Assembly: GCF_022747945.1 (NCBI RefSeq)
Contig: NZ_JALDST010000001.1
Span: 5,766,001-5,830,000, forward strand
DNA length: 64,000 nucleotides
Direction of reading: 5' to 3'
DNA from: Micromonospora sp. R77
GTDB taxonomy: Bacteria > Actinomycetota > Actinomycetes > Mycobacteriales > Micromonosporaceae
The notes under the pieces were generated by a model that made no database searches, had not been told where the DNA came from, and saw nothing but the letters and a program-made list of their open reading frames with translations. The position numbers and the translations under genes are program-made. Positions within the stretch are counted from its first letter, which is position 1; the number at the start of each line of letters is the position of its first letter. This document shows positions 1-64,000 of this stretch, piece after piece.

Positions 1-527
1 GTGCCGTACACGGTGGACGGCTGCGCGCCGATGTTCTCCATGATGTCGATCTCGCCGTTGTTCGGCCACGGGTTGGTGGCGATGTCGTTGCCGAGCATCC
101 AGAAGGCGGGCCACATTCCCTGCCCCCGGGGGATCTTGATGCGCGCCTCGAACCGGCCGTACGCCTGGCTGAAGGTGCCGTTGGTGAGCAGCCGGGCGGA
201 GGTGTACTGGCAGCTGCCGTACCAGCAGGTGTAGCCGGCGGGGTTCTCCCGGCGGGCGGTGATGACGAGGTTGCCGTTGCCGTCGAGGGCGGCGTTGCGG
301 GTGCTGGAGGTGTAGTACTCCAGTTCGTTGTTGCCCCAGCCGCCACCGCCGGTGTCGTAGCGCCACCTGCCGGCGTCCGGTGGTGAGCCGGCGGCGCCGG
401 TGAAGTCGTCGGACCAGGTGACGGTGCCGGGGCCGGCCTGGGCGGGGCTGCCGGTGGTGGCGGTCAGCGCCACCGTCAGCCCCACGCTCGCCAGGGCCAC
501 GGCCGCGAGGATGCGGATGCTGCGCAC
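1..527 (-). CDS. Secreted GH16 family beta-glucanase (C-terminus outside window)
   Basis: This is an exported endo-beta-glucanase of the GH16 (laminarinase-like) type that would cleave beta-1,3 or mixed-linked glucans outside the cell. The visible protein begins with a signal peptide of about 31 residues ending in a PAQAG-like site. The GH16 fold follows, with WSDDF near its start, the N/E-rich GNNELEYYTSS segment, and the catalytic loop GEIDIMENIG, whose two glutamates and aspartate are the family's active site. The GTG start at 527 has GGAGG six bases upstream and sits directly before the hydrophobic leader. The gene runs off the left edge after about 175 codons, so any carbohydrate-binding module is unseen. 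It diverges from the GH3 gene at 784, with a shared palindromic operator between them. Confidence 0.9.
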   Translation of the reverse strand, partial: MRSIRILAAVALASVGLTVALTATTGSPAQAGPGTVTWSDDFTGAAGSPPDAGRWRYDTGGGGWGNNELEYYTSSTRNAALDGNGNLVITARRENPAGYTCWYGSCQYTSARLLTNGTFSQAYGRFEARIKIPRGQGMWPAFWMLGNDIATNPWPNNGEIDIMENIGAQPSTVYG

Positions 528-645
528 GGGGTGCCTCCGTTCGGTGTGCGGTCGTCCCCGCCCCGGTGCCGGGCACCCGACGAACGGTAAACAAACCATA
601 AAGATAGACTTCAATGAAGCTATGAACGAAGTGCGGACCTGTCAA

Positions 646-657
646 GGGAGCGCTCCC
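646..657. promoter_or_regulatory. LacI-type operator palindrome between GH16 and GH3 genes
   Basis: GGGAGCGCTCCC is a perfect 12-bp palindrome in the 256-bp divergent intergenic region. It matches the core of known actinobacterial CebR-type operators (TGGGAGCGCTCCCA), which are bound by LacI-family repressors of glucan-utilization genes. The surrounding 590-640 stretch is AT-rich for this genome and probably holds the promoters. The identity of the repressor is inference. Confidence 0.7.
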
Positions 658-783
658 CGAGGTGTTCCGGAACCGGCCGAAAACATTGACGCCGCCCGAT
701 CAGGTTCGGAAGGATGCCGGGGACGGGACCCGGCCCGCCCGGCCACGGGGACACCGGTGACCGGTCCTGTGAGGAGGCACCAG

Positions 784-3423
784 ATGAGACCGCACAGGTA
801 CGCCGCCCTTGTCGGGGTCGGCGCCCTGGCCGTGGCCCTGTCACCGGCCCCACCCGCGGCGGCCGCCGACGCCCAGACCGTCACCGTCGGGGGTGGACGA
901 CCGGTCTACCAGGCGCCGGAGGGCCGGCGGGTCCCGGTGGACGTGATGGTGTCCACCTCCGACGGTCGGCCGCTGGCCATCCCGGTCACCGTGCGCTGGG
1001 CGACCGGCGCCGGCACCGCCACCCCCGGCGCGGACTACACCGCGGCGTCCGGCGTGCTCACTTTCCCGGCCGGCAGCCCGTCGGGAACCGTGCGGCCGGT
1101 CACCGTCACGCTGCGCCGCGACCGGGCCGCCGAGACCGCCGAGACCGTCCCGCTGACCCTCGACTCCACCGACGCCACCGTCGGCACCGCGCCGACCGTG
1201 GTGATCGACGCGCACGGCCTGCCGTACCTCGACCGGCGACTGCCGGTGCGGCGGCGGGTCGACGACCTGCTCGCCCGGATGACCCTCGCCGAGAAGATCG
1301 GCCAGATGACCCAGGCGGAGCGCGCCGCCGTCGCCGACGACCCCGGCCGGGTCGCCCGGTGGCAGCTCGGCTCGGTGCTCTCCGGCGGCGGCTCCACCCC
1401 GGCCAGCAACACCCCCGCCGCCTGGGTCGAGATGGTCAACGGCCTCCAGGCGCAGGCGCTGGCCACCCGGCTGCAGATCCCGCTGATCTACGGCGTCGAC
1501 GCGGTGCACGGCCACGGCAACGTGTACGGCGCCACCGTCTTCCCACACAACGTCGGGCTCGGCGCCACCCGCGATCCCGCACTGGTGGAACGGGTCGGCC
1601 ACGCCACCGCCGCCGAGGTGCGCGCCACCGGCATCCCGTGGAACTTCGCGCCCTGCGTCTGCGTCTCCCGCGACGAGCGGTGGGGCCGCAGCTACGAGAG
1701 CTTCGGCGAGGACCCGGCCCTGGTGGTGTCGATGGAGACCGTCATCGACGGCCTCCAGGGCCGCCCGGGCCGGCTCGCCGACGACGACCGGGTGCTCGCC
1801 ACCGCCAAGCACTTCGCCGGTGACGGCGACACCGACTACGACGAGGCCACCGCCGCCGCCAACGAGGGCAAGCCCTGGTGGGAGCAGAAGTACCCGATCG
1901 ACCAGGGCGTCACCGTCACCGACCGGGAGCACTTCGCCCGAGTCGACCTCGCCCCGTACGGGCCGGCGGTGCGCCGGCACCGGATCGGCAGCGTGATGCC
2001 GTCGTTCTCCAGCGTGGACTGGACCGAGGACGGCCTCGGCAACCCGACGAAGATGCACGCCAACCCCGACCTGATCACCGGTGAGCTCAAGGGCCGGCTC
2101 GGCTTCGACGGCTTCGTGATCACCGACTGGGAGGGCATCCACCAGATCCCCGACCCGGCCGACCCGACCAACGGCGGGCTGACCGGCTACAAGGTGCGGG
2201 TCGGCGTCAACGCCGGCAGCGACATGTTCATGGAGCCCAACACCGCCGAGCAGTTCGAGCAGCTGCTGCTCGCCGAGGTGACCGCCGGCCGGGTCGGCCA
2301 GGCCCGGATCGACGACGCGGTCCGCCGGATCCTGGCCCAGAAGTTCGCCCTCGGCCTCTTCGAGCAGCCGTACGCCTCGGCCGCCAACGTCGACCGGGTC
2401 GGCAGCGCCGCGCACCGGGCGATCGGCCGGGAGGCGGTCGCCAAGTCGCAGGTGCTGCTGAAGAACAGCGGGCAGGCGCTGCCGCTGCGCCCCGACGCGA
2501 AGCTCTACGTGGCCGGGCGCAACGCCGACGACCTGGGCAACCAGGCCGGCGGCTGGACCATCGCCTGGCAGGGCGTCTCCGGCACCGACACGATCCCCGG
2601 CACCTCGATCCTGAACGGCATCCGGGAGGTGGCGCCGCAGGCCCGGGTGACGTACAGCGCCGACGCGTCCGCGCCCACCGGTGACGCCCAGGTCGGCGTG
2701 GTGGTGGTCGGCGAGACCCCGTACGCCGAGGGCTACGGCGACGTCGGCGGCCCGGAGTGCGGCTGGTGCACCGTGCCGCAGCAGGAGGAGAAGTCGCTGC
2801 GCCTGCAACCCGCCGACCGGGCGGTCGTCGACAAGGTCTGCGCCGCGCTGCCGACCTGCGTGGTGCTGGTCGTCTCCGGCCGGCCGCAGGTCGTCACCGA
2901 CCAGCTCGGCGAGATCGACGCGCTGGTCGCGTCCTGGCTGCCCGGCAGCGAGGGCGCCGGGGTGGCCGACGTGCTCTTCGGTCGTCGTCCGTTCACCGGC
3001 CGGCTGCCGGTGAGCTGGCCCGGTGCCGAGGCGCAGGTGCCGATCAACGTCGGCGACGCCGACTACCGGCCGCTGTACCCGTTCGGCTGGGGGCTGCGTA
3101 CCGATCCGGCCCGGTCCCGGCTGGCGGCGGTGGCCGCCGACCGGCCGCAGCTGCGGGCGGCGCTCGCGGCGGCGGCGTGGAACCTCGACGGCTCGCTGCG
3201 CGACGCCCCCGAGGTGTTGCCGCTGCTCGGGCGGCACCTGCGCGGCGGTGACCCGGCGCTGGTCGACGCGATCCTCGCCGTCGTCCGGGACGCCGCCCAG
3301 GCGGCCGTCGTGCGGGGCACGGCACCCGCGGACTGGGCGGCGCTGATCGCCGACGCCGAGCACGCCCAGCTCACCGGTGACCCGCTGCGCGCGTTCGGCC
3401 TGCTCGTCCGCGTCGCCCGGTGA
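784..3423 (+). CDS. Secreted GH3 beta-glucosidase with N-terminal Calx-beta domain
   Basis: This exported glycoside hydrolase family 3 enzyme is expected to release glucose from beta-glucan oligosaccharides produced by endo-glucanases. It has a signal peptide over about residues 1-29. A Calx-beta-like sandwich of about 110 residues follows (PVTVRWATGAGTATPGADY and a TLTLD-like ending). Then come the GH3 barrel (QMTQAERAA, GVDAVHGHGN, KHFAGDGDTDYDE near residue 342, nucleophile aspartate of ITDWEG near 448) and the GH3 C-domain (VLLKNSGQALPL). A helical tail of about 100 residues closes the protein. The ATG at 784 is chosen because it follows GAGGAGG and opens the signal peptide; an open frame continues upstream but has no such features. 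It is a paralogue of the enzyme at 18049 and shares the GGGAGCGCTCCC operator with the GH16 gene. Confidence 0.9.
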   Translation: MRPHRYAALVGVGALAVALSPAPPAAAADAQTVTVGGGRPVYQAPEGRRVPVDVMVSTSDGRPLAIPVTVRWATGAGTATPGADYTAASGVLTFPAGSPSGTVRPVTVTLRRDRAAETAETVPLTLDSTDATVGTAPTVVIDAHGLPYLDRRLPVRRRVDDLLARMTLAEKIGQMTQAERAAVADDPGRVARWQLGSVLSGGGSTPASNTPAAWVEMVNGLQAQALATRLQIPLIYGVDAVHGHGNVYGATVFPHNVGLGATRDPALVERVGHATAAEVRATGIPWNFAPCVCVSRDERWGRSYESFGEDPALVVSMETVIDGLQGRPGRLADDDRVLATAKHFAGDGDTDYDEATAAANEGKPWWEQKYPIDQGVTVTDREHFARVDLAPYGPAVRRHRIGSVMPSFSSVDWTEDGLGNPTKMHANPDLITGELKGRLGFDGFVITDWEGIHQIPDPADPTNGGLTGYKVRVGVNAGSDMFMEPNTAEQFEQLLLAEVTAGRVGQARIDDAVRRILAQKFALGLFEQPYASAANVDRVGSAAHRAIGREAVAKSQVLLKNSGQALPLRPDAKLYVAGRNADDLGNQAGGWTIAWQGVSGTDTIPGTSILNGIREVAPQARVTYSADASAPTGDAQVGVVVVGETPYAEGYGDVGGPECGWCTVPQQEEKSLRLQPADRAVVDKVCAALPTCVVLVVSGRPQVVTDQLGEIDALVASWLPGSEGAGVADVLFGRRPFTGRLPVSWPGAEAQVPINVGDADYRPLYPFGWGLRTDPARSRLAAVAADRPQLRAALAAAAWNLDGSLRDAPEVLPLLGRHLRGGDPALVDAILAVVRDAAQAAVVRGTAPADWAALIADAEHAQLTGDPLRAFGLLVRVAR

Positions 3424-3428
3424 GAGTG

Positions 3429-3467
3429 TGCGGAGGGGCCCCGGTCACCGTGCGGGGCCCCTCCGCA
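3429..3467. terminator. Bidirectional hairpin terminator
   Basis: A perfect 15-bp stem (TGCGGAGGGGCCCCG with its complement) and a 9-nt loop lie exactly between the convergent stops of the GH3 and SGNH genes. No U-tract is seen, as is usual in high-GC actinobacteria. Confidence 0.8.
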
Positions 3468-3472
3468 GGCGG

Positions 3473-4357
3473 TCAGTTCAGCGTGGCCAGCAGGGCGGTG
3501 GCCATGCCCGCCTCGCCCCGGGCGTTCGGGTGGAACGGGGCGGCCGAGTTCTCCGGGACCAGGCCCTCCACCCACCGGGTGCTGCTGCTCTTGCAGGTGT
3601 CGTGGCCGATCGACGGGGTGTAGACGTCGGCGTAGGTGGCGTCGTTGGCGGCGGCGGTGTTCGCCAGCATCGTGTTCAGCGCCTTTGCGACGCCGCGCAG
3701 GTACGGCACGTCCTGGTAGGCGATCGGGACGACGGGCCAGCAGCCGTAGCCGCTGTCCGGCAGGATCGCCGGGTAGCCGAGCACGACGATGCGCGCGCCC
3801 GGGGCAGCGGCCCGGACGGATCGCAGCACACTGGCCACCTTCGGCGCGGTGGCGTCGATGCGCGCCCGCAGCTGGTCGGTGCCCCCGGCGGTGTACGTGT
3901 TCTTGCAGGGCGATCCGAGTGGGCTCTTCAGGCTGGCCTGCGCGCAGTCGCTGATGATGCCGGAGAAGCCGATGTCGTTGCCGCCGATCTCGACCGTGAC
4001 CAGCGTGGTGTCCGCGGTGACCGCGCTGAGCTGCGGCGGCAGCGGGATGCCGAGTTCACCGCTGCCGCCGACGAGGATGTCGGCGGTGGTGGCGCCGGAG
4101 CAGCTCACGTCGGCGAGGGCGGCGGAGCCGGCGGACGCGGCGACCAGGGACGGGTAGTTGCGGTTCGACCGGAGGCAGTTGAGGTCGACCTGGGTGGGGA
4201 TCAGCGGGCCGGCGGTGTACGAGTCGCCCAGCGCGACGTAGCGCCCGGTGGGCACGGCGGCGCTGGCGGGTGGGGTGACGGCGAGCACTGTTCCGGCGAC
4301 GGCGGTGGCGAGTGCGGCCATCCGGGCGGCCGTCCGGAACGGGCGGGGACGGGTCAT
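3473..4357 (-). CDS. Secreted SGNH/GDSL-family lipase or esterase
   Basis: This is an extracellular ester hydrolase of the SGNH family, similar in architecture to Streptomyces secreted lipases and phospholipases. The 294-residue protein has a twin-arginine-like or Sec leader (MTRPRPFRTAARM, then a hydrophobic stretch to PASA). Block I is GDSYTAG with the catalytic serine. The GGNDIG block supplies the oxyanion glycine and asparagine, and the C-terminal block FHPNARGE carries the catalytic histidine. Six cysteines match the disulfide pattern common in secreted members. The start is the ATG at 4357, immediately before the leader. The gene is monocistronic: it ends at the terminator shared with the GH3 gene and is preceded by an AT-richer promoter-like stretch (4400-4440). 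Substrate cannot be told from sequence. Confidence 0.9.
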   Translation of the reverse strand: MTRPRPFRTAARMAALATAVAGTVLAVTPPASAAVPTGRYVALGDSYTAGPLIPTQVDLNCLRSNRNYPSLVAASAGSAALADVSCSGATTADILVGGSGELGIPLPPQLSAVTADTTLVTVEIGGNDIGFSGIISDCAQASLKSPLGSPCKNTYTAGGTDQLRARIDATAPKVASVLRSVRAAAPGARIVVLGYPAILPDSGYGCWPVVPIAYQDVPYLRGVAKALNTMLANTAAANDATYADVYTPSIGHDTCKSSSTRWVEGLVPENSAAPFHPNARGEAGMATALLATLN

Positions 4358-4434
4358 GGGGGCTCCCGGCGGTGGGGGATCACGGGTGCGCTGATTCTGT
4401 CCGCGATGACGCCGAGGGTCAATATAGACAGCAA

Positions 4435-5715
4435 TCATTCGAGTGTGGCGGGTGTGGGACGGGTGGGTTCGGCTTCCCGCTGCCGCGCCACCGGCGGCGG
4501 CCGGCGCATCGCGTGCCACGGCCCGCCCCACAGTGGCGTGAGCACCGCCAACATATAGCAGGCGCTGACGGTGAGCATGGTGGCCGTGGTGCCGAACCGG
4601 TCGACCGCCAGCCCGGCGCCGAGCGCGCCGACCGGCATGGCGGCCCAGCAGCCGGCGCCGATGACCCCGTACACCCGGGCCCGCATGGCTGCCGGCACCC
4701 GTTCCAGCTCCACCGCGCCGATCAACGGGTTGATCGCGCCGGCGGCCAGGCCGGCCACCGCGACGACCGCGAGAACCACCGGCAGCGGTGGCGCGGCGGC
4801 GAGCGCCCACAGTGGCGGCGCTCCGCACACCGCGTAGGCGGTGACGAACGCGGCCCGGCGGGGCAGCCGGTGCCCCACAGCGCTGAACAGCAGCGAACCG
4901 ACCAGCGCGCCCGCGCCCATGGTCCCGACCAGCAGGCCGAACGCGGCCGGTCCGCCCAGGTCGCGGTCGGCGACGACCGGCAGCAGCACGTTGCTCTTGG
5001 CCGCATCGAAGAGGTTGGTCACCATCACCAGCAGGACCATGGCACGCAGCAACGGTTCGCGGACCAGGAAGCGCAGCCCTGCGGAGAACTGCTGCCAGTA
5101 GCCGCCGGCATCCGCCTCGGCCTCCTCGACGGACGGCCGCAGGCCGCGCGGCACGAGCAGCGTCACGACCAGCGCCGAGGCGGCGAACGTCGCCGCGTCG
5201 ACGGCCAGCACCGGCAGCGCACCCAGCACGCCGACCAGCAGACCGGCCACCGGCGCGCCGATCATGCGGGCGCCGCGCGAGGTCGCCTCCTGCCAGCCGA
5301 CCGCCCGCTCGATCGGCACCCCGGCCGCGACCGCCGCCTCCGGCAGCAGCGCGGTGCGGGCGGTCTGACCCGGGGTGTCCAGCAACCCGCTGACGAAGAC
5401 CAGCGCCAGCAGGGCCGGGAAGGGCAGGCCGACCGTGGCGTGCAACAGGGGTACGGCGGCGACCGTCACGCCGGAGACCACGTCGGCCAGCACGCTGGCC
5501 CGGCGGTAGCCGATCCGGTCGACCAGCACCCCGCCGAACGCGCCGCCGAGCACCACGGGCGCGGTGGCGAACGCGCCGGCCAGCCCGGTGGCCGCCGGCG
5601 AGCCGGTCTCGGCCAGCACGTAGAGCGGCAGCGCGATGAGCGTCAGCACGTTGCCGGTCAGCGAGACGGCGTGCCCGATCAGCAGCCCGACCAACGGCCG
5701 GCGGTCGCGGCTCAC
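4435..5715 (-). CDS. MFS transporter, EntS/MFS_3-like exporter
   Basis: This 12-helix major facilitator transporter of the MFS_3 type is related to EntS-like siderophore and macrolide exporters, and probably exports a small molecule by proton antiport. The sequence alternates hydrophobic segments across about 426 residues. It has the loop 2-3 motif VLVDRIGYRRASVLAD and the mid-protein GWQEATSRGARMIGAPVAG that is typical of this subgroup. The GTG at 5715 is chosen because it opens just before the first membrane helix (PLVGLLIGHAVSLTGN). An upstream in-frame ATG at 5814 would add a low-complexity tail that overlaps nothing else, so it cannot be excluded. The substrate is not predictable, and no linked biosynthetic genes are seen. 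Confidence 0.8.
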   Translation of the reverse strand: MSRDRRPLVGLLIGHAVSLTGNVLTLIALPLYVLAETGSPAATGLAGAFATAPVVLGGAFGGVLVDRIGYRRASVLADVVSGVTVAAVPLLHATVGLPFPALLALVFVSGLLDTPGQTARTALLPEAAVAAGVPIERAVGWQEATSRGARMIGAPVAGLLVGVLGALPVLAVDAATFAASALVVTLLVPRGLRPSVEEAEADAGGYWQQFSAGLRFLVREPLLRAMVLLVMVTNLFDAAKSNVLLPVVADRDLGGPAAFGLLVGTMGAGALVGSLLFSAVGHRLPRRAAFVTAYAVCGAPPLWALAAAPPLPVVLAVVAVAGLAAGAINPLIGAVELERVPAAMRARVYGVIGAGCWAAMPVGALGAGLAVDRFGTTATMLTVSACYMLAVLTPLWGGPWHAMRRPPPVARQREAEPTRPTPATLE

Positions 5716-5845
5716 CGCGGCCCCCGGCGGGCCTGTCCCGAACCGACGGGATATGAAGGACGAGAGGTCTTGTGCCTCGGCTCCACCGGGCCGGCCAGGC
5801 GGCCCGTCCGGCACCGGCTCCGGGACACGATCATGGCCCGGCGGG

Positions 5846-6343
5846 TCAGTCGCGCCGGGTGGCGGTACGGCCCTTGAGCCGGCGGCCGAGTTCCCGGGCG
5901 ATCTCCCGGTTGGCGTCCCGCTCGGCGAGGGCCTGCCGCTTGTCGTACGACTTCTTGCCCCGGGCCAGGCCCAGCTCGACCTTGGCCCAGCCGTTCGAGA
6001 AGTACATCGACAGCGGCACCAGGGTGTACCCGCCGCCGGCCTCGCGCAGCTTGTCCAGGATCCGGGCGATCTCGATCTTGTTGAGCAGCAGTTTGCGGGT
6101 GCGCCGGGGCGCGTGGTTGGTCCAGGTGCCGTAGCCGTACTCGGCGATGTGCAGGCCGTAGAGCAGCAGCTCCCCGTCGCGTTCCTGGGCGAACGCGTCG
6201 ACCAGCGACACCCGCCCCTCGCGCAGCGACTTTACCTCGGTACCGGCCAGCACCAGCCCCGCCTCGTAGGTCTTGAGGACGGTGTAGTCGTGCCGGGCCT
6301 TCTTGTTGGTGGCGATGACCTTCCGCCCGGTCTCCCTGGCCAC
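5846..6343 (-). CDS. smpB: SsrA-binding protein SmpB
   Basis: SmpB binds tmRNA and delivers it to stalled ribosomes for trans-translation. The 165-residue protein shows the full family pattern: [13 protein letters not shown] at the start, [12 protein letters not shown], the conserved [14 protein letters not shown] block, [20 protein letters not shown] and the basic tail [15 protein letters not shown] that enters the ribosome. The GTG at 6343 gives the standard N-terminus MARETGRK. The tmRNA gene often lies beside smpB in bacteria, but the 130 bp between this stop and the next gene is too short to hold one. Identification is secure. Confidence 0.97.
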
Positions 6344-6377
6344 GCCCGCCTCCCGTTGCTCGACCGGGAGCAGGATA

Positions 6378-6411
6378 CCCGTCGGTGCCGGCCGGGACCG
6401 GCACCGACGGG
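6378..6411 (-). terminator. Rho-independent-type hairpin
   Basis: A perfect 14-bp stem, CCCGTCGGTGCCGG with its complement, and a 6-nt loop lie 11 nt downstream of the stop of the secreted protein gene at 6422. They separate that gene from smpB. Confidence 0.8.
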
Positions 6412-6421
6412 CGGCCGGAGA

Positions 6422-6979
6422 TCAGACCCGGCACTGCCAGGAGTACGCGTCGCGGAAGCTGACGAACCGCTCGACGGTGGCGTAGCCGAGGGTGGTCTCC
6501 CGGCAGGTGGCCAGCACGTCGACGGCGGAGTACGTCACCCCGGCCCGGCTGTACGACACGCACCGCCAGTCGTAGACCGTGCCGCCGGTCAGCACCGCGT
6601 CGGAGTGCCCGGTCACCTGGCACCAGCGGGTGAAGTCGGGGACGACCACGTCGGCCCGCACGCGCCAGCAGCGTACCGACGTCGGGTCGTAGAAGTTGCC
6701 GATCCGGTCGACGGCCGCGTCGGTCCGGTACGTCCACCGGCAGGCCGCGTCGAACGCCAGGTCGGTCTGCCGCCCGTCGGCGGTCCGGCAGTGCCAGTCG
6801 TACGCGGTGCCGCCGATCAGCGTCGCCTCGGCCGCGCCGACCGACCGGCAGTACGCGGACAGGTCCAGCCCGCCCAGCTCCTGCGGCGGCAGGGGCGAGG
6901 CGTGCGCGGCGGCCGGCGCGGCCAGCGCGGCGGCGACCAGGGTGAGCGTGGTGAGCACGGTACGCAGGATGCGTCGCAT
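6422..6979 (-). CDS. Secreted protein with two cysteine-paired tandem repeats, function unknown
   Basis: I do not recognise a named family. The 185-residue product has a clear signal peptide (hydrophobic core, AAAHA cleavage region). Two homologous units of about 70 residues follow. Both contain the pattern D-[LF]-x2-[YW]-C, then GGT[AV]YDW-[HR]-C, then a third cysteine at -[AT]C-R, and end in a W-R-V or W-Q-C-R-V segment. This gives an even number of cysteines per unit, consistent with disulfides outside the cell. The order and spacing resemble small secreted beta-rich modules, but no catalytic motif is visible. The start is the ATG at 6979, and the gene ends at a strong hairpin. It lies just downstream of the secreted subtilase gene in the same direction (60 bp apart), so the two may be co-transcribed. 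Confidence 0.75.
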   Translation of the reverse strand: MRRILRTVLTTLTLVAAALAAPAAAHASPLPPQELGGLDLSAYCRSVGAAEATLIGGTAYDWHCRTADGRQTDLAFDAACRWTYRTDAAVDRIGNFYDPTSVRCWRVRADVVVPDFTRWCQVTGHSDAVLTGGTVYDWRCVSYSRAGVTYSAVDVLATCRETTLGYATVERFVSFRDAYSWQCRV

Positions 6980-7039
6980 GATCGTCCTTCCGGTTGCGGA
7001 TCGGGATGGGGACGGTGGTGGGACGTCGCGGTGCGCGGG

Positions 7040-8782
7040 TCAGCGCCGGCAGGGCCAGACGCCGCGGAAGCTGCCGGTCAGGTCGGCAACCACCTGGGTG
7101 GTGCCGGCGGGCCCGGCGAGCAGCCGCCGGTTGTCGATGTCGAAGCAACCGGCGTCGCTGTCGGTGTAGTCCTGCTCGACGTGCGCCCAGTCACCGAGCG
7201 TGTACTTGTACTCCAGTTCCGTCCCGCCCGGCACGGTCAGCACCGTCCGGTACGGGCCGGTGGCGTCCACCCGGTGCAGCGGGTAGGCGCCGGGGTCCCA
7301 GTCGGGCAGCCCGGTGCCGAGCCGGTCGAGCGTGCCGGCCAGGTGCACCCCCGGGCCGTCGATCGCCGGGTCACCGGGGCGTACGCCCACCTGGAGCAGG
7401 ACGCGGGTGGTGTCGCCGGGGTGCCCGGTGGCGGCGCGCAGCGCCAGGTCGACGTCGAGCACGCCCGCGCCCAGCGGCAGTCGTCGGGGGCGACGGTGGG
7501 CCGGGCGGTGCGGGTGAGCAGCCCGGTCAGCTCGCCGGGGACGAGGTCGGGGCGGCGTCGAGCAGCAGCGCCGCGGCGGCGGCCACGTGCGGTGCCGCCA
7601 TGCTGGTGCCGGCGTACGCGGCGTAGCCGTCGCCCTCGGCCACGGTGGCGCCGGTGTCGACGGTGGAGAGCACGCCGTGCTCGTGGTCCCCGCCGGGGGC
7701 GGCGAGTTCGACGTCCGTACCCCGGTTGGAGTAGGCCGCCGGCTCGCCAGTGCGGGTGCTGGCCGCCACGGTGAGCACGCCCGCGCAGCTGGCCGGGGTG
7801 TAGTCGGCGGCGTCGGCACCGGCGTTGCCGGCGGACACGACCACGGCCACGCCCGGGCCACCGCGCCGTCGACCGCCGCCTGGGTGGCCGGGTCGCAGGC
7901 GCCCGGCGCGCCGAGGCTCAGGTTGAGCACCCGCGCCGGGGTGGGGTTGTCGGGCACGCCGGGCACCGTCCCGCCGGAGGCCCAGACGATGGCGTCGACC
8001 AGGTCGGCGGTGCTGCCACCGCAGCGGGCGAGCACCCGTACCGGCTGGATACGCGCGCCAGGGGCGAGCCCGGCGATGCCGGTGCCGTTGTCCCGGGTCG
8101 CGGCGATGGTGCCGGCGACATGGGTGCCGTGCCAGCTGCTGGGCCGGAACCGGTCGCCGCAGTCGCCGGGCTCCGCCCAGTCGCCCTGGTCGGTGGCGTC
8201 GGGGTCGCGGCCGTCGCCGTCCCGGGCGTCGGCGGCAGAGCTGACGAAGTCGTACCCGGGGACCAGGTGGGCGGCCAGGTCGTGGTGCGTGGTGGCGCCG
8301 GTGTCCAGTACGGCGACCGTGACGCCCGCACCGTCCGCGCCGGTGTCCCACGCGGGCCCGGCGTAGACGCCGCCGAGCGGGTCGTGCAGGTCCCACTGCT
8401 CGGCCCAGCGGGTGTCGTCGGGGGTGGCGTCGGCGTGCAGCCGCGCCTCGGGGGCCGCCCAGCCGACGTCGGCGCGGCGGCGCAACCGGTCGAGCACCGC
8501 GGCGCTGGTGGCCGGGGCCAGCGGCCGGTCGGCGCGAACGAGGAGGTCGCCGGTGGCGAGTACCCGGGTGACGGTGAGCCGCTGGCCGGTGGCCCGGCCG
8601 ACGGCGGCCAGGTCGTCGGCGAGCCGGCCGGGGGCGACGCCGCGTCGCGTCGCCGGACCGATCAGGAAGGAGCTGGTGCCGGTGGTCCCGGGCGGCGGGG
8701 CCGGGGTGGCCACGGCGGGGACCGCCGGCAGCAGGGTGGCGGCGACCGCCACCACCAGGTGCATCGGGGTATGGATGGACAC
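7040..8782 (-). pseudogene. Secreted S8 subtilase with C-terminal starch-binding-like module, frameshifted
   Basis: This is an exported subtilisin-type serine peptidase. The first reading frame carries a signal peptide, an I9-like propeptide, the catalytic Asp (VAVLDTGATTHHD, about residue 160) and His (SSWHGTHVAG, about 218). The catalytic Ser (GTSMAAPHVA) is present but in another frame. The reading frame must shift near 7853 (a C/G run), again near 7550, and again near 7476. Each shift is explained by one missing base, and together they restore the original frame. The C-terminal 130 residues (VYLAG-like, WDPGAYPL, LEYKYTLGDWAHVEQD, DIDNR) resemble a CBM20-type starch-binding fold. The start GTG at 8782 is preceded by GGAAG. 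It is either a pseudogene or a victim of sequencing indels; the latter fits the shared run context. Confidence 0.8.
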
Positions 8783-8833
8783 GGGTCTTCCTTCGCACTC
8801 GGACGCGGCCCCGCGCACCGCGGCGCCGGCTCC

Positions 8834-8879
8834 ACGCTAGGTGTCCATGTAAGACCTTTCAAGGATTGCAAGTGGACAC
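8834..8879 (-). promoter_or_regulatory. Promoter with inverted-repeat operator upstream of the subtilase
   Basis: On the minus strand, TTGAAA (8857-8862) and TAGCGT (8834-8839) are separated by 17 bp, a plausible -35/-10 pair ending about 50 bp before the GTG start. The -35 element lies inside an inverted repeat with 7-bp arms, GTGTCCA (8841-8847) and TGGACAC (8873-8879). This part of the intergenic region is clearly AT-richer than its surroundings. The role is inferred from position only. Confidence 0.45.
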
Positions 8880-9009
8880 TCATGAGAAGAAAGAATTTCC
8901 GGGATCTTGCGAAAGTTAACACCGGGCCACTGGCCTGCGACGCGCTACGACGGCCCGTTCGCACTGTGGGACGCCCCGGAGGCACCGCCGCTCGGCGAGA
9001 GCACGCCGC

Positions 9010-9060
9010 AGCCGGGAGGTAGTGGCCTCGTCGGGCTTCGGAGGCCACTACCTCCCGGCT
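9010..9060. terminator. Long perfect hairpin terminator
   Basis: A 20-bp perfect stem (9010-9029 with 9041-9060) and an 11-nt loop sit just downstream of the lysoplasmalogenase-like gene, which is read on the minus strand. It would isolate that operon from the subtilase promoter. Confidence 0.85.
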
Positions 9061-9069
9061 CGTGCCGGA

Positions 9070-9723
9070 TCAGAGCGTGCGCTGACGCGCCGGCTCGGCC
9101 GGCAGCGGCGACGGCCGACCGGTGGCGTGGGCGTCGACCCAGCCGGTGGTGATCAGCAGCAGCGCGGCGGCGTACGTGGTCATCACCAGCAGGCCCTGCG
9201 CCGGCAGCCGCACCCCGGCCGCGCCGAGCCCGATCATCAGGTCGGAGACGAGGAAGAGCGCCCCACCGACCGCCGTGCGCGCCGACACCCCGGTCGCGGC
9301 GGCGGCCATCAGCGACAGCGCCAGGCTGTAGCCGAGCACCGGCAGCCGCAGCGGCCCCAACGTGCCCCACAGCAGCGCGTTCGCCCCCGCCCAGGCGAGC
9401 AGGTAGGCGGCTACCGCGAGCGCCGGCGGCCGGCGGTGCCGCAGGAAGGCGGTGAGGAAGGAGAGCTGGGTGACCAGGAAGCAGCCCATCCCCACCAGGA
9501 ACGCGGTGCGGCCCGGCACGAGCAGTGCCACGTCACCCGCGCAGGCGAGGAGCAGGCCGACCGCCACCCCGTCGACCCGTCGCCGGACCGTCCAGAGGTA
9601 CGCCAGCAGCAGCGGCGCCAGCAGCGGCTTGGCCAGCCACTGCACCGCCGTCAGGTGGAACCCGACGCCGATCAGCTCGACGGCGGCGACGAGCCCGAAC
9701 AGTCGTAGCCAGTGGCGGCTCAC
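9070..9723 (-). CDS. YhhN/TMEM86-family membrane protein (lysoplasmalogenase-like)
   Basis: This 217-residue integral membrane protein has about eight hydrophobic segments and fits the YhhN family. Characterised members of that family (TMEM86A/B) hydrolyse the vinyl-ether bond of lysoplasmalogens. Family-like features include acidic residues within membrane helices (CAGDVALLVPG, LFLVSDLMIGLG) and the overall small all-helical architecture. The GTG at 9723 overlaps the stop of the preceding hydroxylase gene by four bases (GTGA), which decides the start and indicates translational coupling. Being coupled to a fatty acid hydroxylase/AGMO-like gene suggests both act on ether-linked or modified membrane lipids. 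The exact substrate in bacteria is uncertain. Confidence 0.8.
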   Translation of the reverse strand: MSRHWLRLFGLVAAVELIGVGFHLTAVQWLAKPLLAPLLLAYLWTVRRRVDGVAVGLLLACAGDVALLVPGRTAFLVGMGCFLVTQLSFLTAFLRHRRPPALAVAAYLLAWAGANALLWGTLGPLRLPVLGYSLALSLMAAAATGVSARTAVGGALFLVSDLMIGLGAAGVRLPAQGLLVMTTYAAALLLITTGWVDAHATGRPSPLPAEPARQRTL

Positions 9724-10547
9724 CGGGCCGGCTGCCAGCCGGGGCGGCCGAACACGTAGCCGAGCCGGTGCCGCCAGGAGGTGGCCGCCCGGGCGTCCGC
9801 CCAGATGGCGGCGAACTCGTGGGTGGCCACCCGCAGCGGGTTGTAGGTGGTGATGTTCGTGGTCAGGCCGTACCGGACGGGGGCGCGTTCCGGCGCGAAG
9901 CTGCCGAAGAGCCGGTCCCAGACGATCAGGATGCCGCCGTAGTTGCGGTCCAGGTATTCGGCGTTGGAGCCGTGGTGGACCCGGTGGTGCGACGGGGTGT
10001 TGAGCACCCACTCGATCGGCCGGGGCAGCACGCCGACCCGCTCGGTGTGCAGGAAGAACTGGTAGAGCAGGCTGATCGACTGCTGCAGGAAGATCATCCA
10101 CGGCGGGATGCCGAGCAGGGCCAGGGGCAGCCAGAACGGCAGCGAGGTCATCGGCGTCCAGCTCTGCCGCAGCGCGGTGGAGAGGTTGTAGTGGACGCTG
10201 GAGTGGTGCACCACGTGGCTGGCCCAGAGCACGCGTACCTCGTGGTGCAGCCGGTGGAACCAGTAGTAGGCCAGGTCGTCGGCGAAGAAGACGATCACCC
10301 AGGTCCACCAGTGGGCGGGGGAGAGGTGGATCGGGGCGATCGTCCACAGCGCCGCATAGAGGCCGACGGTGAGCAGCTTCCACGGGAATCCGATGAGCTG
10401 GCTGCCGAGGCCCATGGAGAGGCTGGTGGTGGTGTCGCGCAGTTCGTAGCCGCGTTCGGTGTCGTCGGGCAGGAACCGGTAGGAGACCGCCTCGATGACG
10501 ATGAGCAGCAGGAACGCCGGGACGGCGTAGAGCACGGCGGGGATCAT
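9720..10547 (-). CDS. Membrane di-iron fatty acid hydroxylase (sterol desaturase / alkylglycerol monooxygenase-like)
   Basis: This integral membrane oxygenase uses a di-iron centre held by eight histidines to hydroxylate lipids. The 275-residue protein shows the family boxes in order: HRLHHE (after ADDLAYYWF), HVVHHSS and HHRVHHG, set among four hydrophobic stretches. Closest characterised relatives in layout are alkylglycerol monooxygenase (TMEM195) and bacterial sterol desaturase-like hydroxylases. The ATG at 10547 overlaps the stop of the GntR regulator gene by four bases (ATGA), and its own stop overlaps the next gene, so the three form one operon. With the neighbouring lysoplasmalogenase-like protein this suggests ether-lipid breakdown. 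That function is inference from the pairing. Confidence 0.88.
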   Translation of the reverse strand: MIPAVLYAVPAFLLLIVIEAVSYRFLPDDTERGYELRDTTTSLSMGLGSQLIGFPWKLLTVGLYAALWTIAPIHLSPAHWWTWVIVFFADDLAYYWFHRLHHEVRVLWASHVVHHSSVHYNLSTALRQSWTPMTSLPFWLPLALLGIPPWMIFLQQSISLLYQFFLHTERVGVLPRPIEWVLNTPSHHRVHHGSNAEYLDRNYGGILIVWDRLFGSFAPERAPVRYGLTTNITTYNPLRVATHEFAAIWADARAATSWRHRLGYVFGRPGWQPAR

Positions 10548-11269
10548 GCTCGGTTTTCCCTTCCGGACACGGTGGTGGGGGTGGTGAGGGGGGCGGTGAG
10601 CAGGGCCTGGGCGTGCCGGGCGGCGGCCGTACCCTGGCCGGCGGCGATCGCGGCGGCGAGCCGGCGGTGGCCGGCGACGTCGAGCAGTTCGGCGGCCCGG
10701 CCGGCGGGCGGCACGTCGCCCACGGCGAGCGCGCCGGCCACCAGGCTGTTGAAGGCCAGCAGGTAGGCGGTGTTGCCGGAGCCGCGCACGACCAGCCGCC
10801 AGATGGTGATGTTGGCCGCCGCCATCCGGTCCAGGTCGGGCGCGAGCGTGCCGTACTCCTCGGCGGCCCGGACCAGCGCGGCGGTGACCGCCGGGTCGCC
10901 GCGCTCGGCGCAGAGCCGGGCCGCGTCGACGCCGACGCAGGCCCGCATCTCCAGCATGTCGCGGACCAGCGTCTCCACCGGGAGTACGTCCCCCGACTGG
11001 GTCAGCGACAGCGCCAGGTCGAGCCCGGCGTGCACCCGCCAGTCGAGCACCCGGGTGGCGCCGCCCTGGCTGACCCGGACCAGGCCGAGCTGCTGCAGCC
11101 GGCGCAGCGCCTCGCGGACGGCGTGCCGGTTGACCGCGAACGCGGCGGCCAGCTCCCGCTCACCGGGCAGGGTCTCGTCCGGCCGGTAGCGGCCGCTGAC
11201 GATGGCGTCGCGGAGCTGGCCGAAGACGTGGTCGGAGACCGAGGCGCGGGGGACGGGGACGAAGGCCAT
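10544..11269 (-). CDS. GntR family transcriptional regulator (FadR-type)
   Basis: This is a one-component DNA-binding regulator. An N-terminal winged helix-turn-helix (about residues 8-75, with the LPGERELAAAFAVNRHAVREALRRLQQLGLV signature pattern) is followed by an all-helical FCD-type effector domain. That domain contains spaced aspartate and histidine residues that in the family bind a metal and a carboxylate ligand. The gene is the first of an operon with the lipid hydroxylase and lysoplasmalogenase-like genes, so it probably controls them and responds to a lipid-derived acid. The start is uncertain. The ATG at 11269 gives a normal N-terminus, while the GTG at 11293 adds eight residues; neither has a clear ribosome site, so a leaderless transcript is possible. 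Confidence 0.88.
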   Translation of the reverse strand: MAFVPVPRASVSDHVFGQLRDAIVSGRYRPDETLPGERELAAAFAVNRHAVREALRRLQQLGLVRVSQGGATRVLDWRVHAGLDLALSLTQSGDVLPVETLVRDMLEMRACVGVDAARLCAERGDPAVTAALVRAAEEYGTLAPDLDRMAAANITIWRLVVRGSGNTAYLLAFNSLVAGALAVGDVPPAGRAAELLDVAGHRRLAAAIAAGQGTAAARHAQALLTAPLTTPTTVSGRENRA

Positions 11270-11306
11270 GGGCAGCAGTGTGAGCCGCCGCACATCAACT
11301 CGTCAA

Positions 11307-11319
11307 CTGGTTGGACCAG
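11307..11319. promoter_or_regulatory. Candidate GntR/FadR operator
   Basis: CTGGTTGGACCAG is a palindrome with 5-bp arms around a 3-bp centre. It matches the TGGT-N3-ACCA form of FadR-subfamily operators. It lies 14-38 bp upstream of the possible GntR starts and between that gene and htpG, so autoregulation is the simple reading. Confidence 0.5.
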
Positions 11320-11403
11320 ATCGACCCGGCCACCCTCTGCTGTCCCGGTGCACACACCTCGTATCCTGTCGCCGGAAACCCCGAGGGATGGAAGGGAGTC
11401 GGT

Positions 11404-13305
<1,902 letters not shown>

Positions 13306-13315
13306 TCCCGTACCG

Positions 13316-13355
13316 CCACGGAGCCGGCCCGGCGGGTGCCGGGCCGGCTCCGTGG
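13316..13355. terminator. Bidirectional hairpin terminator
   Basis: A perfect 17-bp stem (13316-13332 with 13339-13355) and a 6-nt loop lie between the convergent stops of htpG and the MFS transporter gene. Confidence 0.85.
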
Positions 13356-13359
13356 CCGG

Positions 13360-14781
13360 TCAAGCGGTGCGTCGCGGCAGCAGCCGGACCAGCAGGGCCA
13401 CCGCGACGCCCAGCGCCACCAGCACGGTCAGGCCGAGCGTGAACGCGTGCGGGAAGCCGCCGGTGCCGAGCGCGCCGTAGAACACGCTGCCGATCAGGGC
13501 CACCCCGATCGCGTTGCCGGCCTGCTGCGCCGCGGAGAGCACCCCGGAGGCGGCGGCCGCGTGCCGGGCCGCCACCCCGGCCAGCACGATCGACGGCAGC
13601 GGCGCGACCACCAGCCCCATCCCCACGCCGGCCACCGTGAGTCCCGGCACCAGCCAGCCGACCGGGTCGTGCGCGGCGAACGCGAGCAGCGCGTACCCGG
13701 CGGCGACCACCAGCGTGCCGACGGTCAGCGTCCGGCGGCCCCGCCCGGCGGCGAACCGGCCGGAGAGCACCGACGTGACCAGGTAGCCGACGCCGAGCGG
13801 CGCGAAGAGCAGCCCGGACGCGAGCGCCGACAGGCCGCGCCCGTCCTGCAGGTAGACCGCCAGCACCAGGAAGAACGACGCCATCGTGAGCTGGAAGGCC
13901 AGACTCACCAGCACCCCCACGGTGTACGCGCGGTCGCCGAACAGACCCGGGTGCACCAGGGGTGCGCCACCCCGCCGCGCCAGCCGACGCTGGCGCAGCG
14001 CGAACGCGGCGAGCGGGGGCAGGGCCGCCAGGCACCAGCTGGCCGACTCGCCGGCCACCAGCGGGTGGACCACGGCGATCAGACCGAGCGTGACCAGCAC
14101 CGTACCGACCAGGTCGAGGCGGGCACCGGTCGCGGAGCGGGACTCCGGCAGCAGGCGCCGGCTGGCCGCGACGGCCGCCACCCCGATCGGCAGGTTGATC
14201 AGGAAGATGCTCCGCCAGCCGAGACCCGCGATGTCCATCCGGATCAGCAGCCCGCCGACGAGCTGCCCGAACACCGCGCCCAGCCCCACCGCGACGCCGT
14301 ACGCGCTGAACGCGCGGGCCCGCCGGGCGCCGGTGTAGACGGTGGTGATGATGGCCAGCACCTGCGGCATCAGCAGCGCCGCGCCGACCCCCTGCACGAC
14401 CCGGCCGGCGACCAGCACGCCCGCGGTCGGCGCCAGCCCGCACGCCGCCGAGGCGAGCGTGAACAGGCCGAGCCCCGAGGTGTACAGCCGACGCCGGCCG
14501 TACAGGTCGCCCAGTCGGCCGCCGGTGATGAGGCCGGCGGCCAGCGCCAGCCCGAACCCGGCGACCACCCACTGCACCGCCGACGGACCGGCCCGTAGGT
14601 CCACCTGGATCGACGGGATGGCCACGTTGACGATGAAGAAGTCCAGCAGCGTGACGAACGTGCCGGTCAGCAGCACCAGCAGGGCACCCCAGCCGGTGTC
14701 GGCCCGAACCGGGGTGGCGACGGTGCTCTCCGTGGCGGCCGGCGCGGCGGTGCTCGCGGGCCGCTCCTGCAGGGTCGTCAT
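13360..14781 (-). CDS. MFS drug exporter, EmrB/QacA (DHA2) type
   Basis: This proton-driven efflux pump of the 14-helix DHA2 class probably exports a toxic or signalling small molecule. The 473-residue protein opens with a polar tail. It then shows motif D1 (DFFIVNVAIPSIQ), the loop 2-3 motif A (GGRLGDLYGRRR) and the motif C region (GVAVGLGAVFGQLVGG) that marks antiporters. The ATG at 14781 overlaps the stop of the upstream SnoaL-like gene (ATGA), so the two are translationally coupled. The divergent LuxR-type ATPase regulator at 15239 is the likely controller. The substrate is unknown. Confidence 0.9.
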   Translation of the reverse strand: MTTLQERPASTAAPAATESTVATPVRADTGWGALLVLLTGTFVTLLDFFIVNVAIPSIQVDLRAGPSAVQWVVAGFGLALAAGLITGGRLGDLYGRRRLYTSGLGLFTLASAACGLAPTAGVLVAGRVVQGVGAALLMPQVLAIITTVYTGARRARAFSAYGVAVGLGAVFGQLVGGLLIRMDIAGLGWRSIFLINLPIGVAAVAASRRLLPESRSATGARLDLVGTVLVTLGLIAVVHPLVAGESASWCLAALPPLAAFALRQRRLARRGGAPLVHPGLFGDRAYTVGVLVSLAFQLTMASFFLVLAVYLQDGRGLSALASGLLFAPLGVGYLVTSVLSGRFAAGRGRRTLTVGTLVVAAGYALLAFAAHDPVGWLVPGLTVAGVGMGLVVAPLPSIVLAGVAARHAAAASGVLSAAQQAGNAIGVALIGSVFYGALGTGGFPHAFTLGLTVLVALGVAVALLVRLLPRRTA

Positions 14782-15125
14782 GCCGGGACCTTGTCGAGGA
14801 AGCCGTGGACCTGGGCGATCCGGCCGTCGGCGGTGAACACCGCGACGTCGAAGCCGACGACGAGCGGCTCCGCGCCGGGCGCGCCGAGGGTCCAGGTGAA
14901 CCGGGCGATGTCGTGGTGGGCGTCCACCGGGCCGAGGCCGAACCGCAGCCCCGGGAACTGCCCCTGCACGGCACCGATCAGGGCGGCGATCGCCTCGCGG
15001 CCCTCGACGACCGCCAGCGGGTCGGTGTAGCGGCCGTCCTCGGCCCACACCTCGTCGATCAGCAGCCGCCGCTTCGCCGGGTCCGTCTCGTTCCAGCTCT
15101 CGATGTACCGGTCGATGACCTTCAT
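14778..15125 (-). CDS. SnoaL-like / NTF2-fold protein
   Basis: This small cytosolic protein of 115 residues has the SnoaL/NTF2-like alpha-beta barrel pattern: helix RYIESWNETDPAKRR, strand WAEDGRYTDPLAVVEGREAI, and C-terminal strands ARFTWTLGAPG and VGFDVAVFTADGRI. Members range from polyketide cyclases to detoxifying isomerases, and no catalytic residues can be assigned here. The ATG at 15125 has GGAGGAA upstream. It is the first gene of a two-gene unit with the DHA2 exporter, which suggests modification or binding of the exported compound. That is inference. Confidence 0.82.
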   Translation of the reverse strand: MKVIDRYIESWNETDPAKRRLLIDEVWAEDGRYTDPLAVVEGREAIAALIGAVQGQFPGLRFGLGPVDAHHDIARFTWTLGAPGAEPLVVGFDVAVFTADGRIAQVHGFLDKVPA

Positions 15126-15238
15126 GGTGTTCCTCCCGTTCGTTCCTTCAGCTGCCTGGAACGCTATGGCGCGGCGCCGGCCGGGAAATCTGTCACGCAT
15201 CAGTACTTCTGTCCGCGCGCCTCGGTAACCTCTCGGCC

Positions 15239-17930
15239 ATGCTGTACGGGCGGGACGCGGAGCTGGCGGTGTTGCGCACGATGCTGGACACCGTCCGCTC
15301 CGGCGGCAGCGGCGCGCTGGTGGTCCGGGGTGAGCCGGGGATCGGCAAGACCGCGCTGGTCGCGCACCTCGACACGGCCGGGCTGCGGGTGCTGGGCGGC
15401 GTGGGCGTGGAGTCCGAGGCCGAGCTGCCGTTCGCCGGCCTGCACCTGCTGCTGCACCCGGTGCTGGACCGGCTCGACGCGCTGCCGCAGGTGCAGGCCG
15501 AGGCGTTACGCGGCGCGCTGGGGTTGGCCGAGGCCGGTGCGCCGGACCGGTTCCTGGTCGGCCTCGCGGTGCTGTCGCTGCTGTCCGAGCTGGCCGACGA
15601 CGGTCCGCTGCTGGCCGTCGTGGACGACGCCCAGTGGCTGGACCGGGCGTCCGCCGACGCGCTGCTGTTCGCGGCCCGCCGGCTCGGCGCCGAGCCGGTC
15701 GGCCTGCTCTTCGCCGCCCGCCCCGACGGCTTTCCGGCACCCGGGGTGCCGGAGCTGCCGCTGCGCGGGCTGAACCCGGCCGACGCGGCGGCGCTGCTGG
15801 CCGCGCACGCCACCGACCTGGACGCCGGTGCACGGTACCGGGTGCTCGCCGACGCCGTCGGAAATCCGCTGGCACTGATCGAGCTGCCGGCGGTCGCGGC
15901 GTCCGCCGGGGCGGCGCTGCCCGACCGGCTGCGCGACGCGTTCCAGGCCCGGGTCCGCACCCTGCCCGACGGCGTGCGGACCATGCTGGAGGTGCTCGCC
16001 GCCGACGACACCGGCGACCTCGGTGTGCTGCTGCGGGCGGCCGGCAAGCTGGGCGTCGGCAGCACCGACCTGGACGTCGCGGTCCGGGCCGGGCTGGTCA
16101 CCGCGGACGGCACCGTGGCGTTCCGACACCCACTGGTCCGGGCCGCGGTGTGGCACGGCACGCCGCCCGGCCGGCGGATCGCCGTCCACGACGCGCTGGC
16201 CGCCGCACTGGACCGGCCGGGCGACGCCGATCGTCGGGCCTGGCACCTGGCATCGGCGACCACCCGCACCGACGAGCGGGTCGCCGCCGAGCTGGAACGC
16301 ACCGCGGCGTGGGCCGGCGAGCGCAGCGACCACGCCGCCGCGGCCGCCGCGTACGAGCGGGCCGCGCAGCTCTCCGCCGAACCCGCCGCCCAGCTGCGGC
16401 GGCTCACGCTCGCCGCCGAGGCCGCCGCCGAGGCGGGCGACCTGGACCGCTCCGACGCCCTCGCCGCCCTGGCCGAGCGCCCCGGCGCCGACGATCCGGT
16501 ACTGGCGGCCCGGCTGACCGCGGTGCGCGCCGCGGCGGACTTCGGCGCGGGCGCTGCCGTCCGCGCACGAGCGGCTGCTGCGTGGCGCCGACCGGGTGGC
16601 CGACACGGACCGGCACCTGGCGCTGAGCCTGCTCGTGGAGGCGCTGCACGTCGGCTGGTACGCGGGCGAGCGGCAGCTGGCGGAGTCGGTGGCGCGGTTG
16701 CGGTCGGCGCTGGTGCCCGACGACCCGCTGACCCCGCTGGCCCGGTTGTCGATGCACGCCGTCACCCCGATCGTCGGCGTGACCGACGAGGGCGGCGGGG
16801 TCGACTGGGCCGAGCCCGGCGCGGTGGCCGGGGTGGCCCGTGGGGCGGCGGACGAGCCCGGCGTCGCGATCCTCGTGGCGGGGATCGGGCTGATCCTCGG
16901 TCAGGAGACGGTCACCGTCGAGCTGGCCGAGGAGCAGGTGGAGTCGGCGCGTCGGCAGGGCCGGGTGGGCTGGCTGCCGCAGGCGTTGTTCTACCTGGCG
17001 TGCGGCTGGCAGTTCGCCGGCTGGCCGGCCCAGGCCACCGCGGCGGCACAGGAGGCCCTGGCGATCGCCCGCGACACCGACCAACGCCAGTGGATCGACC
17101 GGCTCGGCGAACCGCTGGCGTACCTGGCCGCGGTGGCCGGGGACACCGACGGGTGCCGCCGGATCACCGACGAGGCGCTCGCCCGGGTGGCGGGCGGCGA
17201 CCCGGCCTGGCAGGTGCCCTGGGTGTACGCCGCACTCGGCCTGCTGGAGCTCGGTCAGGGCCGCGCGGATTCGGCGCTGATGTGGCTGGCGCCGCTGGCC
17301 GAGGGCCGGGCCCGGTTCCACGTCTCGGCCACCCGGAGCACACCGGACCTGGTCGAGGCCGCGGTGCGGGCCGGTCGGCCGGCCGAGGCGGCCGAGGCGT
17401 TCCGCCAGTACGAGCGCTGGGCCGCGCACGCACGGCAGCCGTGGATCGACGCGGTCGTGCTGCGCTGCCGGGCGTTGCTCGGCCCGGACGAGACGGCGGG
17501 TGAGTCGTACGCCGCGGCGCTGTCGGCGTACCGCCGGCTCAACCGGCCGTTCGACGAGGCCCGCACGGCGCTGCTGTACGGGGAGTGGCTGCGCCGGGCC
17601 CGCCGTCGGGCGGAGGCGCGGACCTATCTGGACGCCGCGCTGGACGGCTTCGAGAAGCTGGAAGCGGTGCCGTGGGCGGCGCGGGCGCGTACCGAGCTGG
17701 GTGCCGCCGGCACCCCGGCGCCGCACCGGCCGACCGGCCTGGCCGCCCGGCTCACCCCGCAGGAGCTGCAGATCGTCACGCTCGCTGCCAGCGGTCTGTC
17801 CAACAAGGACATCGCCACGCGGCTGTTCCTGTCCGCCCGTACGGTCGGCTATCACCTGTACAAGGCGTACCCGAAGCTCGGAGTGGTCTCCCGCGCCGAG
17901 CTGTCCGATCTGGACCTCGCGGCGGTGTGA
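15239..17930 (+). pseudogene. LuxR-family AAA/STAND regulator (LAL type), one frameshift
   Basis: This large ATP-dependent transcriptional regulator has about 896 residues if the frame is repaired. The N-terminal NTPase shows Walker A (GEPGIGKTAL, near residue 33) and Walker B (LLAVVDDAQWLD). A TPR-like helical middle follows, and the C-terminal LuxR helix-turn-helix is LTPQELQIVTLAASGLSNKDIA with its recognition helix. The two parts are in different frames. The break lies at the GGG run 16549-16551, where one extra base explains it; on either side the sequence is continuous and homologous. It diverges from the SnoaL/MFS pair over 113 bp, so it is the probable local activator. Given other one-base breaks in G/C runs here, an assembly error is plausible. 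Confidence 0.82.
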
Positions 17931-17954
17931 CCGCACCCGATAGCCGCATCGCCC

Positions 17955-17972
17955 GGCGGTTCCGGAACCGCC
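17955..17972. promoter_or_regulatory. 18-bp perfect palindrome flanked by 9-bp direct repeats
   Basis: GGCGGTTCCGGAACCGCC is a loop-free perfect palindrome. Copies of GCCGCATCG lie at 17943-17951 and 17970-17978, the second overlapping its right edge. It lies between the LuxR gene stop and the GH3 gene start, and could be an operator for the GH3 gene or a compact terminator. Nothing decides between them. Confidence 0.45.
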
Positions 17973-18048
17973 GCATCGTTCCTAGTCGATGAAAGCTGGC
18001 ATAGGGTGCCGGTGAACGGCCTCAGCGTTCCTCCGGAAGGAGCGACCC

Positions 18049-19878
18049 GTGATCCGTCACCGCCGCCACCGCCCCCTCGCCCTCGTCGGCCTCCTCGTCG
18101 CGGTCACCGCCCTGGTCGCGCCCGCGCCGGCCACCGCCGCCGGCCTGCCCTACCAGGACCCGACCCTGCCCGTCGCCACCCGCGTCGCCGACCTGCTCTC
18201 CCGGATGACTTTGGACGAGAAGCTCGGCCAGATGACCCAGGCCGAGCGCGGCTCGGTCACCGCCGCCGACCTCACCACCTACCGGCTCGGCTCGCTGCTC
18301 TCCGGCGGCGGCTCCGCGCCCACGCCCAACACCGCCACCGGCTGGGCCGACATGTACGACGGCTTCCAGCGGGCCGCCCTCGCCACCCCGCTGGCCATCC
18401 CGATGATCTACGGGGTGGACGCGGTGCACGGGCACAACAACGTCCACGGCGCGACGATCTTCCCGCACAACATCGGCCTCGGCGCGACCCGCGACCCGGC
18501 CCTGGTGCAGCAGATCGGGCAGGCGGTGGCCGAGGAGGTCAGCGGCACCGGCGTCGACTGGGACTTCGCCCCCTGCCTCTGCGTGGCCCGCAACGACCGG
18601 TGGGGCCGCACCTACGAGTCGTTCGGCGAGACCCCGGACCTGCCGTCGAGCATGTCCACCCTGGTCACCGGCCTGCAGGGCAGCACCCTCGGCGGACCCA
18701 CCTCGGTACTGGCCACCGCCAAGCACTACGTCGGCGACGGTGGCACCACCGGCGGCGTCGACCAGGGCGACACCCGGCTCAGCGAGGCCGACCTGCGCGC
18801 CGTCCACCTGCCGCCGTTCCAGGCCGCCGTCCAGCGCGGGGTCGGCTCGGTGATGATCTCCTACAGCAGCTGGAACGGCGTGAAGATGCACGGCAACCAG
18901 TACCTGATCACCACCGTCCTCAAGGGCGAACTCGGCTTCTCCGGCTTCGTCGTCTCGGACTGGAACGGCATCGACCAGATCGACGGCGCTGCCGGCTTCA
19001 CCGCCGCCGAGGTCACCGCCGCGATCAACGCCGGCATCGACATGGTGATGGTGCCGACCGCCTGGAAGACCTTCCTCAGCACGCTCCGCGCCGAGGTGCA
19101 GAACGGCCACGTCCCGCTGAGCCGGATCGACGACGCGAACCGGCGCATCCTCACCAAGAAGTTCGAGCTGGGCCTCTTCGAGCGGCCGTACACCGACCGG
19201 AGCTGGACCCCGACGGTGGGTAACGCCGCCCACCGGGCGTTGGCCCGGCAGGCCGTCCGCGAGTCCCAGGTGCTGCTGAAGAACTCCGGCGGCGTGCTGC
19301 CGCTGGCCCGGGACAACAACAAGATCCTCGTGGCCGGCAAGAACGCCGACAACATCGGCAACTCCAGCGGCGGCTGGACCATCTCCTGGCAGGGCTCGTC
19401 CGGCGCGATCACCCCCGGCACCACCATCCTGCAGGGCATCCGCGCGGCGGTCGGTCCGACCACGACCGTCACCTACAACCAGCGCGGCACCGGCATCGAC
19501 CGCAGCTACCGGGCCGCGATCGCGGTGGTCGGCGAGACGCCGTACGCCGAGGGGCAGGGCGACCGGACCGGCAGCATGAGCCTGGACCGGGACGACCTGC
19601 GGACCATCTCGACGCTGCGCAACGCGGGCGTGCCGGTGATCGTGGTGCTGGTGTCCGGCCGTCCGCTGGACATCGCCACCGAGCTGCCCCGCTGGGACGC
19701 GCTGCTGGCGTCCTGGTTGCCCGGCACCGAGGGTGCCGGGGTGGCGGACGTGCTCTTCGGCGCCGCGCCGACCGGCAAACTGCCGATGACCTGGATGAAC
19801 TCGGTCAGCCAGCAGCCCATCAACGCCGGCGACGGTCAGCTGCCGCTCTTTCCCCAGGGCTTCGGCCTGACCTACTGA
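18049..19878 (+). CDS. Secreted GH3 beta-glucosidase
   Basis: This exported family 3 glycoside hydrolase has 609 residues with a signal peptide over about 1-31 (ending PATAAG). The barrel carries QMTQAERG, GVDAVHGHNNVHGAT, KHYVGDGGTTGGVDQG and the nucleophile aspartate of VVSDWNGID near residue 304. The C-domain carries VLLKNSGGVLPL and ends in a standard FPQGFGLTY. It is a close paralogue of the enzyme at 784 but lacks the Calx-beta domain and the helical tail. The GTG at 18049 follows GGAAGGAG. Expected role is exo-acting hydrolysis of beta-linked glucose oligomers outside the cell. No AGCGCT-type operator is seen upstream, unlike the first copy. Confidence 0.92.
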   Translation: MIRHRRHRPLALVGLLVAVTALVAPAPATAAGLPYQDPTLPVATRVADLLSRMTLDEKLGQMTQAERGSVTAADLTTYRLGSLLSGGGSAPTPNTATGWADMYDGFQRAALATPLAIPMIYGVDAVHGHNNVHGATIFPHNIGLGATRDPALVQQIGQAVAEEVSGTGVDWDFAPCLCVARNDRWGRTYESFGETPDLPSSMSTLVTGLQGSTLGGPTSVLATAKHYVGDGGTTGGVDQGDTRLSEADLRAVHLPPFQAAVQRGVGSVMISYSSWNGVKMHGNQYLITTVLKGELGFSGFVVSDWNGIDQIDGAAGFTAAEVTAAINAGIDMVMVPTAWKTFLSTLRAEVQNGHVPLSRIDDANRRILTKKFELGLFERPYTDRSWTPTVGNAAHRALARQAVRESQVLLKNSGGVLPLARDNNKILVAGKNADNIGNSSGGWTISWQGSSGAITPGTTILQGIRAAVGPTTTVTYNQRGTGIDRSYRAAIAVVGETPYAEGQGDRTGSMSLDRDDLRTISTLRNAGVPVIVVLVSGRPLDIATELPRWDALLASWLPGTEGAGVADVLFGAAPTGKLPMTWMNSVSQQPINAGDGQLPLFPQGFGLTY

Positions 19879-19913
19879 CCACGCCCGTGGACTGTCCGAC
19901 CGGGAGCTTGTAA

Positions 19914-20912
<999 letters not shown>

Positions 20913-20956
20913 TCCCCGCGACCGCGCACCGGGTCCGCCCGGGTACGGATCGACCG

Positions 20957-20990
20957 CGAACGCCCGGCCGGGTCACCGGCCGGGCGTTCG
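20957..20990 (+). terminator. Hairpin terminator of the Rpf gene
   Basis: A perfect 15-bp stem, CGAACGCCCGGCCGG with its complement, and a 4-nt loop lie 45 nt after the stop codon. Confidence 0.85.
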
Positions 20991-21068
20991 GCCGTCCGGC
21001 CCGGTGAGTGCCGTCCGGTCGGACCGGACGAAAGGGTTTGTCCGGGCCGGACCGGGGCATCCGGGAGC

Positions 21069-21167
21069 ATGTCGTCCGTCGTCGAGGACCCGCCGCTGCC
21101 GACGCACCTCCAGTTGGAGATCACCTCGGCCTGCAACCTGCGCTGCCTGATGTGCCTGGTGCGCTAC
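21069..21167 (+). pseudogene. Radical SAM/SPASM protein, 5' fragment split by IS element
   Basis: These 33 codons encode the N-terminus of a radical SAM enzyme, including the cluster motif CNLRCLMC (CxxxCxxC), which binds the SAM-cleaving 4Fe-4S centre. Reading stops being homologous at CTAC (21164-21167), where the IS begins. Joining this piece directly to 22944 restores one open frame of 337 residues (LVRY followed by RPPVNKLAG). The start is the ATG at 21069. The gene is inactivated by the insertion unless the element excises. Confidence 0.88.
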
Positions 21168-21248
21168 CGGAATGCGGGCCAGTGCTCCGGCCTTCTGGCC
21201 GGGGGTGAAGGCCCGCGTTGGGAGGGCCGTCAAGGCTCGAGCAGTGTC

Positions 21249-21665
21249 TTAAGCTCGACGGTTCTGCTGTTCGATGTACTGCTTCAGGACGCTCGGCGGT
21301 GGCCCGTCGATGGATCCGGCGAAGTACGAGCCTGACCACAGTTTGGTGTCCCGGTAGTAGTGGGGCGCGAGGTCGGGGAACTCCTGTCGTAGGCGGCGCG
21401 AGGACACGCCTTTGAGCGAGTTGACCAGCCGGGCCACGGCCATCTTGGGTGGGTAGTTGACCAGTAGGTGGACGTGGTCGTTGTCGCCGTTGAACTCGAT
21501 GAGTTCGGCTTCGAAGTCACGGCACACGTCCCGCATGATCGTCTCCATGCGGGACAGGTGCGGGTCGGTAAACACCTTGTGGCGGTACTTTGTCACGAAG
21601 ACCAAGTGGACGTGCATTGCGAAAACACAGTGCCTGCCGGTGCGGATGCCTTCGAGCTCTGCCAT
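21249..21665 (-). CDS. tnpA: IS200/IS605 family Y1 transposase TnpA
   Basis: This HUH single-strand transposase has 138 residues. It contains the metal-binding HVHLLV pair of histidines (about residues 64-66) and the catalytic tyrosine in VLKQYIEQQ near the C-terminus. It also has the start block HLVFVTKYRHKVF and the SLKGVSSRRLRQEFP region. It catalyses excision and insertion of the element as single-stranded DNA. The frame is intact and all catalytic residues are present, unlike copy 2. It could therefore act on both copies in trans. The start at 21665 is the longest in-frame ATG; an internal ATG at the MHVHLV block is an alternative. Confidence 0.92.
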   Translation of the reverse strand: MAELEGIRTGRHCVFAMHVHLVFVTKYRHKVFTDPHLSRMETIMRDVCRDFEAELIEFNGDNDHVHLLVNYPPKMAVARLVNSLKGVSSRRLRQEFPDLAPHYYRDTKLWSGSYFAGSIDGPPPSVLKQYIEQQNRRA

Positions 21666-21690
21666 AAACCAAGATGGTACGGTGCTGTTT

Positions 21691-22926
21691 GTGCAGCTCC
21701 GTTACCGCTACCGCGTCTACCCGACGCCCGGCCAGCAGATCGCACTGGCTCGGGCGTTCGGGTGCGCACGGGTGGTGTTCAACGACGGGCTGCGCGCACG
21801 GCAGCAGGCACACGAGGCCGGCTTGCCGTACATCTCAGACGGCGACCTGTCCAAGCAGGTGATTACGCGGGCGAAGCTGACGCCGCAGCGGGCGTGGCTG
21901 GGCGAGGTCTCGGCGGTCGTGCTGCAACAGGCCTTGGCCGACCTGAATACCGCATACCGCAACTTCTTCGCCTGGGTCACAGGCAGGCGCAAGGGTCGCA
22001 GGGTCGCCCCGCCGCGGTTTCGGTCGCGTAAGGACAACCGGCAGGCGATCAGGTTCACCAGGAACTCCCGGTTCAAGGTTCTCGACAACGGCCGCCTGCG
22101 CCTGCCGAAGATCGGCGACCTGGAGGTGCGCTGGTCACGTGCCCTGCCGTCCGATCCGTCGTCGGTGGCGATCATCCGGGATGTGGCGGGCCGGTACTTC
22201 GCTTCATTCGTGGTGACCACGGGCGAGGAGGAGACGCTGCCGCCGGTCGAGTCCGAGGTTGGTATCGATCTCGGGCTGATGCATTTCGCCGTCCTGTCGG
22301 ACGGTACGAAGGTGACCGCGCCGAGATTCCTGCGTCGGGCCGCCCGCAAGCTCAAGCGGCTGCAACAGGCACTGTCCCGCAAGCAGAAGGGCAGCAACAA
22401 CCGGAAGAAGGCGGTTATCAAGGTGGCACGGGCGCACGCCCGGGTGGCCGACACCAGGCGGGACTGGCAGCACAAGCTGTCTACGGCGATCATCCGCGAC
22501 AACCAAGCGGTGTACGTCGAGGACTTGTGCGTTGCCGGTCTCGGCCGGACCAGGCTCGCGAAGTCCGTGCACGACGCCGGGTGGGCCGCCTTCACCGGCA
22601 TGTTGGAGTACAAGGCCGCCCGGTACGGGCGCACTTTCGGCGGGGTGAACCGGTGGTTCCCGTCCACCCGGATGTGCTCGGCATGTGGCCGCGTCAACGA
22701 GAAGATGGGGCTGAACGTCCGGTCGTGGGACTGCCCCTGCGGCAGCCGCCACGACCGGGACCACAACGCCGCCAAGAACGTGTTGGCCGCCGGACAGGCG
22801 GACAACTCAAACGACCGTGGAGCGCAGGTAAGACCGGGACCCGTCCCGGCACCGCGCCGCGAAGCGGTAACCCACCCGGACGCCGCGCGGTCCACGCGCA
22901 GCGTGGAGGGAACCTCCGTCCTTTAG
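21691..22926 (+). CDS. tnpB: TnpB RNA-guided endonuclease (OrfB), copy 1
   Basis: TnpB is the ancestor-type nuclease of Cas12. It is guided by an RNA made from the element's right end and cuts DNA next to the target motif. The 411-residue protein has the N-terminal helical start RYRVYPTPGQQIALARAFG, an arginine-rich middle (PPRFRSRKDNRQAIRFT), and the RuvC triad Asp193 (GIDLGL), Glu277 (VYVEDL) and Asp357 (DRDHNAAKN). A zinc ribbon, CSACGRVNEKMG to DCPCG, lies before the last aspartate. The GTG at 21691 gives the usual VQLRYR start. Its stop codon falls in the loop of the right-end hairpin, so gene and guide RNA overlap. It appears fully functional. Confidence 0.93.
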   Translation: MQLRYRYRVYPTPGQQIALARAFGCARVVFNDGLRARQQAHEAGLPYISDGDLSKQVITRAKLTPQRAWLGEVSAVVLQQALADLNTAYRNFFAWVTGRRKGRRVAPPRFRSRKDNRQAIRFTRNSRFKVLDNGRLRLPKIGDLEVRWSRALPSDPSSVAIIRDVAGRYFASFVVTTGEEETLPPVESEVGIDLGLMHFAVLSDGTKVTAPRFLRRAARKLKRLQQALSRKQKGSNNRKKAVIKVARAHARVADTRRDWQHKLSTAIIRDNQAVYVEDLCVAGLGRTRLAKSVHDAGWAAFTGMLEYKAARYGRTFGGVNRWFPSTRMCSACGRVNEKMGLNVRSWDCPCGSRHDRDHNAAKNVLAAGQADNSNDRGAQVRPGPVPAPRREAVTHPDAARSTRSVEGTSVL

Positions 22927-22933
22927 GACGGAG
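22914..22933 (+). ncRNA. Right-end hairpin, 3' part of putative omega/reRNA, copy 1
   Basis: CTCCGTCC-TTTA-GGACGGAG forms an 8-bp stem. Copy 2 has the same hairpin with one compensatory change (T-A to C-G) and two wobbles, which supports selection on the fold. By analogy with studied TnpB systems, the guide RNA ends at the element's TCAA and continues into flanking DNA as the guide. The 5' end of the RNA cannot be set from sequence. A second conserved stem, CCGGGAC/GTCCCGG, lies upstream near 22840. Confidence 0.6.
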
Positions 22934-22943
22934 AGGATGTCAA

Positions 22944-23858
22944 CGACCGCCGGTGAACAAGCTGGCCGGTGCGATGGCCCCGGAGCTGTTCGACCGGATC
23001 GTGGCCGACGTGCCGGGGCTGCGCCGGCTCACCCTTCAAGGGCTCGGCGAGCCGCTGCTCTCGCCCCACCTGGGCGACATGATCGACACGGCGGTCGGGC
23101 GGGGCATCACGGTCGGGTTCAACACCAACGCGACCCTGCTGCACCGGCGGCGCGCCGAGGAGTTCGTCGCCAGCGGGGTGGACTGGCTGCACGTCTCGCT
23201 CGACGGCGCCCGCGCGGCGGCGTACGAGCGGGTCCGGGACGGGGCGAGCATCGACACGGTGGTGGCCAACCTCGCCGGCCTGGTCGAGGCGAAGCGGGCG
23301 GCGGGCAGTGCCACCCCCTGGATCCGGGTGGTCTTCGTCGCCATGCGCGACACCGTCGCGGAACTGCCGGACCTGGTTCGCCTGCTCGGTCGGGTCGGGG
23401 TGGACGAGCTGCACGTGCAGAACCTGTCGCACAGCTTCTCCGACGCCGATCCCGCCGGTCGCTATGCGGAGATCCGCGAGTTCACCGCCGACCAGGCGCT
23501 GTGGACGGGGGTGGACACCGAGCGGGCCGCCGTACTGTTCCGGCAGGCCGTCGACGTGGCGCGGGAGACCGGCGTGCGGCTGCGGCTGCCGCACCCCGGC
23601 GCGGCGCCGGACGCACCGCGGACCTCCGGGCCGGGCTGCTCGTGGCCCTGGGACGCGGCCTACGTCACCAGTGCCGGCGTGGTGCAGCCGTGCTGCATGG
23701 TGATGGGTGACGACCGGGTGCGGTTGGGCCGGCTGGACGAGCGGTCGTTCCCGGAGATCTGGCACGGCGAGGAGTACCGCCGGTTCCGGCGCCGCCTGGC
23801 CGGCGACACGCCGCCGTCGGTGTGCCGGGGCTGTTCCCTCTACCGGCGCACCTTCTGA
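22944..23858 (+). pseudogene. Radical SAM/SPASM protein, 3' fragment
   Basis: These 304 codons are the rest of the radical SAM gene begun at 21069. They include the SAM-binding GLGEPLL segment (GGE-type motif), the barrel strands VGFNTNATLL and WLHVSLDGA, and a C-terminal SPASM-type cysteine region. That region has C-x-WPWDAAYVTSAGVVQPCC and a final VCRGC, expected to hold auxiliary 4Fe-4S clusters. SPASM enzymes usually modify peptides or assist cofactor maturation, and no precursor peptide is seen next to it. There is no start codon or ribosome site of its own, and translation from within the IS would be needed. Its substrate is unknown. Confidence 0.87.
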
Positions 23859-23952
23859 CCCGTCGGGCGTCGTCGGCGCGGCACGGCGTGCCGGGTGCCC
23901 GACGGGTTGCTATCGTCACCCTGCTCGGCCCGAACGTGAAGAAAGCGCGGCT

Positions 23953-24384
23953 ATGACCAACGAACCGATCACCGCAGCCGCGACCCTCGACGACCTGCTC
24001 ACCAGCACACAGCAGATGCTCGCGGTGCTGCGGTCGCAGGCCGTGGAGCCGGCCGACGGCGATGCCGTGGCCCTGCTGCGGGCGGAGGGGACGGCCGCCG
24101 ATGGGCAGGTGACGGCGACCGTCGTGCAGGGTGGCCGGTTGGCGTCGCTCACCGTCGACGAGGACCTGCTGGGGCAGGGCGCCGAGGCGCTCTGCGGTCA
24201 TGTGGTGCGGGCCGTCAATGCCGCTCTCACCGAGCTCGACGAGCGGGTCAGCGAGTCCGCGCGGGCCGACGTTGATGCCCTGGCGGCCCGGTTGGGCGGG
24301 GTGCGGGAGCCGTCCGCGCGGCAGATGGCGATGTTCAGCCAGGCCATGGACGACGTGGCCGCCCGACTCCACCGGGACCGCTGA
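23953..24384 (+). CDS. YbaB/EbfC-like DNA-binding family protein
   Basis: This 143-residue protein has a helix-strand-helix plan like the YbaB nucleoid-associated family: an N-terminal helix (LDDLLTSTQQMLAVLRSQ), a three-strand core (QVTATVVQGGRLASLTVDEDLL, resembling the V-x-V-x-G-G-x-L-x2-[IL]-x-[IV]-D family block) and a long C-terminal helix. Actinobacteria carry many divergent copies of unknown role, often next to secretion or toxin genes. None is seen here. The ATG at 23953 lies 13 bases after GAAGAAAG, a modest ribosome site. Confidence 0.7.
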   Translation: MTNEPITAAATLDDLLTSTQQMLAVLRSQAVEPADGDAVALLRAEGTAADGQVTATVVQGGRLASLTVDEDLLGQGAEALCGHVVRAVNAALTELDERVSESARADVDALAARLGGVREPSARQMAMFSQAMDDVAARLHRDR

Positions 24385-24423
24385 GCCCACCCGTCGGCAC
24401 GCTCGATCGCCGCTCCGGACACG

Positions 24424-24467
24424 ACGAAGCGGCCGGCCGTCTGGAGGACGACGACCGGCCGCTTCGT
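24424..24467. terminator. Bidirectional hairpin terminator
   Basis: A perfect 13-bp stem, ACGAAGCGGCCGG with its complement, and an 18-nt loop lie between the convergent YbaB-like and M4 protease genes. Confidence 0.75.
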
Positions 24468-24473
24468 TGGTGA

Positions 24474-26522
24474 TCAGCTCAGGGTGAGCGCGGTGTCGTC
24501 GACGACGAAGGAGGTCTGCAGGGAGCTGTCCTCCACGCCGCTGAACGAGATGGTGGCGGTGGTGCCGGCCAGCGACGAGACGTCGAAGGACTTGAGCACG
24601 TAGCCGGCCGCCGCGTTCACGTTCGAGTACGTCGCCAGGGTGGTGGCGCCGGCCTTGACGGTCAGCTTGTCGTAGGCGGTGGTACCCGACTCGGCGGTGT
24701 CGATGTGCAGGTAGAAGGAGAGCGTCGCCCGGCAACCGGCCGGGATGCTCACCGACTGCGACAGGGTGTCGGTGTGGGTCGAGCCGTAGCCGTCCATCCA
24801 GGCCTTGTACGAGCCGCCGTGCGCGGCCTGGCTGGTGGAGTTGGTGATGACGCCCGAGGAGGCGGTCCAGTTCACGTTGCCGGACTCGAAGCCGGGGTTT
24901 GCCAGCTTCTGGCCGGAGCAGCCGCCCGACGGCGGGGTGGTCGTGGTGGTCGGGGTCGGCGTGGTGCCGCCGGAGCAGGTCGGGTCGCCCGACTGCGCCG
25001 GCACGCTGACGGCGTCCCAGGCGGCCTTGACCGTGTTGAACTCGGTGCAGCTGGTCGGGTACAGGTTCTTCGCCGCCTGCAGCGTCCAGGTGCGGTACTT
25101 CAGGTAGGACGAGGAGGTGGTCTTCAGCAACATCGCGTTGTACATGATCTTGATGGCCTTCTGGATGCCCAGGCCGGTCACGGTGCTGCTGTTGCAGGTC
25201 GGGCTGGTCGGCTGGCCGTTGGTCGGGTTGGTGCCCATGGCCAGCAGGTAGAACCAGTGGTTGCCCGGACCGGCGGCGGCGTGCACCTCGGTGCTCGGGA
25301 TGCTGCTGGAGTAGCAGTTGGCGTCACCCAGCGCCGACGGGTTGTACATGTTGCGGATCGGGCCGCTGCCCACCAGGTTGATCTTCTCGCCGACCAGGAA
25401 GTCGGGAGCGTCGTAGGTGGACGGCTCGTTGGCGTACCACTCGGTGGCCGCGCCGAAGGTGTCGGCCACGAACTCCTGGGTGCCGTTGCCGGAGATGCCA
25501 CCCGGGGTGTGGTCGTCGATGCCGTGGCCGATCTCGTGCGCCACCACGTCCATCGAGCCGATCCACTGGCCGGCGGTGTTCTTGCCGATCTGCACCTGCG
25601 AGCCGTCGTAGTAGGCGTTCTGGTCGTTCAGGCCCACCCGGATCGGCCAGTAGCCGCCGTTGCCGTCGGCGCCGTTGCGGCCCAGCCACGCCGAGAGCAT
25701 CTTGTCCTCGGTCTGCGCGCCGAAGAGCGCGTCGACGCAACCGGTCTCCCGGTTGGTGCCGACGCCGTTGCCCCACGAGTCGTCCGAGCCGCTGAAGGTC
25801 GTGTTGGTCGCGGCGTCCTGACAGACCAGCGTGGGCTTGCTCGGGTCCTTCATCGAGTACGTGCTGCCCGACAGCGTGGTGCCCAGGGTGACCGGGCCGT
25901 TCCAGACGCCGCTGCCGCTGCCACGTACGACGTGCTCCTGCTTGCGCAGCACCTTGCCGGTGACCGCGTCCACGTCGACGGTGAGCCGGCTCGGGCCGTC
26001 CGCGGTGGTGCCCCGCACGGTCGTCTCCCAGGCCAGCGTGGGGGCGCTGTCCAGGGTGAAGACGACCAGCTTGGTGCTCTCGACGGCGGAGACCGTCTTG
26101 AGCTGGGCGCGGGAGGTCTTCTCGGCCGCGGCCGAGGCGAGCTTCGGCGTGGTGGTCAGGCTGCCGATGGGCCGCTGCTGGGCGACGGAGGCGTACTTGA
26201 CCTGGCCGGCCGAGTCGGTGGCCAGGACGAAGTCACCACCGACGACCGGCAGGCCCTTGTAGGTGCGCTCGTAGGGCACGTACTGGGTGCCCTCGGAGGA
26301 GATCACCGACTTCTGCACGAACGCGTCGTCGGCGCTGGCGTGCAGGTAGGACGGTCGGCTGGCGACCAGCGAGCTCGCCGAGTTGGCGGCGAGCGTACGG
26401 GCCTGTGCGGCGTTGGGGGCGGGGCTGGGGGGCGCGGCCTGGACGGCCGCGGCGGTGCCTGCGGCGATCAGGCCGGCCGCGGCCGCGCCGGAGAGCGCGA
26501 CCAGGCGGGGTGAGAGCTTCAA
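24474..26522 (-). CDS. Secreted M4 family (thermolysin-type) neutral metalloprotease
   Basis: This exported zinc endopeptidase has 682 residues. A signal peptide (to about residue 29) is followed by an FTP/PepSY propeptide of about 180 residues. The catalytic domain carries VVAHEIGHGIDDH (zinc histidines and catalytic glutamate) and the downstream GTQEFVADTFG block with the third zinc ligand. AAGPGNHWFYLLAMGT carries the substrate-binding histidine. A Pro/Thr linker leads to a C-terminal jelly-roll module of about 130 residues (LANPGFESGNVNWTASSG to FVVDDTALTLS) that probably binds surfaces or substrates. The TTG at 26522 is inferred: it lies 10 bases after AGGAG and opens the leader directly. 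No activating neighbours are seen. Confidence 0.92.
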   Translation of the reverse strand: MKLSPRLVALSGAAAAGLIAAGTAAAVQAAPPSPAPNAAQARTLAANSASSLVASRPSYLHASADDAFVQKSVISSEGTQYVPYERTYKGLPVVGGDFVLATDSAGQVKYASVAQQRPIGSLTTTPKLASAAAEKTSRAQLKTVSAVESTKLVVFTLDSAPTLAWETTVRGTTADGPSRLTVDVDAVTGKVLRKQEHVVRGSGSGVWNGPVTLGTTLSGSTYSMKDPSKPTLVCQDAATNTTFSGSDDSWGNGVGTNRETGCVDALFGAQTEDKMLSAWLGRNGADGNGGYWPIRVGLNDQNAYYDGSQVQIGKNTAGQWIGSMDVVAHEIGHGIDDHTPGGISGNGTQEFVADTFGAATEWYANEPSTYDAPDFLVGEKINLVGSGPIRNMYNPSALGDANCYSSSIPSTEVHAAAGPGNHWFYLLAMGTNPTNGQPTSPTCNSSTVTGLGIQKAIKIMYNAMLLKTTSSSYLKYRTWTLQAAKNLYPTSCTEFNTVKAAWDAVSVPAQSGDPTCSGGTTPTPTTTTTPPSGGCSGQKLANPGFESGNVNWTASSGVITNSTSQAAHGGSYKAWMDGYGSTHTDTLSQSVSIPAGCRATLSFYLHIDTAESGTTAYDKLTVKAGATTLATYSNVNAAAGYVLKSFDVSSLAGTTATISFSGVEDSSLQTSFVVDDTALTLS

Positions 26523-27177
26523 GGGGGTGTGCTCCTGTTCCTCGGCGACGCGCGGAGCCCGGTGGGGGCGCCCGTCGCACCGTGACGCGAGTGGGCGATG
26601 GACGGTCTCCGGAGCTGCCGGCGTGCCCGGAACGAACTGACCGACCATCTCGCGAATCACCGGGGGTCGATGACTCGCGGGAGCACAATCACACGGCCAG
26701 GTGTCACAGATCAATGGGTGACCAGGGCAACTGTTTCGTTCGGGTTACCGGAGGAGTGCCGGTGATTCAGGAAGCCATGATCTTCAATAGCCCCTGGCCA
26801 GCGCATTTGCCGTTCGGTGCCGGTGGGATCTTGCCGGGATTGGAGGTTATTGCCGCATTGTGCTTCTGGCGCGTCTTCGGTCTCATCCGAGATGCCAATC
26901 CCTCCCGTCTTCCGGCTCGTCGGCCTCATCGGACGGTCCGGGGGCGTCGACCGGCCGGCGTCGCCCGGCGCCGTTCGGTTGATCTCTCCACCCTCGTCGC
27001 CCGGCGGGGAAGGGTCCGCGCGCGCCCCGTCGGTCGACGGCGGTCGGATACCGGACAGCGAGCGGATCATCACGCTCCGGGGCTGCCATCCTGGGCTTCC
27101 CCGCCGGCACCCGCTGACCGCCGGGGCGTCCCGGCGAGCGGAGGTACGACCCGCGGCAGAGGTGAACGGGGGAACGG
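26523..27177. other. Gene-less stretch between M4 protease and glnX-like gene
   Basis: This 655-bp divergent intergenic region is clearly less GC-rich from about 26640 to 26900 than its flanks. It contains two CTCGCG copies near 26648 and 26670 and a GTCAC/GTGAC inverted repeat near 26703-26725. I find no convincing coding sequence; possible short frames lack ribosome sites and homologous pattern. It presumably holds the promoters for both divergent units. Confidence 0.5.
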
Positions 27178-28563
27178 ATGGCGACTCGGATCGGAGCCGA
27201 CCGGCGGTCCGCGCTGTCGACCGCGGCCCTGACCGCCGCCGGCACCCGGACCGACCAGGGCGGTCCGCGCCGACGCCGGCACCCCCTGCGGAGCACTCCC
27301 GTCCTGATCGTCGTGCACGGCGCCCTGCTCGCCGCGTTGCTGCTGGCCACCGCGGTGGTCGCCGCCGGTTCCGCCGATCCGGCCCGCACGCTCGGCCGTC
27401 GCTCCGCCGACCTCGCCGCCGGCACCAGCACCAGCGCCCGGCAGATCTACCGCACCCTCGCCGACGCGGACGCCGCCGCCAGTGCCGTCTTCCTGCTCTC
27501 CCCGGGCGACCGCCGTCGGCGCGGCCTGATCGACGGGTACGACGACCGGATCCGCCAGGTGCGGGCCGCGCTCAGCGCCTCGATGGGCGCCGCCGTCGAC
27601 GACCCCGACCGGCTCGCCCGGCTGGCCACCATCGCCGCCCGGCTGCAGGTCTACCAGCGGATCATCGACGACGGACTGGGCCGCCGCTGCGACGACCGGA
27701 CCGGTCCGGAGGGCCCGGCGATCTGCGCCAAGGTCGACGACGAGACGGTGGCGACGGCGAAGAACCGGGGCGTGCTCGCCTCGGCGTACGCCCGGGAGGC
27801 CTCCCACTACATGTCCGCCGAGCTGCTCCGGACCGCGCAGGACCTGTGGAACTACGACACCCGGCAACTGCGGGAGGCCCGGGCGACGGGCGAGTGGTGG
27901 CTGCTCGCCTCCCTGCTGGTGCCACTCGCCGCGCTGGCGGCGCTGGTGGCCGTGCAGTGGTGGCTGTGGCGGCGCACCCGTCGTCGGCTGAACGCCGGGT
28001 TGCTGGTCGCCACCGTGGGCGTCGCCGTCGTACTCGGGATGCTGGTGGCGTCGTGGTGGCACTGGCCCGCGGCGGACGACCGGTTCCCGGCACTGGAGCG
28101 GGCCATCGAGACGCAGAGCGGCACCCAGCAGCGCCTCGGTGACCTGCTGCGCGGGCGCGCGGACGTCTACCTGGCCCTCGGGTCGAGCGTCGACCCGGCC
28201 GGCCACCGGCAGGACTTCCTCGGTCGTGGCGTCTGTGGCGTCCCGCCCGAGGCCGTCGACTGCGGCACCCTCGACCCGGTCTGGTCGGCCCGGCAGGGCT
28301 ACCCACCGGGAGCGTTCGGGGTCGCCGTCGACACCGTGCTGAAGGACGGGTCGGGCCGCACGGGAGCGGCGGCGCGCTCCTTCGACCAGGTGACCGACCG
28401 GCTCACCGGAGAGCTCAACGACGGCGACCGGGCGGTCGACGCGGCGGTGGCGCGGCTGCCCCGGGCACCGCGGCAGCTCGGCGGGTCGGCGGCCTGGGTG
28501 ACCCTGCTCGCCGGGGTCGCCATGCTCCTCGGGCTGCGGCGACGCCTGGTCGACTACCGGTGA
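27178..28563 (+). CDS. glnX: GlnX-like four-helix membrane sensor protein
   Basis: This 461-residue membrane protein has four hydrophobic helices (about residues 42-65, 240-264, 272-296 and 436-453) that enclose two extracytoplasmic domains of about 170 and 140 residues. The first exported domain is helical and includes paired cysteines (RRCDDRTGPEGPAIC). The second contains GVCGVPPEAVDCGTLDPVW. This layout and the position before a glutamate-binding-type lipoprotein and pknG match GlnX of mycobacteria, which relays amino acid binding by GlnH to PknG. The ATG at 27178 has GAACGGGGGAAC upstream. Assignment rests mainly on topology and gene order. Confidence 0.75.
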   Translation: MATRIGADRRSALSTAALTAAGTRTDQGGPRRRRHPLRSTPVLIVVHGALLAALLLATAVVAAGSADPARTLGRRSADLAAGTSTSARQIYRTLADADAAASAVFLLSPGDRRRRGLIDGYDDRIRQVRAALSASMGAAVDDPDRLARLATIAARLQVYQRIIDDGLGRRCDDRTGPEGPAICAKVDDETVATAKNRGVLASAYAREASHYMSAELLRTAQDLWNYDTRQLREARATGEWWLLASLLVPLAALAALVAVQWWLWRRTRRRLNAGLLVATVGVAVVLGMLVASWWHWPAADDRFPALERAIETQSGTQQRLGDLLRGRADVYLALGSSVDPAGHRQDFLGRGVCGVPPEAVDCGTLDPVWSARQGYPPGAFGVAVDTVLKDGSGRTGAAARSFDQVTDRLTGELNDGDRAVDAAVARLPRAPRQLGGSAAWVTLLAGVAMLLGLRRRLVDYR

Positions 28564-28585
28564 GCCGGCAGGAAGGGAGCGTCCG

Positions 28586-29632
28586 GTGAGGATCCGCCCG
28601 ACGGTGGGGTGGCTGGCAGCTGTCGTGCTGCTGGCGGTGGCCGGCTGTTCGGCGACGTCCGGGTCGACGGCCGCCCCGCCCGCCCTGCCCGCAGCGGTGA
28701 CCAGCACCCCCACCACCGCCGCGCGTACGGGCGGCTTCTGCACCGTCCGGCACAGCTACCCGCCCAGCGCCGTACCGCCCGGCCGGGTGCTGACCCGGGG
28801 CAAGCTGGTCGCCGGGGTCGACCCGTCGGACGCGACGATGAGCCACTGGGACGCCACCGCGCAGCGGTTCGAGGGCTTCAACATCGATCTGGTGCTGGCC
28901 GTGGCGAAGGCGATCTGGCCGGACCGCGACCCGCGCAGCATGACCGAGTTCCGGGCCGTCCGACCGGGTCAGGGCGCCTTCGACGCGCTCGTCGGCGACG
29001 ACCCGGTGGACGTGATCGCCACCTCCCTCACCGCCTCGTGCCGGCGCGCGCAGGATGTCGTCTTCTCCAACGACTACCTGGACTCCGGTCAGACCGCGCT
29101 GGTCCGACGCGTGGGCGACGGACCCGAGTACGCCGGCGTCGACGACCTCGCCGGGCGTCGGGTCTGCGCGGCGGCGGGAACGACCTCGCTGGAGACCGTC
29201 GCCAGCTATCGGACCAGGGACGGTGGACGCCTGGTGCCGGTGCAGGCCGAGAACGTCATCGACTGCCTGGTGATGCTGCGTCAGCACCAGGTCGACGCGG
29301 TGAGCACCGACGAGAACATCCTCATCGGCTTCGCCCGGATGGCCCCGGACACCGCCCTGGTCACCGCCCCGCCGGCGGACAACGCGGCGTTCTGCACCTA
29401 CCACGTGGCCTCGGCACAGCAGCCGTGCACCTGGCTGACCGACGAACCGCACGCGTTCGCCTTCGCCAAGGGCGAGGTCGAGCTGGTGGCCTTCGTCAAC
29501 CACGTCCTGGCTCCCGCCGGCCCGGCGGGGCAGCGCGTCTGGCAGCAGGCCCATCAGCGCTGGCTCCCCGACCACCCGGACCGGGGTATGCCCTCGCCGG
29601 GCACCCCCGTGACCTCCTGGCCGCCGGCATGA
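28586..29632 (+). CDS. glnH: GlnH-like lipoprotein, amino-acid-binding (SBP family 3)
   Basis: This surface lipoprotein of 348 residues resembles polar amino acid-binding proteins. It has a lipobox (LAVAGC, Cys about residue 20) and a Thr/Ala-rich spacer. The periplasmic-binding fold follows, with KLVAGVDPSD, FEGFNIDLVLAVAKAIWP, VDVIATSLTASCRRAQDVVFSNDY and the second-lobe block AGRRVCAAAGTTSLE. No ABC permease or ATPase gene lies nearby, which argues for a sensing rather than transport role, as for mycobacterial GlnH with aspartate and glutamate. The GTG at 28586 follows GGAAGGGA, 22 bp after the glnX-like stop, so the two are co-transcribed. The ligand is inferred. Confidence 0.8.
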   Translation: MRIRPTVGWLAAVVLLAVAGCSATSGSTAAPPALPAAVTSTPTTAARTGGFCTVRHSYPPSAVPPGRVLTRGKLVAGVDPSDATMSHWDATAQRFEGFNIDLVLAVAKAIWPDRDPRSMTEFRAVRPGQGAFDALVGDDPVDVIATSLTASCRRAQDVVFSNDYLDSGQTALVRRVGDGPEYAGVDDLAGRRVCAAAGTTSLETVASYRTRDGGRLVPVQAENVIDCLVMLRQHQVDAVSTDENILIGFARMAPDTALVTAPPADNAAFCTYHVASAQQPCTWLTDEPHAFAFAKGEVELVAFVNHVLAPAGPAGQRVWQQAHQRWLPDHPDRGMPSPGTPVTSWPPA

Positions 29633-29642
29633 GGAGGGCGCC

Positions 29643-30766
29643 GTGACGACCGACGCGCGGCTGATCGCCGAGGCCCGGGAGGGTCACGCCCGGGTGTCCC
29701 GGTGTCTCCTGGACGCCCGGAAGCTCGTCGACGAGGAGTTCGGTCGGCAGCGCCCCTGGACCGGTGCCAGCGCGGCGGTCGAGCGGGACGCCCGGGAGCG
29801 GCTGCACCGGCTCGGTTGCCTCTCGCTGGCCCTCGACGCGCTGGTGGAACGGATCGACGAGCGGGAACAGTCACCCGGCGGGCGGGCCGCCCTGGCCCGG
29901 CTGCTCGCCGAGCCCTGCATGGTCCGCTTCACCGCCGGCACCCGCGAACCGGCCCGCGACGAGGCGTTGACCGTCGCCGAGATCGTCGCGGTGGCCGGCG
30001 AGCAGGCCGACCGCGTCGGAGCACTGGTGGCCACCCAGCGGTCGGCCGTGTCGAGTGTGGCGGCGCAGCTCGCCCGGCTCCGCACCGACCTCGAGGAACT
30101 CGCCGCACCCAACGGCCCCGTCGACGTCGGCCCCGGCCGGGCCGACGGGGACCGGCCGGTGACGACGGCACGGACGACGGGCCGGCCGGTCGCCTGGCCG
30201 CCCTGCACCGGCAGGCCACGGCCGACCCGCTGGGCTGCGCCCGGCCCGGCCCGTGGCGCGACGCGGTGGCCCAGGTCGCCGACGAGGTCGCCGTGCTCCG
30301 TCGCGCTCCGGCGGCGGCGGCCGAGCAGGAGCTCACCGCCCGGGCCGAGCGGCTGCGCACGGCGGTACGGCGGTGGCGCCCTGGCGGCCGAGGCGACCCG
30401 CGAAGGGCTGGGCGACGGCGACGACCCGACCGTCGGGCTCCCCGTCGACGCGTGCTCGACCGGGCCGGCCGGGGCGGTCCGGTCGGACGGGACGCACGGA
30501 CCGCCCTCGGCGACGAGCTGGACCGGACCACCGAACGCCTCGACGCCGCCCGCCGCCGATTGCGCCGGCGCTGCCACGCCGAGCTCGGCGGCCGGCTGGA
30601 GGCGTACCGGCAGCGGGCCGCCGACGAGGGGCGGGCCGAGCACCCCGACCTGGACCGGCGCTACCGCGAGGCGCGGGACCGGCTGCGCCCCGGACGGCTT
30701 CACGGTCACCGCCGCCAGCCGGGCGGTACGTGCCTACCAGCAGGCCGTGAACGGGGGACGCGATGA
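29643..30766 (+). pseudogene. Helical protein of unknown function in pknG operon, multiply frameshifted
   Basis: The first 165 codons are clear (MTTDARLIAEAREGHARVSR, then long amphipathic helices such as DALVERIDEREQ and SAVSSVAAQLARLRTDLEEL). After that the coding pattern jumps between two frames near 30150, 30380, 30450, 30690 and 30750. Pieces such as RLAALHRQATADPLG, DELDRTTERLDAARRR and AYQQAVNGG remain recognisably coding. Repaired, it would be about 370 residues, largely coiled-coil-like, and would overlap the pknG start as ATGA. I recognise no family. GTG at 29643 follows GAGGAGGG. It may be the scaffold between membrane sensor and kinase, which is a guess from position. The breaks are all in G/C runs. 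Confidence 0.6.
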
Positions 30767-32908
30767 CCGCTGCGCACCGGACCTGCGCCGAACGCAACTG
30801 CCCCGCAGAGGTGGACCGGGACGGCTTCGCCGACTGTGGGGGCACCAGTGCGCGGGCGACGCGCCGGCCGTCGCCGTACCGGCCCGGCCGGACCCGGTGC
30901 GGCCCGGCCGGCGTCGAGGCCGTGGCTGACCCCGGCCGTCATCCCGCCGGTCGCCCCCCGCGACCCGCGGGCCGCCGTGCTGTCCGGGCCGGTCGTCGCC
31001 GAACACGCCCGGTTCTGCCCGCGGACCGGCTGCCGCAGCCCGCTGGAGAAGGTGAGCGGGTTCTGCCCGGAGTGCGGCACCCGCTACTCGTTCACTCCGC
31101 CCCTGTCCGACGGGGAGCTGCGCGCCGGCCGGTACCGGATCGTCGGCTGCCTCGGCCACGGCGGCGTGGGCTGGGTGTTCCTCGCCCGCGACGAGGCGAT
31201 GAACGGCATCTGGCGGGTCCTGAAGGGACAGCGCAACCCGGACGACCGGGAGGCCGCTGCGGCCTTCGTCGCCGAACGGGAGGCGTTGATCGCGCTCAAC
31301 CATCCCCGGATCGTCACCATCACCGACGCGCTGCGCGAGTCCGACACCGACGCCGGCTACCTGGTGATGCAGTACGTCGACGGCGGCACCCTGGAGGACG
31401 CCCGGCGCGACCTGGGCGCCGACGGCGGCCCGGCGGCCGTCGACGTCGGCCAGGCGCTGGGGTACGGGGTGCAGATCCTCGACGCCTTCGAGTACCTGCA
31501 CGACCAGGGCTGGCTCTACTGTGACCTGAAGCCCGACAACGTCATGCTGATCGCCGGGCACGGGGTGGACGGCCCGCTCAAGCTGGTCGACTTCGGGGCG
31601 GCCCGGCGGATGGACAACCGGGTCAGTCCACCATGGGGCACCGCCGGCTTCGAGGCGCCCGAGGTGCCGCCGCTCGGCCCGGCCGGTCCCAGCGTCCGCT
31701 CGGACATCTACACCGTGGGTCGTACCCTGGCCGCGCTGACCCTGGCCACCAGCTCGGCCGACCTGCGGGCGCTGCCCGCCGGGCCGGACCTGCACCGGCT
31801 CGGCCTCCCGGCCACGCACGACCCGTTCGTGCGGCTGCTGGCCCGGGCCACCGCCACCGCCCCCGAGGACCGCTTCGGCTCCGCCGCCGAGATGCGCGAA
31901 CAGGTCCGGGGCGTACGCCGGCAGGTGCGCTCCGCCGCCGACGGCGAGCCGCGACCGACCCGCTCGGGCCTGTTCAGCCCTGCCGCCTGCGCCTTCGCGC
32001 TGCACACCGACGTGGGGGACCTGGACGTGCGGGAGATCCTGCTCGGCCTGCCCATGCCGCTGGTCGACGGCGCCGACCCGGCCGCCGGCTTCCTCGCCTC
32101 CCTCGGGCCCGCCGAGCCGGACGAGCTGATCGTCCTGCTGGAGAAGGCGCCCGAGCGCACCGCCCAGGTCACCTACCGGATGGTCCGCGCCCACCTGGCG
32201 GCCGACCGGGTCGAGCCGGCGCGCGCCCTGCTCGCCGACGTCCCCGACGGGCCGGGGGACTGGTCGCTGTGGTGGCATCGGGCTCTGGTGGCGCTGGTCG
32301 GCGGCGAGACCACCGAGGCGCGGGACTGGTTCGACCGGGTGTACGGCTGGCTGCCGGGCGAGGTGTCCGCGCGCCTGGCGTACGCGGTGGCCTGCGAGCT
32401 GGACGACGACCTGGCCACCGCCGCCGCCCACTACCGGGGCGTGTGGACCGCCGACCGGGGGGTGGTGGCGGCGGCCTTCGGGCTGGCCCGCTGCCTGCTC
32501 GTCACCGCGGATCCGCGTCGCGCCGCGGACGTGCTGCTCACCATGCCGGAGTCGTCCCGGGCCACCGCGCTGGCGGTGACCTGCGCGGTCCGCATCCTGC
32601 TGGAGGCGCCGGACGACGGCCACCGGCTGGACGCCACCCTCGACGCGGCGCGGGTGGTCGAGGGACTGCCCCGGTTCGCGGAACGGGACCTGGTCGAGGC
32701 TTACCTGCTGCGGATCCTGCTGGAGTACGACCTCGCCGACCCCCGGCACGCCGGCCGGCGCCTCTTCGGCCGTCCCCTCGACGAGCGGCACGTCCGCCGC
32801 GCCTTCGAACGCCGCTGCCTGCGCCTGGCCCGCCGGACCGGCGACCGGGCGGAGCGGACCGAGCTGGTCGACCTGGCCAACACCCACCGCCCGGTGACCT
32901 GGTGGTGA
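30763..32908 (+). CDS. pknG: Serine/threonine protein kinase PknG
   Basis: This is a cytosolic PknG-type kinase, with N-terminal metal-binding region, kinase domain and TPR tail. The kinase has GHGGVGWVF (glycine loop), the lysine of WRVLKGQRN, YCDLKPDNVML, LVDFGAARR and GTAGFEAPE. It is a non-RD kinase (Cys before the catalytic Asp), as expected for PknG. Upstream, CPRTGCRSPLEKVSGFCPEC and an earlier CAERNC pair resemble the rubredoxin-type cysteines. TPR helices fill the last 300 residues. From about 30925 the frame is intact. The first 50 codons need two frame changes (near 30840 and 30910), so the N-terminus is uncertain. The ATG at 30763 overlaps the previous stop. Known PknG senses amino acid status and phosphorylates GarA/OdhI. 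Confidence 0.88.
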
Positions 32909-32937
32909 CCGCCGACCCCGAGGAGAGGAGCGCGCCG

Positions 32938-34374
32938 GTGTCCGACGGTGCCGAGCTGACCCTGACCGCGCACCACAGCGCGTACCTGCCGGCCGAGGGG
33001 GGCGTGGTGGACGTCGTCGCCTCCGTGCGGGGCGGCGCCTCCGGCGGCGCGGAGACGTCCCATGACGGGCTGGCCGAGGTGATCCTGCTCGACTGCTCCG
33101 GCTCGATGGGTGCCCCGCAGGCCAAGATGCGGGCCGCCCGGGCGGCCACCCTGGCCGCGCTCGACGCGCTGCCCGACGGGGTGGCGTTCGCCGTGGTGGA
33201 GGGGACCGACCGGGCCACCATGTGCTATCCGGCCCAGCCGGTGCTGGCGGTCGCCGGCGAGCGGACCCGCGCCGAGGCGCGGCAGGTGGTCCGTCGGCTG
33301 CAGCCACACGGCGGTACGGCCATCGGCCGGTGGCTGCTGCTCGCCCGGGACCTCCTCGCCGGCCGGCCCGACGCCATCGGGCACGTCATCCTGCTCACCG
33401 ACGGCCGTAACGAGTCGCAGCACCCCGACGAGCTGCGTGCGGCGGTGGCGGCCTGCACCGACCGGTTCACGGTGGACTGCCGGGCGGTCGGCTCGGCGGA
33501 CGGCGTGCACGACTGGGACGGCACGGAACTGCTCGGCATCGCCGAGGCGCTCGGCGGCAATCCGGTCGTACCGGTGGAGGACCTGGCCGCGCTGGCCGCC
33601 GACTTCGCGGCCGTGCTGGCCCAGGCGATGAGCCGTCGGGTGGGCGACGCCCGGCTGCGGGTCCGGACCCCGGAGATCGCCCGCATCCGGTTCGTCAAGC
33701 AGGTCTATCCGACCATCGTGGACCTGACGCCGCGCGGTGTGTCGCTGGACGCCCTCAACACCGACTTCCCGATCGGCGCGTGGAGCCCGACCGACCAGCG
33801 CGACTACCAGGTCGCCCTGGAGGTCGACGCGATGCCGGTGGGGGCGACCCGGCGGATCGGCTGGTTGAGCCTGCACACCGGGGCCGGTGCGCAGGGGGAG
33901 GAGGAGCCGCTGACCGTGGAGTTCACCGACGAGGTCGACCTGTTCAGCACCGTGCACGACACGGTCGCCCACTACACCGGCCAGCAGGACTACGCGGAGG
34001 CCTTCCGGCGTGGCCTGCGCGCGGTCGAGGCGGGGCGGCTCGACGAGGCCGAGGAGCACTTCGGCCGGGCGGTGGCGCTCGCGCACGCCGGCGGCAACGG
34101 CGACAAGCTGACGCTGCTGGCCCGGATCGTCGACGTGCTGGACGCACCCGCCGGGCGGGTCCGGCTCAAGCGGGGCGCCGACCCGCGCAAGCGCCAACCG
34201 TCCGTGGTGCACGCCCTGCAGACGTCCCGCTGGCGCGCGGCCGAGCCGGCCGACCCGGCACCGGCCGTGGCAAGCCGCGCCGTGGCGGCACTGCGGCCAG
34301 GAACGCACCAGCGCGTTCTGCGGGGACCGGCGCCGGGCGGGACGCCGCCGGCGTCGACGCCTGAGCGCGGATGA
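32938..34374 (+). CDS. VWA domain protein of the pknG operon
   Basis: This cytosolic protein of 478 residues has a von Willebrand A domain holding a complete MIDAS: DCSGSMG (DxSxS) near residue 52, the threonine of GGTAIG and the aspartate of LLTDGRNES. A beta-sandwich region follows (VGDARLRVRTPEIARIRF to WLSLHTG), then a helical, TPR-like stretch (AEAFRRGLRAVEAGRLDEAEEHFGRAV). Such proteins bridge partners in a Mg-dependent way, often with ATPases. The GTG at 32938 follows GAGGAGAGG, 29 bp after pknG. Its stop overlaps the next ATG (ATGA). In the last 30 codons another frame reads HCGQE and AFCGD, a possible zinc-ribbon end, so the extreme C-terminus may be misread. Confidence 0.85.
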   Translation: MSDGAELTLTAHHSAYLPAEGGVVDVVASVRGGASGGAETSHDGLAEVILLDCSGSMGAPQAKMRAARAATLAALDALPDGVAFAVVEGTDRATMCYPAQPVLAVAGERTRAEARQVVRRLQPHGGTAIGRWLLLARDLLAGRPDAIGHVILLTDGRNESQHPDELRAAVAACTDRFTVDCRAVGSADGVHDWDGTELLGIAEALGGNPVVPVEDLAALAADFAAVLAQAMSRRVGDARLRVRTPEIARIRFVKQVYPTIVDLTPRGVSLDALNTDFPIGAWSPTDQRDYQVALEVDAMPVGATRRIGWLSLHTGAGAQGEEEPLTVEFTDEVDLFSTVHDTVAHYTGQQDYAEAFRRGLRAVEAGRLDEAEEHFGRAVALAHAGGNGDKLTLLARIVDVLDAPAGRVRLKRGADPRKRQPSVVHALQTSRWRAAEPADPAPAVASRAVAALRPGTHQRVLRGPAPGGTPPASTPERG

Positions 34375-36159
34375 ACCTCGACTCCTGGAACCAGGTGGCC
34401 GGCGTGGTCAGCGGTGTGCTGGCGCTGGCCGGTGGGGTCGCGCCGTCCGCCGCCACCAGCGCGGCCGCGCCGAGCGCGGCTGGTGGTCCGCGCTGCGTCC
34501 GCTGTGGCAGCACCAGCACGCCGAGCGGATGCTGCACCCGCACCGTTTCGGCCGCGGCCCCGTCCGGCCGCTGGCGCAGGTGTACGTCCCGCGCCGGGCG
34601 GTGCCCCGGCTGGACCCGGCCGGCGGCGAGGTCGACGTCGCGCGACTGCTCACCGGCACCGGGCACGTGCTGCTCCTCGGCGAGCCGGGCAGCGGCAAGT
34701 CGGCGCTCGTCCGGCAGGCGTGCACCGACTCGGCGGCGCGGTGGCTGGCCGGGCGGGGGCGGCTGCGGCGTACCGGTGCGGGACCGGTGGTGCTGAGCCT
34801 GCCGGCGGGTGCCCTGGTCGACCAGGGTTGCCGGCCGCGCTGCGGGCGGCGTACCGGGAGGTCTGCCCGGGGGTGGACTTCACCCGGCCGCCGGCGCGCG
34901 GTCGCGGCTGGCTGGTCTGCGTGGACGGGGTCGACGCGGTGACCGACCCGGACGACCGGGGTCGGGTGCTCAACCGGCTCGCCGACGCGGCCCGCAGCGG
35001 CGGGGCGGAGACCACCGGGCCCGGGCCGTGGCGGGTGCTGGTGACCACCCGGCAGCTCGCCGGGTCGGAGCTGGCCGTGCTGCGGGACTACCAGGCGCAC
35101 CACCTGGTGCCCTTCACCGACGCGGACGTGCAGCTGCTCGCGTCGCGCTGGTTCCCGACCGCCGCCACCGCTGCGGCGTTCCTGCGCTGGCTCCGCGACC
35201 AGCGGATCGGCGAGCCGGTACGCAACCCGCTGACCGCCACCATCGCCGCGTTGGTCTGGGACAACGAGTGGGCCGGAGCGATCCCGGGCACCGGCCCCGC
35301 CGCCCTGCTCGAGGGGTTCGTGGCGGCGCTGCTGGCCGGCGGCCGGGCCACCCTTGAGGCGGTGGCCGGGCAGCTGCGTGCGCGCGCCCGGCGGGGAACC
35401 CCTGGCCGCCTGGTTGACCACCCACCAGCCCGAGCTGGTCGAGGTCGCCGCGATCGCCGCCCGCGACGGCGGCGACCCGGTCGACGCCGCCGTGGCCTGG
35501 TCGGCCCGCACGCGCCCGGCCCGCCCGCGGCGGTCGCGGCGGACTGCCGGGCAGGTCCGCGCCGTGCTGCTCGCCACCGGCCTGTTCCGCGAGCCGCGGG
35601 CGGACGAGCGGACCGGCCCGGCGACCTTGTGGCGCCGGCCGCGCTGCTGCCCGCCGGCGCGGGACTGCTGGACTACGTGGCGGCCGGGCCGCTCGCCGAC
35701 GACTGGCGGGAGGACCGCTGGATCGCGGCGATGACCACCACCGGTGACCGTGGCCTCGGCCTGTACGCGCTGACCCGGGTCGCCACCGCACCGGACTTCC
35801 TCCAGCGGATGGCGGCGCAGGGCCCGGCCGGTGCCGTCTCCGCCGGGTACGCCCTCGCCGCCGGTCAGCCGGTCGCCGACGCCGTCCGCGCGGAGGTGCT
35901 GGCGGCCCTGCTCACCCACTGGTCCGCCCACCCGGGGACGGCCGACCCGGACGCGGACGCGGATCCGGCCCGGGAGTGCCTGTCGGTGCTCACCACCCTC
36001 GCGGCCGTCCGGTCCACCCGGGAGCTGCTGCGCCGGATCGGCACGGATCCGCAGCGCCCGACCGTGGTCCGCGAGGCCGCCGCGCTCTTCTTCGCCGTAC
36101 GCCAGCAGACCGCCGGCCCCCGAACCGGTGCGGACGTCGCCGGGGCCGCCGCCGGCTGA
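34371..36159 (+). pseudogene. NACHT/STAND-like NTPase of the pknG operon, multiply frameshifted
   Basis: Repaired, this is a protein of about 590 residues. A short hydrophobic N-terminal helix (WNQVAGVVSGVLALAGGV) is followed by GWWSALRPLWQHQHAERM. The NTPase carries Walker A GEPGSGKSALV, Walker B GWLVCVDGVDAV and an LVTTRQL strand (sensor), which is the NACHT/STAND pattern. The C-terminal 400 residues are helical repeats of uncertain type. Coding jumps frame near 34450, 34830, 35390 and 35630, each in a G/C run. No effector domain (TIR, nuclease, protease) is recognised, so the membrane helix may be the output. The ATG at 34371 overlaps the VWA gene stop. It is co-transcribed with a kinase and a VWA protein, which is the reason for interest. 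Confidence 0.65.
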
Positions 36160-36181
36160 CGCGCACCCGAGCCCGGAGCGT

Positions 36182-37063
36182 CTACGGGTCGCCCCGGTGT
36201 CCGTCGCGGACCACCGCCAACCCGCCGACCCGGGTCGTGATGCCCGCCGGCCCGCGTCGGGCCGAAGCGAGCACGCTGGCCGGTCGACCGAGGGTGTCGC
36301 CCTGCTCCACCTCGATCGTGACCGTCTGTGCGCCTGTCGTGTCGAGCAGGTGGGCGGCCAGGCAGCCGGTGCTGTTGGCGTTGGCGACGTCCTCGTCGAC
36401 ACCGATCGCCGGCGCGAACATCCGTGCCGCACCCGGTCGGTCGCCCACCGGCGGTACGTACACGAAACAGCCGAGGAGCCCGTACCGCCGGCACGCCGCT
36501 GTCAGCCTGCCGAGGTGTGGGCGGACCCGGCGCAGCGCCGACCGGTCGTGGACCGGTACCAGCATGCGTGGTGCGCCGGGCGCGGCAATGCGGGGCGCGT
36601 CGGCCGGGTGCGGGTCGTCGGCGGTGAGCCCGAGCGCGGCGACGATCGCGGCGCGTTCCTCCGGTGCCGGGTGACGCAGCGCGACGAGGCCCTGGTCGAA
36701 CCAGACCTCGATGCCGGCGGGGCGGCGGATCGCGACGGTGTCGAACGTGCGCCCGCCGGTGTGTTGGCGGTCGTTCAGCTCGCCCAGCGCGGTGCGGGTC
36801 AACCGGACGGCCTGCGCGGCGACGGTGCCGTGGCCGCAGCCGGACAGTTCGGCGGTGGCGGTGAAGAAGCGGACCGGCCAGCCACCGTCCGGCGTCCGTC
36901 CCGGGCCGAGGAACGCCGCGTGCGAGGTGCCGGCCGCAGCAGCGACCGCACGCCGGTCCGCGTCCGTCGCCGCCGGGTCGTCGTCGGTGACGGCCGTCGG
37001 GCTGCCGCCCCGGCCGTCGCGCCGCACGCACGCGTCGACCACCGTGACCTCCGGCCAGGACAT
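36182..37063 (-). CDS. PhzF family isomerase-like protein
   Basis: This 293-residue protein has the duplicated diaminopimelate-epimerase fold of the PhzF family. The N-terminal VTVVDACVRRDGRGGSPTAV matches the family start. FTATAELSGCGHGT carries the conserved glutamate (general acid/base) and the GCGHGT phosphate-binding loop. A second half follows with MFAPAIGVDEDVANANSTGCLAAHL. Family members isomerise small carboxylated substrates; the one in phenazine synthesis is only one case, and no other phenazine genes are here. It starts 11 bp after the DUF1330 gene on the same strand, so the two are probably co-transcribed. The substrate is unknown. Confidence 0.85.
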   Translation of the reverse strand: MSWPEVTVVDACVRRDGRGGSPTAVTDDDPAATDADRRAVAAAAGTSHAAFLGPGRTPDGGWPVRFFTATAELSGCGHGTVAAQAVRLTRTALGELNDRQHTGGRTFDTVAIRRPAGIEVWFDQGLVALRHPAPEERAAIVAALGLTADDPHPADAPRIAAPGAPRMLVPVHDRSALRRVRPHLGRLTAACRRYGLLGCFVYVPPVGDRPGAARMFAPAIGVDEDVANANSTGCLAAHLLDTTGAQTVTIEVEQGDTLGRPASVLASARRGPAGITTRVGGLAVVRDGHRGDP

Positions 37064-37074
37064 GGTCCCGCCGG

Positions 37075-37368
37075 TCAGTCGATGCCTTCGATGATGCGGA
37101 AGTCGCGCTCGAGGCCGTCGGGGAGGGCCGCCAGCGCCTTCTGGTACGCCTCGCTCTCGTATGCCGCGACGGCCTCTTCGAAGCTGTCGAACTCGACCAG
37201 GACGACGCGTTGCGTGATCCCGGCTTCGTGGGCGACGACTCGACCGCCACGGGACAGGGTGCGTCCGCCCCCGGCCTGGACAGCCGGACGGGCCAGCTCG
37301 CCGTAGGCAGTCAGCATCTCCGGGTCGGAGATGGCGGGGTAGACACTGACCCAGTAGCCCTTGGCCAT
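37075..37368 (-). CDS. DUF1330 domain protein
   Basis: This small cytosolic protein of 97 residues has a ferredoxin-like dimeric alpha-beta barrel fold (DUF1330). It begins GYWVSVYPAISDPEMLTAYGELARPAV, followed by GGRTLSRGG, VLVEFDSFEEAVAAYESEAYQKA and the C-terminal FRIIEGID strand. No enzymatic activity is established for the family. The ATG at 37368 has AGGAGG seven bases upstream, decisive for the start. It precedes the PhzF-like gene by 11 bp. Confidence 0.88.
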   Translation of the reverse strand: MAKGYWVSVYPAISDPEMLTAYGELARPAVQAGGGRTLSRGGRVVAHEAGITQRVVLVEFDSFEEAVAAYESEAYQKALAALPDGLERDFRIIEGID

Positions 37369-37480
37369 GGAAACCTCCTGTGTTCGGCCGGACACGTCCG
37401 GCGGCGAATGGACGATCAGATCGATTGATCCCGGCGACGGATCACCGGGCACGTGCGAGCGCGCGTGAGGAGACACCGCC

Positions 37481-38446
37481 TCATCCGAACCTCGCCGGGT
37501 GTCCACCATCCGCCGGTGTCGTCGGCGTCAACAGCAGACTGAGGTCGAAGGCCGGTGCGCTGTGGGTGATGGTGCCGACGGATATCGCGTCCACTCCGGT
37601 TTCCGCGACGGCCCGCACCGTGTCCAGCGTGATGGATCCGGACGCCTCCAGTCGGGGCCCTTCCGGCCCGCGCAACGCCACGACGTACCGGATGTCCTCG
37701 ATGGACATGTTGTCCAGCATGATCCACTCGACTCCCGCGTGGAGCGCCTCGATGGCCTGGGCTGTCGACTCGACCTCCACCTCGACCGCGATGCCCCGCG
37801 TGTTGCACGCGTGCACGGCCGCGATCGCGGCAGCCACGCCGCCCGCCGCCGCGATGTGGTTCTCCTTGAGCAGAACCATCGCCGCGAGGTCGAGCCGATG
37901 GTTGCTCACTCCGCCGGCGGCGACCGCGGCCTTGTCGAGCGCTCGAAGCCCGGGCGCTGTCTTGCGGGTGTCCAGGATCCGTGCCGGAAGCCCGGTCACC
38001 GCGTCCGCGAAGGCCGCGGCGGTGGTCGCGATGCCGGACATCCGTTGCAGGAAGTTCAGAGCCGTCCGCTCGCCGGTGATGATCTCCCGTGCGGGTCCGG
38101 TCAGCGTGAGCAGGTCCTGTCCGGTGTGGACGCGGTCGCCGTCCCGAACGTGCTCGGTGACGACGACGTCGCTGCCGAGTTGTCGGTACACCTCGGCTGG
38201 GATCGCCGTGCCGGCGATCACGCCGTCCTGGCGGGCGACGACGCGCGCGAGGGCGCGGGTGCCGTCCGGCACCGACCAGCGAGTGGTGATGTCGTCCTCG
38301 GCGCGGTCTTCGGCCAGGGCACGGCGCACGGCGTCCGCCATGGCGTCGACGGCGACCACCGTCCGGCGCAGGGCGGCGGTGTAGGAGATGCCCTCAGCCG
38401 CGGCCAGGGCGCGAGCCTCGGTCTTGCGCTGCTTGTCACTGGTCAT
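37481..38446 (-). CDS. nadC: Nicotinate-nucleotide (quinolinate) pyrophosphorylase NadC
   Basis: NadC converts quinolinate and PRPP to nicotinate mononucleotide in NAD synthesis. The core (from about residue 30) has LAEDRAEDDITT, TGERTALNFLQRMSGIATT, ARILDTRKTAPGLRALDKAAV and GGVSNHRLDLAAMVLLKENHI. The barrel strand VEVEVES and GSITLDTVRAVAETGVDAISVGTIT bind phosphate. The catalytic lysine and substrate arginines are present. It has an extra 26-residue N-terminal segment (KQRKTEARALAAAEGISYTAALRR) of a kind seen as a stand-alone motif in other actinobacterial proteins. The ATG at 38446 encodes this extension. No nadA or nadB is adjacent, so it may be a second or salvage copy. Confidence 0.92.
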   Translation of the reverse strand: MTSDKQRKTEARALAAAEGISYTAALRRTVVAVDAMADAVRRALAEDRAEDDITTRWSVPDGTRALARVVARQDGVIAGTAIPAEVYRQLGSDVVVTEHVRDGDRVHTGQDLLTLTGPAREIITGERTALNFLQRMSGIATTAAAFADAVTGLPARILDTRKTAPGLRALDKAAVAAGGVSNHRLDLAAMVLLKENHIAAAGGVAAAIAAVHACNTRGIAVEVEVESTAQAIEALHAGVEWIMLDNMSIEDIRYVVALRGPEGPRLEASGSITLDTVRAVAETGVDAISVGTITHSAPAFDLSLLLTPTTPADGGHPARFG

Positions 38447-38728
38447 GGCGGAGTCCGATCGGGCGAAGGTCCCACGCCCCTGCGCCACAGGCTCAACGTC
38501 CACAGCGGTAGGAGCAGCACGCGAGTCGTGGACCCTTGTCCTCATCGCCACCGGCGGCGTGGACGCCGTGCGGCTCGGAGTCGGGCGGGCGTGGCCGCCG
38601 AGGACCACAGCCTACATCGCGCGCCACGCGCCTCGGCCGGGTCGCGTCCCGGGCGATTCCGGTCGGCCTCCCGCATCGGGTGCGGCGTTCGGGACAGGAG
38701 ATGCATAAAGGGTTCATATAAACACTGT

Positions 38729-38741
38729 ATGCTTCAAGCAT
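38729..38741. promoter_or_regulatory. Palindromic operator overlapping the marR start codon
   Basis: ATGCTTCAAGCAT (6-bp arms, 1-bp centre) ends inside the MarR start codon, in an unusually AT-rich stretch (ATAAAGGGTTCATATAAAC). TATAAA at 38717-38722 is a plausible -10 element. A MarR dimer bound here would block its own operon. No ribosome site precedes the ATG, so the message may be leaderless. Confidence 0.6.
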
Positions 38742-39198
38742 GAGCCGTCAAGACGCCTCCCGTGGCGCTTCCACCGCGATCGGGTCGGCCCTCTACGGGC
38801 TGGCCACCAGGGCTGTCAGACGCCTCCCGCGCGATATGAGCATCACGTCCGCCGCCACCCTGGCCACCCTGCACAGGTCCGGCCCGCGACGGATCACCGA
38901 TCTGGCCGTGACCGAGGGGGTCACCCAGCCCGCGATGACCGTCCTGGTCCGGGTGTTGGAGGAGTCCGGACTGGTCGAGAGGAGGGGCGACGCGTCCGAC
39001 AAGCGGGTCACCCTGGTGTGTCTGACCGAGGCCGGCGCGTCGTACGTCCGGACCCGGCGCCAGGCGGGCGTCGACGCGTTCGCGCGGCTGATCGACGAAC
39101 TCACCGACGACGAGGTCGAGGCCCTGGTGGCGGCGCTACCGGCGTTGGCGCACCTGGCAGAGATCGAGAGCCAGGACCGAGAAGGACCGAAGCGGTGA
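38740..39198 (+). CDS. MarR family transcriptional regulator
   Basis: This 152-residue winged-helix repressor has a dimerization helix at the N-terminus and the recognition region RITDLAVTEGVTQPAMTVLVRVLEESGLVERR. The wing follows (GDASDKRVTLVCLTEAG), then the C-terminal helices. It is the first gene of a two-gene operon: its stop overlaps the exporter start (GTGA). This is the classic arrangement of a ligand-responsive regulator with the pump it controls. The ATG at 38740 lies within a palindrome likely to be its own operator. Confidence 0.93.
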   Translation: MSRQDASRGASTAIGSALYGLATRAVRRLPRDMSITSAATLATLHRSGPRRITDLAVTEGVTQPAMTVLVRVLEESGLVERRGDASDKRVTLVCLTEAGASYVRTRRQAGVDAFARLIDELTDDEVEALVAALPALAHLAEIESQDREGPKR

Positions 39199-40637
39199 CG
39201 GCGCGCACCCTGGAGCGCTCCGGGACGCGGCTGCTGGTCCCCGCCCTCACGTTCATCGGCCTGGTCGTGGCGGTGGTCGCCAGCCTCGGGACGCCGCTGA
39301 TCACCAGTGTGGCGACCACGTTCCACGTCTCGCTCGACAGCGCGCAGTGGACGCTGACCGTCGCGCTGCTGAGCGGCGCCCTCGCCACGCCCGTCCTGGG
39401 CCGGCTCGGAGCCGGTCCGCACCGACGGGCCACGATCCTCGCCACGCTGGCGATCGTCGTCGCCGGCAGTGCGCTCACCGTGCTGCCGCTGCCGTTCGCG
39501 TGGCTGCTCATCGGCCGGGCCGCCCAAGGCGTCGGGCTCGGCCTGACGGCGCTGATGATGGGTGTGGCCCGGGACCATCTTCCCGAGGAGCGCAGCGCGG
39601 CCACGATCGCCCTGATCTCGGTGGTCTCGATCATCGGCGCCGGCGTCGGCTACCCGCTCACCGCCCTGCTCGCCGAGATCGGCGGCGTACGGGCTGCGTA
39701 CGGACTCGGTCTGTTCCTCACCGCTGTCGCCTTCCTCGTCGCGTGGCGTTCCGTACCCGTGGCTCCCGAAGGCCGCTCCGCTCACCTGAACGTGACGGGT
39801 GCGCTCGTCCTGGCGGGCGGGCTGTTCCTCGTCCTGTTCCTGGCCAGCCAGCGGAGCCTGTGGAGCCGTCACCTCGCCACGGCGATGGTGCTCGCCGTCG
39901 TCGCCGTGCTCCTGCTGTGCGTCTGGACCGTCTCCGAGCTGCGCAGCAGGACGCCCCTGATCGACGTCCGGGCGGTACGGCACCCGGCGGTGGCCGGAGC
40001 GAACATCGCCATGTTCGTCGGCGGGAGCGGCATGTACCTTCTGCTCACGCTCATCACGCGGTACGCGCAGACGCCGCGCAGCGCCGGCTACGGCTTCGGG
40101 CTGTCCACCTTCGTCGCCGGGCTGGTCCTCGTCCCGTTCTCGGTGTCGGGGTTCGTCGCCGGCAAGCTCACGCCCCGGGTGCGGACGCTGATCGACGCGC
40201 CCTTCCTCCTGGCCGGCAGCGCCCTCGTCGTCGGCAGCGGGTTCGTCCTGTTCGCCGCGGCCCGGTCGAACCTGGCCGAACTGCTCGCCGCGATGGGGGT
40301 GCTGGGCTTCGGCGTCGGCAGCTTCTCAGCCGCGATGCCCGACGTCATCCTGGCCGTCACGCCCGTGAGCGAGACGTCGAGCGCGATGAGCTTCAACTAC
40401 GTCGTCCGCAGCGTCGGGTACTCCCTGGGCAGCGCGACAGGCGGCCTGGTCCTGGCCACCGGCACCGGTCGTCTCTTCCCCGACGACCACGCCTACACCA
40501 CCGCGGCGCTGATCGGCATCGCCGCGATGGCGGTCACCGCCATGGCCGCCACCGCTCTCGCCCGCCACCGCCCGCCGGAGATCGACCCCGGCGCCGCCAC
40601 GGCCGGCGGGCCGAGTCGGCGCCGGTCGGGCCGCTGA
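39195..40637 (+). CDS. MFS multidrug exporter controlled by the MarR gene
   Basis: This 480-residue major facilitator pump has about 14 hydrophobic segments and is of DHA2 type. The first helix block is PALTFIGLVVAVVASLGTPLITSVATTFHVS. Loop motif A is weak (GRLGAGPHRRAT), and the antiporter-like motif C region is SIIGAGVGYPLTALLAEIGG. The GTG at 39195 overlaps the marR stop by four bases, so the two are translationally coupled. Expected role is efflux of a compound sensed by the MarR protein. The substrate is unknown. Confidence 0.9.
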   Translation: MTARTLERSGTRLLVPALTFIGLVVAVVASLGTPLITSVATTFHVSLDSAQWTLTVALLSGALATPVLGRLGAGPHRRATILATLAIVVAGSALTVLPLPFAWLLIGRAAQGVGLGLTALMMGVARDHLPEERSAATIALISVVSIIGAGVGYPLTALLAEIGGVRAAYGLGLFLTAVAFLVAWRSVPVAPEGRSAHLNVTGALVLAGGLFLVLFLASQRSLWSRHLATAMVLAVVAVLLLCVWTVSELRSRTPLIDVRAVRHPAVAGANIAMFVGGSGMYLLLTLITRYAQTPRSAGYGFGLSTFVAGLVLVPFSVSGFVAGKLTPRVRTLIDAPFLLAGSALVVGSGFVLFAAARSNLAELLAAMGVLGFGVGSFSAAMPDVILAVTPVSETSSAMSFNYVVRSVGYSLGSATGGLVLATGTGRLFPDDHAYTTAALIGIAAMAVTAMAATALARHRPPEIDPGAATAGGPSRRRSGR

Positions 40638-40740
40638 CCGGCTCGCCGGAACGGCAGCGACCCCGTCGTCCTGCCCGGTGCAGTCACCTGTGCGACCTCG
40701 GGTGGTGGCCTGCCGGCGGCGAGAAGGCGGCACCGGCGGG

Positions 40741-42135
40741 TCAGGCCGGCCGCCAGGCGGGTGTCGCTGCCCCACGGGGTCGGGGGCGTGGCCCAGGTGG
40801 CCGGGCCGCCCGGCAGGGTGACCGGTGGTCGGGCGTACCGGAACCGGCCCACCGTCGAGTCCCGCTCGTCGCACCAGGGGTCCGGGTCCACGGTGCCGCC
40901 CGGGTCGCCCGGCGTCGGCGGGCAGCTCGTGCAGCAGCCAGCGGGCGGTACGCGCCAGCGCACCTCGACGCTCCAGGCGCCGCCCTGCCGGCCGCGTTGC
41001 GTCACGGCGCGCAGCACCGCCGCGGCGAGCAGGTAACCGGTGCCGTGGTCCGGGCCTGCGCGGGCAGCGCGCCGGGCACCGTCCACCCGGCGCTCGACGT
41101 CGGCGATGCCGGTCGCCGCCTGTACGAGGCTGTCGAAACCGCGTCGCCGCGCCCACGGCCCACCACGCCCCCAGGCCGACAGCCGGGCCACCACCAGATC
41201 CGGGCGGTGGCGCCGCAACGTGTCCGGGTCGAGCCCGAGGCGGTCCAGGGCGGCCGGCCGGTAGCCGGTGACCAGCACGTCGGCGTCGGCGAGCAGCGCG
41301 GTGAAGCGGGACCGGTCGGCGGGGTCCCGCAGGTCCAGCAGGGTGGAGCGTTTACCGCTGCCGGTGTCCAGGTGCTGCGCGGTGATCTCGGGCAGCCGGG
41401 GGTCGTCCACCCGGAGCACGTCCGCGCCGAGCAGCGCGAGGACGCGGGTCGCCACCGGTCCGGCGATCACCCGGGTCAGGTCGAGCACCCGCAGGCCGGC
41501 GGCGGGCAGCAGCGGACGCGTCGGCTCCGGGGGCAGCCGTCGGGCGGCGGCCGGGGCGTCGAGGCGCAGGTCGACCAGCGGCTCACCCGCCACCGCCACC
41601 CCCTGCGGATGCCCGCTCCACCCGTCGGGGCACGGACCGCCACGGCGAGCCCGTCGGCGGCGGTGACGAGTCGCTCGACCTCCGCCGCCGACGCGCCGCC
41701 GATCCGGTCGGCCAGCTCGGTCGCGAGCCGGGCGTCGTCGGTGCGGGCCGGATCCGCGCCCAGCGCGGTCAGCAGCCGGTGCCGGTGGTGCGGATAGTTG
41801 GCATGGGTCCGCACCCACCCGTCGGTGGTGCGCCAGAACCGGGACAGCGGCGCGAACTCCTCGAACGCCACCCCGTCCAGGCGCAGGTGCCGCTCGCTGG
41901 TGAACGCCGTCGCGACCGCGGCGGTCTGCACGGGCAGACGTCCGACGGGCGGCGCACCCCGGGCGTACGCCAACTCCACGGCCGCCAGTCCGGCGGCGGC
42001 GACCGTGGCGACGGCGAGGTCGGCCACGGGCAGCCGGGCCGGCAGCACGCCCGCCGGTCCCCGCACGTCCACCTGCTCGGCGTCCGCCGGGTCGCCGCCG
42101 AGGGCCGTCCAGGCGGCCCGGATGGCGTCGGTCAT
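40741..42135 (-). pseudogene. CaiB/BaiF family (class III) CoA-transferase, frameshifted
   Basis: This is a family III CoA-transferase of about 465 residues if repaired. The first frame gives TDAIRAAWTALGGDPADAEQ to DRIGGASAAEVERLV, including RFWRTTDGWVRTHANYPHH. Near 41600 coding moves to another frame that carries LRVLDLTRVIAGPVATRVLALLGADVLRVD, the diagnostic family block, and SGKRSTLLDLRD. Around 40960 a short piece (LARTARWLLHELPADAG) is in the third frame before returning. The 3' end is therefore not resolved: 40741 is a stop in the initial frame that matches the usual length. The gene is convergent with the MFS gene. The ATG at 42135 is the start. Substrate is unknown; the breaks may be sequencing indels. 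Confidence 0.7.
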
Positions 42136-42162
42136 CGGCTCATTGTCGTACGTCCCGGCGGG

Positions 42163-44511
42163 TCACCGTGGCCCCCTGCTCCGGGACGGCGACAGGCTGG
42201 GCGTCGGGCTCAGCGTGGGGGAGAGGTCGGGCGTCGGTAGTGGCCTGCCGGTCGGGCTCGTCGTGATGCAGGGCCGCCGGTCGCAGGTCGGCCGGACGGT
42301 GCTCGGGCTCGGTGAGGCGCTGGTCGGGCTCGGTGCCGCCGTGGTCGGGTCGGCGGTCCGCGGTGCGGAGCTGGGCTCCGGGGTGTCGTTCGGGAAGCGG
42401 GGCTCGCCGAACCGGTACTTGTCGGGGTCGAGCTTGAGCGCCGCGGTGGCCTGTTCCATGAACTGCCGCCAGATCGGTCCCGCGCCGGTGGAGCCGAACA
42501 CCTGGTAGCTGCCGTCCTTCGTCCGCAGCGGCTTGCCGTCGACGGTGCCGAGCCACACCGACGCGGCGAGCGCCCCGGTGTAACCGACCATCCAGGTGTG
42601 CACGTTCTGCGTGGTGCTCTGCCCGGCCTGCCAGGTGCCGGTCTTGCCGGCGGAGTCCCAGCCGTTGTCCAGCTTGGCGGCCTTCACCCGGCGCAGCGCC
42701 CAGTCGAGCTGGTCGACGGCCTCGGCGTCGAGCCCGACGTCGGTCTGCTTGAGCGCCTCCTGGTAGATGCGGTCGTCGCCCTTGGTCACCGAGCGGACGA
42801 AGTGCGACTCGGCGCGCTTGCCGCCGGCGGCGAAGGTGGCCATCCCGTTGGCGTGGTCCTGCACGGTGATGCCGTACTGGCCGATGCCGACCTCGGTGGA
42901 GAACTGGCGGGCCACCTGGTCGGGGTCCTGGCCGCGCAGGTCCACCCGCTTCGGCCGGGGGCTGCCCTTCTCCACCGCCCACATCGAGTCGACGCCGGCC
43001 CGGGTGGCCATGTCGATCACCTTCGCGGTGCCCAGCTTCTCGGTCAGCTCGAAGTAGGTGACGTTCAGCGAGGCGACGGTGGCCTCCCACAGCGCGCAGT
43101 CCGGCTGGCAGGGCGCGCGTTCGGCGTTGCGGATCGGGCCGGCGGGGCTGTCCTTGGTGCGTCCCGACTCCGGGAACTCCTTGGTCTCCGGCGAGTCGAA
43201 GTGCTGCTTGACCGAGATCTTGTCCTTCACGGCGGCCGCCAGGTCGTACACCTTGAAGGAGGAGCCCGGCGGGTGCTGGCCGAAACCGCGGGCCTCGCCG
43301 TTCTCGTCGTAGTACCAGCCGGCGTAGTCGGCGCCGGACCCGTCGTTGCCGCCGTAGTAGCCGAGCACCCGGCCGGTGCCGGGCTCCACCGCGACCAGCG
43401 CGGCCTGCCAGTTCTTCGGCTGGCCACGGACCGCCTCCGGGGCGCTGTCCCGGCGGATGTCCGCGGCGGCCTCGGCGGCGTCCTGGACCCGCTTGTCGAT
43501 CGTCGTGACGATCTTGAAACCGCCGTCGCGCAGGTAGTCGGCGGGCTTGCCCCGGAACTGCTCGGTCTGCCGCAGCTCACTGAGCACGTGGTTGACCACC
43601 AGCCCGGTCGGTCGGTCCAGGCCCGACCGGCCGGCGTTCCGGTCGATCGGCTTGACCGAGTCCGGGTACGCGAGGTTCGCGGCCTGCTCGGCCGTCAGGT
43701 AGCCGAGCTTCACCATCCCGTCGCGGATGTAGTTCCACCGGTCGATCGAGTTCTGCTTCGCCGTCGCGTTGCGCGCCGGGTCGTAACCGGGCTGGCCCTC
43801 CGGATCGTTCGGGTCCGCCTCGGGCTGCTTCACCATCGCGCAGAGCACCATCGCCTCCGCCACGGTGAGCTGCTGCGCCGCCGGGGCGTCCCGGCGCACC
43901 GTCTTGCCGAAGTACGTCTGCGCCGCCGCCTCGATGCCGTACGCGCCCCGGCCGAAGGGCACCGTGTTCAGGTAGAAGCCGAGGATCTCGTCCTTGGAGT
44001 ACTTGTCGTCGAGCTTCCAGGCGATCACCGCCTCGCGCAGCTTCCGCGAGTACGTCACGCCCTTGAGGTCCGCGGCCACCCGCGCGTACTGCTGGGTGAT
44101 CGTCGACGCGCCCTGCCGCTGGCCGCCGGTGACGTTCGACCAGGCGGCGCGGAGCACACCGCTGAAGTCGATGCCCTTGTTCTTCCAGAACGTCCGGTCC
44201 TCGGCCGCCACGATCGCCTGCTTGGCGGAGTCGTTCATCTCGCCGTACGGCACGATCGTCCGGTTCTCGGTGCCGAGCGTGGCCATCTTGGTCCGACCGT
44301 CGGCGTAGTACACGGTCGTGGACTCCGGCAGTTTCAGGTCGGTGGGCGTGGGCACGCTGTCGACGTAGTAGCCGCCGGCCACCAGGCCGGAGCCGGCGAG
44401 CAGCGCGAACACCGCCAGGAAGACCAGGACCCGGTTCCGCCGTCGGTTCCGCCCCGTCGGGGCGACCCGGGCCCCACCGCTGTCGTTGTCACCGTCAGAA
44501 ATCACCCGCAC
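42163..44511 (-). CDS. Bifunctional class A penicillin-binding protein (transglycosylase/transpeptidase)
   Basis: This membrane-anchored cell-wall synthase polymerises glycan strands and cross-links peptides outside the membrane. The 782-residue protein has a cytosolic basic tail and one membrane helix (about residues 28-50). The GT51 domain carries the catalytic AAEDRTFW glutamate, GASTITQQYARV and KLREAVIAWKLDDKYSKDEILGFYLN. The transpeptidase domain carries PGSSFK (SxxK), SLN and KTGTWQAG. A Pro/Ser/Thr-rich tail follows. The start at 44511 is a GTG; a second in-frame GTG lies two codons later. It stands alone between the CoA-transferase and the DUF574 methyltransferase. Confidence 0.95.
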   Translation of the reverse strand: MRVISDGDNDSGGARVAPTGRNRRRNRVLVFLAVFALLAGSGLVAGGYYVDSVPTPTDLKLPESTTVYYADGRTKMATLGTENRTIVPYGEMNDSAKQAIVAAEDRTFWKNKGIDFSGVLRAAWSNVTGGQRQGASTITQQYARVAADLKGVTYSRKLREAVIAWKLDDKYSKDEILGFYLNTVPFGRGAYGIEAAAQTYFGKTVRRDAPAAQQLTVAEAMVLCAMVKQPEADPNDPEGQPGYDPARNATAKQNSIDRWNYIRDGMVKLGYLTAEQAANLAYPDSVKPIDRNAGRSGLDRPTGLVVNHVLSELRQTEQFRGKPADYLRDGGFKIVTTIDKRVQDAAEAAADIRRDSAPEAVRGQPKNWQAALVAVEPGTGRVLGYYGGNDGSGADYAGWYYDENGEARGFGQHPPGSSFKVYDLAAAVKDKISVKQHFDSPETKEFPESGRTKDSPAGPIRNAERAPCQPDCALWEATVASLNVTYFELTEKLGTAKVIDMATRAGVDSMWAVEKGSPRPKRVDLRGQDPDQVARQFSTEVGIGQYGITVQDHANGMATFAAGGKRAESHFVRSVTKGDDRIYQEALKQTDVGLDAEAVDQLDWALRRVKAAKLDNGWDSAGKTGTWQAGQSTTQNVHTWMVGYTGALAASVWLGTVDGKPLRTKDGSYQVFGSTGAGPIWRQFMEQATAALKLDPDKYRFGEPRFPNDTPEPSSAPRTADPTTAAPSPTSASPSPSTVRPTCDRRPCITTSPTGRPLPTPDLSPTLSPTPSLSPSRSRGPR

Positions 44512-44680
44512 GCGTTACCCTCCGGCAGCTCCGCCGAATCATGACGCCCGGCCTCCCGTCGCAGGTCAGCCGGTCAGGCAGTCCGTCGCGCCGGCCCGCC
44601 GTCCGCGATCGTAACGGCCCGCCACCGCCGTGCCGAACCTCTCGACCGCCCACCGTCGGTCCGGCAGGGGCGGCGACGGG

Positions 44681-45499
44681 TCAGGCGGGGTGCGGCAGTC
44701 GGGCGACCAGCCCGTACCCGGGGAAGTGGGCGGACGGCGGGTCGTCCGGCTCCGGCCGCCAGGCCGGGCACGCCACGATCCCGGGCGGCACCAGCTCCCA
44801 CCCGCGCAGCATCGCGTCCAGCGTCTCCCGGCTGCGCATCGTCACCGCGCTGTCGGCCCGGGCATAGATCGACTGTGCGTCCCGCAGGCCGGCCGGCGGG
44901 CGACCGTCGTCGCTGGCGTGGGAGACCGCCACGTGGCTGCCCGGGGCGAGCGCGTCCCGCAGGTCGGCCAGGACGGCGCCGGCGGTGGCGTCGTCCGGGA
45001 CGAAGTGCAGGGCGGCGACGAGCAGCACCGCCACCGGGCGGTCCAGGTCGAGCAGGTCCGCCACCACCGGATGGGCGAGTACGTCACCGACCCGCCGCAG
45101 GTCCCCGGCGACGGCCGCCGCGTACGGGTGCCCGGTGAGGATGGCCTGCGAGTGCGCCACCGCCACCGGGTCGATGTCGACGTGGACGACCCGCGCCTCG
45201 GGATTGATCCCGGCGGTGATCTCGTGCACGTTGCCGGCGGTCGGGATGCCCGAGCCGAGGTCGAGGAACTGGTCGATGCCGGCCTCGCCGGCCAGGTGGC
45301 GCACCGCCCGACCGAGGAACCGGCGGTTCTCCCGCAGCACGGCCGGCAGGTGCGGCATCGCGGCGATCGCCTGCTCCGCCACCGCCCGGTCCGCGGCGAA
45401 GTTGTGCGACCCGCCGAGCATGTAGTCGTAGATCCGGGAGGACGTCGGCGTGGTGATGTCGACCCCCGGCGGTGCCCAGCCCGGCCGCTCCATCCGCAC
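44681..45499 (-). CDS. DUF574 family SAM-dependent methyltransferase
   Basis: This cytosolic protein of 272 residues belongs to the actinobacterial S-adenosyl methyltransferase group DUF574. It contains TPTSSRIYDYMLGGSHNFAADR, the family-specific N-terminal signature, then IDQFLDLGSGIPTAGNVHE (SAM-binding motif I), VVHVDIDPVAVAHS and VAVLLVAALHFVPD. The substrate is unknown. These genes are numerous in Streptomyces and Micromonospora and often occur near regulators. The GTG at 45499 follows GAGGGAACGAG; an ATG two codons in is possible. It diverges from the lipid kinase-like gene. Confidence 0.92.
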   Translation of the reverse strand: MRMERPGWAPPGVDITTPTSSRIYDYMLGGSHNFAADRAVAEQAIAAMPHLPAVLRENRRFLGRAVRHLAGEAGIDQFLDLGSGIPTAGNVHEITAGINPEARVVHVDIDPVAVAHSQAILTGHPYAAAVAGDLRRVGDVLAHPVVADLLDLDRPVAVLLVAALHFVPDDATAGAVLADLRDALAPGSHVAVSHASDDGRPPAGLRDAQSIYARADSAVTMRSRETLDAMLRGWELVPPGIVACPAWRPEPDDPPSAHFPGYGLVARLPHPA

Positions 45500-45630
45500 A
45501 CCTCGTTCCCTCGACGGTGGACCGCGTCGAGTCTAGGCCGCCCGGCGGCGCGCGGGCGGCCCGCCGACCGGCGGTCGCCGACTGCCCGCTCATGGCGTGG
45601 CGCGGCGACCGTCGGGGTACCACCGGTGCC

Positions 45631-46569
45631 ATGAGTACGAGCACCGCCACCGCACCCGCGACCGGCACGGACGTCACCCGGCCGGTCGGCACCGTCGCGG
45701 TCGTCGCGCACCGGAAGAAGACCTTCGGCGGTGGCCTCGACGAGCTGCGCGCCACCCTGGTCGCCGCCGGGGTCGGGCGCCTGCTCTGGTACGAGGTGCC
45801 GAAGAGCCGCAAGGCGCCGAAGAAGGTCCGCAAGGCGCTGGAGTCCGGCGCCGAGCTGCTCCTGGTCTGGGGCGGCGACGGGATGGTGCAACGCTGCGCC
45901 GACACCCTCGCCGGTTCCGGGGTGCCGATGGGGATCCTGCCCGCCGGCACGGCGAACCTCTTCGCCACCAACCTCGGCATCCCCGTCGACCTGCCCGAGG
46001 CGGTCCGGATCGGGCTGCACGGGCGTCGCCGGGAGTTGGACCTGGGCCGGATCAACGGCGAGCACTTCGCGGTGATGGCCGGCGCCGGTTTCGACGGGGA
46101 CCTGATCCGCGAGGCCGACCGGAAGCTCAAGGGCAAGCTCGGCCGCGTCGCGTACGTCTGGACCGGGCTGCGGCACGTCCGTGGCGAGCTGGTCCGCACC
46201 CGGGTCCGGGTCGACGGCACCGACTGGTTCGACGGCGAGGCGAGCTGTGTGCTCTTCGGCAACGTCGGCACGATCACCGGTGGCATCCCTGCCTTCGACG
46301 ACGCCCGCCCCGACGACGGCGCGCTGGAGATCGGCGTCTCCACCGCGGACGGCGCGATCGACTGGGCCCGGACGTTGGGCCGGATGGCCGCCGGCCGGTC
46401 GGAGGAGTCGCCGTTCGTGCGGATCACCCGGGGTCGGAAGGTGACCGTGCGGTTCGCGCAGCCGAAGACGTACGAGCTGGACGGCGGGGCGCGCGGCACC
46501 GCGAGGCGGCTGAAGGTGCGGGTGGTGCCGGGGGCGCTGACGGTCTGCTGCCCGGACCACCCGGCCTGA
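45631..46569 (+). CDS. Diacylglycerol kinase family lipid kinase
   Basis: This 312-residue protein is of the DagK/YegS catalytic family, which phosphorylates diacylglycerol or related lipids at the membrane. It shows WGGDGMVQRCADTL (the GGDG nucleotide motif), GILPAGTANLFATNLGIP, the family's second signature, and the AGAGFDGDLI strand and acidic residues of the second domain. The first 20 residues form a flexible tail. The ATG at 45631 begins just after GGTACCACCGGTGCC, without a clear ribosome site. It is followed 32 bp later by a nucleotidyltransferase gene on the same strand. Lipid specificity cannot be predicted. Confidence 0.9.
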   Translation: MSTSTATAPATGTDVTRPVGTVAVVAHRKKTFGGGLDELRATLVAAGVGRLLWYEVPKSRKAPKKVRKALESGAELLLVWGGDGMVQRCADTLAGSGVPMGILPAGTANLFATNLGIPVDLPEAVRIGLHGRRRELDLGRINGEHFAVMAGAGFDGDLIREADRKLKGKLGRVAYVWTGLRHVRGELVRTRVRVDGTDWFDGEASCVLFGNVGTITGGIPAFDDARPDDGALEIGVSTADGAIDWARTLGRMAAGRSEESPFVRITRGRKVTVRFAQPKTYELDGGARGTARRLKVRVVPGALTVCCPDHPA

Positions 46570-46601
46570 CCGTACGGCCCGCCGGCGGGCAGGATGCCGG
46601 C

Positions 46602-47375
46602 ATGGACGAGCAGCTGCGCGGCTACCTGACCGAGCTGGTGGACCGTGCCCGGGACGTGCTCGGCGACGAACTCGTCGGCGCGTACGCGGCCGGTTCGGTC
46701 GGCCTGGCCGCGTACCAGCCGGGGCGCAGCGACGTGGACGTGGCGCTGGTGGTCGCCCGGCCTCTGGCCGGCGCGGCGAAGCGGGCGCTGGTGGCCCGGC
46801 TGCGGCACGAGGCGTTGCCCTGCCCGGCGCGCGGTCTGGAACTGGTCGTCTACCGCCGGGACGTCGCCGGGTCGGGCACCCCGGAGCCCGGCTTCGAGGT
46901 GGAGCTGAACAGCGGCCCGGCGATGCCCTTCCGGGCCACCTACGACCCGGCGGACCGGCCGGCCGCCGACGGGCGGTTCTGGTACGCCCTGGACCGGTCG
47001 ATCCTGCACTCGGGCGGGCTGGCGCTGCTGGGCCCGCCGGCCGACGACGTCTTCGCCGGACCCGCCCCGGACGAGCTGCGCCGGCTGCTGGTGACGGCGC
47101 TGCGCTGGTGGCTGGCGGTGCCCCTGCCCGAGGGGGACGCGCCCGCGCCGGGTGCCGAGGACGCGGTGCTGGGGGCGTGCCGGTCGCTGGTCCGGGTCCG
47201 GGACGGGGTGTGGGTGTCCAAGGTGGCCGCGGGGCGGCGGGTCGCCGACCTGGTCGGGCACGGCGACCTGCTCCGTCGTGCGGTCGCGGCCCGCAACGGC
47301 GGACCGCCGGTGGGCGCCGGTGAGGCGCGCGCGTTCCAGCGGTGGGTGCTCGGCCGGCTCGACGCCACGCACTGA
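46602..47375 (+). CDS. Nucleotidyltransferase of the aminoglycoside adenylyltransferase type
   Basis: This 257-residue protein has a pol-beta-type nucleotidyltransferase core: VGAYAAGSVGLAAYQPGRSDVDVALVV, which contains GS and the DxD metal pair. An all-helical C-terminal domain of the DUF4111/AadA type follows. Relatives include ANT(3'')/ANT(9) resistance enzymes, but many actinobacterial homologues are not proven to act on drugs. The acidic general-base residue region is VGAGEARAFQRWVLGRLD. The ATG at 46602 follows GCAGGATG. It is co-directional with the lipid kinase gene. Resistance should not be assumed from sequence alone. Confidence 0.85.
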   Translation: MDEQLRGYLTELVDRARDVLGDELVGAYAAGSVGLAAYQPGRSDVDVALVVARPLAGAAKRALVARLRHEALPCPARGLELVVYRRDVAGSGTPEPGFEVELNSGPAMPFRATYDPADRPAADGRFWYALDRSILHSGGLALLGPPADDVFAGPAPDELRRLLVTALRWWLAVPLPEGDAPAPGAEDAVLGACRSLVRVRDGVWVSKVAAGRRVADLVGHGDLLRRAVAARNGGPPVGAGEARAFQRWVLGRLDATH

Positions 47376-47514
47376 CGAGGAGGCGTCGCGCCGCTGGGTC
47401 TGACATACGACCACAGGGTGTCGTGCCGGCGACGATTTCAATAAGATCCCTGACCGTGCGTCATCAGACGTACACGTGACGTCAGGAAACGGGGGCTCAT
47501 GACGGGGAGTCGTT

Positions 47515-48132
47515 GTGGTCCGTACGCTGCTCGCACTCAAGGGCCGGCTGGTCCGGGGTGCGCTCGCCCACCTGCTGGCCGCTCAGGACGGCATCGAGGT
47601 GATCGGGGAGACCGGCACGCCGCACGGGTTCCGGGCCGCCGTCCGGGCTGAGCGCCCCGACGTGGTCGTCGTCGACGTCGACATGGTGGACTCGGAGCAG
47701 CTCGCCGACCTCGCCGGCACCGACCCGACCGACGGTTCGGACGGCGCCCGCCTGCTGGTGCTGGTGGAGCAGCGGCGGGCCGCGCGGCTCGGCCCGGTGC
47801 TCGCCGAGCACGGGCGGCGGGTCGGCTTCCTCAGCCGCGACGTGCCGCCCGACCGGATCGCCGACGGCGTCCGGCAGCTCGCCGACGGCCAGGTGGTGAT
47901 CGACCCCGACCTGGTCGTCGCGGCGCTCGAGGCGGACGGCAGCCCGTTCACCCGCCGGGAACGGGAGGTGCTCGACGCGGCGGCCGAGGGCCATCCGGTG
48001 CGGGAGATCGCCGATCGGCTGGCGCTGTCGGTGGGCACGGTCCGCAACCACCTGTCGCGGGTCATGGCGAAGACGGGAGCGCGGACCCGGCTCGAAGCGG
48101 TGCGGATCGCCCGGGAGTCGGGGTGGATCTGA
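47515..48132 (+). CDS. NarL/LuxR-type response regulator of the lanthipeptide locus (RamR-like)
   Basis: This 205-residue protein has a receiver domain (phosphoacceptor region VVVVDVDMVDS near residue 55) and a C-terminal LuxR helix-turn-helix (FTRREREVLDAAAEGHPVREIADRLALSVGTVRNHLSRVM). No sensor kinase is nearby, so it is an orphan. It sits at the end of a SapB-like lanthipeptide operon, convergent with the second ABC gene (stops overlap by about 70 bp). This is where Streptomyces ram loci carry ramR, the activator of the cluster. GTG at 47515 is decided by the frame. Upstream lies an AT-richer segment with GACGT-ACAC-style repeats near 47470-47490. Confidence 0.88.
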   Translation: MVRTLLALKGRLVRGALAHLLAAQDGIEVIGETGTPHGFRAAVRAERPDVVVVDVDMVDSEQLADLAGTDPTDGSDGARLLVLVEQRRAARLGPVLAEHGRRVGFLSRDVPPDRIADGVRQLADGQVVIDPDLVVAALEADGSPFTRREREVLDAAAEGHPVREIADRLALSVGTVRNHLSRVMAKTGARTRLEAVRIARESGWI

Positions 48133-49848
48133 CCGGGGTCGCCCCCTGCTCCCCGTAGCCGACCAGCTCCCGGTAGGCCGCCGAGCGGGCCAGCAGACCC
48201 GGGTGGCTGTCCAGCAGGGCGGTGTGACCGTCCAGCAGCAGCACCCGGCGGGCGCGCAGCGCGGAGCTGACCCGGTGCGCCACCACCACCAGGGTGCCGG
48301 GCCGGTCGGCGAACGCCTCCTCCAGCCGCGCCTCGGCCGCCGGGTCCAGGTGGCAGGTGGCCTCGTCGAGGATCACCAGCGGCGCCGGGGAGAGCCAGGC
48401 CCGCAGCAGGGCCACCTGCTGGCGTTCGCCGGCCGACAGGTCCACCGGGCGGACGTGCGCGTCGAGGCCGCCGAGCCGGGCCAGCAGCGCGGCGAGCCCG
48501 AGCCGGGCCGCCGCCCGGTCGATCGCCGCATCGGGCAGGTCGGGGCACAGGTAGGTGAGGTTCTCCCGCACCGTGCCGGTGAAGACGTACGCCTCCTGCG
48601 GGATCAGCACCCGCCGGTCGGCCAGCGCGGCCGGGCTCGCGCCGGCCACCGGCAGTCCGCCGACGCGTACCGTGCCGGCCTGCGGCCGGAGCACCCCGGC
48701 GATCAGCGCGGCCAGGGTCGACTTGCCGATCCCGCTCGCCCCGACGATCACCAGGTGGTCCCCGGCGGGCACGTCGAGGTCGAAGCCGGCCAACACCGGG
48801 TCGGCGTGCGGGCCGTACCGGAAGGTCACCCCCCGCAGCGACAGCGCCGGCTCCGGCGCCGCGGGCCCTGCGGCGACCGGGGACGGGCCACGCCGGTCCG
48901 GGTCCGGGTCGGCGGCGGTACGCAGCAGCCGGTCCAGGGTGACGGCGAAGCGCAGCCCACCGGCCGCCACCCCTGGACCAGGCTGCGCAGCGCGGGCTGC
49001 ACCCCGTGCACGACGTAGACCAGGGCGCCGAGCACGGCGCCCGGCCCGAGCCCCTGCCGGACCAGCCACGGGGTGGCCAGCAGCAGCACCGGCACCGGCA
49101 ACCAGCCGCCGACGGCCAGGCTCAGGCTGCGGGTGGCCGCCATCGTCGCCAGCCGCCGCTCCACCCGCGCCTGGTCGTCGACGTACGCCCCCACCCAGCG
49201 CACGACCCGGTCCCGCGCACCGCTGACCGTCACATCACGGTGCCCGGTCACGGCGCTGACGGCGGCCCGGCCCAGCCGCTCGTCGGCCAGCACGTACTCC
49301 CGCTGCCGGGCGATCATCGCGGGCAGGGCCGCCGCGAACAGGCCCAGACCGGCGAGCACCGGCACCGCCACCAGCAGCGCGACCGGGGCGGCCAGCGAGG
49401 CCAGGCCGACCACCGCGGCGCCGGCGGCGAACACGAAGCCGCGCACCACCATCACCAGCCCGGCGAAGGTGTCCCGGACCATCTCCACCTGGTGGGTCAG
49501 CCGGGACACCGCCGCGTCGTCGCCGCGCCCGGCCGTCGCGTCCGCCAGCGCCCCGGTCACCACCCGGCGCAGCAGGTCGTCGCGGAACGGCTCCACCACC
49601 TCGCCGAGCAGCGCGTACGCCCGGTTGGTGCCGGCCGCGCCGACCAGTACGGCGACGGCCAGCAGCCCCAGCCAGGCCAGCCCGGTCGCCGGGCGGCCGG
49701 CGAGGAAACCCGCGTCGACGGCCCGCGCGGTCAGCAGCCCGGACAGCGCCGCCGGCAAGGCCTCGGCCACCGACCAGCCCGCGAGCCGCCACAGTGCGGG
49801 CCGCCGTGCCCGCAGCGCGGCCCGGGTCACCTCGCCGACGCCGCTCAC
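48062..49848 (-). pseudogene. ABC transporter half (membrane plus ATPase), second of pair, one frameshift
   Basis: This is a fused membrane/ATPase exporter of the lanthipeptide locus, about 595 residues if repaired. The N-terminal half holds six hydrophobic helices. Near the CCCC run at 48970-48973 one base is missing and the frame changes. The second half has Walker A GASGIGKSTL, signature LSAGERQQVALLRAW and Walker B LVILDEATCHLD. The signature has SAGE rather than SGGQ. The GTG at 49848 overlaps the stop of the partner gene (GTGA), so the two are coupled and likely form a heterodimer, as RamA/RamB do. The frame break may be a sequencing indel, because both halves are well conserved. Confidence 0.8.
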
Positions 49849-51510
49849 GCCCGGAACACCGCCCGGTAGTCGGGGTCGGCCCACAACACCTCGTGCGGAC
49901 CGACCGCGCGGACCCGGCCACCGTCCACCCAGGCCACCAGGTCCGCCCGCGCGGCCATGCCGACCCGGTGGCTCACCATCACCCGGGTACGCCGGTCGCC
50001 CGACCCGGTCAGCGTCCGGGTCACCCGGTACTCGGTGACCGTGTCCAGGCTGGAGGTGGCGTCGTCGAGGACGAGCAGCCGTTCCGCGCGCAGCGCGCGG
50101 GCCAGGCCGAGCCGTTGCCGCTCACCGCCGGACATGGCCACCTCGGCCAGCGGGGTGTCGTACCGGTCGGGCAGTCGTTCGACGAAGTCGTGGATGGCCG
50201 CAGCCCCGGCCAGCGGCACCGGGTCGGCGCCGCAGCCGACCGCCGTGCCGACCGTGTCACCGACCAGCACTGGCCGCTCGAACCCGTAACCGACCGCGCG
50301 GTGCAGCGCCGTCGAGGTCAGCTCGGCCAGCGGCACGCCGTCCAGGATGACGGTGCCCGAGTCCGGGTCGCGCAGCCGACCGGCGACGGCGGCGAGCAGC
50401 GACTTGCCCGCGCCGGAGCGGCCGACCACGACGAGCAGCGCGCCACCCGGCACCCGCAGGTCCACCCCGTCCAGCAGCGGCCGGCCGTCGTCGTCGCGCA
50501 CCGTCACGTCCCGCAGTTCCAGCACGCCCGGCCCGCTCGGCAGGGTACGGCTGCCGTACCGGCGGACGGGCTCGGCCAGCACGTCGGCCGCCTGCCGGCA
50601 GCCGGCGCGCCGCGACCGCCTTGTTGAGCGCGGTGACCACCGTGCCGAGGCCGGCGCCGAGCGCCGCGTACTGGAGCGCGGCCAGCAGTTCCCCGGGGGT
50701 GAGCCGGTCGGTGGCCAGCGACAGCCCGCCGACGGCGACGACGGCCAGTTGCAGCAGGGGGTTGAGCACCGCGCCGCGCGTCGTTGCCGAGGCCAGCACC
50801 CGCCAGGTCCGCGCGCCGTGCCGGTGCAGGTCGGGCAGGGGGGTGAGCACCCGGGCGATCTCGCGGTCGGCGGTACCGGCGGCGGCGATCGTGCGGGCGC
50901 CGGCGAGGGTCTCCACCAGTCGGCCGGCGAGCTGTCCCTGGGCTCGCTGGTAACCGGCGACGGCCGTCGAGGCGTTCGCCACGAAGCCCCGCAGCAGCAG
51001 GGCCAGCAGCAGCAGGCCGGCCACGAAGGTGAGACCGAGCCACGGGTCGATCAGGGTGAGCGCCACCAGGCTGCCCAGCGGGGGCAGCAGTACCGTGGCG
51101 GCCAGTACAAGCGTCGGGGCGGCCTGCCCGGCGTCGGCGACCTGGCCCACCAGCCGACCCACCAGTTCGCCGGCCGGATGCCGGCCGGCGGTGCGGGGGT
51201 CGAGGGCGAAGATGTGCCGGGTCAGGGTGTGTCGCAGCCCGGCGACCGACCGCGCGGTGGCCACTCCGGTGCCGTAGTCGCGTACCGTGCCGGCGGCGAC
51301 CAGCACGGTGATCAGACCGACGACCACGGCCAGCCAGCGGGCGGGCGAGGTGCCCGGTGCGGTGCCGACGGCGGCGTCGACGGCCCGACCCAGCGCGGCG
51401 GGCAGCGCCAGCTCGGCCGCCACGGTGGCCACGGTGACCACGGTCAGCACCGGGGTCCACCAGCCGGCGGAGCGCACGGCGCGCAGCAGGAGCCGGTCGG
51501 CCGGAGTCAT
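49845..51510 (-). pseudogene. ABC transporter half (membrane plus ATPase), first of pair, one frameshift
   Basis: This is a fused exporter of about 555 residues. It has an N-terminal membrane domain (six helices from SAGWWTPVLTVVTVATVAAELALP to LLQLAVVAVGGLSLATD) and a C-terminal ATPase with GRSGAGKS, MSGGERQRLGLARAL and LLVLDDATSSLD. The frame shifts near 50610 in a GC-rich GCGGCGCGCCGG stretch; flanking sequence fits one protein. The ATG at 51510 follows GGGAGGTGCG. The position directly downstream of two lanthipeptide precursor genes indicates export of the mature peptides. Its stop overlaps the start of the partner. Confidence 0.8.
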
Positions 51511-51575
51511 CGCACCTCCCACACCGCGCGGCCCCGGACCGGCGTGAACCGGCCCGGGGCCAGGCGAACTGATCG

Positions 51576-51695
51576 TCAGTTGCAGGTCGTGACGCTCAGC
51601 GAGCTGTCACCGCACAGCAGCAGGCTGGCGCGGCTGCCGCCCCCGGTGCGCTCGGCGGCCGGCAGTTCCATTCCCTGGAGGTCGAGCAGAGCCAT
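51576..51695 (-). CDS. SapB/AmfS-like class III lanthipeptide precursor, copy 1
   Basis: This 39-residue precursor is made by LanKC modification of Ser/Thr to dehydro residues, which form (methyl)lanthionine or labionin bridges with Cys. The leader starts MALLDLQGMELPAAE, matching the LxLQ leader motif needed by class III enzymes. The core contains two SxxSxxxC units in SRASLLLCGDSSLSVTTCN, the same ring arrangement as Streptomyces SapB. SapB is a surfactant peptide for aerial growth in Streptomyces. The gene lies 185 bp from the ABC gene and 78 bp downstream of the twin precursor. The ATG at 51695 follows a GAAAGAGGA ribosome site. It is too short for most gene finders. Confidence 0.93.
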   Translation of the reverse strand: MALLDLQGMELPAAERTGGGSRASLLLCGDSSLSVTTCN

Positions 51696-51772
51696 GACGG
51701 GTCCTCTTTCTCTCGTGATGGTGCCGAAATCGTGGACGTGTCGGGTGGGTCGCCGGGTCGACGACCGTCACC

Positions 51773-51892
51773 TCAGTTGCAGGTCGTGACGCTCAGCGAG
51801 CTGTTGCCGCAGAGCAGCAGGCTGGCGTTGCTGCCACCACCGTTGTGCTGGGCGGCGGGCAGCTCCATCCCCTGGAGGTCGAGCAGAGCCAT
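51773..51892 (-). CDS. SapB/AmfS-like class III lanthipeptide precursor, copy 2
   Basis: This second 39-residue precursor has an almost identical leader (MALLDLQGMELPAAQ) and the core SNASLLLCGNSSLSVTTCN, again with two SxxSxxxC ring units. Compared with copy 1 it replaces Arg and Asp in the core with Asn, removing both charges, and has QHN in place of ERT before the Gly run. The ATG at 51892 has GGAAAGGAGG upstream, the strongest ribosome site in the locus. It is the first precursor after lanKC in transcription order. Two distinct products, or a two-component pair, are possible. Confidence 0.93.
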   Translation of the reverse strand: MALLDLQGMELPAAQHNGGGSNASLLLCGNSSLSVTTCN

Positions 51893-51965
51893 GTCGGGTC
51901 ACCTCCTTTCCTCGTGCGTCGGGTCGAACGGCCCCGGAGTGACCCCCGGGGAGCTGGTGGGCCGG

Positions 51966-54533
51966 TCAGTCGCCGGCCGGTGCGGGGTCGCCGGCCGGCG
52001 TCGCGCCGGGCAGCGGGGTCAGGAACGGCAGCCGGGCGGCGTCCGTGGTCCGGCTCGTCGACAGGGCGGCCAGCACCCCGGCGGTGCCGGTGGCCAGGTC
52101 CATCGACAGTCGCAGGAGCTGGTCACCGGGGAAGGCGGTCAGCCCCCGGTACGGCAGGGCGTGCCAGCTCAGCAGCCGGGCCTGCCGGCGGGCGGCGTCG
52201 TGCTCGCCCCGCGCGGCCAGGTAGGTCACGATCCCCGCCCGACCGGCGAAGAGGCCGGACTGGGCGTAGAAGGGGGAGTCGGCGCAGCGTCGGATCGCCG
52301 CCGCCTGACCGCGCAGCGTCTCGTCGGGGCGGTGCCGCAGGTACTGGTCGAGCACCAGGCCGATCCCCACGCTGCCCTCGGCGAGGTACGGCATGGTCCG
52401 CCAGCCCTCGTTGACCTCCAGGTGACCGGCGTCGCGCAGCACGCACCGGCGCAGGTCCTGGCGGAGCGCCGTGGCGGCGTGGTCGAGCAGGGCCGGGTCC
52501 CGGTCCAGCTCGTACATCCGCAGCAGCATCAACGCCATTCCGGCCCCACCCCGGGCCAGCCCGGCGTACGGGTGCCGGCCGCCGCTGACCTCGGCCACCG
52601 ACTCGACGTCGCCGAGCCGGTCGACCACCAGGCCGACGGCCCGCCGGGCGGCGTCGGCGTACCGCCGCTCGCCGGTGAGCCCGGCGAAGTGGGCCAGGTT
52701 CAGCGCGATGCCGGACAGACCGCTGGTCAGGTCGGTGCCGAGCTCCGTCCAGGGCTCGTCGAGGCAGAGGTCCAGCAGGCGCAGCGCCTCGGTCCGGTGC
52801 CCGAGCGCGTCCAGCACGTACGCGATGCCGTGCAACCCGTCGTAGAAGCCGAGCCGGCTGCCGGCGGCGGGTTCGCGTACCCGGTCGATCAGCCACCGCT
52901 CGTGGGTGGCGTCGGTGGGCACCCCCGTCGCGTGCAGCGCCCAGAGCACCCCGGCCGCGCCGTGGGCGACGTTCAGCCCGCCGTCGGCGCCGGAGAACTG
53001 GCGGATGTCGCCGGGGAAGAGCCGGTCGTCGCGGTGCGGCGTGGCGCTCTCGGCGATCGCGGCGGCGAGCCGGTCGCGCAGGGCGGGCCAGTCGTCCGGG
53101 TCGACCCGGACTAGTTCCGGGTCGGTGGTGGCCGCCGCGTCGCCGGCCAGCTCCGCGACGGTCGCGTCGAGCAGTTCCCGGGGCACCGGGAAGCGCTCGG
53201 CCACCAGGTCGGCCAGGTGCGCCGCCTTGGTCGGGGCCAGCCGCAGCATCGCCGTGAGCGGCAGGAACAGGGCCAGCCGCAGGCAGGCCAGGGCGTAGCG
53301 GTCGACGGCGACGCCGGTACGGTCGCGGGGGGCGGCGAACGCCTGGTTGCGCAGCGCGGGCCGGCCGCCGGCGTCGGCCGGTGCGGCCACCTCGAAGTCG
53401 ATCAACGTGACGGCGCCGTCCGCGCCGACCATGATGTTGAACATGTGCAGGTCGCCGTAGACCACCCCGTGGGCGTGGATGGCGTCCACCGCCTCGGTCA
53501 CCTGCCGGTGCACGTCCAACGCCCAGCGGGTGTACCCGTCGCGGTCCGCGTCCACGTGGACCAGCGGGTAGCGCTCGACGACCAGCTGGTTGAGCGGGCG
53601 ACCCTCGACGAACTCCAGGGCCAGGAACTCGTGCCCGCCGAAGCTGAACACGTCGTGCACCCGGACCAGGTGCGGCACGTCGGCGAGCCGGCGCAGCATG
53701 TCGGCCTCACGGTGCAGGCGGGTGACCGCGTCCGCGCCGTCGGCGTCGAGCCCGGCGTGCGGGCGGGCCTCCTTGAGCACCACCCGGTCCCCGGTCCGGG
53801 TGTCCCGGGCCTCGTACAGGCCGCCGCCGTTGGAGAAGTGGATGACCTTCTCGATCCGGTAGGGCAGCTCGGTGGTGCTGGCGGCGTTGCGGGCGGCCAG
53901 GTGCGGGGCGAGGAAGTCGGGCAGCGTCACCCACTCCGGCACGTGGAACACCGGGTCGCGGCGGTCCGGCACCAGGGTGCCGCTCGGGTCCTCGATGGCC
54001 GGGACGACCTGACCCTCCGGGGAGAGGCAGTAGCGGGCGGCGAAGCCGCCGTAGCGCAGGTACACCGGCCCGTCGCCGTAGCGCAGGTCGCTCAGCACGT
54101 ACGGTCCCTGCTCGCCGTCGAGCAGCGCCGCGAGCTCCTTGGCGGTCAGCTCCAGTTCGGCGTCGTCACGCGGGTAGACGGTGACGAACTTGCCGCTGCT
54201 GCCGCGGCGGGCGTACTTGCTGTTGCGCATGAGCAGCATCCGTGGTCCGCGCAGGTGCTTGAACGGGATGCCGCGCGGCTGGCAGTAGTCCATCACCCGG
54301 GCCAGCACCCGTTCGGCGTTGTCCAGCCGGGCCGAGACGTGGAGCTTCCAGCCCTGCTGGGGCAGGGCGCCGCCGACCGGTCCGTGGATCAGCCAGTCGT
54401 CCTTCACCTCGCACTCCCAGCCGGCGGGCAGCGGTCGGTCGGTCGCGTAGCCGCCGGCCTCGGCGCTCGCGCTGGCCAACGAGTCGTAGAAGAGCGGGTC
54501 GACCGCGCAGTACGAGTCGTACCGTTCATCCAT
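51966..54533 (-). CDS. lanKC: Class III lanthionine synthetase LanKC
   Basis: This trifunctional modifying enzyme of 855 residues has an N-terminal lyase-like domain (about 1-220), a Ser/Thr kinase-like domain and a LanC-like cyclase domain. The kinase carries VVLKEARPH, YGDLHMFNIM with the catalytic Asp, and LIDFEVA. The cyclase is recognisable by repeated GxxG helices (GLHGIAYVLDALG, GLSGIALNLAHFAG, GGAGMALMLLRMYE, GSVGIGLVLDQYL). It phosphorylates and eliminates Ser/Thr in the precursor and closes the rings. The usual zinc-binding Cys pair of class I/II LanC is not evident, as is typical of class III. The ATG at 54533 follows GGAGG. The two precursor genes and two ABC genes follow on the same strand. 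Confidence 0.95.
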   Translation of the reverse strand: MDERYDSYCAVDPLFYDSLASASAEAGGYATDRPLPAGWECEVKDDWLIHGPVGGALPQQGWKLHVSARLDNAERVLARVMDYCQPRGIPFKHLRGPRMLLMRNSKYARRGSSGKFVTVYPRDDAELELTAKELAALLDGEQGPYVLSDLRYGDGPVYLRYGGFAARYCLSPEGQVVPAIEDPSGTLVPDRRDPVFHVPEWVTLPDFLAPHLAARNAASTTELPYRIEKVIHFSNGGGLYEARDTRTGDRVVLKEARPHAGLDADGADAVTRLHREADMLRRLADVPHLVRVHDVFSFGGHEFLALEFVEGRPLNQLVVERYPLVHVDADRDGYTRWALDVHRQVTEAVDAIHAHGVVYGDLHMFNIMVGADGAVTLIDFEVAAPADAGGRPALRNQAFAAPRDRTGVAVDRYALACLRLALFLPLTAMLRLAPTKAAHLADLVAERFPVPRELLDATVAELAGDAAATTDPELVRVDPDDWPALRDRLAAAIAESATPHRDDRLFPGDIRQFSGADGGLNVAHGAAGVLWALHATGVPTDATHERWLIDRVREPAAGSRLGFYDGLHGIAYVLDALGHRTEALRLLDLCLDEPWTELGTDLTSGLSGIALNLAHFAGLTGERRYADAARRAVGLVVDRLGDVESVAEVSGGRHPYAGLARGGAGMALMLLRMYELDRDPALLDHAATALRQDLRRCVLRDAGHLEVNEGWRTMPYLAEGSVGIGLVLDQYLRHRPDETLRGQAAAIRRCADSPFYAQSGLFAGRAGIVTYLAARGEHDAARRQARLLSWHALPYRGLTAFPGDQLLRLSMDLATGTAGVLAALSTSRTTDAARLPFLTPLPGATPAGDPAPAGD

Positions 54534-54711
54534 GTCGTCTGCCTCCACCGCCTGATCGGTTGAGGTCAATCCTGCGGACGGCTGAGGGTTGGGCCCAGTG
54601 TGATGAGTCATGGACGGTGGGTGAGTTTCCCACGATGACATCGTGACATCGGCGGAGTTTGAATTCCCGAATCACGTGTCACCTGCGGCGACGCGGGGTG
54701 TCCGCACACGA

Positions 54712-54743
54712 CGGAGACCCGCACCGAGCGGTGCGGGTCTCCG
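54712..54743 (-). terminator. Hairpin terminator of the S1 protease gene
   Basis: A perfect 14-bp stem, CGGAGACCCGCACC with its complement, and a 4-nt loop lie 31 nt after the stop of the S1 protease. It separates that gene from the lanKC promoter region. Confidence 0.85.
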
Positions 54744-54773
54744 GTGGACGGGCCGGCCGGGGCCGGCGACGGC

Positions 54774-55622
54774 TCAGTAGACGGCCACGCCGTACGAGCT
54801 CGCCGCCTCGGTGACGGGCTGATAGAACGTGGTGCCGCCGGTACGGCAGTCACCGCTGCCGCCGGAGGTGATGCCGAGCGCCTTGGAGCCGTCGTAGAGC
54901 GGGCCGCCGGAGTCGCCGGGCTCGGCGCAGACGGTGGTCTGGATCATGCCCTTGACGGTGCCGCCGCCGGAGTACCGGACGGTGACGTTCAGCGCGGTGA
55001 CGGTGCCGCCGTGGGTACCGCTGGTCGACCCGGTCCGCTTCACCGCCTCGCCGACGTACGCGTTGGCGGCGGCGTAGCCGCCCGGGTGGCTGAGAGCGGT
55101 GTTGTCGTACCGGACCAGGGCGTAGTCGTTGCCCGGGAAGCTGGAGCCGATGGTCGGGCCGATCAGGGTCTTCAGGCCGGAGTCGGTGTACCAGGTCTTC
55201 GCCACGTTCCCGCAGTGCCCGGCGGTCAGGAAGTAGTAGACCCCGCCCTTGACCACGTTGAAGCCGAGCGAGCAGCGGTAACCGCCGCCGTAGATGGCGT
55301 TGCCGGCCGACAGCAGGGGACGGAAGACGCCGGCCGAGCGGTCGACCCGGATCGCGCCGGCGTCCCGGCCGGCGCTGCGGGTGACGGTGGCCAGCTCGGC
55401 GGCGGAGACGGTCCGGTCGGCGGTCACCACGACCCGACGCGACCCGGGGTCCACCCGCCAGGCGAGGCCGCCGACGCCGGAGGCGGCGACGGCCCGGTCG
55501 ACCCGGGCGAGCTGGTCTGTGCTGTACGTGCGGGGTGCGGCGGAGGCGACACCGGTGAGGGCGGTGGCGGCCACCAGGCCGACGGCCGCGGCGAGCAGGG
55601 GAGTGAATCGGCGGACTGGCAT
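54774..55622 (-). CDS. Secreted streptogrisin-type S1 serine protease
   Basis: This exported chymotrypsin-fold protease of the streptogrisin group has 282 residues. A signal peptide (to about 28) is followed by a short propeptide ([17 protein letters not shown]) and the mature enzyme starting near [16 protein letters not shown]. It has the catalytic triad His (FLTAGHC), Asp (NDYALVRY) and Ser ([10 protein letters not shown]). Paired cysteines around each match the family disulfides. The ATG at 55622 has GAGGAGG nearby. The propeptide is shorter than in many relatives. It lies between the lanthipeptide locus and the LacI regulator and shows no link to either. Confidence 0.93.
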
Positions 55623-55777
55623 GGGCTCCTCCTCGGACGGAGCGGGCTGCCGGTTGCGGCGGCGCCCATGACACGTCACCGGGTATCGCGTCGGGGTGGT
55701 GACCTCGGCGAACGCTGTGGCGGCGAGTATCCACCCCAGTCGATGTTGCGTCAAGGGTTGGCCCGCCCGGCGCGGTG

Positions 55778-56782
55778 TCACGCCGACGCGGGGACGCGGG
55801 TGCTCTCCCGGGGTGTCAGCGTGTGCGGCGTACGGACCTCGGCGGGGAGGGTATCCGGCCGGGCGATCCGGGCGACGATCCGGGCGACGGCCGCTCGGGC
55901 GATGGCGGTGGGGTCGCTGCCGACCGTGCTCAGCGTCGGCCGGGAGTAGCGGCCCTCCTCGCTGTCCCCGATGCCGACGACGGCCACGTCGTCGGGAACG
56001 CGCAGTCCGGCGTCGGCGGCGGCGCGCATCGCACCGATGGCCAGTAGGTCGGAGTAGCAGAAGATCGCGTCCGGGGGATGCCGGTGCGCGAGGAGCGATT
56101 GGGCCGCGCGGTAGCCGTCGCTGCGCTGGTGGGAGGCGGCGGACCGCAGGTAATCGGCCGACACGGTGAGCCCGGCTCGGCGCAGGGCGAGCCGGTACCC
56201 GACGGTACGTGGCTGCGCCCCGGTCGCGGGCTCATCTGGGTGCGCGCCGATCGCAGCGATCCTCCGCCGTCCTAGGGTCAACAGGTGGTCGGTGGCGTCC
56301 TGGGCGGCGCGGGCGCCGTCGATGCCGACCCGGTCGCAGTGTCGGTCCGGGCCCGCCCCGAGCAGCACGAGCGGGGTGCCGGCGACCTGTGCCTCGACGA
56401 GTCCGGCCGGCGCGGCGTCGGCGTCGAGCAGCACGCCGTCGACCGGCAGGGCGCGTCCGCCGTGTCCCTGCGGGGCATGGACGGGGGTGGCCCGTTCGAT
56501 GACGACCCGGTAGCCGCGTCCCGCCGCCGCGCTGACGATCTCGCCGGTGAGAGCGTCGAGGGCCGGCCCGTCGAGTCGGGGGAGGACCAGGGCGAGCAGG
56601 CCGGTGCGGCCGGTGCGCAGGCTCCGGGCGGCGAGGTTGGGACGGTAGCCGACCTGCGCCGCGGCGTCCTGCACCCGGCGGCGGACGCTATCGCTGACGT
56701 GCGGGTAGCCGTTGACGACGTTCGAGACGGTCTTCACCGACACCCGGGCCAACGCGGCGACGTCCTTGAGGGTGGCGCCCAC
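55778..56782 (-). CDS. LacI family transcriptional regulator
   Basis: This 334-residue one-component regulator has an N-terminal helix-turn-helix and hinge helix ([27 protein letters not shown], then [14 protein letters not shown]). A periplasmic-binding-like sensor domain follows ([52 protein letters not shown]). The ligand is likely a sugar or nucleoside. GTG at 56782 follows GGGAGG by eight bases and starts just before the DNA-binding helix; a GTG at 56818 is less supported. It diverges from a CGNR gene across a region with two CACACC-type inverted repeats. Whether it also binds the AGCGCT operators of the glucanase genes cannot be told. Confidence 0.92.
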
Positions 56783-56815
56783 GACGCGTCCTCCCGTCCC
56801 CGTCGGTCGAACATT

Positions 56816-56898
56816 CACACCGGCAAAACCTTCTCACCGGTGTGCATCGCGACCCTCGCAGAAGCTTTCACACCTGTCAAGGCGCTACGCTGGTGTGA
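56816..56898. promoter_or_regulatory. Two CACACC-type inverted repeats between LacI and CGNR genes
   Basis: CACACCGG (56816-56823) pairs with CCGGTGTG (56837-56844), and TCACACC (56868-56874) pairs with GGTGTGA (56892-56898). The centres are about 53 bp apart, near five helical turns. All four arms share CACACC, so a single dimeric protein could bind both sites. The divergent position suggests control of both genes; the binding protein is unproven. Confidence 0.5.
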
Positions 56899-56916
56899 CA
56901 GTGGAGGAGGCCGCCG

Positions 56917-57507
56917 TTGAGCGACGAGGCAGCGGTCCCGGCCGCCGTCCGATTGGTGCGGGACTTCGTCAACACCTTCGAGCCGCAGATCGACCAGGAG
57001 TCCCTGACGACTCCCGACCAGCTTCGAGACTGGTTCGCCGAGCGCGGGCTGCTGCCGGCCGACGGTCGGCTGCGCCCGGCCGACCTGACCGCCGCCATGA
57101 CGATCCGGGAGGGCCTGCGCGAGGTGCTGCTGCGTCACGCCGGTCACCGGGTCGATCCGGCGGTGGAGCGGGGACTCAACGACGCCCTCGCCGCGGTACC
57201 CGTCCGGCTGGTCTTCACCGACCACGGACACCACCTCGCCCCGGCCGGCGATGCTCCCCTCGACCACGCACTCGCCGGGTTGCTCGACGCCATCCGGCAG
57301 TGCGCCGAGGACCACACCTGGACCCAGCTGAAGGTATGTGCGCGCGACACCTGCCGGTGGGCCTTCTTCGACGCCTCCCGCAACCAAGCCCGTCGCTGGT
57401 GCTCCATGGCCGGCTGCGGCAATCACGTGAAGATGCGCCGCGCCTACGTCGCCCGCGCCGGCCGGCGTCGACCGCCGCCGCCCGACGAGCCGGAGCAGCC
57501 TCGCTGA
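56917..57507 (+). CDS. CGNR zinc-finger protein
   Basis: This 196-residue protein is of the ABATE/CGNR family. An N-terminal stress-response-type helical domain (LVRDFVNTFEPQIDQESLTTPDQLRDWFAERGLL) is followed by a C-terminal zinc finger (C-ARDTC-RWAFFDASRNQARRWCSMAGCGNHVK) with the CGNR hallmark; here the final R is replaced by H. Members are putative transcription regulators, often of stress responses. The TTG at 56917 is chosen because GGAGGAGG lies eight bases upstream and no other start fits. It diverges from the LacI-type gene with shared candidate operators. Confidence 0.88.
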   Translation: MSDEAAVPAAVRLVRDFVNTFEPQIDQESLTTPDQLRDWFAERGLLPADGRLRPADLTAAMTIREGLREVLLRHAGHRVDPAVERGLNDALAAVPVRLVFTDHGHHLAPAGDAPLDHALAGLLDAIRQCAEDHTWTQLKVCARDTCRWAFFDASRNQARRWCSMAGCGNHVKMRRAYVARAGRRRPPPPDEPEQPR

Positions 57508-57569
57508 CCGCCCTCGACCGCCACTCGTCACCTCCGGCCCGGACGCGCCGTCGACAATAGATTTCCCGG

Positions 57570-57729
57570 ATGCACCGATCCCGGCTTCACGCGCTGATCA
57601 TTGACGTGCCCACCGACGGCGAGCAGGCCGCGGCGGAGTGCTGGTCCGCCACGCTCGGCGCCCCGGTGCAGCGGGTGACCACCGAGCCGGAGCTCACCAA
57701 CCTAGGCGGTCGACGACGCGCCGCGCTAC
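57570..57729 (+). pseudogene. VOC family (glyoxalase-like) protein, 5' fragment split by IS
   Basis: This is the N-terminal half of a small vicinal-oxygen-chelate fold protein (HRSRLHALIIDVP, then AAAECWSATLGAPVQR). The element begins after CTAC (57726-57729). The codons just before it read VDDAPRY in the frame that joins the 3' fragment at 59490 (HLDIETDD), which confirms the insertion point. However, the 5' part from the ATG reaches this point in a different frame, and about 15-20 residues usual before VDDAPRY seem absent. The gene therefore carried a second lesion near 57700. Confidence 0.75.
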
Positions 57730-57807
57730 CGGGATGCGGGCCAGTGCCGGCTTCAGGTCGGGGTGTGGGGCCCGCGCTGGAAGGGCCGCCAAGGCCGGGG
57801 TGGTGCC

Positions 57808-58166
57808 TTAGGCCGGATGGTTCTGCTGTTCAATGTACTGCTTCACGACGTCAAGCGGTGCCCCGCCGTCGAAGTACGAGCCCGACCACAGTTTCTTGGG
57901 TTAGGTAGTAGTGGTGGGCGAGGTCGGGGAATTCCTGCCGCAGGCGGCGAGGACACGCCTTTCAGCGAGTTGACCAGCCGGGTCACAATCATCTGTGGCG
58001 GGTAGGTGACGAGCAGGTGGACGTAGTTGCTGTCGCCGTCGAAATCGACCAGTTCGGCGTCGAAGTCGCGGCACACGTCCTGCATGATCGCCTCCATGCG
58101 GGACAGGCGCCGGTCGGCGAACACCTCATGCAGGAACTTTGTCACGAAGACCAAGTGGACATGCAT
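57808..58166 (-). pseudogene. Decayed TnpA of IS copy 2
   Basis: This gene is homologous to the intact TnpA at 21249. It begins MHVHLVFVTKF, keeps QYIEQQ with the catalytic tyrosine in a shifted frame, but has two defects. The first histidine of the HVHLL metal site is tyrosine (NYVHLLV). A 2-bp loss after SLKGVSS breaks the frame. It could not work as a transposase on its own. Copy 1 TnpA might still mobilise the element in trans. Confidence 0.85.
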
Positions 58167-58239
58167 CGCAAGAATGCAGTGTCTGTCAGTGCGGATGCCT
58201 TCGAAATCTGTTATAAATCAAGATGGTAAGGTGCGTTCT

Positions 58240-59472
58240 GTGCAGCTTCGGTACAACTTCCGCGTCTACCCGACGACGGGCCAGCAGATTCAACTGGCGA
58301 AGGCGTTCGGGTGTGCGCGGGTGGTGTTCAACGACGGGCTGCGCCTGCGCCAGCAGGCCCGCGAGGCGGGCGAGAAGTACGTTTCTGACGGGGAGTTGTC
58401 GCGGCGGATCATCACCGAGGCGAAGGCGACCGCAGAGCGTGCCTGGTTGGGCGAGGTCTCCGCGGTAGTGTTGCAGCAGGCCTTGGCGGATCTGAACAAC
58501 GCGTACCGCAACTTCTTCGCCTCGGTTATGGGTAAGCGCAAGGGTCGCAAATTTGCCCCGCCGAGGTTTCGGTCGCGTAAGGACAATCGGCAGGCGATCA
58601 GGTTTACGAAAAACTCCCGGTTCAAGGTCCTCGACAATGGCCGCCTACGTCTGCCGAAGATTGGCGACGTTGAGGTGCGCTGGTCGCGAAGCCTGCCGTC
58701 CGGTCCGTCCTCGGTCACGGTGATCAAGGACGCGGCGGGTCGGTACTTTGCGTCGTTCGTCGTGCAGGCCACGGACGTGCCACTTCCCGAGACAGGCTCT
58801 GAGGTTGGCATCGACCTCGGACTGACCCACTTCGCTGTGCTGTCGGATGGCACGAAGGTCGCGGCGCCGAAGTTCCTGCGTCGGGCCGCCCGCAAGCTCA
58901 AGCGGCTGCAACAGGATCTCTCCCGCAAGCAGCGCGGGAGTCAGAACCGCAAGAAGGCCGTTGTCAAGGTCGCTCGCGCTCATGCGCGGGTGGCCGACAC
59001 GCGGCGGGACTGGCAGCACAAGCTGTCCACGAAGATTATCCGCGACAACCAAGCGGTGTATGTCGAGGACCTTGCCGTTGCCGGTCTCTGCCGGACCCGG
59101 CTCGCGAAGTCCGTGCACGACGCCGGATGGGCCGCCTTCACCGCCATGTTGGAGTACAAGGCCGCCCGGTACGGGCGCACTTTCGGCAGGGTGAACCGGT
59201 GGTTCCCGTCCACCCGGATGTGCTCGGCATGTGGCCGCGTCAACGAGAAGATGGGGCTGAACGTCCGGTCGTGGGACTGCCCCTGCGGCAGCCGCCACGA
59301 CCGGGACCACAACGCCGCCATCAACGTGTTGGCCGCCGGGCAGGCGGACAACTCAAACGACCGTGGAGCGCAGGTAAGACCGGGACTCGTCCCGGCACCG
59401 CGCGGCGAAGCGGTAACCCACCCGGACGCCGCGCGGCCCACGTGCAGCGTGGAGGGAATCCCCGTCTTTTAG
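58240..59472 (+). CDS. tnpB: TnpB RNA-guided endonuclease (OrfB), copy 2
   Basis: This 410-residue protein is colinear with copy 1. The RuvC triad is intact at Asp192 (GIDLGL), Glu276 (VYVEDL) and Asp356 (DRDHNAA), and the zinc ribbon CSACGR/CPCG is present. The N-terminal region differs in many residues (YNFRVYPTTGQQIQLAKAFG) while the C-terminal third is almost the same. Start GTG at 58240 corresponds to copy 1. Its conservation beside a dead tnpA suggests the nuclease is kept by its own activity, since TnpB cutting of the empty site favours element retention. The stop codon lies in the right-end hairpin loop. Confidence 0.93.
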   Translation: MQLRYNFRVYPTTGQQIQLAKAFGCARVVFNDGLRLRQQAREAGEKYVSDGELSRRIITEAKATAERAWLGEVSAVVLQQALADLNNAYRNFFASVMGKRKGRKFAPPRFRSRKDNRQAIRFTKNSRFKVLDNGRLRLPKIGDVEVRWSRSLPSGPSSVTVIKDAAGRYFASFVVQATDVPLPETGSEVGIDLGLTHFAVLSDGTKVAAPKFLRRAARKLKRLQQDLSRKQRGSQNRKKAVVKVARAHARVADTRRDWQHKLSTKIIRDNQAVYVEDLAVAGLCRTRLAKSVHDAGWAAFTAMLEYKAARYGRTFGRVNRWFPSTRMCSACGRVNEKMGLNVRSWDCPCGSRHDRDHNAAINVLAAGQADNSNDRGAQVRPGLVPAPRGEAVTHPDAARPTCSVEGIPVF

Positions 59473-59479
59473 GGCGGGG
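59460..59479 (+). ncRNA. Right-end hairpin, 3' part of putative omega/reRNA, copy 2
   Basis: CCCCGTCT-TTTA-GGGCGGGG forms the same 8-bp stem as copy 1 with a compensated pair and two G-U type pairs. A CCGGGAC/GTCCCGG stem is again present upstream near 59385. The guide would be read from CACCTTGACATCGAG immediately to the right. Confidence 0.6.
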
Positions 59480-59489
59480 AGGATGTCAA

Positions 59490-59675
59490 CACCTTGACAT
59501 CGAGACCGACGACGTCCACGCCGAGGTGGACCGGCTGCTCGCGCTCGGTGCCACCCGGGTCTCCCAGTGGCAGGAGTGCCACGTGCTGCGTGCCCCGAGC
59601 GGGCACCTGCTCTGCGTGATCCCGGTGGCCGGCGACCCGGCGTCGTTCGCGGCGACCGCCCGCCGCTGGGACTGA
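59490..59675 (+). pseudogene. VOC family protein, 3' fragment
   Basis: This is the C-terminal half of the split VOC gene: HLDIETDDVHAEVDRLLALGATRVSQWQECHVLRAPSGHLLCVIPV. It contains the second beta-alpha-beta unit with metal-site-like Glu and His positions. It has no start of its own. The gene ends before a strong hairpin shared with the convergent GH81 gene. Confidence 0.85.
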
Positions 59676-59688
59676 CCCACCGACGCGC

Positions 59689-59724
59689 GACGCCCCGACC
59701 GCCGGGTGTGGCGGTCGGGGCGTC
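59689..59724. terminator. Bidirectional hairpin terminator
   Basis: A perfect 15-bp stem, GACGCCCCGACCGCC with its complement, and a 6-nt loop lie between the convergent VOC fragment and the GH81 gene. Confidence 0.85.
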
Positions 59725-59737
59725 CTCGTGCGTCAGG

Positions 59738-62700
59738 TCACCCGGTGTACGGGAGGGTGACCTTCGACTGGTTGCCGGTGCCGAGGGTGGTCGGGGTGCT
59801 GCCGATGGCGTTCCAGACCTCGACCTTCACCGTGCCGCCGGCCAGGTTCCCGAGCGTGCCGACGCCCGAGTAGAGGCCCTTGGTGTCGGTGTAGTGCTCC
59901 ATGCCGGTGACCGGGTCGGTGGCGTAGTAGTTGTACGTCTCCACCCGGTCGAAGCTGCCGTCACCGGTCAGGTCGTAGGAGACCCGCACGTGGGTGCCGT
60001 CACCGACGCCGGTGCCGGCGTCCAGGAGCAGGTCGAACTTGGTCTGCCCGCCGTTGTACGTCGCGGTGACCCCGGTGGCGGTGTAGACCAGCGGGTTGTG
60101 CGGCGTGCCGACCCAGTTGCCGTTGGCGGCGCTGACGGTGGCCGTGCCGGCGGCGCCGGCCGTGCCGGACAGCTGGGTGCTGCCCTGCAGGTACATGTCG
60201 CCGGCGAAGGCGGTCGGGTCACCGGTGGGCGGCGGGGTGGTGGTGGGTGCGGTCCCGTCGTACGGCATCACGAGCTGGGACTGGTTGCCGATGCCCAGGT
60301 TGACCGCGCCGCTGCCGATGGCGTTCCAGACCTCCACCTTGACCGTGCCGCCGGCCAGGTTGCCGAGCGTGCCGGTGGCCGACTTCAGGCCCTGGGTCTG
60401 CTTGTAGTGCTCCACGCCGGTGACCGGGTCGGTGGCGTAGTAGCTGTAGGTCTCCACCCGGTCGAAGCTGCCGTCGCCGGTGAGGTCGTACGACACCCGG
60501 GCCTGGATGCCGTTGCCGACCGAGGTGCCGGCGTCGACGGCCAGGTCGAACGCGGTGGTCCCACCGTTGTAGGCGCCGGTCAGCCCGGTGGCGGTGAACA
60601 CCTGCGGGTTGGTCGGCGTGCCGTCGTGTGTGCCGTTGGCGGCGGCCACCGAGACCGTCCCGTTGGTGCCCGCGGTGCCGCCCAGGGCGCCGTCGGCCAG
60701 CAGGTACTGCGTCGGGCTGAGCGGCGTCGCCGGCGGCGTGCTGGTCGTCGGGGTCGGGGTCGGGGTGGGCGGCGTGGTGACCGACGGGCTCGGGGTCGGG
60801 CTGGTCGGGGTGGGCGACGGCGTGTCGGTCGGCGTGGTCGGCGGGGTGGTCGGGACCACCACGCCACCGGTGGCGCTGCCACCGCTCCAGGTCAGTGCCC
60901 CGGAGGTCACCGTCTTGCCGGCCGGCACGGCCAGCTTCGTACCGTCGGAGAAGGTCACCGTCAGCGGCTCGGCGGTGATGTTCGACGCCACGTAGGTGCG
61001 GGCCGTGCCCTTCTTGAACACCTTGGCCAGCGGGTGGTTCGCGGTGATCGAGGTGTCCACGTTGCCCAGCGCGGCGAGGTTGCGGATCCAGTGGAACGTG
61101 TGCGCCTTGCTCTCGCCCTCCTCGCTGGCGAAGGTGCTGTTCGCTCGGAAGTTCGCCAGCGCCTTGTCGCCGTCACCGAGGGCCTGGAACTCCCAGATGA
61201 TGTCCTGCCACACGCTCGGCGGACCGCCCTTGTTGGTGACCAGCTCGTTGTAGTTGGCCAGCACGTACGCCGGGTCGTTGCCCAGGTAGAAGTGGCCGCC
61301 GGTGATCGGCAGCATGTTGATGCCCTGGATCATCTCGGGTGCCGAGGAGAACCAGGTGGCGTACGCGCCGCCGTCACCCCACACCATGCCGACCGTCTTG
61401 TGGCCGAAGGCGGCGGGGAAGTTCTCGTCGTGCACGTCGAACCAGTACTCGGAGATCGCCGCGGACTGGGTGGTCCAGATGAAGACCCCGGCGTCGCGTA
61501 CGGCGGTGTTGCCGGTCGCCTGGCCCCATTGGATCAGGGCGTTGGCGAAGTTCATGCCCTCCGAGGAGGACTCCTGGTTGTTGCCGGCGAAGAAGCAGGC
61601 CAGGCCGGAGGCCCAGTCGTGGCCGGCGTAGATGTCGAAGTCCCGCAGGTAGGGGAAGCGGGCGTCGGACCGGTCGTAGTTGTTGGCGTCGCGGATCAGC
61701 ATGTCGACCATGCCGCCGTACTTGGTGGTGGAGGCCCAGGTCGGGTCGAACTTGGCCACCGTGGCCGCCGCGGCGATGAAGTAGCCGTAGTGGAAGTGGT
61801 GGTCGTTCAGGTCCTCGTCGGAGAAGTACGAGGCGGGGTAGCCGATCAGGGTGCCCCAGTTCTTGTCGTAGTAGAACAGCTGGCTGGTCTCGCCGGAGCC
61901 GGCGGTCAGCCAGTTGGTGAGCCGCGTCTTCATGGCGGTCACCGCCGCGTCCCGGACTGTGGTCAGGCCGAGCTGGTCGGCGATCTCGGCGACCCGGGCG
62001 GCCCGGCCGAGGCCCTTGCCCGCCCAGTAGGTGTCCTGGCCGCTGATCCCCTCCGGGTTGGCCAGTTCGGCGTTGAGGTAGTTGGTGATGGTGGTGAGGT
62101 CGGCGCCCGAGGAGTCGCCCACCGCCGGCACCTCCGGCAGCACGCCGGTGTACTTCATGCTGGTGGTGAAGGAGGCGACCCCGGTCAGGGTCCGCATCGC
62201 GCCGCGCGGCGAGACGTAGGTGGGGGTGATCGGGGTGGCGCCGACGAGGCTGCGCCACTGGTGCGGGTAGAGGGACACCACCGTCTTGGTCTCGGTGCCC
62301 TCGCGCGGGGTGGTGGTTAAGGCGTACGTCGTGCGGACCGTGCTGGTCGCCGGGTCGTACGTGTAGGTCATCTTGGTGCCGGTGACGTGGGCGTGGGCGT
62401 ACTTGCCGTACTCGGCCGCGAGGGCGGCCTTGTCGGCGCCGCCGGGCAGCACCGCGACGGAGAAGTAGCCCTTGCCGCCCAGCGTCGAGCTGATGCCCGC
62501 GCCGGCCACGGTCCAGCTGGCGCCGGTCGGGGCGTACGCGACGTAGTCGTGGCCGCTGACCGTGAAGCCGATCATCGAGCCGGAGTTGGCCCAGACGGTC
62601 GGCGCCGCGGCGGCGGTGATCTGCGCGTTGCCGCCGGTGATCTGGTAGTAGCTGAACGGCAGGCCGTGCCCGATGGTCGCCCGCATGGTGCGCGCGCCGT

Positions 62701-63268
62701 CGTTCCAGTCCGCGGTGACCGTCCAGTCGGTCCAGTCGGCGGCCTTGACGATCGGCGCGCCGAGCCCGGCGACCCCGACCCGGATGTCCTCGGTGTACGG
62801 GTAGTGGTACTCACCCGTTCCGGTGGCGGTGCCGCTGATCGCCGGCGTGGTGGTGTACGACAGCCCCAGCCCGTTGTTCTCGGCGTGGTACGCCAGCGGG
62901 TGCGCCATCATGTTCTCGCTGGTGGCGCAGTTGTTGCGCTTCCACAGCAGCGACGACCACCAGTCGTTGGTGGGGATGGCGCCCTTCGGGGCGTCGGCGG
63001 TGACGAAGAGCCGCGGGTTGGTGCTGATGGTGCCGCAGCCCTTGGGCAGCGCGCCGCCGGGCGGCAGGGTCTCGGTGTAGCTGCCGGCGCCGACGGTGCC
63101 GGCCTCGGCGGTGCCGCCACCGGCGACCACGACGCCGAGCACACCGGCGGCGAGGAACGAGGCGGTGGCGAGTGCGAGGGCGCGCAGGCCCCGGGTGCGG
63201 TGGGTGGGCGGTACGGGAGTGGTCAGTGGACTGCCACCGGGGGAGTGGTCCCGGAGGGGAGGTGTCAT
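59738..63268 (-). CDS. Secreted GH81 endo-beta-1,3-glucanase with two C-terminal modules
   Basis: This exported endo-beta-1,3-glucanase has 1176 residues. A signal peptide (to about 58, after an N-terminal extension) is followed by the GH81 catalytic region of about 700 residues. That region carries PTNDWWSSLLWKR, SDEDLNDHHFHYGYF (conserved Asp) and GNNQESSSEGMNFANALIQWG, where the family's catalytic glutamates lie. A Pro/Thr/Ser linker leads to two tandem modules of about 125 residues with near-identical blocks (ARVSYDLTGDGSFDRVETY and GNLAGGTVKVEVWNAIGS), probably glucan-binding. The ATG at 63268 follows GAAGGGGA. Two LacI-type palindromes lie upstream. It fits with the GH16 and GH3 enzymes for use of fungal or algal beta-1,3-glucan. 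Confidence 0.93.
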   Translation of the reverse strand: MTPPLRDHSPGGSPLTTPVPPTHRTRGLRALALATASFLAAGVLGVVVAGGGTAEAGTVGAGSYTETLPPGGALPKGCGTISTNPRLFVTADAPKGAIPTNDWWSSLLWKRNNCATSENMMAHPLAYHAENNGLGLSYTTTPAISGTATGTGEYHYPYTEDIRVGVAGLGAPIVKAADWTDWTVTADWNDGARTMRATIGHGLPFSYYQITGGNAQITAAAAPTVWANSGSMIGFTVSGHDYVAYAPTGASWTVAGAGISSTLGGKGYFSVAVLPGGADKAALAAEYGKYAHAHVTGTKMTYTYDPATSTVRTTYALTTTPREGTETKTVVSLYPHQWRSLVGATPITPTYVSPRGAMRTLTGVASFTTSMKYTGVLPEVPAVGDSSGADLTTITNYLNAELANPEGISGQDTYWAGKGLGRAARVAEIADQLGLTTVRDAAVTAMKTRLTNWLTAGSGETSQLFYYDKNWGTLIGYPASYFSDEDLNDHHFHYGYFIAAAATVAKFDPTWASTTKYGGMVDMLIRDANNYDRSDARFPYLRDFDIYAGHDWASGLACFFAGNNQESSSEGMNFANALIQWGQATGNTAVRDAGVFIWTTQSAAISEYWFDVHDENFPAAFGHKTVGMVWGDGGAYATWFSSAPEMIQGINMLPITGGHFYLGNDPAYVLANYNELVTNKGGPPSVWQDIIWEFQALGDGDKALANFRANSTFASEEGESKAHTFHWIRNLAALGNVDTSITANHPLAKVFKKGTARTYVASNITAEPLTVTFSDGTKLAVPAGKTVTSGALTWSGGSATGGVVVPTTPPTTPTDTPSPTPTSPTPSPSVTTPPTPTPTPTTSTPPATPLSPTQYLLADGALGGTAGTNGTVSVAAANGTHDGTPTNPQVFTATGLTGAYNGGTTAFDLAVDAGTSVGNGIQARVSYDLTGDGSFDRVETYSYYATDPVTGVEHYKQTQGLKSATGTLGNLAGGTVKVEVWNAIGSGAVNLGIGNQSQLVMPYDGTAPTTTPPPTGDPTAFAGDMYLQGSTQLSGTAGAAGTATVSAANGNWVGTPHNPLVYTATGVTATYNGGQTKFDLLLDAGTGVGDGTHVRVSYDLTGDGSFDRVETYNYYATDPVTGMEHYTDTKGLYSGVGTLGNLAGGTVKVEVWNAIGSTPTTLGTGNQSKVTLPYTG

Positions 63269-63328
63269 GGGGGGTTCCCCTTCACTGTCAGGGATCGGGG
63301 TAGGTGGGGTGCGGATCGAGGAGCGTCG

Positions 63329-63342
63329 AGAGAGCGCTCTCT
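63329..63342. promoter_or_regulatory. LacI-type operator O1 upstream of GH81 gene
   Basis: AGAGAGCGCTCTCT is a perfect 14-bp palindrome 61 bp upstream of the GH81 start. It shares the AGCGCT core with the operator at 646-657. It is one of a pair spaced 66 bp centre to centre. Confidence 0.7.
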
Positions 63343-63393
63343 TGAGGTGCGAGGTTAGGTTTCGGTTACCGGCACGTCAATGGCTGATGACGA

Positions 63394-63409
63394 GAGAGAG
63401 CGCTCTCTC
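63394..63409. promoter_or_regulatory. LacI-type operator O2 upstream of GH81 gene
   Basis: GAGAGAGCGCTCTCTC is a perfect 16-bp palindrome. With O1 it brackets a less GC-rich stretch (GGTTAGGTTTCGGTTACC) that probably holds the promoter. This is the arrangement used for repression by looping. Confidence 0.7.
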
Positions 63410-63615
63410 GAAGCTGTCACCCGGGCGCTCCGCGCTACGCCTTCCGGCTCTTCAGCAGGGAAGATGATCGATGCCATGATCCACTAGGGAGGGTGTCGCA
63501 TCGGCGAAACACGTCGGAAATTTTTTGCCGGTCGATGGCGGTGTCGCCCGTGGGCGCGCTCCCGACCGCGATCACTGGCCGGCGCGTACCCGCTGACCCG
63601 GACCCACCGGGAGCG
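63410..63615. other. Gene-less remainder of the GH81 / surface protein intergenic region
   Basis: Beyond the operators, 63410-63615 contains a short AT run (GGAAATTTTTTG near 63509-63520) and no convincing coding sequence. It lies downstream of the surface-protein gene, but I see no clear hairpin for it. Confidence 0.4.
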
Positions 63616-64000
63616 TCACCGCTGCGGTCCCGGCGGCTCGGAGCGGCGTCGCCGCCGTGCCAGCAGGGCGATCGCCCCCAGCGCGCCGCCCAGCACGACC
63701 GCTGCGCCGGCCGGCAACCACCCGGACCGGCCGGTCGGCGAGGTCCGCGTGGCGGCGGCCGACGACGCCAACGGCGGATCGGCGGGCGCCGTCGTCGCCC
63801 CGGGCAGCAGATATGCGTTGCTGGCGACCAGGGCGCTGCCCGCCGTCGTCTCCACCGAGGTGACCGTGACCCGGTTGCGGACCAGCGTGCCGGGCGGGGA
63901 TCCCGGCCGGACCAGCCCGGTGACGGTGATCCGGGGCGGCCCCTGTGCGCCACCGAGCCGCAGGTCACCCAGTTCGCAGACGACCGTCCGCGGGGAGACG
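63616..64000 (-). CDS. C-terminus of a membrane-anchored surface protein (start outside window)
   Basis: This is the last 128 codons of a gene that begins beyond the right edge. The visible part has an exported beta-rich segment (DLRLGGAQGPPRITVTGLVRPGSPPGTLVRNRVTVTSVETTAGS) like the DUF11/conserved-repeat surface modules. A Pro/Ser/Thr-rich spacer, one membrane helix (LPAGAAVVLGGALGAIALLA) and a basic RRRRR cytoplasmic end follow. There is no LPxTG before the helix, so it is probably held by the helix itself. The stop at 63616 is clear. Function is unknown; it resembles wall-spanning adhesin-like proteins. Confidence 0.75.
   Translation of the reverse strand, partial: VSPRTVVCELGDLRLGGAQGPPRITVTGLVRPGSPPGTLVRNRVTVTSVETTAGSALVASNAYLLPGATTAPADPPLASSAAATRTSPTGRSGWLPAGAAVVLGGALGAIALLARRRRRSEPPGPQR

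Follow-up and report, generated by a model that had tools for sequence, protein, structure and literature searches.

A six-gene glnX-glnH-pknG locus of Micromonospora with a VWA protein and a NACHT-type ATPase, a candidate form of a modular operon for PknG signalling

The pknG locus of Micromonospora sp. R77 encodes, besides the receptor proteins GlnX and GlnH and the kinase PknG, a helical protein (HEL), a von Willebrand factor A (VWA) protein and a NACHT/STAND ATPase (NTPase). We tentatively regard it as one variant (class C below) of a modular PknG signalling operon, with the NACHT ATPase as a possible membrane switch. The anatomy of the locus, its conservation in relatives and the co-inheritance of PknG and VWA are established at the level of sequence comparison, and the fold class of the ATPase at the level of structure prediction. 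The six genes occupy positions 27178..36159 of the window, the 64,000-nucleotide stretch of DNA that was analysed.

27178..28563, + strand: glnX, a membrane signal transducer of 461 aa (NCBIfam GlnX models)
28586..29632, + strand: glnH, a substrate-binding protein of 348 aa (SBP_bac_3, PDB 6h1u)
29643..30762, + strand: HEL, a helical protein with a broken frame in this assembly and an approximate 3′ end
30763..32908, + strand: pknG, with an open reading frame at 30836-32908 (Pfam PknG_rubred, Pkinase, PknG_TPR)
32905..34374, + strand: VWA protein of 489 aa (VWA_3, VWA_3_C, PDB 4fx5)
34371..36159, + strand: NACHT/STAND ATPase with an N-terminal membrane helix, split here into four or more frame pieces

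The coordinates and strand agree with the operon described in the initial annotation, which runs in one direction with short gaps or overlaps. Gaps of 22 bp and 10 bp separate glnX from glnH and glnH from HEL, respectively, whereas pknG/VWA and VWA/NTPase overlap by 4 bp, the latter as ATGA. The operon is bounded upstream by a divergent M4 peptidase gene and downstream, after 22 bp, by a convergent PhzF gene. Because the genes were called with our own caller, their starts are approximate; that of pknG is probably the ATG at 30763, in a different frame from the open reading frame at 30836-32908.

PknG retains the known architecture of rubredoxin, kinase and TPR domains, its catalytic residues are present and it matches PDB 2pzi with an E-value of 7e-93. 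GlnH carries an SBP_bac_3 domain (E 6.1e-9) and a LAVAGC lipobox-like stretch, seen by eye, and its top PDB match is M. tuberculosis GlnH (6h1u, E 3.9e-22). These domains and this match bear out two members of the GlnH-GlnX-PknG chain named initially, whereas GlnX is matched by transduce_GlnX (E 5.9e-46, 157 bits) and kinGactiv_GlnX (E 1.2e-12, 47.5 bits) below their curated NCBIfam cut-offs of 250 and 780. The VWA protein is recognised by VWA_3 (E 5.4e-12) and VWA_3_C (E 5.9e-7) and aligns with PDB 4fx5 (E 7.6e-73). Its metal site had been described as complete, and the full MIDAS, D-S-S-T-D, is indeed found in 75/75 VWA rows, the window's own among them.

We sorted 101 loci, a non-random set that we picked from listings and from which 36/47 of one group (L031-L066, distant kinases) were left out. 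They comprise 28 loci of class B, 22 of class D, 19 of class C, 12 of class A, 15 unclassed (E) and five without PknG by our profile threshold, two of which (L124 and L146) had been picked for a PknG_TPR match. Within the genus, 24 of 35 PknG places were read as loci (the window included) and 11 were left out. Class A consists of glnX-glnH-pknG without VWA or PP2C. Class B has PP2C and VWA behind pknG, mostly as glnX-glnH-HEL-pknG-PP2C-VWA. Class C, the type of the window, comprises 17 distinct loci, 13 from Micromonospora and four from genomes that belong to two further GTDB genera in the family; flanking genes vary between several of them. In class D, a trypsin/HEL fusion is followed by pknG, VWA, a membrane protein that is a relative of GlnX (hhalign 99.7%) and SBP_bac_1, and the hosts are Streptomycetaceae, Micromonosporaceae and one further family of the order (f15). 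PP2C, present in the 28 class B loci by definition, is found neither among the six genes of the window nor in the 19 class C loci as shown.

Several individual loci deserve mention. Two class B loci, L022 and L023, belong to named Mycobacterium species and have HEL, PP2C and VWA around pknG. In the unclassed L098 and L122, pknG-VWA is followed by an uncharacterised protein and a GlnX relative. L203 and L204, both class D operons from Micromonospora, look fragmented in the gene calls, with the GlnX relative, VWA, PknG or the fusion in short pieces.

VWA lies behind pknG in 75/95 rows of the PknG tree, and over 75 rows the distances of PknG and VWA correlate with r 0.92, as expected for genes that are inherited together. 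Since VWA accompanies PknG in three operon classes, with PP2C in class B and the trypsin fusion in class D, the unit is better read as PknG/VWA, perhaps with HEL, plus an exchangeable partner. The initial annotation had instead seen VWA and NTPase as a module to which PknG was linked. Kinase, VWA and NTPase do stay together in relatives, yet VWA is not confined to operons with the NTPase. We rejected the VWA-NTPase pair as the unit because in classes B and D the NTPase is missing although VWA accompanies PknG.

In the PknG tree (95 rows, quick method, midpoint root), class C forms one fully supported group together with L135, a locus that also has VWA and the NTPase. In the VWA tree, class C is set off by a branch with support 44, and class C plus L135 by one with support 100. 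Classes C and D lie opposite A and B in the PknG tree, with D as the sister of C. Two class A groups stand apart among class B rows, one from family f8, which groups with the rows of named Mycobacterium species, and one from f15. Forcing class A into one clade lowers the log-likelihood of the quick tree by 38.8 units (p-AU 0.041). Read most simply, two separate losses gave rise to the three-gene operon, though neither root nor test is strong. PknG_TPR is matched in 32/160 Micromonospora genomes, 133/250 of the family, 89/249 of the order and 26/396 in a sample of the phylum.

Three NTPase pieces of the window match an open homologue. A NACHT profile is found in 24/25 NTPase homologues and AAA_16 in 25/25. 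Walker A (G-GSGK) and D186 are invariant in 25 rows, the window's own copy being in pieces. At the N terminus, where an effector domain would stand, the homologues carry a helix of ~50 residues that is hydrophobic in 25/25, in agreement with the N-terminal membrane helix of the NACHT/STAND-like protein annotated initially. The structure model of a homologue is predicted to have the NBD-HD1-WHD-HD2 fold; its Foldseek TM-scores against NLRs are 0.43-0.47 by query length, for multi-domain models. No repeat family was recognised in the homologues, and the protein stops ~30 residues past the NLRC4 match.

At E<=1e-15, the NTPase is found in 17/160 Micromonospora genomes, namely the window, 13 strong homologues with an open frame and three weak matches (G691, G695 and G183), the latter with no PknG within the 20 kb read. 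It had been specified beforehand that VWA and NTPase should stay with pknG in related genomes, and 13/13 strong homologues follow pknG and VWA, with the order of the six genes unchanged. As these homologues are open, the NTPase is no pseudogene throughout the genus. The class C NTPase is thus present in 14/160 Micromonospora genomes, and all 14 are among the 32 with PknG_TPR (hypergeometric probability 1e-11, for genomes that are related to one another).

HEL is the second recurrent partner. Its homologues number 646 proteins at E<=1e-6, mostly 285-449 aa in length, and the model of one reaches pLDDT 89 and pTM 0.58. HEL is also present in Mycobacterium sp. JS623 and Nocardia mexicana. Standalone or fused to trypsin, it lies no more than two genes from pknG in 71/96 loci. 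The class D fusion and HEL have ~160 C-terminal residues in common (hhalign 99.5%). Between trypsin and HEL, the fusion contains a domain with weak similarity to the NTPase at the P-loop, Walker B and the next strand (hhalign E 4e-5, 5e-5 and 2e-4; probability 70, 67 and 49%), whereas control families reach E 0.023 or worse. The P-loop lysine motif is found in 0/22 class D fusions, and the match remains uncertain. If true, HEL and such an NTPase would be fused elsewhere, which would point to a contact between HEL and the NTPase in class C.

Together, these features suggest joint action of a nutrient sensor and a molecular switch of the NLR type. In the mechanism that we tentatively propose, GlnH would bind an acidic amino acid outside the cell and GlnX would relay the state of GlnH to the TPR domain of PknG. 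The kinase would then phosphorylate local partners, either alongside GarA or in its stead. VWA, by means of its metal site, may form with HEL a scaffold that joins kinase and ATPase at the membrane, and the NACHT ATPase may act as a nucleotide switch that sets or resets the output, in the position taken by PP2C in class B. Because the sister of class C is class D, which lacks PP2C, 'in place of PP2C' is meant positionally, with no demonstrated replacement. As proposed initially, the kinase may gate the NTPase, or the reverse. Several points count against the mechanism: class A works without VWA, HEL or NTPase, inheritance in a shared operon does not amount to direct contact, GlnX scores below its curated cut-offs, the fusion match between HEL and an NTPase is uncertain, and the TM-scores of the NTPase to NLRs reach only 0.43-0.47. 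A bolder version, which we consider rather doubtful, holds that PknG, HEL, VWA and the NACHT ATPase form a membrane signalosome in which an extracellular amino-acid receptor steers the assembly of an NLR-type ATPase via the Ser/Thr kinase, and that the textbook operon of glnX, glnH and pknG descends from larger complexes of this kind by reduction.

According to PMC6069109, PMC8546545 and PMC9769921, mycobacterial PknG phosphorylates GarA on an Asp/Glu signal received via GlnH and GlnX. The same control could operate here, with PknG serving 2-oxoglutarate metabolism and HEL, VWA and NTPase tuning that output. The resemblance of GlnH to the Asp/Glu-binding protein of M. tuberculosis and the intact domain set of PknG are consistent with it, as is a GarA/OdhI homologue in the genome (L198:1297-1749; G000:C1:6487907-6488356), which by eye sits between gcvH-like and MerR-regulator-like genes. 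However, the GarA homologue is found in 160/160 Micromonospora genomes (96-100% identity in the rows shown), far beyond PknG and the class C NTPase. As it is kept with or without PknG, GarA control in the genus cannot depend on PknG in general. Moreover, the N terminus of the homologue reads DVTSTLN in place of ETTS, which we take to be the motif expected at the N-terminal phosphosite of GarA, and a coding pattern for ETT-any-VFR has no match in the genome. We consider ordinary GarA control unlikely.

A conflict system for antiphage defence or programmed arrest, in which a kinase responsive to nutrient or envelope state arms or releases an ATPase of the NLR type, would fit the predicted NLR-type core fold, the patchy distribution in the genus and the differing flanks at several loci. 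vWA and STAND proteins also belong to conflict systems of multicellular bacteria, as stated in PMC7159879. Yet profile searches of the NTPase homologues recovered no effector domain, whether nuclease, TIR, protease or another kind. The best PADLOC match of the NTPase is mad8, weak and to the P-loop only (E 0.0028 for L020 and 5e-4 for L068). PADLOC also returned generic kinase matches, which reflect the kinase domain of PknG, and the defence assignment through them was dropped. The genes next to the operon encode an M4 peptidase and a PhzF protein, and a periplasmic binding protein would be an odd phage sensor. The conflict role raised initially thus finds no support in the tests made, and we consider it unlikely.

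In this assembly, the frame changes inside HEL, at the 5′ end of pknG and inside the NTPase. With three genes broken, the system may fail to work in this strain, and one could view the locus as a decaying relic whose frame breaks are true mutations that have switched it off. The operon contains five of the 12 frame switches in the 64 kb window, whereas 41 per 400 kb sampled from the same genome (20 stretches) predict ~0.9 for a 9 kb operon. On the other hand, the sampled density is two to five times that of two control genomes, which have nine and four switches in 200 kb each, as would be seen in an indel-prone assembly, and six were counted in 260 kb around the operons of the 13 relatives. 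Other 'broken' genes of the assembly therefore need careful reading.

The closest relative (L084, genome G700) is 93% identical to the window over 12 kb. Its HEL, VWA and NTPase genes are open, whereas the 5′ part of its pknG contains an in-frame stop. This stop falls in the same 5′ part where pknG of the window switches frame. Between the two, dN/dS is 0.15 for PknG (3′ 618 codons), 0.17 for GlnH, 0.18 for GlnX, 0.22 for the NTPase and 0.23 for VWA. At 0.53, HEL is the least constrained gene of the operon, which together with the stop in L084 would suit decay. However, the NTPase is constrained like VWA, and no in-frame stops occur among the compared codons of the window. The VWA gene shows two frame-breaking indels relative to L084, yet its frame in the window stays open. 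We attribute most of the breaks to errors of the assembly, but recent damage may also be real; the operon has more breaks than the genome average. We consider a relic distinctly improbable. That NTPase and VWA are mere co-transcribed passengers, functionally unrelated to the kinase, is highly improbable: function cannot be shown by gene order alone, but the order is conserved across several genera and the PknG and VWA trees are congruent.

Class C can be set beside several described systems. The GlnX-GlnH-PknG operon of Mycobacterium and Corynebacterium, as described in PMC6069109, PMC8546545 and PMC9769921, has the same receptor pair, kinase architecture and order (glnX-glnH-...-pknG). The Micromonospora locus differs in that HEL is inserted before pknG and VWA and the NACHT ATPase follow it, as well as in the sub-threshold GlnX scores and the GarA without ETTS. 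NLRs and bacterial NACHT proteins (NLRC4, NLRP3, NOD2; bNACHT, PMC12169576) share Walker A and B, the NACHT profile and the predicted fold over the NLR core with our ATPase, which differs by its N-terminal hydrophobic helix, its kinase operon and the lack of a detected repeat sensor or effector domain. Actinobacterial GAP1-N2 systems include kinase-PP2C-standalone vWA gene groups, according to PMC7159879, from which the word PknG is absent. Like them, our locus has a Ser/Thr kinase beside a vWA protein, and class B relatives also have PP2C; unlike them, class C lacks PP2C, its kinase is of the PknG type with a binding-protein receptor, and the six genes include neither a GTPase nor GAP1. The MoxR-vWA/iSTAND ternary systems of the same text likewise combine a vWA protein with a STAND-type NTPase, and the class D fusion without its P-loop lysine motif recalls the iSTANDs described there as inactive. 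In class C, however, Walker A is kept and the core is PknG. Membership of the MoxR-vWA systems was considered and dropped, as no MoxR family occurs among the six genes, to which the search was limited. PDB 4fx5, a von Willebrand factor type A protein and close sequence relative of VWA, contributes a structure only. TerY-P triads and the PpkA-PppA-Fha pathway are further systems with a Ser/Thr kinase beside a vWA protein.

In the literature searched, partly in the form of incomplete texts and exclusive of subscription journals and preprints, pknG operons are nowhere described as containing VWA, HEL or a NACHT ATPase. PknG is heavily studied and its operon is treated as three genes; here, that operon emerges as one member of a modular family in which VWA and HEL recur, whereas the variable partner is a phosphatase, a protease fusion or an ATPase with the NLR fold. 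The operon offers testable candidates for PknG partners still to be found, and may exemplify an NLR-type switch that is linked to nutrient sensing, be it instead of immunity or in addition to it.

Elsewhere in the window, a gene at 51966-54548 encodes a class III lanthionine synthetase LanKC (1099 bits) and one at 49845-50582 an ABC-type ATPase, which likely form a lanthipeptide cluster. An IS200/IS605 transposase gene adjoins a TnpB gene at 21249-22926, and a second TnpB gene lies at 58240-59472.
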